Below, one piece after another: positions 1 to 36,148 of a stretch of 36,148 nt of DNA. The stretch's first letter is position 1; the number at the start of each line of letters is the position of its first letter. Source of the DNA: a virus; the IMG/VR virus record IMGVR_UViG_3300042516_003644, positions 1-36,148 of that record; one strand, given 5' to 3'. A model generated the notes under the pieces. The model was not told the origin of the DNA, searched no databases, and was given only the letters and a program-made list of their open reading frames with translations. The position numbers and the translations under genes were made by a program.

Positions 1-47
1 TCGGGCTTGCTGATTTTGCTAACGTCGATTTTGAGTTGGATTGCCAT
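1..47 (-). CDS. Partial copy of the SSB-like gene (5' end only)
   Basis: These 47 bases hold the start codon (45-47, read on the minus strand) and the first codons of the SSB-like protein whose full copy is at 35787-36068. It is cut only because the circular map was opened here, and it should not be counted as a separate gene. Confidence 0.9.
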   Translation of the reverse strand, partial: MAIQLKIDVSKISKP

Positions 48-127
48 AATGGTGTGTGTTGGTTGTTGGTTGGTTGGTTAAAACGGGATGCGGTCATCGT
101 CGGCCTCGACGGGTTTCGCTTTGCTTG
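1..127. repeat. Terminal direct repeat marking a circular genome
   Basis: The first 127 bases are identical to 36022-36148. A perfect overlap of 127 bases is what a de Bruijn assembler run at k=127 leaves on a closed circle, so this is best read as an assembly overlap and not as a biological terminal repeat. It covers the start of the SSB-like gene, its A/C-rich leader and the 3' end of the ERF gene. Those two genes are therefore adjacent and intact in the circle. Confidence 0.93.
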
Positions 128-638
128 GGCGTTCCTCGTGGAACTCGTCCGTGGTGCGCGGGGTTGGCTTCGGCCTCGCCGCGTAAGTCGTGGTGCCTTT
201 GGTCAGATCCTTGGCGATGATTCGCGGGGCGGATGCGCTCGCCGCGTTGCCGTCATCGTCTTCCGGGGCGATGCCAAGCGCGGTTTGCAGTTGGTAGCGG
301 CGGGCGTAGGTGATGGCGCTGCCGTAGCCCTGAGCGTCGTTTTTGGTGCAAGGCACGAAGAGCTTGCCGAAGCTCAACTCCTCGCCTGACTCGTGGATCA
401 GGATCGTCTCAACGCAAACGCCACCCTCGGCGTGGTGCGTGTGCTGCGTGAGCGCAATGCCGTTGTCGTTCAACGCCTCGACCACGGCCTCGACGCAGGC
501 CGACAAATCGGCGTAGCGGCTTTTGAAATGCGGGTTCTGGCTGCTCTTCAGTGCCGGGCCAAAGCCTTTCTGGGCCTTGACCAGCGCGGCACATATCTGC
601 TTGCGTGGTTTTGACACGCTCTCTGGGTTCGTCTCCAT
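78..638 (-). CDS. erf: ERF-family single-strand annealing recombinase
   Basis: The 186-residue protein matches the ERF family of phage single-strand annealing proteins, which pair complementary DNA strands in phage recombination and genome circularisation. The family signature is visible: a PHFKSRYADL segment near residues 36-45, and GYGSAITYARRYQL followed by an acidic EDDDGN stretch near residues 104-130. The C-terminus is a Pro/Arg linker ending in the acidic tail DDDRIPF, which resembles the protein-interaction tail of bacterial SSB. It is followed in the circle by an SSB-like gene and a RecE-like nuclease, forming a complete recombination module. The start ATG is preceded by AACACACACC in place of a clear Shine-Dalgarno sequence. 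Confidence 0.9.
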   Translation of the reverse strand: METNPESVSKPRKQICAALVKAQKGFGPALKSSQNPHFKSRYADLSACVEAVVEALNDNGIALTQHTHHAEGGVCVETILIHESGEELSFGKLFVPCTKNDAQGYGSAITYARRYQLQTALGIAPEDDDGNAASASAPRIIAKDLTKGTTTYAARPKPTPRTTDEFHEERPSKAKPVEADDDRIPF

Positions 639-696
639 TGGTGTGTGTTCAATTGCGGGTCAGGTGTTAGCGCACCTGGCCCGTCTTGGTTTTCGT

Positions 697-1266
697 TCAG
701 ATGGGCGGGCCTCCGTGTTTGGTTGTCCGTCCGAAAATCGTGTCCCAGCCATACACCGCCACCGCGAGCGCGGCCCACTCGTGCGACTTCACGCCGTAAG
801 TCGGCCCTGGCGCTTTCTTCGTTCCCTGCGGGCCGAGTCGGTCAATAAGCGCCTGCCGCACGTTGCCGTCTTTGGCGCGTGGGGAGTTGCAGAGGTGCAG
901 CTTGATGTCGCGCCGATATACTGGATGAAATTCGTAACTGTATTGCAGTGCGCGCTGCCAAAACCGCCCAACCCACACGCAAGTTTCAAAGACGCTCGCG
1001 CCGACCGCCATGCCATAGCTCGCAATCTGCTCGCAAAAAATATGGGGCGTATGATCTTGGTATTGCTGAATGTGAAACAACAACTCTTGGTTGCTCGTGA
1101 TCTTGGAAACAGTTGCCCGCAAGCCATCAAATACAACAAAAGCCGACTGCTCTTGTCCGGGATCAATGCCAATAACTCCGCGCAAACTTTCCGAGCAATC
1201 TCCGCAATCAATCATATCGCCAAAAATGCTTTGCCCGCAGCGGCAGTAATGGATCTCGCGGCTCAT
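697..1266 (-). CDS. RuvC-like Holliday-junction resolvase
   Basis: This 189-residue protein resembles the phage RuvC-like resolvases, which have an RNase H fold and cut branched DNA before packaging or during recombination. A two-cysteine-pair Zn-ribbon-like start (CRCG...CGDC) precedes the first acidic motif, GIDPG. A second acidic motif is in FCEQIASYGM, followed by VFETCVWVGRF. The last motif is SHEWAALAVAV, where the usual Asp position appears as Glu. The start was chosen at 1266 because it overlaps the stop of the upstream gene as ATGA. It lies between a coiled-coil gene and ERF, which fits a role in recombination. The family assignment is fairly sure; cleavage specificity is not visible. 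Confidence 0.8.
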   Translation of the reverse strand: MSREIHYCRCGQSIFGDMIDCGDCSESLRGVIGIDPGQEQSAFVVFDGLRATVSKITSNQELLFHIQQYQDHTPHIFCEQIASYGMAVGASVFETCVWVGRFWQRALQYSYEFHPVYRRDIKLHLCNSPRAKDGNVRQALIDRLGPQGTKKAPGPTYGVKSHEWAALAVAVYGWDTIFGRTTKHGGPPI

Positions 1267-1649
1267 ATGTTGGCCCAGCCTCCATCCGCCGCCGCCTTGT
1301 CCCGGCACGATTCGCGGCAGGCTTCATCCCGTGCGCGCTCGTCGGCCACCATTTCGCGCAGCCGCTCCAACTCCCGCACCAAGATGCCGCGCTCAACCTC
1401 CCAAGTGGCGAGCGTGGCCCGCGCCTCTTCGGCCTCTTGCTCCAGCCGCACGATGGACGCGCACGCGACATCGTAAAGCTCCCGCAGCGTCGGTTCGTCA
1501 TCGTGCCACATAGGCCCGAAGCCAACCTCGCCCACGGTCAGGGAATTAGCGGGGGCGGCATCAAACGCACCGCGCAAGGTGCCACCGCCCCCGCTGTTGT
1601 TGTTGTTGTCTCCCCTTCGAGACGCCGCTTGTGCGTTGCACAAATTCAT
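1263..1649 (-). CDS. Small coiled-coil early protein
   Basis: I do not recognise this 128-residue protein. Residues 15-23 are a low-complexity Asn/Gly run, encoded by a GTT-type microsatellite on the plus strand. From about residue 50 onward the sequence is rich in Glu, Arg, Leu and Ala with heptad-like spacing (VRLEQEAEEARATLATWEVE), so a long coiled coil is likely. Both ends overlap their neighbours as ATGA, so it is translationally coupled within the early operon upstream of the resolvase. Confidence 0.65.
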   Translation of the reverse strand: MNLCNAQAASRRGDNNNNSGGGGTLRGAFDAAPANSLTVGEVGFGPMWHDDEPTLRELYDVACASIVRLEQEAEEARATLATWEVERGILVRELERLREMVADERARDEACRESCRDKAAADGGWANI

Positions 1650-1906
1650 AAATCCATTGCCTCCAATTCTTTTCTGCGAAGCGCGGCCAGTTGGATCTCC
1701 GCATCCGCCTCGTCGTAAAAAGCCTGTAGCCGCTGGCGCAAATCAAGGTTCTCGCGGGTTGCCGTCTGCGCTGCGCGGTAAAGCTGCGCCAATTCTGCCT
1801 CGATGCGCTCAATCGTGAGCCGGGCGCGTTGGAGTTCTTCGCGTAGCGCGCCGAGTTCGGCATCCTTCACGCGCATGAAGTCTTCCATTTCCATCTCATG
1901 CGACAT
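1646..1906 (-). CDS. Small helical early protein
   Basis: This 86-residue protein starts at the ATG at 1906, behind a GGAGGG ribosome-binding site. It is mostly charged helix (ELGALREELQRARLTIERIE), probably coiled coil, and ends with an ATGA overlap into the next coiled-coil gene. The two adjacent genes look alike in composition and may be partners or a diverged pair. That is inference from composition only, and no family is recognised. Confidence 0.6.
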   Translation of the reverse strand: MSHEMEMEDFMRVKDAELGALREELQRARLTIERIEAELAQLYRAAQTATRENLDLRQRLQAFYDEADAEIQLAALRRKELEAMDL

Positions 1907-2330
1907 GGTTGAGCCCTCCGTGTGTTTTGAGTGTGTTATGGAAAATCTCCTTGGCGGGCAGGCGGCACCCGATGAGGTCGCAAAAGCTCTGCGCGTGATC
2001 CGAGAGGAACCAGGCTTTGAGTTCCCTGTGCTCGTTCGGCCCTTTGGCCGTTGCCAAGTTGCGCGGGACACGGTGCCAGTAGGTGCCGAGCTTGCCGCTG
2101 GGGCCATACTTGGTGATGCGCTTCATCGTGGTAGGCCACGGAAGGCACTTGCCCGAAGTCGTGATGATGCCGAACCGGGCGAACAGCACGAGGTCGGCGA
2201 CGGCCTGCTCCAAGATGGCCCACGCCAATAGTTCCCAGCCGCTACGATCGAGCGACGGGTCGCCACCCACGGAGCGGGAAGGCTTGCCGTTATGCGAGGC
2301 CACGCAAATGTCGGAAATGTCGGAGATCAT
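1896..2330 (-). CDS. Unrecognised early protein
   Basis: The 144-residue protein has no family I can name. It has a hydrophobic helix near residues 30-55 (WELLAWAILEQAVADLVLFARFG) that reads as a buried helix more than a membrane span, and a basic, aromatic second half with EHRELKAWFLSDHAQ. The start at 2330 is supported by an ATGA overlap with the upstream small membrane protein. The stop lies 11 bases inside the next gene. Position in the operon suggests an early function. Confidence 0.6.
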   Translation of the reverse strand: MISDISDICVASHNGKPSRSVGGDPSLDRSGWELLAWAILEQAVADLVLFARFGIITTSGKCLPWPTTMKRITKYGPSGKLGTYWHRVPRNLATAKGPNEHRELKAWFLSDHAQSFCDLIGCRLPAKEIFHNTLKTHGGLNHVA

Positions 2331-2434
2331 CGGAGGAGGTTGGCAATCCAATCGGCAGTAAGAACCAGCGCGATGGCGATTGCTGTGAGTAGAGCCATTG
2401 CCGCAATGCCGTTGTCCGGGGGTGTCGGAGTCAT
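2327..2434 (-). CDS. 35-residue single-span membrane peptide
   Basis: This tiny gene has ATGA-type overlaps at both ends (2431-2434 and 2327-2330), which is the main evidence that it is real. The product has a short polar N-terminus followed by one hydrophobic segment (AAMALLTAIAIALVLTADWIA) and a short basic end. It is likely an inner-membrane peptide of the early operon. Function is unknown; superinfection exclusion or host-membrane modulation are possibilities only. Confidence 0.5.
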   Translation of the reverse strand: MTPTPPDNGIAAMALLTAIAIALVLTADWIANLLR

Positions 2435-2601
2435 TTGGCGATCCTCTTGCGGAGTTGGGCCAGGGCGCGCTTCACCTTGTCGGCGAGGGTCGGGCGATGG
2501 CCGTTGCAAATAGCTTCCATCACGCGGCCAAGCGCCAACGGATCGAGGCAGGGGCAGGCTCCGAGGTTGTCGGAGTAACGAAGGCGCGGGTCGATGCTCA
2601 C
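2431..2601 (-). CDS. Small basic early protein
   Basis: A 56-residue protein read from a GTG at 2601 that overlaps the upstream stop as GTGA. A Cys-x-Cys (GACPCLDPLALG) sits near residue 13 and the C-terminus is strongly basic (KVKRALAQLRKRIAK). The reading frame continues upstream, but the overlap and the compositional change support the GTG start. Function is unknown. Confidence 0.5.
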   Translation of the reverse strand: MSIDPRLRYSDNLGACPCLDPLALGRVMEAICNGHRPTLADKVKRALAQLRKRIAK

Positions 2602-2801
2602 GCCCGCACCGCCTTCCGTGCTGCCTTGCGTTTGTTCTTCGCCGACTTGGGGCGGCGAGGCGGGAGTTCGTTGATTAGTTCGGCCACCGTGGCCCGGCGC
2701 GGCTTGGCGCTTGCTTGTCCGAGTTCGTAGCCACCCATCCACGCGAGGCCGACGAGGGCGGCGAGGGCGGTGGTTCCGAGTATTACCGTTGTGTAGTCCA
2801 T
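2598..2801 (-). CDS. Small N-terminally anchored membrane protein
   Basis: The 67-residue product begins with a hydrophobic span (VILGTTALAALVGLAWMGGYELG) and ends in a very basic tail (KSAKNKRKAARKAVRA), a layout typical of a small N-in or N-anchored membrane protein. The ATG at 2801 has a good ribosome-binding site (AAGGAG) followed by an ACACAAC leader. It is the third gene of the leftward early operon. Function is not visible. Confidence 0.55.
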   Translation of the reverse strand: MDYTTVILGTTALAALVGLAWMGGYELGQASAKPRRATVAELINELPPRRPKSAKNKRKAARKAVRA

Positions 2802-2813
2802 GTTGTGTTCTCC

Positions 2814-3017
2814 TTATTTTCTGTTTGATGAGGCCGCGCGTTTACTGCTCCACCACGCCTCGAAAGATGGTTTGACGATTTCCCAGCCGCCGCGCTTGCC
2901 GCGTGGCATACACGCCGAAAACTCGCCGCGATGGCAGAATCGGCGGATCATGTAGACCGAGTAGCCAGTCATGGCTGCGGCCTCCTCCGGGCGGATGATG
3001 TGGCTTGGGTAAATCAT
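2814..3017 (-). CDS. Excisionase-like / MerR-type HTH DNA-binding protein
   Basis: This 67-residue protein has the layout of the helix-turn-helix excisionase family: a two-helix start (IIRPEEAAAMTGYSVYMIRRFC), a wing-like RGKRGGWEI, and a final helix with EAWW. The start at 3017 overlaps the upstream RHH gene as ATGA. Its position, second in the early operon and near the integrase and attP, suits a directionality factor or an early regulator. The fold is moderately sure; the excisionase role is inferred from size and location. Confidence 0.65.
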   Translation of the reverse strand: MIYPSHIIRPEEAAAMTGYSVYMIRRFCHRGEFSACMPRGKRGGWEIVKPSFEAWWSSKRAASSNRK

Positions 3018-3184
3018 CGTGTGACTTTGTGGCCGTGTTGGGACACATGGCGCTGCAAAAAAATACGAAGTGCCGTGCGAACAACGTGCGAGACAGGAAC
3101 GCAATCACGCTTCGCCACCTTCGTAAGTGACTTGAACATCGAAGGCGAAACGCGGGCCTTCACACTGCTTTTCAGTTCGTCCAT
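3014..3184 (-). CDS. RHH transcription factor heading the early operon
   Basis: The 56-residue protein has the ribbon-helix-helix pattern: a short strand (KARVSPS), helix A (FKSLTKVAKR), and helix B after a turn (PVSHVVRTALRIFLQRH). RHH proteins bind DNA as dimers through the beta ribbon. It is transcribed leftward, divergently from another RHH gene at 3287, across a region with repeated CACAATGGG boxes. That is the geometry of a cI/cro-type switch. The ATG at 3184 is chosen because the family fold starts there; a TTG at 3205 would add seven residues. Confidence 0.65.
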   Translation of the reverse strand: MDELKSSVKARVSPSMFKSLTKVAKRDCVPVSHVVRTALRIFLQRHVSQHGHKVTR

Positions 3185-3286
3185 GTGGGGCACAATGGGA
3201 CACAATGGGGTATGGGGTCAAGTCCTTATTGTGATTTTTTTTGACTTTTTTTTAGGCCCGCTGGACTGTGGGGACAACGGATCACA
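3185..3286. promoter_or_regulatory. Divergent regulatory region with repeated CACAATGGG boxes
   Basis: Between two divergent RHH genes lie two head-to-tail decamers, CACAATGGGA (3191-3200) and CACAATGGGG (3201-3210). An ATTGTGAT at 3229-3236 is mirrored by ATCACAAT at 3281-3288, which runs into the rightward start codon. Two T-runs occur around 3235-3253. RHH repressors bind short repeated boxes of this kind, so the region is the likely early promoter/operator. I cannot point to a convincing -10 hexamer in either direction. Confidence 0.5.
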
Positions 3287-3505
3287 ATGGGAACCAGCTT
3301 AGACATTGAAATGAAGGTGCGGATCACGCCAGCCATGAGCGAGCAGATCGACGCCGTGGTTGCATCCCGGCCAGACGGCACCAACCGCAGTGATATTGTC
3401 CGCGAAGCCCTCTCACTACATCTGGCAGACCAGCTTCACGAGTCGGGCAAGGATGATTTTAAGCGCGCCGCGAACAGTATAAAACGCCGCCTCAGGCAAA
3501 GCTAA
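3287..3505 (+). CDS. RHH transcription factor, candidate lysogeny repressor
   Basis: This 72-residue rightward protein shows an RHH fold: strand EMKVRITPA, helix EQIDAVVAS, then RSDIVREALSLHLADQL with the usual turn before it (DGTN). A basic tail follows (KRRLRQS). It is the only gene in this orientation here and faces the leftward early operon across the repeated boxes, so it is the best candidate for the maintenance repressor. An alternative start is the ATG at 3311. The assignment of fold is fairly safe; the repressor role is inferred from position. Confidence 0.65.
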   Translation: MGTSLDIEMKVRITPAMSEQIDAVVASRPDGTNRSDIVREALSLHLADQLHESGKDDFKRAANSIKRRLRQS

Positions 3506-3523
3506 AGCCAGATTGTAAATGGT

Positions 3524-3558
3524 TCTCATACGCCTTCATTAAACTGAAGGGCATGAGA
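3524..3558. terminator. Imperfect hairpin between convergent genes
   Basis: TCTCATACGCCTTCA (3524-3538) pairs with TGAAGGGCATGAGA (3545-3558) around a short loop, with one bulge. It lies exactly between the convergent RHH genes ending at 3505 and 3577. There is no strong T-run on either side, so it may be a weak bidirectional terminator or only a structured spacer. Confidence 0.35.
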
Positions 3559-3576
3559 CATCCGCTGTCCCACGCC

Positions 3577-3744
3577 CTATTTTTGGGGTTTCCGTTTACT
3601 GCAATCACTGTTCAGCGTATGAGCGAGTGTGACACCCTGATACTTTTTTAAGATCTTGTCTACATATTTAGAGCGCGAAAGCGCCCCGCGCATGGCGTCG
3701 ATCTCAAGCGCCAACTGGTATGGGATGCTAACCCTTTTTTTCAT
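3577..3744 (-). CDS. Small RHH-like protein (second downstream of integrase)
   Basis: The 55-residue protein starts with a basic strand-like MKKRVSIPYQLA, followed by helices EIDAMRGA and RSKYVDKILKKY. This fits a short ribbon-helix-helix protein. It overlaps the preceding RHH-like gene by 17 bases, so the two are probably co-expressed behind integrase. It could be an auxiliary regulator, an antitoxin-like protein or a recombination directionality factor. Confidence 0.5.
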   Translation of the reverse strand: MKKRVSIPYQLALEIDAMRGALSRSKYVDKILKKYQGVTLAHTLNSDCSKRKPQK

Positions 3745-3907
3745 TTTTGCGCTCCTGTGAGTTTTTTTCTTTGGCGAGGATCGTTCGCACGAATGTGGAA
3801 AAATCATTGATGCCGCGCCGCTTCGCCTCGGCCAAGGCCCACGCGTGGAGAGCGTCTCCCACCGTGATGGTGGTGCGCCTCATTCGTGGGTCGCGCTGGT
3901 TAGGCAT
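3728..3907 (-). CDS. RHH protein directly downstream of integrase
   Basis: Read from the ATG at 3907, the 59-residue product contains RRTTITVGDALHAWALAEAKRRG followed by DFSTFVRTILAKEK: the strand, helix A and helix B of an RHH or CopG-like protein. A charged Lys/Glu tail follows. It starts 33 bases after the integrase stop. Another possible start is the ATG at 3883, which would begin exactly at the strand. It may regulate integrase or assist excision; this is inference. Confidence 0.6.
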   Translation of the reverse strand: MPNQRDPRMRRTTITVGDALHAWALAEAKRRGINDFSTFVRTILAKEKNSQERKNEKKG

Positions 3908-3940
3908 CGCAATGCCAACACTTGCACACATTTGTCTGGG

Positions 3941-4951
3941 TCACAATGCCCACCACGCCTTCCAATCGGCCAGCGCCGCCGGCACGGCATAGACCGATTG
4001 AACAAGGTGCGAGCTGGTGTGCCCCATCTGGAAGGCCGTTACGGGCGCCGACTTGCAGCGCGCCAAATGGTAGGTGGCGAAGCTGTGCCGCAGGCAATTG
4101 TCGGGCCACGTTTTGAGCACCGGAGCGACAACCTTCCTTCGCAACGTGTGCAAAGTTTCCGACGCCACAGGAATGATCCGCCCTTGCCTGCCCTTGAAAA
4201 ACTTGGCCCGACGCGTCAATGGCTCGGTGAAATCGGTGATGCGCTGATCGAATCCGCCAGGGCTTTGTTTGATCGCGTCGGGGGGCACATGGATCTGGCC
4301 CGTGGCGGCGTTGATGTTTTCCCAACTCATCCGACACACCTCTTCGGTTCGGATTCCCGCAAATCCACCAAGCAGCATCAGCGCCATCAGATAGTCGGGC
4401 ATTTCCAACTTCAACAGATCCTTCATTTGGTGCGGCGTCAGGATGTTCTTGGTTGATCTGCCGCGTGGCGCCGGGACGGCCTCCATCGGATTGTGCTCGA
4501 TGAGGCGGTTTGCCGTTAGGTAGCCAAAAAACATTTTTGCATACCTGAAATACATGGCCTGAGTGATCGCGTTGGCCGATCTGGTCTTCACCCATCGCCG
4601 CAAAGCCGCCGCCTCGATGTAGCCCACGGGGCCATTGAACGCCTTGGGGAAGGCTCGCTCAAAGATCTCGATCTTCTGGCGGTGCGAGTCGCTGCGCGGT
4701 TCCTGCTCATTAACCCACATCCGCAGGGCACGAGCGACAGTCAGTCCCCCGATCGGAGCATTGAGCGAGGCCGTGCCTTTCTCGGCCACTTGGGCAACCA
4801 GCCTTGCGCCCTCGGCGTAGGCCGACTCCTCCGAAGCGAAGAAGTGCCGCAACCGTTTTCCATGGGCGAAGAAGTCGCAGCACCAAGGCGTTGTCTTGTT
4901 CCATTTCACCCGACGCACTCGGAATCTTACGGGGTTATTGTTGGTCCTCAT
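3941..4951 (-). CDS. int: Tyrosine recombinase (phage integrase)
   Basis: A 336-residue integrase that joins attP to the host attB. The C-terminal catalytic domain shows the first Arg in GIRTEE, the second motif as NCLRHSF (usual His replaced by Asn before the Arg), a GHTSSH box and the nucleophile Tyr in QSVYAV, then a short tail. The N-terminal 60 residues form a basic strand-rich domain that probably binds arm sites. A SAM-like core-binding domain with the HNPM hinge follows. The ATG at 4951 was chosen because upstream extension would run through the attP/tRNA sequence. The 3' half of a tRNA-Ser lies about 130 bases upstream. Two RHH genes follow downstream. Confidence 0.9.
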   Translation of the reverse strand: MRTNNNPVRFRVRRVKWNKTTPWCCDFFAHGKRLRHFFASEESAYAEGARLVAQVAEKGTASLNAPIGGLTVARALRMWVNEQEPRSDSHRQKIEIFERAFPKAFNGPVGYIEAAALRRWVKTRSANAITQAMYFRYAKMFFGYLTANRLIEHNPMEAVPAPRGRSTKNILTPHQMKDLLKLEMPDYLMALMLLGGFAGIRTEEVCRMSWENINAATGQIHVPPDAIKQSPGGFDQRITDFTEPLTRRAKFFKGRQGRIIPVASETLHTLRRKVVAPVLKTWPDNCLRHSFATYHLARCKSAPVTAFQMGHTSSHLVQSVYAVPAALADWKAWWAL

Positions 4952-5007
4952 TGCCAAGATTGCCAAAAACCTACGCTTTATTGCCAACTTTGGCAAATTT
5001 TGCAAAA
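4951..5007. repeat. TTGCCAA repeats at the integrase start
   Basis: TTGCCAA occurs at 4951-4957, 4960-4966 and 4981-4987. The last is mirrored by TTGGCAA at 4990-4996 to make a 16-base palindrome, and TTTTGCAAAA is at 4998-5007. The block covers the integrase start codon and lies between the gene and attP. It could hold integrase arm-type sites or an autoregulatory operator. Confidence 0.5.
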
Positions 5008-5082
5008 CGAAAAGCCGCGACAAGCAAAAACACTGGAGCGGCGTAAGTGTCTGAGCTTGTGCGGCTTTTACAGAGAAAAAGG

Positions 5083-5138
5083 TGGCGGAAGGGATGGGAT
5101 TTGAACCCATGGGAGATTGCTCTCCGCTCGATTTCGAG
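5083..5138 (-). other. attP: attP core: 3' half of a tRNA-Ser (CGA)
   Basis: Read on the minus strand, this 56-base block is the 3' part of a serine tRNA. It has the anticodon loop CTCGAAA (5132-5138) and 3' anticodon stem TCGAG. A long variable arm with GGAGA/TCTCC stem (5111-5126) follows, then the T arm ATGGG-TTCAAAT-CCCAT (5094-5110), acceptor strand CCCTTCC, discriminator G and CCA (5083-5093). The 5' half is absent. Phages that integrate into tRNA genes carry exactly such a 3' end, which restores the host tRNA. Its position next to integrase makes it the attP core with good confidence. Confidence 0.85.
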
Positions 5139-5283
5139 GTGAATGCCCCATCCTCAGCATCAACGACTTGCAAGGACTGTGCCAACGAGTGCCAGCATGG
5201 CGTAAATTCGGGGTCAAGTCTTGGACAACTTTTGACCCCTAACTGTCCCGCTATGACAAGGCTTTGACACCCGCCGCCGCTTC
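5139..5283. other. Non-coding flank between attP and the rightward operon
   Basis: Together with the attP block, this makes a gene-free stretch from 4952 to 5283. It contains GTGCCA-type repeats (GTGCCAACGAGTGCCAGC near 5180-5195), the GGGGTCAA inverted repeat, and a TTGACAC heptamer at 5264-5270 placed 13 bases before the GTG start at 5284. The promoter for the rightward operon must lie here, but I see no clear -35/-10 pair. Confidence 0.4.
5201..5245. repeat. REP-like inverted repeat GGGGTCAA/TTGACCCC
   Basis: GGGGTCAA (5210-5217) and TTGACCCC (5232-5239) form an 8-bp inverted repeat with a 14-base spacer, preceded by AAATTC. GGGGTCAAGTC also occurs at 3214-3224. From memory, AAATTCGGGGTCAAGTC-type ends resemble bacterial REP/RAYT-associated repeats. 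It may instead be an integrase arm site or a promoter element, since no transposase is present. Confidence 0.35.
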
Positions 5284-6024
5284 GTGGCGTCCAAGACCAA
5301 AGGCTGGCAAAAGTATCTGGCAGTCAGTTGCACCCACGGGGCCGAGGCCGACCCCCGCGCCCTCGATGCCATGCTTCGGCTCAAGGAGGCCTGGAAACCG
5401 CAGTTCACCCTGCACCTTGGAGACGCCATCGATGCCCGGTGCCTCCGCTCTGGAGCGCGCAAAGACTCGGACAGCGCAGACCACGCCGCCGACCTGGCTG
5501 ATGATCTCATGCAGGGGCTGGCTTTCCTCAAGCAACTCAAGCCGAACGTCTATCTACTTGGGAACCACGAAGCGAGACTTACGGAGTTGGCCCATTCGCC
5601 CAACGCCGTCCTTTCCTACGCCGCAGGCAACGTCATGGGCCGAATCATGGACGAGATGGGCAAGATAAAGTGCCAGGTCGTGCCTTACGTCGGCGTTCAC
5701 CCAGCGGGCGTATTCCTGCTCGGAGACACGGGATTCACCCACGGATCTTTGTATGGAGTTTCTGCGGCTCGTGACGTGGCAGAGATGAGCGGGCGCAGCA
5801 TTGTTATGGGTCATACCCACCGCGTGGCAATGGAGAGCGCACGAACGCACAACAAGGCGGTAGGCTACAACATCGGGTGCGGGATCAAGCTGGACATCGG
5901 CTATTCGGCCAATCGGCGGCAAAGCCTCGGATGGCGTCACGCGGCGGCATACGGCCACTTCAATGGTTCTCACTGCACGGTGAACATCGCGGTCTTTGAT
6001 CCGCATTACCACCTCCCGCTATGA
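5284..6024 (+). CDS. Calcineurin-like metallophosphoesterase
   Basis: The 246-residue protein carries the metallophosphoesterase motifs in order: SCTHG (15-19), GDAID (46-50), GNHE (93-96), FTHG (151-154) and GHTHR (176-180). These bind two metal ions and hydrolyse phosphodiesters or phosphomonoesters. In the first motif the usual Asp of D-x-H is Cys16, so one metal site may be altered. The GTG at 5284 is the only reasonable start. It heads a rightward operon with ATGA overlap into an HTH gene, next to attP. Substrate is not visible; nucleic acid processing or a host-directed phosphatase are both possible. Confidence 0.8.
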   Translation: MASKTKGWQKYLAVSCTHGAEADPRALDAMLRLKEAWKPQFTLHLGDAIDARCLRSGARKDSDSADHAADLADDLMQGLAFLKQLKPNVYLLGNHEARLTELAHSPNAVLSYAAGNVMGRIMDEMGKIKCQVVPYVGVHPAGVFLLGDTGFTHGSLYGVSAARDVAEMSGRSIVMGHTHRVAMESARTHNKAVGYNIGCGIKLDIGYSANRRQSLGWRHAAAYGHFNGSHCTVNIAVFDPHYHLPL

Positions 6025-6305
6025 AGTCGAAAATTTCGACTACAAAGGGGGGCGGCAATTTGCCCCCCTCCCTCGATCCCGATCTCGCCCAGTGGTGCGC
6101 GGCCCTCTCGACCCAAGCCGCCACCGACGAGGTGCCGCCGGGTTGGCTCCGCATGAGCCAGATAGCCACCTTACTCGGAAAAAGCGAAAGCCACATGGCG
6201 AAGCTCATCCGCAAAGCCGCCGACCAGGGCCGATGCGAGACGGCGATGTTTCGGGTTCCCTGCGGGCAGCGTGTTTTGGCGCTGCGGCACTACAAGCTAA
6301 AATGA
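6021..6305 (+). CDS. Winged/helix-turn-helix small protein
   Basis: This 94-residue protein overlaps its neighbours as ATGA on both sides. After a low-complexity start it has PPGWLRMSQIATLLGKSESHMAKLIRKAADQG, a typical HTH, then a wing-like segment with basic and aromatic residues ending in HYKLK. It is likely a DNA-binding regulator or an adaptor. The gene sits between a phosphoesterase and an HExxH protein, so it may control this short operon. Confidence 0.6.
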   Translation: MKSKISTTKGGGNLPPSLDPDLAQWCAALSTQAATDEVPPGWLRMSQIATLLGKSESHMAKLIRKAADQGRCETAMFRVPCGQRVLALRHYKLK

Positions 6306-6646
6306 AAAAGCGCGCCACAGCCCCGCGTAAGCGCAAGAAACCCGCCCCGACGATGCGCTTCAAGCTCGACGGCCAATGGTGGCGCGTCCGGGTGGAACGT
6401 CCACCCGACAAGGAAAAGTTGGACGGCCTTTGCCACTACCGGCGGCGCACCATCTGGCTAAACCCTTCGGCAGTAAAGGGCGACTTGCTCGGCATCGTCA
6501 CGCACGAATTAACCCACGCCTGTATCCCGCCAACCGACGAAACCCACGTGCGTGACTTGGAGCGGCTGGTCTGCGCGGTGGTTCGGTGGGCGGCGACGAG
6601 ATGCAACGATGGCAAGATCAGCATTGGCCGTCACAAAGCATCCTGA
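6302..6646 (+). CDS. SprT-like HExxH zinc metalloprotease-like protein
   Basis: A 114-residue protein with a basic N-terminus (KKRATAPRKRKKP) and a zinc-protease motif HELTH (68-72) preceded by LLGIVT, followed by a possible third ligand in the DETHVRDLE segment. The layout is that of small SprT- or ImmA-like minimal metallopeptidases. The ATG at 6302 overlaps the upstream stop and excludes the longer open frame that begins near 5996. Adjacency to an HTH gene recalls the ImmR/ImmA pair, where a protease cleaves a repressor, but no sequence tie to ImmA is claimed. Confidence 0.6.
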   Translation: MKKRATAPRKRKKPAPTMRFKLDGQWWRVRVERPPDKEKLDGLCHYRRRTIWLNPSAVKGDLLGIVTHELTHACIPPTDETHVRDLERLVCAVVRWAATRCNDGKISIGRHKAS

Positions 6647-6652
6647 CTTTTT

Positions 6653-6799
6653 GTGACCTTCTGGCCGCTGCTCATCTGCACCCTGTGCTATGTCGCCACC
6701 AGCGCGGGCTTTGCCTTGGAAAAAAACTGGCCGATGGCCGCAATTTTCCTTGGCTATTCAGGGGCTAACCTTGGATTCCTTTGGATAGCGTCCCGCTGA
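6653..6799 (+). CDS. 48-residue two-span membrane protein
   Basis: This short frame starts at a GTG seven bases after the preceding stop. It encodes two hydrophobic segments, WPLLICTLCYVATSAGFAL and MAAIFLGYSGANLGFLWIA, joined by a short EKNWP turn. It is the last gene of the rightward operon. The even hydrophobic pattern and position support a real gene, though there is no strong ribosome-binding site. It may be a membrane effector or exclusion protein of the operon; this is speculative. Confidence 0.5.
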   Translation: MTFWPLLICTLCYVATSAGFALEKNWPMAAIFLGYSGANLGFLWIASR

Positions 6800-6958
6800 A
6801 ATTTCGACACGTTGTCTCAACCGTGTTTAAGGCATCGACACGTTGTGGATACTCAAAGCCCTTCCAGTTTACACAAACAGGGCGGGGCCGGGCATTGAAC
6901 CCGCATCGGGCCGCGACTCGATACACCATACGGCGCTCTCTACGGCACCCCGCCAAAG
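6800..6958. other. Convergent intergenic region with a repeated dodecamer
   Basis: This gap separates the end of the rightward operon from the end of the leftward late operon. It holds a perfect 12-base direct repeat TCGACACGTTGT (6804-6815 and 6835-6846) and the tRNA-like block at 6881-6954. No terminator with a T-run is evident. Confidence 0.45.
6881..6954 (-). other. tRNA-like element, probably degenerate
   Basis: On the minus strand 74 bases begin GGCGGGG and end CCCCGCC, a perfect 7-bp acceptor-like stem. Before the 3' strand is a T-arm-like CGGG-TTCAATG-CCCG, and near the 5' end is a GTAGAG typical of D arms. A canonical 5-bp anticodon stem with a 7-base loop cannot be drawn; the nearest is ATCGAG/CCCGAT with one mismatch and a 6-base loop. 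It may be a decayed tRNA or a structured late-operon 3' end. Confidence 0.25.
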
Positions 6959-7099
6959 TTAGGCCATCAGCGTCAGCAAACGTCTGAACAAACGCCACAG
7001 GCAGAGCCGTCCCGCAGGACGATTCGGCTTGTGCCGCTCGACGTAGCCGATGCCGCCATAGGGGCCATAGACAAGGCCGCTGTCGGTTGATCGGTGCAT
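6959..7099 (-). CDS. 46-residue protein at the end of the lysis cassette
   Basis: A very good ribosome-binding site (AAGGAGGG, 7104-7111) precedes the ATG at 7099. The product begins with a Gly/Tyr-rich segment (GLVYGPYGGIGYVERH) and ends in a basic amphipathic helix (RLCLWRLFRRLLTLMA). It lies 13 bases after the endolysin stop and is the last leftward gene. The cationic amphipathic end suggests membrane contact, for example an accessory lysis role. No family is recognised. Confidence 0.55.
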   Translation of the reverse strand: MHRSTDSGLVYGPYGGIGYVERHKPNRPAGRLCLWRLFRRLLTLMA

Positions 7100-7112
7100 T
7101 GTGTCCCTCCTT

Positions 7113-7754
7113 TCATGTTAGTCGCTTTCCAAGGTATGCTTTGAACCGCGCAAGCTCGACCGGGTTCAAATCGTCCTTGCGCCCCGGCGAAACGGTGCGG
7201 TGGTCGGTCACATCGTCCAGCGTGAGCCGATATAGCTTCATTAACGGCTCAAGGTATTCGGCCATCGAGGCCATCTCGTCCTCGTTCAAAGGCCTCTTGT
7301 AAGTGTCGCCCTCAAACGCAGCGCCGATGCTCCACGAGTTAAGGTCGCGCTTGCCCCGCCAGGACGAAACGCCAGCGTGCCATGTGCGCTCGTCTGGATC
7401 GGCCAACGTGGAGCGCCGTCCGTCCTTTGCCACGATAGCGTGGTAACTCACGCGGCTCGCCGGGTTCATGCACCATGCGACAGAGCCAGCGTAGGTGCCG
7501 CTCGTGTGGTGCAACACGATGGCCTTTGGCTTGATGCGCCTGCCCTTCGTGACGTTCGGAGAGTTAAGCAACTTCTCCGGGTAGGCTTTAGGGCTTTTCG
7601 CCTTTGTGCTTGGGGCGCTTTTTGGTGGCGCGCTCGGCTTCTTTGGCTCGCTTATCGAGGATGGCTTTGATGGCGAGGAGGAGTTCGGCGAGATCGACGG
7701 TGGGCCATTTCGCAAGGCCGCGAATAAGTGACTGAACCATTTGAGCGGGTTCAC
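7113..7754 (-). CDS. Endolysin: N-acetylmuramoyl-L-alanine amidase (Amidase_2/PGRP fold)
   Basis: This 213-residue enzyme cuts the amide between muramic acid and the peptide stem of peptidoglycan. Residues 75-213 form the amidase domain, with zinc ligands in VLHHT (82-83) and in the DHRTVSPGRKDD segment (His185, Asp194/195). WHAG at 125-128 is also present. The first 60 residues are a Ser/Pro/Lys-rich linker with a short hydrophobic start (WFSHLFAAL), possibly a membrane-associating anchor. The GTG start overlaps the upstream lipoprotein stop as GTGA. It completes a holin, lipoprotein, endolysin cassette. Confidence 0.9.
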   Translation of the reverse strand: MNPLKWFSHLFAALRNGPPSISPNSSSPSKPSSISEPKKPSAPPKSAPSTKAKSPKAYPEKLLNSPNVTKGRRIKPKAIVLHHTSGTYAGSVAWCMNPASRVSYHAIVAKDGRRSTLADPDERTWHAGVSSWRGKRDLNSWSIGAAFEGDTYKRPLNEDEMASMAEYLEPLMKLYRLTLDDVTDHRTVSPGRKDDLNPVELARFKAYLGKRLT

Positions 7755-7888
7755 TTTTTGTAGCCGTCTAACGGCTTTTCCAAATTGACGAAAAACTGCT
7801 TGGCGTCGAAGTTATAGCCCGCGCCGAGCTTCATCCCCGCGCAGCCCGTGAGGCAGAGCGCGGCCAGCGCCAAGAGTGCGGCGCGCAC
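7751..7888 (-). CDS. 45-residue lipoprotein, spanin-like
   Basis: The GTG at 7888 overlaps the holin stop (TAGTG) and the gene ends inside the endolysin start. The product has a signal sequence (RAALLALAALCLTGC) with a lipobox LTGC, Cys16 being the predicted lipidated residue, then about 30 residues of mature protein with aromatic and Lys residues. This is the form of a minimal outer-membrane spanin subunit or lysis lipoprotein, and it implies a host with an outer membrane. No separate inner-membrane spanin is evident. Confidence 0.65.
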   Translation of the reverse strand: MRAALLALAALCLTGCAGMKLGAGYNFDAKQFFVNLEKPLDGYKK

Positions 7889-8055
7889 TATTTGCTCTCC
7901 CGGCGAAAGACTTCAAAGACGCCGACCAAAGCCATCACGGCGGCGGCGATGGCCGAAAACTGTTCGGGATCGACGGCCAGACCGAGGGCAGACAGCAGGG
8001 CCAACAGGCCCGAATAAGTGGACTTCTCTTTAAGTCTCGCAACGAGGTAGTTCAT
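7888..8055 (-). CDS. Holin
   Basis: The 55-residue protein has a short polar N-terminus, a first hydrophobic segment (YSGLLALLSALGLAV), a DPEQ turn and a second segment (FSAIAAAVMALVGVFEVF) ending in RRESK. This two-span layout matches small phage holins that permeabilise the inner membrane and time lysis. It starts at ATG 8055, which is preceded at 13 bases by the recurring TTGACAC heptamer. The genes for lipoprotein and endolysin follow with overlaps. Confidence 0.75.
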   Translation of the reverse strand: MNYLVARLKEKSTYSGLLALLSALGLAVDPEQFSAIAAAVMALVGVFEVFRRESK

Positions 8056-8113
8056 ACCCCGCGCAGGGGTGTCAAAGCCTACCCATTCGCTATTCGCGCA
8101 TAGCAAACATGCG

Positions 8114-8139
8114 AGAGCCGCCCGGTGAGGGGCGGCCCT
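8114..8139. terminator. GC-rich hairpin between tail-fibre and lysis genes
   Basis: AGAGCCGCCC (8114-8123) pairs with GGGCGGCCCT (8130-8139) around a 6-base loop, with one G-U pair. A TTTT follows on the plus-strand side; on the minus-strand side no T-run follows. It could attenuate read-through into the lysis genes or be a weak terminator for antisense transcription. Confidence 0.4.
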
Positions 8140-8166
8140 GCGTTTTCCAAGGAGGAGGTATGGAAA

Positions 8167-8541
8167 TTAAGATTGCAGTGCTTGGACAGCCTCCGCGCTC
8201 GCCTCCGCAAACGTCGCCTGCGGCTGGCCGAAAGACTCCGCTGGTGCGGGTGTCGGGGATGCGGCCCACGAAAGCATGACGCCCTCCAGCCACTGCTTCG
8301 CGGCGGTCATCGCGGGGCCGAGGGGCTTGCCTGCTTGGAGCAGTGCCATTTCAAAACGCTGGAGGGCGAGCGTCTGGAAGGGCGAGAAGTATTGGCTGAC
8401 GGCGGCTTCGGCGGTCAAAAACGGCGACACCTCTACCACTGGCTCTGGCGTGAACACTTCCCACCCTTTGCGGACGAGGTTGTCGATCACGCTCTGTTCG
8501 GTTTCGGTGCGGGTCTGGTTGTCGTAGCGGAGATGGGTCAT
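8167..8541 (-). CDS. Protein downstream of the tail fibres
   Basis: The 124-residue protein starts MTHLRYDNQTRTETEQS and then has VIDNLVRKGWEVF. This start resembles small proteins often found right after tail-fibre genes, some of which assist fibre assembly. The middle is helical with ALQRFEMALLQAG, and the end is Ala/Pro-rich. It begins two bases after the stop of the lectin-like gene. A fibre-assembly role is inferred from position only. Confidence 0.5.
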   Translation of the reverse strand: MTHLRYDNQTRTETEQSVIDNLVRKGWEVFTPEPVVEVSPFLTAEAAVSQYFSPFQTLALQRFEMALLQAGKPLGPAMTAAKQWLEGVMLSWAASPTPAPAESFGQPQATFAEASAEAVQALQS

Positions 8542-8543
8542 GG

Positions 8544-9299
8544 TCAGTTGCAGCTAATTTTCCAAGAGAAAGCGGCGGCGTGTTCGGTGCGCTTGCGTAG
8601 GGCATCGGAAATTTCCACATGAAAATAAGACAAGCATCCGATGTCGCCATCCCACGCTTCGGCCACAGTGCCTTTCTTGCCACCGATCACAAACTGATCG
8701 CTGCGAGCTAAAAAAGCTCCTGTTGCTTCTTTACGCGAGCTAATCACCGATCCGTTGCTCCACGCGCGGGCCGTATTGGCGCCGAGGACGGTGGAGATGA
8801 CGCGAAAATCGGAGCCGCTGGTTATGGGCGCTAAGGCTTTCGGCGTTGAGGTCGTTGCATAACCGCTGCCAATAAACAGTGCGTCGTATTGCGACCAATC
8901 AAACACGCCTCCGGGCGCCAAATAACAAAAGCCCAAACCGCGATTGCTGTCGTTGCCGCTCGTATATGCTTGTGTTGCAATCGGACGATATTGCGCCGTC
9001 TGCTGCCACGCATCGGCTTTGGCCGCAGACACCAGCGAAGCGGCAGATGGCAGCGCATAGCTTGAAGTCAAAAGCTGGTCGTTGGAGCCGTCGAAACGCA
9101 CGATGGGGCTTCCGCCTTGCACGGCGGTTTTGAAAACGGGGCGGTTGCCAGAAGTTGCTTGTGAAGCTGTGCGCGCATTAGCCGAGCGGTCTGTCCAGTC
9201 GGCTACGGCGTCATTGTCGGCCAGCGCGAGAAAGCGGGCGTCATAGCAAGAGGCGGCCCCCGCGTGTGCTGGGTTGAAATGGCGGGCGCGGCGTCTCAT
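8544..9299 (-). CDS. Lectin-like (LamG/concanavalin fold) tail protein
   Basis: The 251-residue product reads like a LamG/concanavalin-A-type domain: WTDRSANARTASQATSGNRPVF, then IVRFDGSNDQLL, and later WDGDIGCLSYFHVEISDALR, the usual closing strand pattern of these jelly-roll domains. Such domains on phage tails often bind glycans on the host surface. The ATG overlaps the stop of the fibre gene (TAATG), so the two are coupled. It is a candidate receptor-binding protein. Confidence 0.65.
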   Translation of the reverse strand: MRRRARHFNPAHAGAASCYDARFLALADNDAVADWTDRSANARTASQATSGNRPVFKTAVQGGSPIVRFDGSNDQLLTSSYALPSAASLVSAAKADAWQQTAQYRPIATQAYTSGNDSNRGLGFCYLAPGGVFDWSQYDALFIGSGYATTSTPKALAPITSGSDFRVISTVLGANTARAWSNGSVISSRKEATGAFLARSDQFVIGGKKGTVAEAWDGDIGCLSYFHVEISDALRKRTEHAAAFSWKISCN

Positions 9300-11341
9300 T
9301 AGTTGAAGATGATCTCCACGCCGAGCAGGCGGGCGTCCACAGCGAGAGTGTCGCCCGCTGCGTTCGCGTCACGATAGATGCTGAACTGAATGGGTGTGTT
9401 TGCCGCTGGCGTCCCGCCAATCGTCACGGCACTTGTTGCGCTCGTAACGTGCATGTCGTTGGCCGCAATCAGCGTATCGGTCACGGTCTGTGCAGTGCCT
9501 GCGGCGGTGTCCAGCGCATCGTCGTTGGCAAAGGCACGGCCTTGAATTCCCCAGATGACATCTCCAGAGCCACTTGCGGCAGTCCAATAGAACCGCGCCG
9601 TGAGCGTGCCGTTATTGTAGTTGGACGGCATGACCACCAAGGCATCGGCAAATTCGTCGGAGCCTGCATCGAAAAGTAGTTCGTCAAAGTTTTGGTCGTT
9701 GGTCGTGGTTTCGCGGCTGTCCACTCCGCATCCCGATGTCGTCTTTGGGATAAAGGCACTGGATGGCACCCAGAGATTATTTGCGCCGCCTGTCGCGGTG
9801 ACGGTCATCGTAGTCCCGCTAATACTAAGGCCCGATCCCGCTTCCAGATACCGCCACTTACCCTCGCTATCGTCCCAGAAAACAATGCGGTCGGCGTTCG
9901 GGTCATCAGCAACAAGATCGCTGCCGCCCGACACGCTCAACACATCGGCGATGGATGCGCCGACTGCGGAGATGCCGCCCGATGACGTAGCCGAAAGCTC
10001 CCCCGCCGAAAGCGAAAGGCCCGATCCAATTTGAATCTCCTCTATGGCACCCGCGCTGGCGCTCGTCCTTCCCAAAATCCGTGCGGTGGCTTGCGTTAGG
10101 CCGCTGGTTGTGATGGAGCCAGAGGCGGCAAAGTCTTCTGTGTTGCTAAACACAATATTCCCAGCATTGGCAAAATAATCGTTTAATGTCTCGCCTTCAC
10201 CCAATGGGCCAAGCCCGCCCGAAGGAGCGACCACTTGCGTAAGCTGTAATGACACAGGATCGCTTCCCGTTGCGGCGTGAGTCGCGGCGTGCGCGGGCGG
10301 CGCGTCGGTTGTTAGCGCGAGAGTTCCGCTGGCGTTGGGCAACTGGTAATTGCGGTTGGCCGAAAGAATATCCGAGCCAACCGTAAGCGTTGCCAGATAG
10401 GAGTTGTTGTCCTCGATTTGAATCTGCGAGTTAGCCTTTATGGAGGACGCAACCAAGTCGCTGTTTACGTTTACAACGTCAAACGTGACATTGCTTGTCG
10501 TGTTAAGGTCTTGGTCTGCATCGACTGCGGCGGCTGTGCCTGCGTCGGTAATTGCGGAAAGGGTGTGGGTGTGGGAGGTTGGGGTGCGGCTGTCGGAAAG
10601 GCGGGAGTCGTTGCCGAGAACGACCTCCGAAGAAGACGCATTGCCGCTTTTGGGGGCGCGTGTGGATACGGAGTCTTTGGCAGCATTGCGCTGATAATTT
10701 GAAAGCAGAGATTGGTCAACGACCGGCGCGTCACCACTTCCCTGTGGGCCAAGCGCCCAAGAGGTGGCTTCCCACGGATAGGTCGTGTCGCCAGTTCCAA
10801 TGTAATACTTTGCCGTCTGCGGGACGTTACCAAGCACCCACTCCTCCTCGCCATCGTCCCACCAAAGCGCGTAGCCCTGTGAAGATTTATAGATAGCTTT
10901 GCCGTTGTCGATGCCGTCGCGGAAATAAATGCCGTTAGGCTCACCGCTGCTAAAAGTTGTGTCTGCGACATCGGCGGCATCGCAATAGATTGCCGAGGGT
11001 TGGTGGGAGTGTAAAACGGCGGCAACAGTCACCGCGCCCGTCTGACCATTGACCGAGGACACGCCCGATGCCGGGGCTGCGCCCCATTCAGGGGCTGTGC
11101 CGCCAGAGTTGACCTTTAGGATTTGGCCTGCTGTGCCGATGCCGAGGCGCTGCCCGGTAGACGCGCCTTGGTAAAGGATATCGCCCTGCGTTGTCAGGAC
11201 TTCCAGCCCTGTGCCGGGAACGCCTTGCGCCCCGGTCGCGCCTGCGTCGCCCTTGTCGCCCTTCGGCCCTTGAGGCCCTGTCGGGCCTGCGACTTGAACG
11301 ACAGTCGCCGTGCCCTGAACAATCTCTATCGTGTCGGCCAT
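9299..11341 (-). CDS. Tail fibre with collagen-like N-terminal repeat
   Basis: A 680-residue fibre. After a short N-terminal attachment segment, residues 19-45 are nine Gly-X-Y triplets (GPTGPQGPKGDKG and on), a collagen-like trimeric stalk. The long remainder is rich in Gly, Ser, Thr and Asn with repeated GxGLSxSxG strands and a SHTHxLSAITDAGTAA segment typical of phage fibre shafts. The final 130 residues form a beta-rich head. It likely trimerises and recognises the host. The gene is preceded by a strong GGAGGT site. Confidence 0.8.
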   Translation of the reverse strand: MADTIEIVQGTATVVQVAGPTGPQGPKGDKGDAGATGAQGVPGTGLEVLTTQGDILYQGASTGQRLGIGTAGQILKVNSGGTAPEWGAAPASGVSSVNGQTGAVTVAAVLHSHQPSAIYCDAADVADTTFSSGEPNGIYFRDGIDNGKAIYKSSQGYALWWDDGEEEWVLGNVPQTAKYYIGTGDTTYPWEATSWALGPQGSGDAPVVDQSLLSNYQRNAAKDSVSTRAPKSGNASSSEVVLGNDSRLSDSRTPTSHTHTLSAITDAGTAAAVDADQDLNTTSNVTFDVVNVNSDLVASSIKANSQIQIEDNNSYLATLTVGSDILSANRNYQLPNASGTLALTTDAPPAHAATHAATGSDPVSLQLTQVVAPSGGLGPLGEGETLNDYFANAGNIVFSNTEDFAASGSITTSGLTQATARILGRTSASAGAIEEIQIGSGLSLSAGELSATSSGGISAVGASIADVLSVSGGSDLVADDPNADRIVFWDDSEGKWRYLEAGSGLSISGTTMTVTATGGANNLWVPSSAFIPKTTSGCGVDSRETTTNDQNFDELLFDAGSDEFADALVVMPSNYNNGTLTARFYWTAASGSGDVIWGIQGRAFANDDALDTAAGTAQTVTDTLIAANDMHVTSATSAVTIGGTPAANTPIQFSIYRDANAAGDTLAVDARLLGVEIIFN

Positions 11342-11694
11342 TACCTCGTTACCTCCGGGCTAACCGTGACTACACCTTCAAGCAGCCGGGTCACTTGCCC
11401 GCCGCTCGATACCATCTCAAGGTCGTAAACGTAGCGGCCTGCGGCGAGCGCGGCGGTTTCGGTGGCGGTGAGCGAAAGCGTGATGACGCCCGCGTTGGTA
11501 AGGCTAATGCGTCCGTTGGCCGTGGTCAGTTCCAGCGAGGCCGATGCTGCCGAGTAGCTTGTTCGAAGCTGCATCCGGGCGCTGAAGCCCGTTGTGTTTA
11601 CGAACGCGGCAGGCGAGCCCGTTTTCCAGTTCAGGACTTGGCTCCAAGTCGCCCCTTGGGCGATTTGCAAATCATGCGAGGCGACGGCGCTCAT
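11341..11694 (-). CDS. Small beta-rich tail/baseplate protein
   Basis: The 117-residue protein, starting at 11694 with ATGA overlap, has alternating strands: GATWSQVLNWK, FSARMQLRTSY, ISLTNAGVITLSLT and YVYDLEMVSSGGQVTRLLEGVVTV. This resembles the N-terminal domain of upper-baseplate or fibre-connecting proteins that attach fibres in siphoviruses. It lies directly before the collagen-like fibre, which fits an adaptor role. The family link is from recollection and moderate. Confidence 0.5.
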   Translation of the reverse strand: MSAVASHDLQIAQGATWSQVLNWKTGSPAAFVNTTGFSARMQLRTSYSAASASLELTTANGRISLTNAGVITLSLTATETAALAAGRYVYDLEMVSSGGQVTRLLEGVVTVSPEVTR

Positions 11695-11873
11695 TTGTTT
11701 CTGTCTCTCCACGCCTTGCCCAAGGCCAGCACGGCGATGGCGAGTCCACATCCAAGGGTTCCGAGTCTCATGCCCGTTTCCAAATGCGGCAGCAGCGAAA
11801 CAATCACGCTGCCGAGCGAAGATGCCACGGCCACGGTGGGGCGGGTGAAAAAGTCTGAAAGCTCCGTCATCAT
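11691..11873 (-). CDS. 60-residue two-span membrane protein, holin-like
   Basis: Two hydrophobic segments (VAVASSLGSVIVSLL and LGTLGCGLAIAVLAL) are separated by a short polar turn and followed by a basic tail (KAWRDRNK). This is the layout of a small holin, although a better-placed holin exists at 7888-8055. It sits between a signal-peptide tail protein and a baseplate-like protein and is coupled to both by overlaps (ATGATGA at 11868-11873). It may be a second holin, an antiholin or an unrelated membrane protein. Confidence 0.5.
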   Translation of the reverse strand: MMTELSDFFTRPTVAVASSLGSVIVSLLPHLETGMRLGTLGCGLAIAVLALGKAWRDRNK

Positions 11874-12328
11874 TGCACCGATTGCAAAATGCCGTTTGAG
11901 AAAACGAGTGTGTTGGTGTTGTTGGTGCCGACTACCGACACCGATCCGCTGAATGGGTGGTTCGTGTTGGTCGAGCCCGACAGCGCCCGCATCAGCTTTA
12001 CATTGCTGTCGTTTGTGAGGGAGTTGAGAGGCAAGCCGAGGTTGGTGCGGGTGGTGGCGGCGGCGGTAGCCGCATTGGTGCCAAAGAAAGAAATGGAGCT
12101 ATTTTGCAACGAAAGCTCGGTGAAAAAAGTATTGTTGACCGCGTCCCAGACCTGCGTTCCGTCGGCCCCTATTGTGCGGAAATCAATCCGTTCATTGGTA
12201 AACGTCAGGACGTTTGTGCTGCTATAAGCCACAACTCCGTTTGTGTTATACGAAAGGGCTTTCATCGTCTGGCCGTAGCTGGTGGCCGCGCAAAGGGTGA
12301 CGAGGATGAGGGTGAGAAAGGGTTTCAT
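11870..12328 (-). CDS. Tail-fibre-like protein with an apparent signal peptide
   Basis: The 152-residue product starts KPFLTLILVTLCAATSYGQ, which has all the marks of a Sec signal peptide with cleavage after SYG or YGQ. The mature part is rich in Asn, Thr and Ser and contains TAAATTRTNLGLP, a motif common in tail-fibre shafts. A secreted signal on a virion-like protein is unusual. It may be a periplasmic or surface protein of the lysogen, or a fibre domain whose leader is coincidental. Confidence 0.5.
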   Translation of the reverse strand: MKPFLTLILVTLCAATSYGQTMKALSYNTNGVVAYSSTNVLTFTNERIDFRTIGADGTQVWDAVNNTFFTELSLQNSSISFFGTNAATAAATTRTNLGLPLNSLTNDSNVKLMRALSGSTNTNHPFSGSVSVVGTNNTNTLVFSNGILQSVQ

Positions 12329-12330
12329 GA

Positions 12331-12864
12331 TTATTGCTTGGTTGCGGTTAGGATGCCGTCGTTGTCCACAGTGATCCGCCAGGTGGCGTTGTCGGGAGAG
12401 CGGAGATCAAACTGCGAAAGAACGGTGGCGAAATTGGGCGAGCCCTCCGTCCCGCGAATCACATCGTTGTAAACCACCGCGCTCGTCGGCATGGTGCTGG
12501 AGGTTGTTCCGCTGACGCTCCACGACACTTCCAGCTTGCAAGTGATCGAGTCGAGGGTGTCCACGGTGAACTCGGTGCCGAGTTCGGTCGTGTTCAGGTT
12601 AAGATCGAAAGTGTAAACCGTGCTGCTGCCCGTTCCTGTTTTCGTCCATCCTGAGTCATTGGCGAGGAAGCTGCCCGCGTAGGTTTTTTTGAGGCCAATG
12701 GCCCCGGTTGCCCCCGCTCCAAGCTCGACCACGGCACCGTTGCGGACGAATTGAACCTCAACGGGAACCACGTCCCGGCGCACGAAGTAGAACGTGTTGA
12801 CCCGCTGGGTGAGGACGGGCGAAACAACAGGTTCGTTGGTGTCTAAATTGATGTAAACGCGCAT
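12331..12864 (-). CDS. Tail/baseplate-associated protein
   Basis: The 177-residue protein is beta-rich (VEVQFVRNGAVVELG, TVYTFDLNLNT, ITCKLEVSWSVSG, WRITVDNDGILTATK) with no catalytic motif. Position after the sugar-modification genes and before the fibre-like genes suggests a virion surface or fibre-linking role. The start ATG at 12864 lies 19 bases after a TTGACAC heptamer. No family is recognised. Confidence 0.5.
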   Translation of the reverse strand: MRVYINLDTNEPVVSPVLTQRVNTFYFVRRDVVPVEVQFVRNGAVVELGAGATGAIGLKKTYAGSFLANDSGWTKTGTGSSTVYTFDLNLNTTELGTEFTVDTLDSITCKLEVSWSVSGTTSSTMPTSAVVYNDVIRGTEGSPNFATVLSQFDLRSPDNATWRITVDNDGILTATKQ

Positions 12865-12894
12865 GGCCCTGCCCTCGCCCTCTGTGTCAAAGTG

Positions 12895-13323
12895 TCAGCG
12901 GCTATCTACGCCCCACCAAAACGGGAAGCTCCACGGCCCCCGGCGATCCTCGTCGGGATTGATGGGATCGTATTCGCGGGACGGGAGGTTTAGAATCGCC
13001 GCCTCGCGGTGGCCGTGGCAGGGCGTGAAGCCGTGGAACAACCCTGCCGGGATGATGAGAAGTTGCGGCGTGTCGGCGGAAAGGATGATCGTTTGGCCGC
13101 GCATGGCCTCGGCGTCCCAGATGCCGACTTTTGCCGCGCCCGCTACGCAAAACCACCGATCCACTTGCAGCCGGTGGCGATGCCATGCTTTCACCACACC
13201 CGCCGCGCAAGTCGTGATGTAGGCTTGGCCGAAGCCGTGAGCGTCATCCGAGGCCCGGAAGATTTCGGTGAGCTTGCCCCTGTCATCGAGGTGGGCGGTG
13301 AGCGGGCGGATCTCGGCTAACAT
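12895..13323 (-). CDS. RmlC-like cupin, sugar 3,5-epimerase-type
   Basis: The 142-residue protein follows the pattern of dTDP-4-dehydrorhamnose 3,5-epimerase: DDRGKLTEIFRASD near the start, GVVKAWHRHRLQVDRWFCVAGAAKVGIWDA (His pair and strand), and PAGLFHGFTPC in the second cupin motif. It is shorter than full RmlC (about 180), as in WxcM/FdtA-type single-cupin variants. It overlaps the glycosyltransferase gene upstream, so the two probably act together on a nucleotide sugar and a phage or host acceptor. Confidence 0.75.
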   Translation of the reverse strand: MLAEIRPLTAHLDDRGKLTEIFRASDDAHGFGQAYITTCAAGVVKAWHRHRLQVDRWFCVAGAAKVGIWDAEAMRGQTIILSADTPQLLIIPAGLFHGFTPCHGHREAAILNLPSREYDPINPDEDRRGPWSFPFWWGVDSR

Positions 13324-14339
13324 GGCATCCACGGTTGTTGCCGCACGCGGAGGTGCCCCCGGTATTCCCCCTCGGTTTCGTGATACGCCCGGTGGTGGAC
13401 GAGCGCGCCGTCCTTGTCGCGCTTCACATGATCCGCCGCCGTGTGCGGGATGCAGGCAATCCGCAGCCCTGCCGGGTGCCATCGGTGCCAGCATAGGAAC
13501 AGGTCTTGCGTTCCCCTGCCGTCGTAGCCCTCAAAGGTTGCCATCGCGAGCGCCTTGGCCGATAGAAGTGTGCAACCGAGGCCGCACCAATCGGACGGGA
13601 CAATGGCCCCCTTGCCAATTCCGGGATAAGCGTAGTCCATCCATCCCCTGCGCCGCCATCCGTGCTTGGCCGTGATTTCAAAGACGTTTCCGTCTGGTGG
13701 GCATTTCTTCACCCGCTCATGGAGCCGCCCCAACCGCTTACCCTCGCGCTCGCCAATCTCTTTGTCTTTGCAGTCCTTCAGTCTTTCGCGGCAGACCTCC
13801 AAAGCGCGGGCGAGGCGCGGCGGTAGTTTGCGCTCCTTCTCCGTGAAATCTTCGGCAATGGGATGCTGTGGCGTCCCGTTGCCGCCAAGGAAAAGGCCGT
13901 TCGGATAAGTGACCGCCGCCACCTCATAGTAAAGCGAGCCATCTGCCTGCGGCATAGTTAGCACCCACTCGGCCACCCGGAGGGCATCGGCAGGCACAAG
14001 GTTGTCGGCCTCCACGCTCCACAAAGCCGTGGCGCGAATCTTTCTGGCAGCGGCAAACGCGGCCCCCTGCAATGCGGCAATCCGCATTTGCGCCTCTACT
14101 TTGTAGTCCTTGCCCTTGGTTCCCCCGTCATCGAGCGGCAACTGGACGGCCTGGATTCGCCAGCCTTCGGGAAGTTCGTGGCGCGCTGCCTCGATCGCTT
14201 GCTTGGCCTCATCGCTCTGGTCAGTTGCCAGAATGAAATGCGCCTCGGCGTGATGCCCGGCTGCGGCGGCTATCCTGCGGAGGAACTGCGGCCAGCAGTA
14301 GAAATAGCTCCGCGTTGCGTATGTTGCGATTGCCAGCAC
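13317..14339 (-). CDS. Glycosyltransferase-like protein
   Basis: This 340-residue protein has a Rossmann-like start (LAIATYATRSYFYCW), then GKDYKVEAQMRIAALQGA, and an acidic motif ATALWSVEADNLVPADAL that fits the metal-binding DxD-type segment of GT-A glycosyltransferases. GLGCTLLSAKAL and the GYDGRGTQDLFLCWH segment follow, as in GT2-like enzymes. The start is a GTG at 14339, 15 bases after TTGACAC. It overlaps the RmlC-like gene and directly follows the Ser/Thr-rich tail protein gene, a plausible acceptor. Enzyme class is moderately sure; donor and acceptor are unknown. Confidence 0.65.
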   Translation of the reverse strand: MLAIATYATRSYFYCWPQFLRRIAAAAGHHAEAHFILATDQSDEAKQAIEAARHELPEGWRIQAVQLPLDDGGTKGKDYKVEAQMRIAALQGAAFAAARKIRATALWSVEADNLVPADALRVAEWVLTMPQADGSLYYEVAAVTYPNGLFLGGNGTPQHPIAEDFTEKERKLPPRLARALEVCRERLKDCKDKEIGEREGKRLGRLHERVKKCPPDGNVFEITAKHGWRRRGWMDYAYPGIGKGAIVPSDWCGLGCTLLSAKALAMATFEGYDGRGTQDLFLCWHRWHPAGLRIACIPHTAADHVKRDKDGALVHHRAYHETEGEYRGHLRVRQQPWMPC

Positions 14340-14357
14340 TCGCGGGCGGGGCGGGTG

Positions 14358-16124
14358 TCAAGCAGGAGGCAAGTTGGTGCTGTTACGCGGAACTGCCCAG
14401 ACGATCGGGTCGGCGTTTGTCCCTGCCACGGGAAAATCTATGTATGTGATCGGAAGCCAACGCCGAATTTGCGTGGACTGCCCCTCGGTGTAGGCCGTGG
14501 CGTTTCCCGCAAAAGAGCTTGTCTCGCCGTTGATTTGATCGCGGTATGCGCCCTGCCCTGGCGTATCGACAAAGGTTGCGCCAGCCCCGACAAGTTCGGC
14601 CCCAGCGTGCGGGATGCGGCCCGCCGTATTTGCGGTAGTCGTTAGCGATGATCCTGCCGTCTGAACGGCCTGGCTTGTGGTGGTGGTTGTCGTGCCGCCC
14701 TGTGTTGCGTTGGTCGAGATCGTCCAAGTAATTGAGTCGGAACTAAGCGTGAGGCGTGAATTGGTCAGCGGAAACAAGGTGCGCCCGCCCACGTTGCCCC
14801 CGGCGTAAGCGGTCGCGTATCCGCCCGACCCATCAAACAGGGTTGCGGATTGCGCTCCGTTTAGCGACATCCAGCCGCCCGTTGCAGTTCCGACAACAAC
14901 GCCAGTTGTCGAAAACGCATGGCGAGACAAATCTCCGCAAGTCGCCGTTTGTAGTTTGCCGCTATGATACACGACTTCGTTTGCGCCCGCCTGATAAGTT
15001 GCCCCCGCCGTTCTTGCCTCGACCAAATCGCCCGGAGGAATTGGCAAATACAATGATGTAGATGTTGCGATGGCTGTTGCTCCAACAGTTTGGCTTCGTG
15101 ATGCGCTGGTTTTTTGCGTTGATTGGAAAGTCTGAAGCCCGCTTTGCCGAAAAACCGTGGTCGGGTAAGTGGCCCAAGACACAACCGAGCGCGTTGTGTG
15201 CGATTCCTGCGGGGTAAATGCTCCAGCATACCCCACAGTCCATTGATGGCTCGCAAACACAGTTGTGGAGATTGGTTGGTTGGTGGTTGTCCAACCCGTT
15301 TGCGTGATGGCAATGGTGCTGTTGGGCAGAACTTCAAACGCCTGCCCGCTTGTGGCTGCTTGCGTTTTTTGCGTTGAAGCCTCGACTTGCACAATGGTCG
15401 ATGATTGTGATTGCGATGAGGTTGCCGTGGTTGTTTGGCCCCCGGCGACGGTGATTTTGCTGGCGGTCAAATAGGACGCATAAGCCGTCGTGCGCGTTCC
15501 GCTTTGCGCCACATTGCTGGCTGCGCTGAAACCTCCCCACGCGGCCAGCGGATTTGAGATAGCATAGAGAACCTCCCCCGCCTCGGCTTGGTAAACTGTG
15601 GCAAGGGGAAGCCGCCCCGCAGACGTTTGGCCGTTGGTCGTGGTTGCGTCGCGTGTGGCTTCCCTCGATGTGGCCTGCACTTGCGCGAACGTGGCAACCG
15701 TGCCATCCCCATGGTAAAAACTCACGGCACCATCCTCTGCCGAAGATGTTGTCCAAAACGGGACAAACGCCACTTCGTCGCCATCTGCCACAACCGTGAT
15801 CGTTGCGAAAGTATCATACCACGATTCGTAAGTTTCGGTGGTGCTTGTCTCGGCATAAAATGTTGCCGGGGTAATCGTCTCGTATGTGGCCGAGGTGCTG
15901 GTTTGGATGCTTTCGCGGGGATTGTTGCGCGTTGCGGTTATGGTTTGCCGTTGGGTGGTTCCCGCAGAATTGACTGACGAACTGTTCGTGGTCGCGGCGC
16001 TGGCCGAATAGGTATCATCGGCGGAAGTCGGGAAGAAGTTTGTGCCGTCAATGCTTAACGAATCAACTGAACTGGTTGATCCAGTGATCGGGTCGAACGT
16101 GTTGGCGATGTGCCACGAAATCAT
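14358..16124 (-). CDS. Large Ser/Thr-rich tail protein
   Basis: The 588-residue product is extremely rich in Thr, Ser, Ala and Gln over most of its length, with repeated strands such as TTTATSSQSQSSTIV, ASRSQTVGATAIATST and GGTTTTTTSQAVQTAG. It ends in a compact domain with WLPITYIDFPVAG. The start at 16124 overlaps the upstream stop (ATGA). Location after the tape measure and two tail genes suggests a tail-tip or fibre protein. The Ser/Thr density next to a glycosyltransferase makes it a candidate for glycosylation. Confidence 0.65.
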   Translation of the reverse strand: MISWHIANTFDPITGSTSSVDSLSIDGTNFFPTSADDTYSASAATTNSSSVNSAGTTQRQTITATRNNPRESIQTSTSATYETITPATFYAETSTTETYESWYDTFATITVVADGDEVAFVPFWTTSSAEDGAVSFYHGDGTVATFAQVQATSREATRDATTTNGQTSAGRLPLATVYQAEAGEVLYAISNPLAAWGGFSAASNVAQSGTRTTAYASYLTASKITVAGGQTTTATSSQSQSSTIVQVEASTQKTQAATSGQAFEVLPNSTIAITQTGWTTTNQPISTTVFASHQWTVGYAGAFTPQESHTTRSVVSWATYPTTVFRQSGLQTFQSTQKTSASRSQTVGATAIATSTSLYLPIPPGDLVEARTAGATYQAGANEVVYHSGKLQTATCGDLSRHAFSTTGVVVGTATGGWMSLNGAQSATLFDGSGGYATAYAGGNVGGRTLFPLTNSRLTLSSDSITWTISTNATQGGTTTTTTSQAVQTAGSSLTTTANTAGRIPHAGAELVGAGATFVDTPGQGAYRDQINGETSSFAGNATAYTEGQSTQIRRWLPITYIDFPVAGTNADPIVWAVPRNSTNLPPA

Positions 16125-16750
16125 TGCAGCCGATAGTAGATATCGTAAGGCGACTCTCCCGGTGCGGCGGCGGGATCGGCGGAAACGACAAGCCACTGTT
16201 CGGGCGACATTGTGATATGCCCCGCCCCGATGACACGATAAACCGACCCCTCGGCAAACAGCCCGAAAAGGTGTTCAACCTCGGCGGCAATCCCGAACTC
16301 CTGCGACTCTTGCACCGTAGGCTCTGTCGTGTCTATGGCGATGGTCACGCCTGTGATTGCCTCGCCGTCTGTGGTGATGACGGCCTTGGCGTAATGCAGG
16401 CCCGTGCCCGCGCACTCAAATTCCTCGTCCCAATTTGAAGGCAGGATGCCGTTGAGTGTTCCGGGCTGGACGCGCACAAGGTAAGGCGGGTTCTCGTCTT
16501 CGGGATCGGCGTCGGGATCGACGCGGGCGATTAAGTCCCACGGTTGGCGGGTTGTTGGGGTGCCGCCGCGTGGCAAAGACGCAGCAAGGCCGATATAGGT
16601 GCCGGTGCCGTCTTGTCTGACTGTGATGCCGCGCTCGCCCTTGGGTTTGTTGCGCTTAATCTCTTGCAGGATCGTGTTGAGACGATCGGCGCTCAGTTCG
16701 CGCAGAAGCGGCCTGTTGGGCAGGAATCGGATTTGCGCGAAGTCGGACAT
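16121..16750 (-). CDS. Tail-tip/baseplate protein of unknown family
   Basis: The 209-residue protein begins FLPNRPLLRELSADRLNTILQEIKRNKP, then has strands with RQPWDLIARVDPDADPEDENPPYLVRVQPGTLNGILPSNW. Similar starts occur in uncharacterised virion proteins near tail fibres, from recollection. It starts three bases after the upstream stop and overlaps the Ser/Thr-rich tail gene. Role is inferred from order only. Confidence 0.5.
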   Translation of the reverse strand: MSDFAQIRFLPNRPLLRELSADRLNTILQEIKRNKPKGERGITVRQDGTGTYIGLAASLPRGGTPTTRQPWDLIARVDPDADPEDENPPYLVRVQPGTLNGILPSNWDEEFECAGTGLHYAKAVITTDGEAITGVTIAIDTTEPTVQESQEFGIAAEVEHLFGLFAEGSVYRVIGAGHITMSPEQWLVVSADPAAAPGESPYDIYYRLQ

Positions 16751-16753
16751 GGC

Positions 16754-17398
16754 CTACCAGTTATAAAGGTCTTGCACGTCTTCCCACGCGCTGAAACTCA
16801 ACGTGTATTCGCGGGTCACTTCGTAGCGCGTTCCGATTGGATTGGCCGTGATGGCAGTGCAGATCCAGAACGTTTCGCTTGGGGCATTAAGCTCCGAGGG
16901 GTTTGCAACTTTCGCAATCGGCGCAAGGCTTGGCAGCACGGATTCAACTTCCGAAATGCGCCCGACTATTGCGGGAGAAAGAAAATACTCAACGCCCCTC
17001 ACTAAAAAGCCATAGAGCTTTTGTTTTTGTGGAGTTGTAGGAAGCGGAAGGGCTTCTTTTTTTTCCACAGCGTCTTGGACTTCTTGTATGGACGCGGGAT
17101 TCAGACCGCTAAAATACGGGTGGTTGTAGATCGGAACCTCTCGCGTCCCGCCCGTGAGTTCGATGCGTTTTCCATAGGCGTTGTAAGACGCGCCACCCTC
17201 GCCGCCTTGGGAGTATTCGGCTACGGCGCGGCGGATGCCGCCCGGCTCTTCGCTCGCGCTGACCGAGGACAGAGGAAAGCCCTGCTCGCTTGTCGGGATG
17301 TTGATGAGTTGCCCGCCTGTGGAAACGTAAACCTTGCGAAGAACTTTTCTGTCGCCGCTGTCGAGATACCCGCCGCCTGTTGTTTCGATTTGTGCCAT
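16754..17398 (-). CDS. Tail protein downstream of the tape measure
   Basis: The 214-residue protein has no recognised motif. It begins with beta-strand-like sequence (GGYLDSGDRKVLRKVYVSTG), has a PIYNHPYFSG segment in the middle and ends with strands TRYEVTREYTLSFSAWEDVQDLYNW. It follows the tape-measure gene by three bases, where distal-tail or tail-tip genes usually lie. Confidence in a virion role is fair; the exact part is unknown. Confidence 0.55.
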   Translation of the reverse strand: MAQIETTGGGYLDSGDRKVLRKVYVSTGGQLINIPTSEQGFPLSSVSASEEPGGIRRAVAEYSQGGEGGASYNAYGKRIELTGGTREVPIYNHPYFSGLNPASIQEVQDAVEKKEALPLPTTPQKQKLYGFLVRGVEYFLSPAIVGRISEVESVLPSLAPIAKVANPSELNAPSETFWICTAITANPIGTRYEVTREYTLSFSAWEDVQDLYNW

Positions 17399-17401
17399 GA
17401 C

Positions 17402-18667
17402 TTATCCGTTGTTGCGGAGAACGATGGGTTCTCCATTTTCGAGGTTCTTGTTTACCTTCTGAAGTTCTCTGACCACTTGCTGCATTGTCTTTGCCGGGTC
17501 TTCCTTGCGCCGTGTGTCGAAAAACTCGTTTGAGGCGAAGCCGATGCGTTGCAGTTGGGAAGCGCCGAAGGAGCCCGCCATTATCGCCTGTTGCTGCGCT
17601 GCCCTTGCTGCCTCTTGATTTTGCAACATCTGCTCGCGCTCAAACCGCTTTATGCCCTCAATGTTGCCTGGCCCAAGTTCTTTTCCAACAACGTCGCCAA
17701 GACGTGTTCCGGGTGAAAGCCGCTGGCCGCTTCTTTCCGCCTCCCGCCTCTGGCGCTCCTCAAACTTTTGTCTCGCGGTGAAGTCTTCTTGGGCGAATTT
17801 CTTTTCTTGCTGCAAATTCCGCTGGCGGTCGAAGGCTTGCAGGCCCGTTGCAATTTGTTCCGGGCTTGCGCCGAGTGCTCTGAGTTGCGACTCCAATCCT
17901 GCTCGTTGTCGTTGGGTTTCCTGCCCTTTTTCTACTTGGTCAAGTCGCCCCTCTTTTGCTCCTGCAATTTGCTGGGTCAGGTTTTTGTTTTGCTCTTTGA
18001 GGCTGGCAATAACTTGCTGGACTGTGATTTTTCCTGCGTCGGCAACAAGCTGATCGGCGTTGGCAAACAACTGCCCGCCCGTGAAGAAGTTTGCGACATT
18101 GTTTAGGAAGCCGCTTTTGAAATTCTCCGTTTCTTTTGCAATGTTGGCGATTTGCTCCTGCGCCTGCTTGGCCCCGCTGATGATTCCGTCGAAAGTGGTT
18201 GCGCTGCCGATCGCTTTGAATGACGAGTCGAGCGTGGCGTTTAGATCAATGAGCTTGGTGTATTCTTGGGCGACTTGCTCAATCTGCTGCTTTACGACCA
18301 GGCCGATTCCGACTCCCGTGGCACCGGCTCCGAAAAGCCTTCCAATCAGCCCGCCGGCCTGCGTCGGGATGTTTTCTATTTCGCTGGCGGTTGTTTTCGC
18401 TCCTTCGCGGACGCGGCGAAGTTCAGCCAGCATTTCCTCGGCGGCAGCTTTTGTTCCCTCATTGGAAGCGTTGGCCAAATCGGCAAGCTCTTTTGAAAAA
18501 TCTCCTGTCTGAGTTTTGCCCTGCGGGATAGGGCGAAACGTGGGAGCAGATGCCTGCGAAAAAGTTTGCTGCACCTGAGTTGCCGTTTTCTTGGCGTCGG
18601 CCAGCACAGACTGGAAGCCAGTCTGCGTTTGGTTGGCCGCTGTGATTTTTACTTTTACTTCAGCCAT
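17402..18667 (-). CDS. Tape measure protein
   Basis: The 421-residue protein is almost all helix with many Gln, Glu and Ala and long coiled-coil runs (QQIAGAKEGRLDQVEKGQE). One hydrophobic segment lies near residues 105-125 (GGLIGRLFGAGATGVGIGLVV). This is the profile of a tape measure, which sets tail length and enters the cell envelope. It is short for the class and, by the usual length relation, would predict a tail of roughly 60 nm. It overlaps the chaperone-like gene by 8 bases. Confidence 0.75.
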   Translation of the reverse strand: MAEVKVKITAANQTQTGFQSVLADAKKTATQVQQTFSQASAPTFRPIPQGKTQTGDFSKELADLANASNEGTKAAAEEMLAELRRVREGAKTTASEIENIPTQAGGLIGRLFGAGATGVGIGLVVKQQIEQVAQEYTKLIDLNATLDSSFKAIGSATTFDGIISGAKQAQEQIANIAKETENFKSGFLNNVANFFTGGQLFANADQLVADAGKITVQQVIASLKEQNKNLTQQIAGAKEGRLDQVEKGQETQRQRAGLESQLRALGASPEQIATGLQAFDRQRNLQQEKKFAQEDFTARQKFEERQRREAERSGQRLSPGTRLGDVVGKELGPGNIEGIKRFEREQMLQNQEAARAAQQQAIMAGSFGASQLQRIGFASNEFFDTRRKEDPAKTMQQVVRELQKVNKNLENGEPIVLRNNG

Positions 18668-19223
18668 GAGCTTGTTCCTCCTTGCGGGCCTTGCTGCGGG
18701 CGATGGCCTCGCGCTCCGAGTCGGTCACAATGTCCAGGTGCGCGCCGCTTTCGGTTTCGTAGGCCGCAGCCTCATACCATGCCGCTGCGCCCACGGGCGT
18801 GGCCCAGGCTTGTTTCTCGGTCATGCCGAGGCGCATGAGGCGGGCAACGGTTGTGATGGCGTTCGGGATGCGCGAGGGTTCGCCGCGTTCTTCGCCGGCC
18901 TTGGGCGACTTGTTCCACATTTGCGGGGGCGCGCAGTAGTCGGCAACGTAAGTCTGCCAGCGCGCCACCTCGGCGACGAAATCCATCTTGCGCCACTTCC
19001 ATAGGCGGCAGCGCCATCCGTCCATCTGTGGCAAGGCCAAGGGCGGGAGCGAGCAGATCCACACGGCCAAGCGCAAATCGGCCTCGCTGCCGAGCTTGCC
19101 GTGGTAGAAGGGCGAGGCAATAGCCTCCAGCGCGAAAGCGTGTCCTACGGAAAGTGGTTGCATCCGCAGGCCGCAGACTGTGTGCGGCGCGTTGAGAAAA
19201 GATTCGGCGGCGAGCGCGTCCAT
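18660..19223 (-). CDS. Tail assembly chaperone-like protein
   Basis: This 187-residue protein sits between the tail tube and tape measure, the place of the lambda G/T chaperone. It starts with a helical segment LSVGHAFALEAIASPF and later has IPNAITTVARLMRLGMTEKQAWATPVGAAAWYEAAAYE, typical of tail chaperones that recruit tape measure. No slippery site or second frame product is evident. A GGAGG site precedes the ATG at 19223. Confidence 0.55.
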   Translation of the reverse strand: MDALAAESFLNAPHTVCGLRMQPLSVGHAFALEAIASPFYHGKLGSEADLRLAVWICSLPPLALPQMDGWRCRLWKWRKMDFVAEVARWQTYVADYCAPPQMWNKSPKAGEERGEPSRIPNAITTVARLMRLGMTEKQAWATPVGAAAWYEAAAYETESGAHLDIVTDSEREAIARSKARKEEQAHG

Positions 19224-19238
19224 GACGCTGGCCTCCGA

Positions 19239-19787
19239 TTACGAGCCGCTAAAGGCTACGGTGGTTGCGGTTGTGCGGACGAAATCGGTGTTGCTGAACC
19301 GCTTTTCGGTGCGGATCGTGCCGCCCGCCGCGATGCTTCCAACCGTCAGGCTTCCGCCCGCGCCATAGAACACGCCGCGAATGTTGGTCTTCACCACATC
19401 GCCAGCAGTCTCGGCTTTTTCGGCGCTCAGAGTTTCAAAGGTGGTGCCGTCCAGTTCAAAGGTCGAATCCGTAAACTCGCCCAAAACGGTGGCAGAGGCT
19501 TCGGCGCGAGGGTTGTATGTGCGGGCGGCGGGTGGTGCAGTGCTTGCAGCCGAAGGCTCAATAATCGTCTCGTCTACGCTCCATGTGATTGTGGCGCTCA
19601 GAGCGTCAAGGTTGTCGATTTCTGGCGCACCAAAAGTGGTTGTGACCGTCTCGGTTGTGGTTTCGGTGCGGGTGTATTTGAGAATGTTATCCGCAACCGC
19701 TCCCGTGTTGTCCGCAACGGCGAGATATTCGTAGGACTTGCTGGTCGAGCGAGAAAAGCCAGCGCCAGAGCCGTAAGTGATAGCCAT
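19239..19787 (-). CDS. Major tail tube protein
   Basis: The 182-residue protein is beta-rich with acidic, Thr-rich strands (TRTETTTETVTTTFG, ATITWSVDETIIE) and ends with a strand pair near TTATTVAFSGS. Size and place before the chaperone and tape measure match the lambda V-type tail tube. Its start is in the recurring module TTGACAC-13 bases-ATG with GAGGGC as ribosome-binding site, consistent with high expression. Confidence 0.6.
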   Translation of the reverse strand: MAITYGSGAGFSRSTSKSYEYLAVADNTGAVADNILKYTRTETTTETVTTTFGAPEIDNLDALSATITWSVDETIIEPSAASTAPPAARTYNPRAEASATVLGEFTDSTFELDGTTFETLSAEKAETAGDVVKTNIRGVFYGAGGSLTVGSIAAGGTIRTEKRFSNTDFVRTTATTVAFSGS

Positions 19788-19803
19788 GCCCTCGCGGGGC
19801 GTG

Positions 19804-20682
19804 TCAATTCTGCTGACAGTAGAGCGTCACGGCCAACACGTCGGTAATGCGGTTGTCGGAGCTATCGACCGAGTGGCCCGTCTCCAGCATCCCGGCAACC
19901 GTGATGTTGGCCGAGGTGAAGTCTTGGGCGACAATATCGCGCAGGGTTTCCTGCACCAAAGTAACGGCCTCGTCGTGGGTGCTGGCGTATTCGCCGGGCG
20001 TGATAACGTGGATGGTCACTTGTGCCGACCAGCGGGCCAGCTGCGGGAACGGGCGCTCGGCGGAGAGGCAGGCGGCAACAACTCGGCGCGGTGGCGCGGT
20101 GGTTTCTGAGTAGTATGGATACACCGTGTAATCGTCCGTTACGGCGGGCGGGAGCTCGGTGCCAAGGTGGGCCGACACGATTTGCTCGATCTCGTGGCGA
20201 AGGCTGTAATTTTGCGGCGTGGCCGTGGGCCCGGTCGGGGATGTGGCGATGCGCTCCCCGGCAACAAGGCTGATGCGGATGCTGTCGCTCTGGTAGTTGG
20301 CTGATGTCTCGCTGGTTAGCTCCGTCAGGTGCCATCCGTAGAGCGTGAAATCCGTCTGTGCCGCGTTGATGGCGGCAAGGGCGGTGCTGGTATTGGTATC
20401 GTCTAAAAGGCGCGAGAGCGCGGCCACACGATCCTTGTGCGCAGCCTGCCAGCCTGCGCCGGCATTGGCGGCGGAGATGACTGAAAAATCCATCGTGGCG
20501 CGGGTAGCCTGTCGGACGCCGCCCTCCAGCAATTCCGCTGTGGCCGAGGCGACAATGACGCACGGCAGGGACAGCGCATCGGCGGGAACAGCATGGCGCA
20601 CGGGGATGCCCGACAGCGCGGTGCCTGTGCGGTTGGCGGTAAGGTAGGTGGCGAAGGCGCCTTCAAGTTCGCGGTGGATCAT
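19804..20682 (-). CDS. Tail terminator-like protein, apparently duplicated
   Basis: The 292-residue product looks like two copies of a roughly 145-residue tail-terminator-type domain. Each half starts with a helix at the N-terminus (HRELEGAFATYLT; LRHEIEQIVSAHLG), then strands with a proline turn (PCVIVASATAE; RRVVAACLSAE). Each then has a central strand (ATMDFSVISA; AQVTIHVITPG) and a helix with Asp/Arg (AHKDRVAALSRLLD; THDEAVTLVQETLRD), and ends with a long strand. Lambda U is one such domain. The ATGA overlap fixes the start at 20682. Confidence 0.5.
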   Translation of the reverse strand: MIHRELEGAFATYLTANRTGTALSGIPVRHAVPADALSLPCVIVASATAELLEGGVRQATRATMDFSVISAANAGAGWQAAHKDRVAALSRLLDDTNTSTALAAINAAQTDFTLYGWHLTELTSETSANYQSDSIRISLVAGERIATSPTGPTATPQNYSLRHEIEQIVSAHLGTELPPAVTDDYTVYPYYSETTAPPRRVVAACLSAERPFPQLARWSAQVTIHVITPGEYASTHDEAVTLVQETLRDIVAQDFTSANITVAGMLETGHSVDSSDNRITDVLAVTLYCQQN

Positions 20683-21563
20683 GCGGCGGCGGCGAGTTTG
20701 CTCATGCGGTTGTTCATTTCGCGCTCGATCTGTTTTTGGCGAAGGCGAACCACCCAATTCACCGCGCCCTGGTTAATGATGCTCGCGGCGTTCGGCGTGG
20801 TGTTGGCCAGTTCCACATACATATTGTTGGGGTTGGCTACGCTGGTGCGGCCCTTGCCGCTGGCGCGCTTGACGTTGCGGGCGGCGAAGGCTGGGAGATT
20901 GACCGAAAGACCAGCCTGCCTTGCTGCCGCGCCCCAGCCCGCTTTCATCGTGCCGACACGCTTAACCACCTCCTTGGTGTAGCTGTTCATCTGGCCCTTG
21001 CTCATGACAAGCTGCGACCACGTTGCTTGCCGCACTTGGCCACGGGAGTTCTTGCGCGATTTGTGCAGGGTTCGGCTCGGCGCATCATCCACATACTGCA
21101 AGCGCCCAAGGCGAGAGTCGCCCAATGAGGAGACTTGGCGCGTCTGCGTGTAGCTGCGGACGCGCTTGCCGTTCTTGGTGGTATAGGGCCGCACCTCTAC
21201 GGTGGTTGGCGTTTGGTTGTTGAGAAAATCCAAGGCGCGGGCGTGCGAATAGTCTGGGCCGGGCGTGGTGTATCGCTTGAAGGTCATGCGAGCGCCGGTT
21301 TCGCCACTGTCTTTGAGGATGGCTCGGATAGTTCCTGCCGTGACAAAGACGCGGTTGATGTCGCGGGTCGTGGCGCTGTCCCCCATTTCCTGCGTCTTGG
21401 GGGGCGTAATCGCCAAAAGCCCATTGTCACCATCGTCGCGCACCATGAGTCGAGCCTGCTTGAAAAGCTCCATGCCGACTTCCCGTGTGGTGGCCGTGGA
21501 AAACTTCGGCACCATCTTCCGCAGTTCGTCCAAGGAAATCTCGACTGAGATAGCCGCAGCCAT
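20679..21563 (-). CDS. Minor tail / tail completion protein (Z-like position)
   Basis: The 294-residue protein is basic and starts ISLDELRKMVPKFSTATTREVGMELFKQARLMV, a helical start like HK97 gp10- or lambda Z-type proteins. Position between the connector and the terminator matches lambda Z. The C-terminal half is Lys/Arg/Asn-rich. The ATG at 21563 follows a GGAG site and was chosen over longer frames that overlap the upstream gene. Confidence 0.5.
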   Translation of the reverse strand: MAAAISVEISLDELRKMVPKFSTATTREVGMELFKQARLMVRDDGDNGLLAITPPKTQEMGDSATTRDINRVFVTAGTIRAILKDSGETGARMTFKRYTTPGPDYSHARALDFLNNQTPTTVEVRPYTTKNGKRVRSYTQTRQVSSLGDSRLGRLQYVDDAPSRTLHKSRKNSRGQVRQATWSQLVMSKGQMNSYTKEVVKRVGTMKAGWGAAARQAGLSVNLPAFAARNVKRASGKGRTSVANPNNMYVELANTTPNAASIINQGAVNWVVRLRQKQIEREMNNRMSKLAAAA

Positions 21564-21567
21564 CGCC

Positions 21568-21906
21568 CTACTCCGCCAGCCCGCCGGCTGTAATCTCGAT
21601 GACCGCTGCGTCCTGCGCCACGCCGAGCACTTGAAGCTCGATGTCGCGGACGGTGATGCGACTCCAGATGGCGGGGATCTCCACGGTCTTAATTCCCATT
21701 GCGATACAGCGCTCAAACTCGCTGCGCGGAATCCCGACTCGCACGGAGCGAATCTGGCGCACCCCGCCCTCCGCGAGCTCGTCGCGCAAATCCATGTCGC
21801 CGACCACGGCCTTGAGTTGCGTGCCGCCGATGGTCACATATTCGCCGCCTACGTCCGTGATGGCGGCAACGCCGAGAATGTGCGCTGTGTCTAACTGGTT
21901 GGCCAT
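21568..21906 (-). CDS. Head-tail connector / head completion protein
   Basis: This 112-residue protein is beta-rich (TDVGGEYVTIGG, LKAVVGDMDLRDEL, VRQIRSVRVGIPRSEF, ITVRDIELQVLGV). Size and position after capsid and before the Z-like gene match lambda FII-type head-tail joining proteins. The start is in the recurring module, here TTGACTC-13 bases-ATG with TAGGGC. Confidence 0.55.
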   Translation of the reverse strand: MANQLDTAHILGVAAITDVGGEYVTIGGTQLKAVVGDMDLRDELAEGGVRQIRSVRVGIPRSEFERCIAMGIKTVEIPAIWSRITVRDIELQVLGVAQDAAVIEITAGGLAE

Positions 21907-21922
21907 GCCCTACGTCCGCGAG

Positions 21923-23638
21923 TCAAAGCCAACCCACAGCGTCAGGGTTGCGGCGGCGGAAGACGGCTTTGCCGCGCTCGTTGGCCTCTGGGTTTTGCTG
22001 GCGGCGGTAACATTCGTCCGTGGCCGCGCCTGTGAATAGCGGGTGGTCGTGGTAGAACTTAATGTGCCGCGCATCCTCGACAACGCCGTCTCGGTAGGAG
22101 CGGAAAGAAAACTCGGTGTCCGACCAATAGCCGTCGTATTCGGGACAAAGCAACCAATCGCGGCCCAGCCACCAGCGCCAGTTGAAGCACATGATGGTCA
22201 TTAACTTTTCGTCGGGCTTGTTGAAGCTGTCCGAAACGTGCAGCACGGTCGGCTTGTCCATGTGCGGGGTCATGGCTTGGATCACTTGCTCATCCCAACC
22301 GTGGGGGGGATAAACGTCCGACTGACTCATAATGAAGATGCGCGCTCCTGACGCCGTGGCTGCGCGGGCGGCGGCGTTGTAGTTGGCCACGGCAGAGGAA
22401 TGGCCTTCGGGAACGGCGGGCGCCATCGCGTGCGGGTAGTGCTGCAACTGCTCGACCACCTCCGTGTCGCTTTCGCAGATGCCAAAATAATACGCCACGC
22501 GCTCCGGGTGCGCGGCCCGCTCCAGCCAGAGGTTGCGGACTTCGATGTCCTTTTGCCCCCTGCCCGCTGGGTGGCCCACGGCAATGCGAGGTTTGAGGCG
22601 CTTCTGCCATTCTTTGCGGATGCGCTCGGCTTCTTTGCTGTGCCCGGCTTTAGCCAGGGCCAGCGTCTTTAGATCGTGCGCTCGCCATCCGTAGAGGGAC
22701 GCATCGTGCGTCCAAGAGGGTTCGTCGGGCATGGGTTGCGCTTCCATTGCGTAGGCATAGGCCAACCCTTTCTTTGGGTTGCCTCTGGCCGTGTGCATTT
22801 TGCAAAGCTCGGCGTAGCCTTCGCGGCGGTGCGGCATGAGGCGCACAGCTTCCAAGAGCGGGCGCTCGGCTTCGTCCACGTCTTTGATCCATCGGCCAAT
22901 GGTTTGGTAGGCCACGAACTTTTCCTCGTCGCCGAGGTCAGGGTGGGCCGTGGCAAAGATCGCGGCCTCCATGGCCTTCGGGATGTCTTGCTGCGTCTCG
23001 CACTCACGGAAGAGAAACCACCATTCGCGGCCCGTGCGTTGCTCTGGCGGCACGCTTTCAAGGATGGCGCGGTTGCGGACTACGCTGCCGCGCTTGTTGT
23101 TTTCGGGTAGGTGGATGACTTGAAGTTCCATGCACCAAGTATTTTTGGTGCCGTCCTTTGTCTCGATGTCCTCGTGAACGGCATTGATCCACTGGCTGTA
23201 GCAATCCACATGGACGAGGCGGATGCGCCTGGCATAGCTGCCACTGGCGTTGGTCACATACGGTGCGTAGATGGCGCCTTTGATGATCTCGGTGCCGCTG
23301 CGAATCTTGGCCAGCGCCTCGGCCCCTGAGTCGGCCAGCAGATCGTCGCAATCGGCCCACATGATCCAGTCGGCGCCTTCGGGTGCGAGGGCAAAGGTCT
23401 GATTGCGGGCGGCGGCGAAGTTGTCGACGTGCGGCCAATCTTTGCCCGTCTCGCCGTTGTGGTATTCGCCCACGATGCAGCCACGCGCCTTGGCGATGTC
23501 CAGCGTCTCGTCGGGCGGTTGCTTGCCGCAGGCGCGCACCACGCTGACAGAATCAACGTGCGGTTGGAAGCTGTCGAGGAAGCGGGTGATGTTGGCCGCT
23601 TCGTTGCCTACAATGATGCCGAGATGAATCTTTGCCAC
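21923..23638 (-). CDS. Two-domain GT2-type glycosyltransferase within the head operon
   Basis: The 571-residue protein starts with a GT-A fold (IHLGIIVGNEAANITRFLDSF, ARNQTFALAP) and a DxD-type motif WADCDDLL near residue 98. A helical middle with TPR-like spacing (ERPLLEAVRLMPHRREGYAELCKMH) follows. The C-terminal third is a second glycosyltransferase-like domain (VAYYFGICESD; SQSDVYPPHGWDEQV; EYDGYWSDTEFSFR). It lies directly after the capsid gene behind a strong terminator, with a GTG start and no strong ribosome-binding site, so expression may be low. Capsid or host glycosylation is plausible. Confidence 0.75.
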   Translation of the reverse strand: MAKIHLGIIVGNEAANITRFLDSFQPHVDSVSVVRACGKQPPDETLDIAKARGCIVGEYHNGETGKDWPHVDNFAAARNQTFALAPEGADWIMWADCDDLLADSGAEALAKIRSGTEIIKGAIYAPYVTNASGSYARRIRLVHVDCYSQWINAVHEDIETKDGTKNTWCMELQVIHLPENNKRGSVVRNRAILESVPPEQRTGREWWFLFRECETQQDIPKAMEAAIFATAHPDLGDEEKFVAYQTIGRWIKDVDEAERPLLEAVRLMPHRREGYAELCKMHTARGNPKKGLAYAYAMEAQPMPDEPSWTHDASLYGWRAHDLKTLALAKAGHSKEAERIRKEWQKRLKPRIAVGHPAGRGQKDIEVRNLWLERAAHPERVAYYFGICESDTEVVEQLQHYPHAMAPAVPEGHSSAVANYNAAARAATASGARIFIMSQSDVYPPHGWDEQVIQAMTPHMDKPTVLHVSDSFNKPDEKLMTIMCFNWRWWLGRDWLLCPEYDGYWSDTEFSFRSYRDGVVEDARHIKFYHDHPLFTGAATDECYRRQQNPEANERGKAVFRRRNPDAVGWL

Positions 23639-23654
23639 TGACTACAAAAGGAAA

Positions 23655-23681
23655 GGGCCACGGTGAGTGGAACCGTGACCC
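23655..23681 (-). terminator. Intrinsic terminator after the major capsid gene
   Basis: On the minus strand GGGTCACGGT pairs with ACCGTGGCCC around a 7-base loop with one G-U pair, followed by a T-rich TTTCCTTTTG (23643-23654). It lies between the capsid stop (23752) and the glycosyltransferase start (23638). This could uncouple capsid expression from downstream genes. Confidence 0.75.
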
Positions 23682-23705
23682 TTCGGGTCGAAACCCAGAT
23701 GAGAA

Positions 23706-23735
23706 CTCCCGGCGGGCCACTCAAACCGCCGGGAG
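23706..23735. terminator. Perfect 10-bp hairpin after the capsid gene
   Basis: CTCCCGGCGG and CCGCCGGGAG form a perfect stem around a 10-base loop. It lies 17 bases after the capsid stop and directly before the terminator at 23655-23681. With no T-run of its own it may protect the capsid mRNA 3' end or be the first half of a double terminator. Confidence 0.6.
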
Positions 23736-23751
23736 GATGAACACACGAGCC

Positions 23752-24600
23752 TTAGATGATGAGCGCGCAGGTGCCGCTGGTCAGACCGGCAGACGATCCC
23801 ATCATAACCTCGATGGACGCCGTGACGTTACGGGTCGCCTGTGAGGCTGTGATATTATACATAACTGTCATACCAAGCTGCTCGATCGTCACGGAATCCG
23901 AGACGTAGAGGAGGTTAGCGACAGCTGGGTCGATGGCGGGCATGGCCGAGGCCACCGCGATCGCTTCGGGCGAAACCGCGAAGCCGTCGAGGCCCGCAAC
24001 CGCACCAGAGAACGAGTTGGCGTAGTAGATGCCCTGGTCGAATCCGTAGGCTCCGTTTTGGAGCGGCAGGAAGTCGGCGTTGGTCGGGATCAGACGGCTG
24101 TAGATTTCGGGAGTGACAACCAAGCCCTTGCGGTCGCTCTTGCTGATCGAGCTCCAGAGAGTCGCCAGATGGCCGCTGCCGGGGGTGATGGTCGTGGTCG
24201 TGACAACCGCCGCGCCGAAATTGGTGGTCGTGATCGGGGTGATCGCAACCGAGAACAATTTGTCGGCAAGAGCGTTGAGGTTGATACGAACCAAGTTCTC
24301 CAGACGATGACCCAGAGCGAGGTCGGCCTGTGTGATGCCGAAGAACTGGCTGTAGTGGTCGAGCGTCACGGTCGCCTTGCCAACGGTAACGTCGGAAGCC
24401 GGGGTGAAATCGGTCGGGTTGGTCGCCGTGGCGCTGGTGGCCGTGACGAGGGGCACCTGAATGGTGTCCTTGGGTTTGCGGACTTCGTTGCTGAAATCCG
24501 TGCTGAAGATGCGAAGCGGGGCCAACCTGTTGGCGAGCACCGTCTGCACTTGTTCAGAGATCGTCGCTACGACGAGTGCTGAATCGAATGAGTTAGCCAT
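23752..24600 (-). CDS. Major capsid protein
   Basis: The 282-residue protein reads as a phage coat protein: N-terminal helix (SALVVATISEQVQTVLANRL), RKPKDTIQVPLV, repeated Ala/Thr strands, a SQFFGITQADLALG segment, and a C-terminal core with GLVVTPEIYSRLIP and ALII end. It directly follows the protease/scaffold gene, the usual position of the HK97-fold capsid. The leader before ATG is A/C-rich (AACCAACAACCAACA) without a Shine-Dalgarno site. It is followed by two hairpins. Confidence 0.85.
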   Translation of the reverse strand: MANSFDSALVVATISEQVQTVLANRLAPLRIFSTDFSNEVRKPKDTIQVPLVTATSATATNPTDFTPASDVTVGKATVTLDHYSQFFGITQADLALGHRLENLVRINLNALADKLFSVAITPITTTNFGAAVVTTTTITPGSGHLATLWSSISKSDRKGLVVTPEIYSRLIPTNADFLPLQNGAYGFDQGIYYANSFSGAVAGLDGFAVSPEAIAVASAMPAIDPAVANLLYVSDSVTIEQLGMTVMYNITASQATRNVTASIEVMMGSSAGLTSGTCALII

Positions 24601-24640
24601 ATACTATTTGTTTGTTGGTTGTTGGTTTTTCTTTGGGGGT
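24601..24640 (-). promoter_or_regulatory. A/C-rich leader of the capsid gene
   Basis: The minus-strand leader just before the capsid ATG consists of AACCAACAACCAACA followed by AACAAATAGT, with almost no G. The SSB-like gene has a near-identical block (36070-36104). An unstructured leader of this kind can give efficient Shine-Dalgarno-independent initiation. Confidence 0.5.
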
Positions 24641-24646
24641 TGGCCC

Positions 24647-25051
24647 TTAGAAAGTCTTGGCGTTGCGAGCGCGGTAGATGGCGCTCTTGTTCGCGGAAAA
24701 GATTTGCGCGGCGCGCTTCCAGTCCTTCGACTCGGAGGCGGCTTTGAACTGCTCGACCGGGTCTTCGGAGGCGACGGCGTTGCTGGCGACGGCCTCGCTG
24801 CCTTTGGCGGCGAGAGCGATTTCGAGCTCGGCGACTTTCGCGGAAAGGGCGGAGAGTTCGGCGGCTTCGGGAGCGGGCGCGACCTCTTCGGACTTCACTT
24901 CCTCGGCGACAACTTCAGCCTCGGCGGGTTCGGATTTGTCGGCGGCGATGGCGGCGACGGATTCTTCGAGCTTGGAGACAACGGCGGTCAGCGCCTCGAT
25001 GGCGGCTTTCGCGTCAAACTCGACTTGTTCGGTGACAGAAGATTCGGTCAT
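24647..25051 (-). CDS. Nested scaffold protein from an internal in-frame start (Nu3-like)
   Basis: Within the protease frame, Met153 is encoded by an ATG at 25051 with an excellent GGAGGG ribosome-binding site. It also has the same TTGACAC-13 bases-ATG module found at true gene starts. Starting here gives a separate 134-residue acidic coiled-coil protein made only of the scaffold domain, as lambda makes Nu3 from within C. This supports two products from one reading frame. Confidence 0.7.
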   Translation of the reverse strand: MTESSVTEQVEFDAKAAIEALTAVVSKLEESVAAIAADKSEPAEAEVVAEEVKSEEVAPAPEAAELSALSAKVAELEIALAAKGSEAVASNAVASEDPVEQFKAASESKDWKRAAQIFSANKSAIYRARNAKTF

Positions 25052-25507
25052 GCCCTCCGCCGAGGTGTCAACTTGGGCGGGCTCACTGCCGGCGCGAAAC
25101 ACGCCCTCGCGGTTTGCTGCGGGGCGGCTGACGAGATCGACGCTGACCAAATTTTCGACGCGGGCAAATCGGCGGTCGCCCACTTCTTCGGGCTTGCCGC
25201 TGAAAGCCATGCTGAATCCGACGCGGCCAGGCGCTTTGGAAAGAATCTCGGCGTAAAACTCCGCCTGCGGGTGAGCCGAAAGCAGTTCCAAATCGGCGCG
25301 CAGTTGGTCTTCCTCGATGCGGAAGTTGTTGAGCAGGCCGATGAGCGAATCGATGGACTCGTCGTGATCGACAAACACTTTGACCGGGCTACCAGCCTGC
25401 CCCGCCTGTTCGGCTTGGAGCAGGGTCACATCGTCCACGAACATCTCGTGGCCGAGAGCAGGGCCAACCGTGGCTACGCTGATGCCGTCAAATTTGAGTT
25501 CCGCCAT
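24647..25507 (-). CDS. Prohead protease fused to scaffold
   Basis: Residues 1-150 form a U35-type prohead protease: FVDHDE with the candidate catalytic His48, and VGFSMAFSG with candidate Ser99, followed by the typical LVSVDLVSRPAANREGVF. Residues 153-286 are a helical, acidic Glu/Ala-rich scaffold (KLEESVAAIAAD, SALSAKVAELEIALAA) ending in a basic KDWKRAAQIF segment. The protease matures the capsid and removes the scaffold. This is the lambda C/Nu3 layout. The start at 25507 follows a TTGACAT heptamer by 14 bases. Confidence 0.8.
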   Translation of the reverse strand: MAELKFDGISVATVGPALGHEMFVDDVTLLQAEQAGQAGSPVKVFVDHDESIDSLIGLLNNFRIEEDQLRADLELLSAHPQAEFYAEILSKAPGRVGFSMAFSGKPEEVGDRRFARVENLVSVDLVSRPAANREGVFRAGSEPAQVDTSAEGMTESSVTEQVEFDAKAAIEALTAVVSKLEESVAAIAADKSEPAEAEVVAEEVKSEEVAPAPEAAELSALSAKVAELEIALAAKGSEAVASNAVASEDPVEQFKAASESKDWKRAAQIFSANKSAIYRARNAKTF

Positions 25508-25524
25508 ATAGGCGGCGGCTCATG

Positions 25525-25713
25525 TCAAGCGGAGGGCTTGAGATCGGACTTCTTGCGCTTGTAGATCCGCTTCTTTTTGCGGGCGCGGGCGGAAAACTCG
25601 GATTTTTTTGCCTCAGATTTTTTCAAAATTCCCGCAACCCACTCAGGATTTCCGAAATCTGGCGTCGGCTTTTCGCCGTCAATAACGATGACGATTTCTT
25701 CAGATTCTTTCAT
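25525..25713 (-). CDS. Small Lys-rich protein after the portal extension
   Basis: The 62-residue product has an acidic start (KESEEIVIVIDGEKPTPDFG) and a very basic end (SEFSARARKKKRIYKRKKSD). It overlaps the portal stop by 14 bases and shares the AT-rich composition of the portal extension, suggesting both arrived together. It may interact with or inhibit the extension domain, or bind nucleic acid. No family is recognised. Confidence 0.5.
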   Translation of the reverse strand: MKESEEIVIVIDGEKPTPDFGNPEWVAGILKKSEAKKSEFSARARKKKRIYKRKKSDLKPSA

Positions 25714-27745
25714 AATGGAAACCAAATACCTCTGCCGTGTTTTTGCAAGCCTCGTGACCCCATTCAATCGTTGCCTGTCTTGGGGTCATCGCCCCACTTT
25801 TTACTGCTTCGTTGTATTTTGGAGCCAAATCAACGCCCTGCTGTTCGAGCTCAAAAGCCATTTCATCTCCTGAAGCTGGCCAAAACTCGTTTGGATTTGG
25901 CTTTCTAATAACATACAAAGAATCTTTTGTGACTGCTCGCAATTCATACAAGTTCATATCAGCAGCAGCCTTAAAATCCGCTTCGCTAAAAGGGCTTCCG
26001 CCTGGGTGATTATGTGTAAATGTAGCGTTTTTTGTATTAATGATTGTCCTAAATTCTGAACGAGTGAATGCTATTTGGCTTTTTTCTCCGTCTTTTCTCA
26101 GAACAAACTCACCATTTTCATTAACTACTAAACAAGATTCAAAGTCTTGGTTTACAATTTTTTTTTCAAAATTGCTTATTGCTTTGTGCTTTGAGGGAAA
26201 TGTTCTTTTTGGTGTTTCTTGCGGCTGTGGTGATTTTGACTGCCCCTTTTTAGCACAATCATTCCCCGGCTTAAACCCGCCCTTGCCCGTTCCGCAATCC
26301 AGTTGAGCAAAGTCCGCATCCGTGGAGGCGGGCGGAGTTGAACCGCCGTCCCCTGTAGGCACAGGGTCGATAACCGTCGCCCCCTCGGTGCGCTCGACGC
26401 CGACCACCACGCCGAGCTCGGCGGCAAACTGACGTTCGGCAGCAATTTCCTGCATGGCCGTTTTCCAATCGAGCCCCTGTTCGCCAAAGAAGTCGGCCAA
26501 GGTCATTAGCCCGGCCTTCACATCGTCCCGGCGGGCCTGCGCTTCGCGGCCCACGTCCACCGTGATCGAGCGCGGGGTCTGCCAATGCACACGCCGCCAG
26601 TTCGGATTCATGGGCAACTGCCCGCTGCGGATGGCATTGGCTATCGCGTAGTTCCAGAGCTTGCCAAGGAAGGAGGAGATAAGAACGTCTTGCCGAGCGG
26701 CAAAGGCGCGGGCGGCTTTCTGAATGATGAAACGCTGGGCCACGCCGCCGACAGCGGAGGTGTCCCAGATAAATTCGTAGGGCAGGCCGAGGCCGAGTGC
26801 GGCGGCGCGGATGTATTGCTCCAGATGCGCGTCCAACTTTTCGTTGGGGCGATTCATCATAAACGACTCGATGCGCTCGGTGGCCTTGAGGCGCGGGATC
26901 ATGCCGCCGCCGAAAACTGTTTCGCGGGTCAGGCTTTCGCCCGTGCTCTTGGACAAGTCGCCAAAGAATCCTTCGGCGCCCACCCCGCCCTGCGCGTTCT
27001 GAACGACAAGGCCGATGCTGCTGCCGATCTTCGCGGCCTGCATTTCAAAGCGGAGAAGTTCGTCGCGGTCGAGGAGGTTGTTGAGCGCCACGGCCACGGC
27101 GGGATAGCCGCGCACTTGGTCGGGGCGTTCGGGCTCGTAAACGTGGAGCATCAGATCCGCCTGGATGCTGCGGCTCGTGCGCTGGCTGAAGGTGTCGCCC
27201 TCGACCACATGATAAGCGAGCGGACGCGCAAAGCGGTCGAGGCTCACGCCATCAATGATCTGGTCGGCCTTGTCGGGCGGGTTGGCCACGCGGTGCGACT
27301 CGACCACTTGGACGGCGGGCGCGCCGTCACGCTTGTTGGTCAGGATGCAAAAGATTTCGCCGTCGCGGTCGATGGCCTCAGAGACGAGCATTTGCAGCCG
27401 GCGCATATCGTGGCGCTCGCTGATTTCGGGCGACTTGCTCCAGTTATCCCACCACGCTTCGGCGGCATCATCCCATGCGGGATCGCCGCTGTTGGCCTGC
27501 GGGGCGATGGCCGAGCCGACCGAGTAGGTCGCCTTGTCGCGGATGGCGCTTCTGACGATCGCGTTGTTGTAAAAAAGTTTGCGCGACAGGCCGAGCAGGC
27601 GCACACGGTCGCCGTTGGAGATATCCACCTTGCTGTCCTGCGCCTGCGATTGCACCCATGCGCGTTCTTCCGGGCGCCAGTTGGCGGCTTCGACCATGCG
27701 GGAAAAGCCCAGCGCCTTGGCCATTTTGTCGATGAGGTTGGCCAC
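25700..27745 (-). CDS. Portal protein with a JAB-like C-terminal extension
   Basis: Residues 1-483 are a lambda-type portal, the dodecameric DNA channel: RLLGLSRKLFYNNAIVRSAI, LQMLVSEAIDRDGEIFCI, and VGGVAQRFIIQKAARAFAAR. A linker (CGTGKGGFKPGNDCAKKG, 484-501) leads to a roughly 170-residue extension. This contains THNHPGGSPFSEAD, where His578, His580, Ser587 and Asp590 resemble the JAB/MPN metal-binding pattern, though the His-to-Ser spacing is one residue short. The extension DNA (25700-26215) is AT-rich, unlike the GC-rich portal. The GTG at 27745 has a GGAG site and follows the gpW-like stop. Confidence 0.8.
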   Translation of the reverse strand: MANLIDKMAKALGFSRMVEAANWRPEERAWVQSQAQDSKVDISNGDRVRLLGLSRKLFYNNAIVRSAIRDKATYSVGSAIAPQANSGDPAWDDAAEAWWDNWSKSPEISERHDMRRLQMLVSEAIDRDGEIFCILTNKRDGAPAVQVVESHRVANPPDKADQIIDGVSLDRFARPLAYHVVEGDTFSQRTSRSIQADLMLHVYEPERPDQVRGYPAVAVALNNLLDRDELLRFEMQAAKIGSSIGLVVQNAQGGVGAEGFFGDLSKSTGESLTRETVFGGGMIPRLKATERIESFMMNRPNEKLDAHLEQYIRAAALGLGLPYEFIWDTSAVGGVAQRFIIQKAARAFAARQDVLISSFLGKLWNYAIANAIRSGQLPMNPNWRRVHWQTPRSITVDVGREAQARRDDVKAGLMTLADFFGEQGLDWKTAMQEIAAERQFAAELGVVVGVERTEGATVIDPVPTGDGGSTPPASTDADFAQLDCGTGKGGFKPGNDCAKKGQSKSPQPQETPKRTFPSKHKAISNFEKKIVNQDFESCLVVNENGEFVLRKDGEKSQIAFTRSEFRTIINTKNATFTHNHPGGSPFSEADFKAAADMNLYELRAVTKDSLYVIRKPNPNEFWPASGDEMAFELEQQGVDLAPKYNEAVKSGAMTPRQATIEWGHEACKNTAEVFGFHYERI

Positions 27746-27746
27746 T

Positions 27747-28007
27747 TTAATATACTCCGTATTGGGCGCGGGTGGCGCGGTCGTTGCCGATGTCGCCGGC
27801 ATTGATGGCGAGGGCCGTCTCGATGAGGCCGAGCATTTCCCAAGCATCGTAACTCTTCTGAAGCGTCACCGACCGACCGCCCACACTGCTTGACAAAACA
27901 AACGCTTGAGAGGCGCCGCCCGCCAGAATTTGCGCCTTGCAGCTTGCTTTGAGTTGGGAAAGTTCGGACGCCGTGAAGACACGGGCGAGCATCGACGCAT
28001 CGGTCAT
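27747..28007 (-). CDS. gpW-like head-tail joining protein
   Basis: The 86-residue protein lies between large terminase and portal, the place of lambda gpW. It has two helices (TASELSQLKASCKAQILA and SYDAWEMLGLIETALAINAG) flanking a short beta hairpin (AFVLSSSVGGRSVTL), which fits the gpW fold. It would plug the portal after packaging. The start is in the TTGACAC-13 bases-ATG module with GAGGGC. Confidence 0.55.
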   Translation of the reverse strand: MTDASMLARVFTASELSQLKASCKAQILAGGASQAFVLSSSVGGRSVTLQKSYDAWEMLGLIETALAINAGDIGNDRATRAQYGVY

Positions 28008-28023
28008 GCCCTCGTTGCTTGTG

Positions 28024-29811
28024 TCAAGGAGTGGCGTTCTGTGCGCGGAAGGCCGACAAGAAGCAATCCATGTAAACCAGCGCCATTTTCTCGCAGTCGG
28101 CCAAGTGGTTGGGGCCGAATCTCTGCCACTTCTTTTCGTCCTTATCGTCTACCAGCGCCTCGTTTTGCATCTGCGAAACGTAGTCCTTGGCCAAATCTCG
28201 CGGCAGATACCACGGCACGCGGCCATCCCGTAGCACATCGTGGTAAAGCCGTTCCTGCCATAGCAACGCATCGAAGCGCATTTGGCGGATGGTGCGAGTG
28301 CCGTCGATCTGAAGCTCACCTGTCTCCCAAGGCTTCAAAGACGAGTTGTGCTTTTTGGTTCGACCAAAGGCCGCGCAAAATTTGCCCGCTGTGCCGAAAA
28401 CAAAGTTGTAAACGCCCGAAGTCGCCTTGGCCGCATACCCGGCATCGACAATCCCCCACTGGCAACCAAGCTCGCGGAATTTCTCTGACAGCCCGCCCCA
28501 TCCCAAGGCAGACCCGTATTGCACGAGATAGCTACTGCCGTCTTCGTGCAGTTGGCGAACCAGCCACCACAGTTCGGTTTGCTGCACGTCCACGGCCATG
28601 AGCCGGGCCAGCATCCCGTCGCTGGGCGGTTGCCCCAGAAGATACTTGGGCGAGGCGTCGATGCGCTCGCGGATCATGGCGGTGGTGATGCGTGAGCCCT
28701 CGACCTTCCACGGGATCGCCAGTTCGCGGTTGTAGAAATCCTGCAATCCGCCCGGTGCTTCTCGGTCTTGCAAAAACTTCACGGCCAAATCCGCCCACTT
28801 CCGCCACGGTGCGTAAAGAGATGACAAGTGATAGCTTCGGCGCCCTGGCTCGGCAGCAAAATCCGTGGGCCTCCACTCGCCTCGCTCAAGCATCTCTTGT
28901 TTGTCGGCCTCTTCGTGCGCGTGACCACAGGCAGGACAAACACACCGCGCCGTTGCGGCCACGCGCTCCATGTTCCAGCCTTCGTCTTGCTTGGCCGTCT
29001 CATCCCATTTGATGTGCTCCCACTCCAAAGACCACGCTTCGCCGCAGCCAAGGCACGGCACGAAGTATTTACGCTGGTCGCCCTTCAGCCATTCCGTCCA
29101 GATCGCCCCGTCTTCGTAGGTCGGGGTTGAGGTCGTTACGATGATGTGCTGCGGGTAAGTCGCTACACGGGCCTCGGCCAACTGCAAAGGCGCGGACTCT
29201 TTGCCGCCCTTCGCGGGAAATTTGTCCAATTCGTCCATGCACAGCGCGGCAATCGAGCGCGAAGAAAGCGAGGCCGGCGAGTTGCTGCCCGTGAACCACA
29301 CGCTCATGCGGTCAAAGTGTTGCTCTAAGAGTCGATACTTGTCGGGGTCGGCCTGCTTGTGCCGCGCCAAAGTCGGGTTCTGATCTATGAGCGGCATCCA
29401 TCGAGTCTCGGAGAATGACCGAGCCAAGTGCGTCGAAGGCATGACCCAAAGACACGGGGCGGGATTTACGTCCAGCTTGTAGGCCATGCCCACGATGATG
29501 GCCGTGGTCTTGCTCGTCTGCGCGCCCCACACCAAGGCAAGCCGACGCACCCGCTCGTCCGCAAAGCACTCCAACACTTCGCGCACATACGGAGTGCGCT
29601 GGGTTAGATAACTCCCCGGCTTGTTGGTGATGCGCTCGGAGAGCTTCAGATTGGACTCGGCCCACGCCACCACGCCCGGCTTCGGCGGCGTCAGCGTTAC
29701 CTCGTGCCCAGCGGCCCACGCTTCGGCTAACCCTTCGCGGTCGCCTCCGACAATGACGGCGGCAGGGTCGCTAAGTGCTTCCGCAGCATCGAAGTCGCCT
29801 GCTCTCCCCAC
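28024..29811 (-). CDS. Terminase large subunit (GpA family)
   Basis: This protein of about 595 residues is the packaging motor and endonuclease. The ATPase domain has RRLALVWGAQTSKTTAI (Walker-A-like loop), WVMPSTHLARSFSETRW and CMDELDKF (Walker B). The GpA-type zinc segment CLGCG...CPACGH follows. The nuclease domain has LMAVDVQQTELWWLV and GIVDAGYAA. The start is uncertain because the frame continues far upstream through the small terminase gene. The GTG at 29811 gives normal GpA length with an 85-base overlap, as in lambda Nu1/A. Confidence 0.88.
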   Translation of the reverse strand: MGRAGDFDAAEALSDPAAVIVGGDREGLAEAWAAGHEVTLTPPKPGVVAWAESNLKLSERITNKPGSYLTQRTPYVREVLECFADERVRRLALVWGAQTSKTTAIIVGMAYKLDVNPAPCLWVMPSTHLARSFSETRWMPLIDQNPTLARHKQADPDKYRLLEQHFDRMSVWFTGSNSPASLSSRSIAALCMDELDKFPAKGGKESAPLQLAEARVATYPQHIIVTTSTPTYEDGAIWTEWLKGDQRKYFVPCLGCGEAWSLEWEHIKWDETAKQDEGWNMERVAATARCVCPACGHAHEEADKQEMLERGEWRPTDFAAEPGRRSYHLSSLYAPWRKWADLAVKFLQDREAPGGLQDFYNRELAIPWKVEGSRITTAMIRERIDASPKYLLGQPPSDGMLARLMAVDVQQTELWWLVRQLHEDGSSYLVQYGSALGWGGLSEKFRELGCQWGIVDAGYAAKATSGVYNFVFGTAGKFCAAFGRTKKHNSSLKPWETGELQIDGTRTIRQMRFDALLWQERLYHDVLRDGRVPWYLPRDLAKDYVSQMQNEALVDDKDEKKWQRFGPNHLADCEKMALVYMDCFLSAFRAQNATP

Positions 29812-30266
29812 GGGAATGTCGAAAAATCCTGCACCATCGCCGAGATCAGCCCACGGATCGCCGCCACCGCCTCCGCCTTGTTGAGTGTCGCTTTGGTCAT
29901 CGACAGGAATTGCCCTAACTCCTGCTCGGCTTGGGCCACGGCCTTTCGGCTGTCGCGCCACGCGCCGGCCAGTTCGGCCACGGTTCGGCTGTTGGCCTCC
30001 TCCGAGTTCGCTGCCGCCTTCCACAATTCGTAATGGCGAATCTCCCCCTCCGCCGCCCGGTCGAGTCGCGCCTTCGGCCCCAGCGCCGGGTTGGTGCTGG
30101 TCGTTGGCGCGGCCACCTTGCCCGACTTGCGGCGGCGAATGTTCGCGGCCAGCCATGCCCTCGCCGCATCCACCGAGTCCGTTGGCATCCCCTGCGCCTT
30201 CCAGAGAGACACGCTCGTCTGGTTGGCGTCGAGCGCCTTCGCCAGTTGGATCTGCGTCAGGGCCAT
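29727..30266 (-). CDS. Terminase small subunit (Nu1-like)
   Basis: The 179-residue protein starts with a winged HTH of the lambda Nu1 type (IQLAKALDANQTSVSLWKAQGMPTDSVDAARAWLAANI), which binds the packaging site. A helical region rich in Ala/Glu follows that would mediate oligomerisation, and then a C-terminal part that contacts the large subunit. It lies directly before the large terminase and after the repeat-bearing gap. The same HTH recurs in the nuclease at 31548-32027. Confidence 0.8.
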   Translation of the reverse strand: MALTQIQLAKALDANQTSVSLWKAQGMPTDSVDAARAWLAANIRRRKSGKVAAPTTSTNPALGPKARLDRAAEGEIRHYELWKAAANSEEANSRTVAELAGAWRDSRKAVAQAEQELGQFLSMTKATLNKAEAVAAIRGLISAMVQDFSTFPWGEQATSMLRKHLATLPPSLSEATAKG

Positions 30267-30476
30267 TGGGCATTGTGATACGGCTTTTTTGCGTGTCTCA
30301 TTATCAAAAGGGCTTGTTGAGACTGAAATCGCGGGAAGTGTTTATTACTTCAGCGAATCGCAATAAATTTGGGTCTATTTTCCGCCAGTCGCAGGCTCCT
30401 CGCGCTCCGCCAACCGAAAAGATTCCTTTATCAAGTCTCAACAAGGAGCATTGTTCTTTACTCTTATTGAGACTGG
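30267..30476. other. Candidate cos/packaging region with TTGAGAC repeats
   Basis: The only sizeable gap in the leftward operon lies just upstream of the small terminase gene, as cos does in lambda. CTTGTTGAGACT (30313-30324) has a perfect inverted partner AGTCTCAACAAG (30434-30445). Further TGAGAC boxes are at 30295-30300 (inverted) and 30468-30473. An imperfect hairpin TCGC..GAAGT/ACTTC..GCGA lies near 30330-30360. These repeats could be small-terminase binding sites (cosB-like), or operators of the late promoter. No nick site can be assigned by eye. Confidence 0.5.
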
Positions 30477-31049
30477 TCACGCCTCCCCCTTCAACTGCAC
30501 ATACCTCTGTTCGTAGGCATAGATGGCGTCCCGCACAGGCTTGACCACGCGCAATGTCTCCTCGATCTGGTCGGCGTTCATCTTGTCAGGTGGCATCTTG
30601 ACCAATAGCTGACTGAACCAGCGCCGCGCATCATACACCCAGCCCGCCGCGATGTCTCGCACGCTCACCTCTGGCACCTCGTCCCTCGTCGGCGTGTCGC
30701 CTTCCGCTGTCTCGGCGTTGGCCTCGGCCTGCGCCTGAACGCTGGCCCGATCCTCGACAGGCTTGAAGCCGGGCAAGAAAAGCTGCCCCGGATGGTAGTT
30801 CCGATGGTGCCGAATGTATCGCTCGGCGGTCACGCCAGGCATCTCGACCTTTTCGCGCAGCCAATGGTGGAACGCATCGCCCACCGTATCGCGTGCGCTG
30901 GCAAGCAGCATCCCGACATGGTTTGCCATCGACCCGATCTCGGAAGCCGTGGCCTTTACCGCGTCCACCTTTGCCATGATCTCGGCGTGGTCTTTGTTAA
31001 TTTGCGCGGCCAGATCGTCCGCTGCCCGTAGTTCAATCTCCTTGCTCAT
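30477..31049 (-). CDS. DUF3102-like protein
   Basis: The 190-residue protein has an N-terminal helical part with INKDHAEIMAKVDAVKATASEIGSMANHVGMLLASARDTVG and FHHWLREKVEMPGVTAERYIRHH. This matches the DUF3102-type pattern seen in phage and plasmid DNA-binding proteins. A disordered Glu/Ala linker and a helical C-terminus follow. It is the last gene before the packaging region. The ATG is preceded by AGGAG and ACACACAC. Role unknown, perhaps regulation. Confidence 0.55.
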   Translation of the reverse strand: MSKEIELRAADDLAAQINKDHAEIMAKVDAVKATASEIGSMANHVGMLLASARDTVGDAFHHWLREKVEMPGVTAERYIRHHRNYHPGQLFLPGFKPVEDRASVQAQAEANAETAEGDTPTRDEVPEVSVRDIAAGWVYDARRWFSQLLVKMPPDKMNADQIEETLRVVKPVRDAIYAYEQRYVQLKGEA

Positions 31050-31558
31050 CAGTGTGTGTTCTCCTCTTCGTGTCGTTTTGTCCAAGAGCGGTGCGCGGCC
31101 TTGCGGGAACTCTCCCGCGCCTGCTCGCTCTTTTGAAAGTTGTTATGCGCCGTCAGCCCCAGCTTTTCCTGCATCTCGATCACAGCCTTAGATAGCGCCG
31201 CCCTTGTTACCCCGATCTTGCGGGCAAGCTCCGAGTAAGAGTGCGCCAGCGTGATAGAGGTGTCGCCCGCCGCCAGCAGGAAGGCATAGTATCTCAGCGT
31301 TTTGTTGCCCCTCGCCTCGTTGAGATAGCTAATCACAGGAATGAGCATCCGACTCGCCGTCTCCCGGCTCTCGCGCAAATGGTATTCGGCCAGCATCAGC
31401 GTCAGCGCCTCGACTTGCCATGCGGCCAGATCCAACTGCTCGGCCCACTCCTGCGCCAACGTGTCGATCTCGCCGGCCATGTCGGGCCGATACGAGGTTT
31501 CAAGTTTATCCAAAGGGTTTTCGCCCATGCTGGCGAAGCGTCGAATGTCAATTTTCAT
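31049..31558 (-). CDS. HTH-containing protein before the late region
   Basis: The 169-residue product has a helical N-terminus and, near residues 105-135, SYSELARKIGVTRAALSKAVIEMQEKLGL, a clear helix-turn-helix. A basic tail follows (RKAAHRSWTKRHEEE). Lying at the end of the early operon next to the candidate late promoter, it may be a late-gene activator or a DNA-binding accessory. It overlaps the nuclease gene by 11 bases. Confidence 0.55.
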   Translation of the reverse strand: MKIDIRRFASMGENPLDKLETSYRPDMAGEIDTLAQEWAEQLDLAAWQVEALTLMLAEYHLRESRETASRMLIPVISYLNEARGNKTLRYYAFLLAAGDTSITLAHSYSELARKIGVTRAALSKAVIEMQEKLGLTAHNNFQKSEQARESSRKAAHRSWTKRHEEENTH

Positions 31559-32027
31559 TGTTTAAGGCGATGTTTGGTAAAAATCTCCAGCCCGCGTAGC
31601 GTTCGATGGCTTTGATGGCCTCGCAAAACGAGATATCAAACCACTCGCCGCACAGTTGCTTGTCTACAAATTGCAAATGCAATTCTCGCTCTATGTCCTC
31701 GGCGTTGTCGTGCCATCTGCAAGTTGCCAGATATAACTTGCGAGGGTTGCCGGTTTGGCAGCTATCGCATCGGCCCTCTGGCTTTTCTGTGCTAAATCCA
31801 ATCTTTAGCGGACTTCCCCCTTCCTCCATTAAAAGGTAAACGCAGCCAGCCCGGCCCGTTCGTTTTCGTCTGTGTATCTTTTCCTTTTTCGGCTTTCGCT
31901 TTACGTTGGAAGAAAACCAAGCGAGCGCGCTTTCTAAATTGTCCACGGGACATCCCAATTTTACTAATTGGCTTACCCTGCCAACAGTTATGCCAAGGGC
32001 TTTGGCTAATGATTGGCGGACGCTCAT
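31548..32027 (-). CDS. Nu1-type HTH fused to a T5orf172/GIY-YIG-like nuclease
   Basis: Residues 1-48 are an HTH closely like that of the small terminase (SLAKALGITVGRVSQLVKLGCPVDNLESALAWFSSNV). After a basic linker, residues 67-140 are a T5orf172/MUG113-type GIY-YIG domain: GCVYLLMEEGG, LKIGFS, the RCDSCQTGNPRKLYL segment, then ELHLQF and GEWFDIS. The DNA is more AT-rich than its neighbours. The start at 32027 overlaps the upstream stop as ATGA. It probably binds and nicks DNA, possibly at terminase-like sites, or is a homing-type endonuclease. Confidence 0.75.
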   Translation of the reverse strand: MSVRQSLAKALGITVGRVSQLVKLGCPVDNLESALAWFSSNVKRKPKKEKIHRRKRTGRAGCVYLLMEEGGSPLKIGFSTEKPEGRCDSCQTGNPRKLYLATCRWHDNAEDIERELHLQFVDKQLCGEWFDISFCEAIKAIERYAGWRFLPNIALNNEN

Positions 32028-32251
32028 AGTGCCGCCTCCCGCCTCGCTCGCCGTATCTGCTTGGCTCGCAGTTCGGCAAAATGTTTTGCAGCGCCCTTGG
32101 CGTCCCTCGCACCCACAGCAGACCGCCGATGCCATTTGCAGCAATAGACGCACAGATAAGTCTCCTGCTCTGGAAAATACTTGCTGGCCTTTAAGGCATC
32201 AGCCTCCGAGTCGTAAGCCCGCTTCCAAATGCACGCTTCCCACTTCTTCAC
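32024..32251 (-). CDS. Small Cys/His basic protein
   Basis: The 75-residue protein has a central CVYCCKWHRRS, a possible small zinc-binding knuckle, after a helical start (YDSEADALKASKYF) and before an Arg/Lys-rich helical end. This layout recurs in tiny phage proteins with unknown function. Start and stop overlap neighbours as ATGA. Confidence 0.55.
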   Translation of the reverse strand: MKKWEACIWKRAYDSEADALKASKYFPEQETYLCVYCCKWHRRSAVGARDAKGAAKHFAELRAKQIRRARREAAL

Positions 32252-32451
32252 GCCGCCCTCCTTGCCGTCTCATTGGCCCGCAAATGCCGCGTGTCGCGCT
32301 TTTCCAGCCAAGCAATAGCCACACCGCCATTCCCCACATCGGCCACGCTCACGGCATTGTCGGAGATTACGCCGTTGTCTTGCAGTTCGTTCATCACCAG
32401 CCGCTCGTCGAGCCCACGGGCGGCGATATAGGCGCGGAGACTTTCGCTCAT
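32248..32451 (-). CDS. Small early protein of unknown function
   Basis: A 67-residue product with a helix SESLRAYIAARGLDERLVMNELQDNG, then a strand-rich segment VSVADVGNGGVAIAWLEKR and an Arg/Ala-rich tail. It is coupled by ATGA overlaps on both sides in the replication region. No family recognised. Confidence 0.5.
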   Translation of the reverse strand: MSESLRAYIAARGLDERLVMNELQDNGVISDNAVSVADVGNGGVAIAWLEKRDTRHLRANETARRAA

Positions 32452-32801
32452 TGCCGTTCACATCTTGAACTGTAAATGTCCCACCCTTTTATCGCGCTTA
32501 CACGGCGCATAAACTCCCGGACAAACTCCTTGGGCATCCAAGTTTTCTCGCACAAATGATGCGACCAATGCAGCAAGGCCATTGGAGTCGGGATGCGTTC
32601 AAGCCCGATTTCGTAACAATACGTTGAATTGATCGCTATGGTGTTGGCGCGTTTGTTGTGGACAAAGATGGCTTCCATAAGCTCGTCCTGCGCCATGCAT
32701 TGCTGATGCAGCTTTGCCATGTCCGTCAATCGAATGCCCGCGCTGGGCACTTGCTCATCTTCGCGCCAAATGTCTTTCCATTTCTCAAGGTTGGTTTTCA
32801 T
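32448..32801 (-). CDS. Unrecognised protein after the helicase loader
   Basis: The 117-residue protein begins at the ATG at 32801, which shares one base with the loader stop (TGATG). It is helical, with MAKLHQQCMAQDELMEAIFVHNKR and an aromatic segment LLHWSHHLCEKTWMPKEFVREFMRR. The longer frame extending to 33389 lies over the loader gene and was rejected. Co-expression with the initiator and loader suggests a replication accessory. Confidence 0.5.
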   Translation of the reverse strand: MKTNLEKWKDIWREDEQVPSAGIRLTDMAKLHQQCMAQDELMEAIFVHNKRANTIAINSTYCYEIGLERIPTPMALLHWSHHLCEKTWMPKEFVREFMRRVSAIKGWDIYSSRCERQ

Positions 32802-33562
32802 CACGCCGCCATCCTTTCCTCTTGCGCCGTCACGGGCATGATGATGCAAGCCTCCTTCAGCCTGCGGTAGAGCGGCTCCCCGTATTCCCCGAATCGTTCG
32901 ATAAAGTGCTGTCCCTTGTAGTTGGTCGTAATCAGCACGGGCAATTCCTCGGCCATGCGCTTGTCGAGAACGTGGAACAACTGCGCCACCACGCTCTCGG
33001 AGAGCTTCTCCTTGCCCAGATCGTCCAGCAGCAGCACCGAGACGCTGCACAGATCCTTCAGCCATTCGGGCAGCTTGTGCTTGCCGCCCTGTTCTTGGAC
33101 GCCCAAGGCGAAGTCCGTGGCCGTCATGGCGCGGACACGCTTGCCCTCCGCGTGCAGGCGCTTCAGCAGGATGTAAGCCAGCCTTGTCTTTCCGACGCCA
33201 GGACTCCCGGCGAAGACCACGCCGCGCTTGCCGTAGGTCCAGGACTGCACCTCGTTGATAAGATGGCGGCAGGGCAATTGCCTCCAATCGCTCTCGCGGT
33301 ATGCCTTTGGACATTGCCGCGCCCATTCGGCCATGCGCTCCCAGCGCGTCTTGAGTTCGGCCTCCTTGGCCTCCGTGCAGCCCCAGCACACGAAGGGCTC
33401 GCCGAGCAAATCATTGCGGCGCATGAGCGTGTCTTCCGTGCCGCAGGCCGTGCAGCGGTAAATGTCTTCCGTCCAGTCGGCCAAAAATCCGGCCAACTTG
33501 CCTTGGAATTGTTCGCGGCTGACTGCGCCGCGCCTCTCGTTACCAATCTCCTGTGCCGTCAT
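32801..33562 (-). CDS. DnaC/IstB-like helicase loader
   Basis: The 253-residue AAA+ ATPase has a four-Cys zinc knuckle (CTAC at 37-40, CWGC at 59-62), Walker A GSPGVGKT (119-126), Walker B LLLDD (177-181) and a TTN sensor (212-214). Such proteins load the replicative helicase at the phage origin. The ATG at 33562 has an AAGGAG site, and it overlaps the 3' end of the initiator gene by 23 bases, as in lambda O/P. Confidence 0.85.
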   Translation of the reverse strand: MTAQEIGNERRGAVSREQFQGKLAGFLADWTEDIYRCTACGTEDTLMRRNDLLGEPFVCWGCTEAKEAELKTRWERMAEWARQCPKAYRESDWRQLPCRHLINEVQSWTYGKRGVVFAGSPGVGKTRLAYILLKRLHAEGKRVRAMTATDFALGVQEQGGKHKLPEWLKDLCSVSVLLLDDLGKEKLSESVVAQLFHVLDKRMAEELPVLITTNYKGQHFIERFGEYGEPLYRRLKEACIIMPVTAQEERMAA

Positions 33563-34301
33563 AGAGTAGCTCCTTTCTGTCGCGGATGCCGTGTGCGGCT
33601 CCGTTGGTTCCATTGTGTGTGCCGTTTTGCTTCGGCTTAAAAATCCCCTGCCATCCCTTGCGGATGGTCGTGCGGACGGCCTCCACGGCCTCGTCATGCC
33701 CCCAGCCTTCCATTTCGGCCCACTGGTCGCGGACGCTCATGGCGGTCAGTCGGCGGAGCTTGGCCTGCTTGCGATAGGCTTCGTAATCCTTCCAAGCCGC
33801 TTTGAATCCATCGGTATCCAACAAAACAGGCAGCGGAGGAGCGGCTTCAGCCGCCCGCTGCTTCCCTTTTTGGGATTCGGTTTCGGTTTCGGTTTCGGTT
33901 TCGGATTCAGGCGGGAAGTCGCGGCGAGTTGCGGCGAGTTGCGGCAAGTCGCGGCGAGTTGGCAGCCATTCGGCGTCTTTGTCTGCTGGCGGTGGGAATT
34001 TAAGGCGGCTATTTCGCAGCCTTTGCCCGTAGTTAATCACTGCCAGGCAATGCTTTCCCTCGGCATCGTAGCGCAAGATGAGGCCGCGCCGCTCAAGCTC
34101 GGCCAACCACTTTGCAATCTGCTTGGGCTCGATGTCCTGCTCCAGCGGGAAGCAGGCCGAGGCGACCAACCGGGGATCGGCGTGGAAGCGTCCGTAGTCA
34201 TCGGCCTTGGTCAAAAGGCGAATAAACAGCCGCTCGACCTCCGCGCCAATGCCGTCAAAGCACAGGCTGTCCGTGTAGTCTCTTAGGATTCTATTGGGCA
34301 T
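33540..34301 (-). CDS. Replication initiator (lambda O-like)
   Basis: The 253-residue protein has an N-terminal winged-helix DNA-binding domain (YTDSLCFDGIGAEVERLFIRLLTKADDYGRF and WLAELERRGLILRYDAEGKHCLAVINYG), as in phage O-type and DnaD-like initiators. A low-complexity linker follows with a Glu-Ser/Glu-Thr run, and then a helical C-terminus that would contact the loader (DYEAYRKQAKLRRLTAMSVRDQW). The gene contains iterons in the linker DNA. It is followed directly by a DnaC-like loader. Confidence 0.75.
   Translation of the reverse strand: MPNRILRDYTDSLCFDGIGAEVERLFIRLLTKADDYGRFHADPRLVASACFPLEQDIEPKQIAKWLAELERRGLILRYDAEGKHCLAVINYGQRLRNSRLKFPPPADKDAEWLPTRRDLPQLAATRRDFPPESETETETETESQKGKQRAAEAAPPLPVLLDTDGFKAAWKDYEAYRKQAKLRRLTAMSVRDQWAEMEGWGHDEAVEAVRTTIRKGWQGIFKPKQNGTHNGTNGAAHGIRDRKELLYDGTGDW
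33874..33962. repeat. ori: Candidate replication origin: iterons inside the initiator gene
   Basis: Four consecutive 10-base repeats AGTYGCGGCR fill 33917-33956 and a partial fifth follows. The 10-base period places each on the same face of the helix, as expected for initiator sites. Beside them lies a run of about five TTTCGG/ATTCGG hexamers (33874-33904). Lambda also has its origin iterons inside O, and the arrangement here is the same. Confidence 0.65.
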
Positions 34302-34497
34302 ACGCCACGCCTTTCCGATTCCAATTCGCCACGATCTCATCCCGCTTGCGCCGGGCTTCGTTCACGTCGTGCGTCTTGAGGTTGAAGGCCAGCCGCTCCG
34401 TCTTGTTCGGATCGAATGGCGCCCACCGCATCCAGTAAGTGCCGTTGTTGTTCCACAACAGCTTGTCGGGATGCGGCAGCCAGGGATTCCGCTTCAT
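34291..34497 (-). CDS. Stand-alone arm-binding-like domain
   Basis: The 68-residue protein resembles the N-terminal arm-binding domain of tyrosine integrases: strands NNGTYWMRWAPFDPNKTERLAFNLKT, then a helix DVNEARRKRDEIVANWNRKG. There is no catalytic part. It may be a small DNA-binding regulator or an excision accessory that uses the integrase-type fold. The start at 34497 overlaps the DUF551-like stop; the gene runs 11 bases into the initiator. Confidence 0.5.
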   Translation of the reverse strand: MKRNPWLPHPDKLLWNNNGTYWMRWAPFDPNKTERLAFNLKTHDVNEARRKRDEIVANWNRKGVAYAQ

Positions 34498-34709
34498 TCC
34501 GGCACCTCCGGCAACTCCTGCCAATGCGTGATGACCGAGTCGATCTCCTCGGAGGTGTGCGCGTTAAACCAACCGCACCAACCGTCAGGATTTGGCGTGA
34601 TCATCTCGTAGCACGCGATGAAATGCGCCTCGCCATCGGTCGCCAGCACACAGCGCGGGTTGCCCGGCAGTTCCTTGTCGGCGGGTGTCCAGTTGCTCGG
34701 CGCGCTCAT
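34494..34709 (-). CDS. DUF551-like small protein
   Basis: The 71-residue protein has the layout of DUF551: WTPADKELPGNPRCVLATDGEAHFIACYE at the start and VITHWQELPEVPE at the end. Members are common in phage early regions and have no known activity. ATGA overlaps at both ends support the boundaries. Confidence 0.65.
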   Translation of the reverse strand: MSAPSNWTPADKELPGNPRCVLATDGEAHFIACYEMITPNPDGWCGWFNAHTSEEIDSVITHWQELPEVPE

Positions 34710-34951
34710 AGCGAATACTCCGCGACCCGTTTGCCGCCCCGTGTCTCCACGGTGCGTTCTTCAATCTGCCACCCCTCCCGCCGCAGTTCGTGGATGCGAG
34801 CGGCCAAGCGGAAGCAGCCGAAGGACTCCAGCGCGTCCAAGGCCGTCAGCCGATTCCCTGCGCGGAGGTGTGCGAGGATGCGGCCCGCTTGCGTAGGGCG
34901 GCGATGCGTCTCTTGCTCCGCGCCAAACATAAGTTCGGGTTGCCAGGTCAT
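34706..34951 (-). CDS. Small winged-helix protein
   Basis: An 81-residue protein with QAGRILAHLRAGNRLTALDALESFGCFRLAARIHELRREGWQI, a winged helix like the HTH_39 family of phage regulators, and a basic wing (RTVETRGGKRVAEYSL). The start at 34951 lies in GGGGCACAATG, with the ATGA overlap to the nuclease stop. Probably a DNA-binding regulator of early genes. Confidence 0.7.
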   Translation of the reverse strand: MTWQPELMFGAEQETHRRPTQAGRILAHLRAGNRLTALDALESFGCFRLAARIHELRREGWQIEERTVETRGGKRVAEYSL

Positions 34952-35784
34952 TGTGCCCCCTTCCCATAAACCCACGCGGGCAGATTCAAGCACTGCACCT
35001 CTGGCGCATATCCCGGCCACTCGCCCGCGTCCTCGCACTGCGCGATAAGTTCCAGCGCGTCATTCATCATGCCGACGCCAAGATCGAGCGCATCGGGATG
35101 GATCTCATAGACGGCCACCGCATAAGGCGGGGCCACTTCCACCGCGATCCAGTAGAACCGCGCAGGCGGCAGGCCGTTCAGCCCCGCCAAGTGGCAATAC
35201 CATGCCGCCGAAACGTGGTAGTTAAGCGATGCCGCTTGCCGCGAGAAGGTGCCGTAGTCGGCCCCTGCGCTCGTGGTCTTCACGTCCACGATGATGGCCT
35301 CGTTGTCCGACTCGACCTTCAGCGCATCGACGCGGCCCTTGATCCAAAGGCCGGTGCGATGCTCGGCAAACATCGCCACCTCGCTGTCGCACCCAGCCAA
35401 GAGCGCCTTCGCCGCATCATGCGCGGCGATACTGTCGCGAATTCCCCGCACGGCTCGCGCTTCGTCAGCGTCGAGGATCGGCGTGGTGCCCATCTTGGCT
35501 TTCCACTCCTTGCCTTCTTTGGTGCGGAAGTCGCCCTCCTTGCCTTCGGGCTTCTCCACAAAAGCCGCGTCGAGCTTGTTCGGCTCCAGCACAGCGAGGT
35601 GCGACATGGTGCCGAGCAGCATTGCCTTCGTCTGCTCGCGCTTGGTTTCCCCAGCCATGTGGGCCGCGTAGTGCGCTGGCGATTTAGGCGGCAGGATGTG
35701 CTTGGCGTCACTGCCCGCGATGGCCGGGGCCATGCGGTATTCTTTCTCGTCCATTTGGTAATGGATGCCTGTGAGGTTGCTCAT
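34948..35784 (-). CDS. RecE-like PDDEXK exonuclease
   Basis: The 278-residue nuclease resembles the C-terminal domain of RecE (exodeoxyribonuclease VIII). Motifs include LLGTMSHLAVLEP near the start, KGRVDALKV with the first acidic residue, IIVDVKTTSAGADYG (D-x-K core) and a LNYHVSAAWYC helix. It would resect double-stranded ends to make ssDNA for the ERF annealase. It follows the SSB-like gene by two bases. Confidence 0.85.
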   Translation of the reverse strand: MSNLTGIHYQMDEKEYRMAPAIAGSDAKHILPPKSPAHYAAHMAGETKREQTKAMLLGTMSHLAVLEPNKLDAAFVEKPEGKEGDFRTKEGKEWKAKMGTTPILDADEARAVRGIRDSIAAHDAAKALLAGCDSEVAMFAEHRTGLWIKGRVDALKVESDNEAIIVDVKTTSAGADYGTFSRQAASLNYHVSAAWYCHLAGLNGLPPARFYWIAVEVAPPYAVAVYEIHPDALDLGVGMMNDALELIAQCEDAGEWPGYAPEVQCLNLPAWVYGKGAQ

Positions 35785-35786
35785 GG

Positions 35787-36068
35787 TCAGAAGGGAATGT
35801 CTGAGTCGGCCATCTCGTCGGCCTGCGGTTTCGCTTTCGGTGCGTCAGCCTTCTTCTCCATGTGCTTCCAGTTGCCGATGATCGGCCCGCGCTCGCCGGC
35901 ATCGCGCTTCTCCTTGCTGATGCCTTGCGTGATGTAGCCGTCATCGCCGTATTGGCTTTGGCCGTCGCGGTTCTCCCAGAGGATTGCGTCGAGATAGACG
36001 CCCTTCTTGCCCTGGTAGAGGTCGGGCTTGCTGATTTTGCTAACGTCGATTTTGAGTTGGATTGCCAT
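35787..36068 (-). CDS. SSB-like ssDNA-binding protein
   Basis: The 93-residue protein has an OB-fold-like strand pattern (IQLKIDVSKI, KKGVYLDAILWEN, GYITQGISKE) and ends with the acidic tail ADSDIPF, the hallmark of bacterial SSB C-termini. It lies between ERF and RecE-like genes. The leader is almost pure A/C with AACCAACC repeats followed by ACACACACC. A phage SSB role is likely. Confidence 0.7.
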   Translation of the reverse strand: MAIQLKIDVSKISKPDLYQGKKGVYLDAILWENRDGQSQYGDDGYITQGISKEKRDAGERGPIIGNWKHMEKKADAPKAKPQADEMADSDIPF

Positions 36069-36148
36069 AATGGTGTGTGTTGGTTGTTGGTTGGTTGGTT
36101 AAAACGGGATGCGGTCATCGTCGGCCTCGACGGGTTTCGCTTTGCTTG
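36022..36148. repeat. Second copy of the terminal direct repeat
   Basis: Exact copy of bases 1-127. Removing one copy and joining the ends gives a continuous ERF to SSB-like to RecE-like gene order on the minus strand. Confidence 0.93.
36099..36148 (-). CDS. Partial copy of the ERF gene (3' end)
   Basis: This is the repeat of the ERF C-terminal codons and stop (full gene at 78-638). It is present only because the circular contig was opened here. Confidence 0.9.
   Translation of the reverse strand, partial: SKAKPVEADDDRIPF

Follow-up and report, generated by a model that had tools for sequence, protein, structure and literature searches.

Gene Organization of the Locus

The window analyzed here, a virus record of 36 kb taken at its full length, carries a late operon on the minus strand that encodes, in this order, a terminase, a portal, a capsid-like protein (its match to PF25209 lies below the cut-off of that family), a second transferase of 571 aa and head and tail genes, followed by a tape-measure-like protein, the structural-type proteins p214 and p209, a Ser/Thr-rich protein (ST), a glycosyltransferase (GT), a cupin (EPI) and further tail/fibre genes; an amidase and an integrase are found beyond the late operon. 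ST (14358..16124, minus strand; 588 aa from the ATG at 16124) is a hypervariable tail-region protein, predicted to be all-beta, and the proposed acceptor of GT. It is preceded by p209 (16121..16750, minus strand), the proposed adaptor, and GT (13317..14339, minus strand; 340 aa) begins 18 nt after it. EPI (12895..13323, minus strand) is a 142-aa cupin resembling sugar-nucleotide isomerases/epimerases, an optional accessory, which overlaps GT by 7 nt when read from the ATG at 13323.

The three genes and their overlap had been reported in a preliminary description of this DNA; the ORFs were confirmed, the overlap being that of EPI with GT, and the starts of ST and EPI were corrected. The 612-aa version of ST was discarded because its GTG start (16196) falls inside the previous gene, and the proteins of many relatives begin with M-I-S-W or a similar sequence at the point that corresponds to the ATG at 16124. 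The 199-aa version of EPI (start at 13494) is spurious, the conserved start being the ATG at 13323.

Other products of interest in the window include a Ser/Thr-rich tail protein of 182 aa (19239-19787; S+T 0.27) and a fibre-like protein of 680 aa (9299-11341, minus strand), which resembles tail-collar proteins, contains a short collagen-like segment and is 32-86% identical to its relatives. The second glycosyltransferase (21923..23638, minus strand; 571 aa) lies directly after the capsid-like gene and matches phrog_13126 (E 1.8e-19) and, below the cut-off, PF00535 (0.00089). Among loci with flanks long enough to include this position, most encode a relative of this protein, 29-97% identical, and weak similarity to SunS peptide S-glycosyltransferases was also observed. 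The earlier proposal of a head-operon transferase, and hence of two glycosylation sites in one genome, is thus borne out as far as gene content is concerned.

The Predicted Glycosyltransferase Belongs to an Unnamed Family

The window GT had no match in Pfam, PHROGs or NCBIfam, nor to solved structures when compared by sequence, and neither tblastn searches with GT and EPI nor a DNA search with the region returned a match among 50,697 deposited phages. A search of the open literature found no earlier description, and one may exist. PF13641 weakly matches 6 of 26 GT relatives (best E 4.1e-5) and GT itself does not match the glycosyltransferase family 2 models PF13641/PF00535. The initial annotation as a glycosyltransferase, which cannot be seen in the protein sequence from the window, is supported at the level of the predicted fold. 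An AlphaFold model built with 26 sequences (pLDDT 78, pTM 0.71; poorly confident at residues 148-164 and 218-252) gave the collagen galactosyltransferase ColGalT1 as the best Foldseek match (E 4e-8), and VIA-align placed it in the GT-A fold, aligning 175-235 residues with a large number of GT-A enzymes at Z scores of about 18. E110-x-D112, D279, and H304 are invariant in the 26 relatives, down to about 42% identity. The protein is without a strongly hydrophobic segment, as its highest 19-residue hydropathy (1.28) is below what a membrane helix needs. Altogether, the protein is predicted to be a soluble GT-A-fold glycosyltransferase of an unnamed family.

The Ser/Thr-Rich Protein

About 30% of ST consists of Ser and Thr; in the 612-aa ORF, Thr accounts for 18.0%, Ser for 11.3% and only 4 residues are Lys. 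Across related loci, the gene at this position has a median S+T of 0.31 vs 0.121 for other genes of at least 300 aa, of which 3.3% reach 0.25, so that the Ser/Thr richness noted at the outset is beyond chance. ST and its relatives form a single family of homologues, many of which can be aligned over their full length, with a mean column identity of 20%; in distant pairs identity is at about the level given by composition alone in shuffled controls. Thr is the best-kept common residue, to be read with caution as aligners favour Thr in such sequences. The AlphaFold model (36 sequences) is all-beta with pLDDT 51.6 and pTM 0.42, and no fold is assigned, since fold comparison gave only Z <5; the pores and barrels in the match list are not evidence. 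The designation of ST as a tail-region protein is based on gene order, since both in the window and in relatives a tape-measure-like gene precedes it at a distance of a few genes.

Linkage of the Transferase to the Ser/Thr-Rich Gene

Two scans of viral sequences with GT gave 59 and 175 relatives, and the best 80 of the 175 were kept from the second. The resulting 88 distinct transferases include four (L049, L054, L055, and L058) in which the contig ends before the neighbour, leaving 84 testable loci. In all 84, the direct neighbour of GT is a Ser/Thr-rich ORF, with S+T of 0.21-0.39 (at least 0.25 in 75 of them and only 0.21-0.24 in nine; two neighbours are cut by the contig end). In ten loci, nine of which contain EPI, GT is encoded on the opposite strand and runs convergently toward the Ser/Thr-rich gene. 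The 84 loci share descent, hence no P value is attached to the co-occurrence.

When p209, p214, and p177, which flank the pair, were used as queries, four lineages (L201, L202, L203/L204, and L233) came up that lack both ST and GT and retain the flanking genes, the slot being filled by other proteins of 228-296 aa; S+T is 0.15-0.16 in the three of the four lineages for which it was computed. In L201-L203, residues 1-70 of p209 are 87-99% identical to those of the window at aligned positions and the remainder is unlike; the p209 of L233 is more distant (30 of 67 positions vs the window). The exchanged unit thus seems to comprise the C-terminal part of p209, ST, GT and, where present, EPI. The linkage of transferase and Ser/Thr-rich gene that had been proposed for the window therefore extends to a co-inherited pair, found together in every testable locus and absent together from four lineages. 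The three-gene association that had been put forward as a check holds for GT and ST (84/84) and fails for EPI, detected near GT in 39 of the 88 loci.

Across 32 phages, GT showed a median amino-acid identity of 0.87, pS of 0.60 and pN of 0.10, vs 0.28, 0.76, and 0.55 for ST; values for EPI were similar to those of GT, and p209, p214, and p177 were in between. Among close relatives GT is 84-92% identical and ST about 25-38%. Based on the combination of pS 0.60, pN 0.10 and identity 0.87, GT is, at the level of coding sequence, an old, constrained gene under strong purifying selection, and ST is hypervariable. The possibility that GT is a recent cargo gene was ruled out by its high synonymous differences (pS 0.60). 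The members of the pairs L008/L009 and L002/L019 have almost identical ST and differing GT alleles (80-92% DNA identity), indicating that GT alleles and ST genes recombine and that a single enzyme family can serve ST proteins of widely differing sequence. In L008/L009, GT forms a diverged patch (80-92% at the DNA level) at about 10000-11000, whereas the flanks on either side are 98-100% identical, a pattern resembling an allelic replacement of GT.

Accessory Genes

EPI passes the cut-off of PF14667, the polysaccharide biosynthesis C-terminal cupin (36.4 vs 28.7 bits), and not that of PF00908, the RmlC dTDP-4-dehydrorhamnose 3,5-epimerase (19.3 vs 27 bits), and it weakly matches QdtA, a dTDP sugar isomerase, and CapF; "RmlC-like epimerase" was therefore a roughly correct label. 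Its presence in only 39/88 loci rules it out as a core partner of GT, so that its inclusion in a fixed cassette, as first described, does not hold. Unless the host supplies intermediates, a cupin isomerase on its own is unable to produce a deoxysugar; for this reason, the claim that the tail is decorated with a deoxysugar is unsupported as stated. The suggested escape from antibodies likewise gained no support from the data, and an effect on receptor binding is speculative. Scanning of window proteins identified no further enzymes of a sugar-nucleotide pathway. Some relatives encode a DUF3431 protein (PF11913; E 1.2e-14 in L004) between GT and EPI (L004:11028-11708, L011:11008-11715, and L016:11008-11712). 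On contig IMGVR_UViG_3300044922_000470 (L158, L167), EPI matches occur near both ends, with 88% and 91% identity to the query, and could represent an end overlap or a second copy.

Hosts and Distribution

Many uncultivated phages carry a relative of GT, and at least one of these is a Verrucomicrobiota prophage. The GT profile matched contigs in MAGs labelled Chthoniobacter, Rariglobus, and Verrucomicrobiota, as well as two others binned as Burkholderiales and Betaproteobacteria. A survey of 388 genomes from the phylum to which the Chthoniobacter MAG belongs found GT in two, one being that MAG itself. In the other (G098), GT lies toward one end of a 70.8-kb contig, and genes for acetate kinase, phosphate acetyltransferase, NadC, and TrpA are found at the opposite end, so that this is most likely a prophage in a chromosome; the gene order is tape measure, two genes, a Ser/Thr-rich protein (0.31) and GT, the latter distant from that of the window. 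In a Verrucomicrobiota-phylum prophage (L248:10174-11562), a 462-aa protein with S+T of 0.55 follows GT, which is thus flanked by Ser/Thr-rich genes on both sides. GT was not seen in a cellular polysaccharide locus, either in the MAG contigs or in the 388 genomes, the context that would have spoken against a link with the tail protein.

Proposed Function and Alternative Explanations

Based on the available evidence, we propose, with a probability of about 0.62, that the neighbouring Ser/Thr-rich tail-region protein is decorated by GT, which would be a soluble protein O-glycosyltransferase dedicated to it; enzymatic activity, acceptor, sugar, virion location, and benefit are inferred from gene content, fold prediction, linkage, joint replacement, and selection. 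Late in infection, GT would take a nucleotide sugar from the host and link the sugar to Ser/Thr residues of ST in the cytoplasm, before or during tail assembly. As GT is predicted to be soluble and is encoded among late genes, it is probably cytoplasmic and would act on ST before assembly. The C-terminal part of p209 would then probably provide the docking site of ST on the tail; since this part, ST, and GT seem to be exchanged together, the simplest mechanical reading is that the C-terminus of p209 attaches ST to the tail. The optional proteins, EPI and the DUF3431 protein of some relatives, may adjust the available sugar, EPI possibly by tilting the host's supply in favour of a different keto- or deoxysugar.

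This proposal is supported by the adjacency of both genes in 84/84 loci, with S+T of at least 0.25 in 75 vs a background of 3.3%, and by contact from the opposite strand in ten. Joint absence in four lineages, the constraint on GT vs the drift of ST, the predicted GT-A fold, the invariant acidic positions, and the lack of a membrane segment point in the same direction, and a prophage of the Verrucomicrobiota phylum keeps this order around a distant GT. On the other hand, tail genes frequently stay in order even when no functional link exists between them, the loci share ancestry, the window has further fairly Ser/Thr-rich tail proteins (19239-19787, 0.27), nine of the ST neighbours reach only 0.21-0.24, and the GT model is in part of low confidence.

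It is unlikely, although worth weighing, that GT glycosylates another virion protein, for instance the 182-aa protein (19239-19787), in whose favour its S+T of 0.27 speaks, or p177 downstream, and that adjacency to ST merely follows a conserved tail order. PMC12619734 reports mycobacteriophage glycans on capsid and tail-tube subunits, which agrees with such an acceptor; however, GT on the opposite strand keeps contact with ST and not with p177, and ST and GT vanish together while p177 stays. A modification of the host surface (O-antigen or a related polysaccharide) that prevents superinfection or alters the receptor would suit a phage that is probably temperate, given its integrase, and an EPI that resembles polysaccharide-pathway enzymes. 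This is quite improbable for a soluble GT without a membrane segment, placed inside a late structural operon and tied to a tail-region gene, and a host polysaccharide locus with GT was not seen in the genomes surveyed.

The lack of sequence similarity between GT and any characterised transferase and the low confidence of part of its model leave a small chance that the protein is inactive as a transferase and that its GT-A fold instead assists the assembly of the Ser/Thr-rich protein or chaperones it; however, E110-x-D112, D279, and H304, at positions expected to hold the metal, nucleotide-sugar, and base residues, do not vary. Addition of sugars to phage DNA bases, known for other phage transferases (Pyle 2024, as cited in PMC12619734), is highly improbable, as it leaves the tie to a Ser/Thr-rich tail gene unexplained; a base-hypermodification gene was not recognised among the window proteins scanned (part of the ORFs).

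Decoration of ST by GT would lead to a more tentative idea, possible but doubtful, namely that a widespread lineage of uncultivated phages, at least some of them infecting Verrucomicrobiota, carries a "phage mucin" in which the sugar coat, and not the polypeptide, would be the constant functional surface. The sequence of ST would drift almost freely, while Ser/Thr density and a conserved glycosyltransferase of its own would be kept.

Relation to Known Systems and Significance

Glycans have been reported on capsid and tail-tube subunits of mycobacteriophages (Freeman et al. 2023, as described in PMC12619734 and PMC11256854), and phage-encoded transferases have been proposed or shown there to glycosylate capsid and tail proteins. 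GT, by its predicted fold, is likewise a phage-encoded transferase beside structural genes. In contrast to the mycobacteriophage systems, its family is unnamed and without relatives in the deposited phages searched, and the proposed acceptor is a hypervariable Ser/Thr-rich tail-region protein whose glycan is a prediction. The serine-rich repeat proteins (SRRPs) of Gram-positive bacteria (PMC6973325) offer a functional parallel only: they are also Ser/Thr-rich and O-glycosylated by a linked transferase, but are cell-surface adhesins exported via accessory Sec, whereas ST is a phage gene product. ColGalT1, the best Foldseek match among GT-A enzymes, is protein-modifying and Mn-dependent, but its identity to GT is about 13%, and GT-A folds, common to enzymes with many acceptors, are uninformative on the acceptor. 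EPI weakly resembles the sugar-nucleotide cupins QdtA/FdtA, the C-terminal domain of CapF, and RmlC. The transferases of phage O-antigen seroconversion (Gtr) are membrane-anchored, unlike GT (hydropathy 1.28).

Glycosylation of phage virions is already known; the novelty lies in the enzyme family and in its persistent association with a hypervariable Ser/Thr-rich protein. Glycosylation of the phage particle has been shown in few systems, and the acceptor of a phage transferase is usually hard to find; comparative genomics here names one proposed acceptor for one enzyme family. A clean prediction follows, that the transferase and the Ser/Thr-rich protein should suffice in a laboratory host. The GT profile also provides a sequence handle on a large, unstudied group of phages, and the coupling hints at a way in which a rapidly evolving surface in the tail region could retain a constant property.
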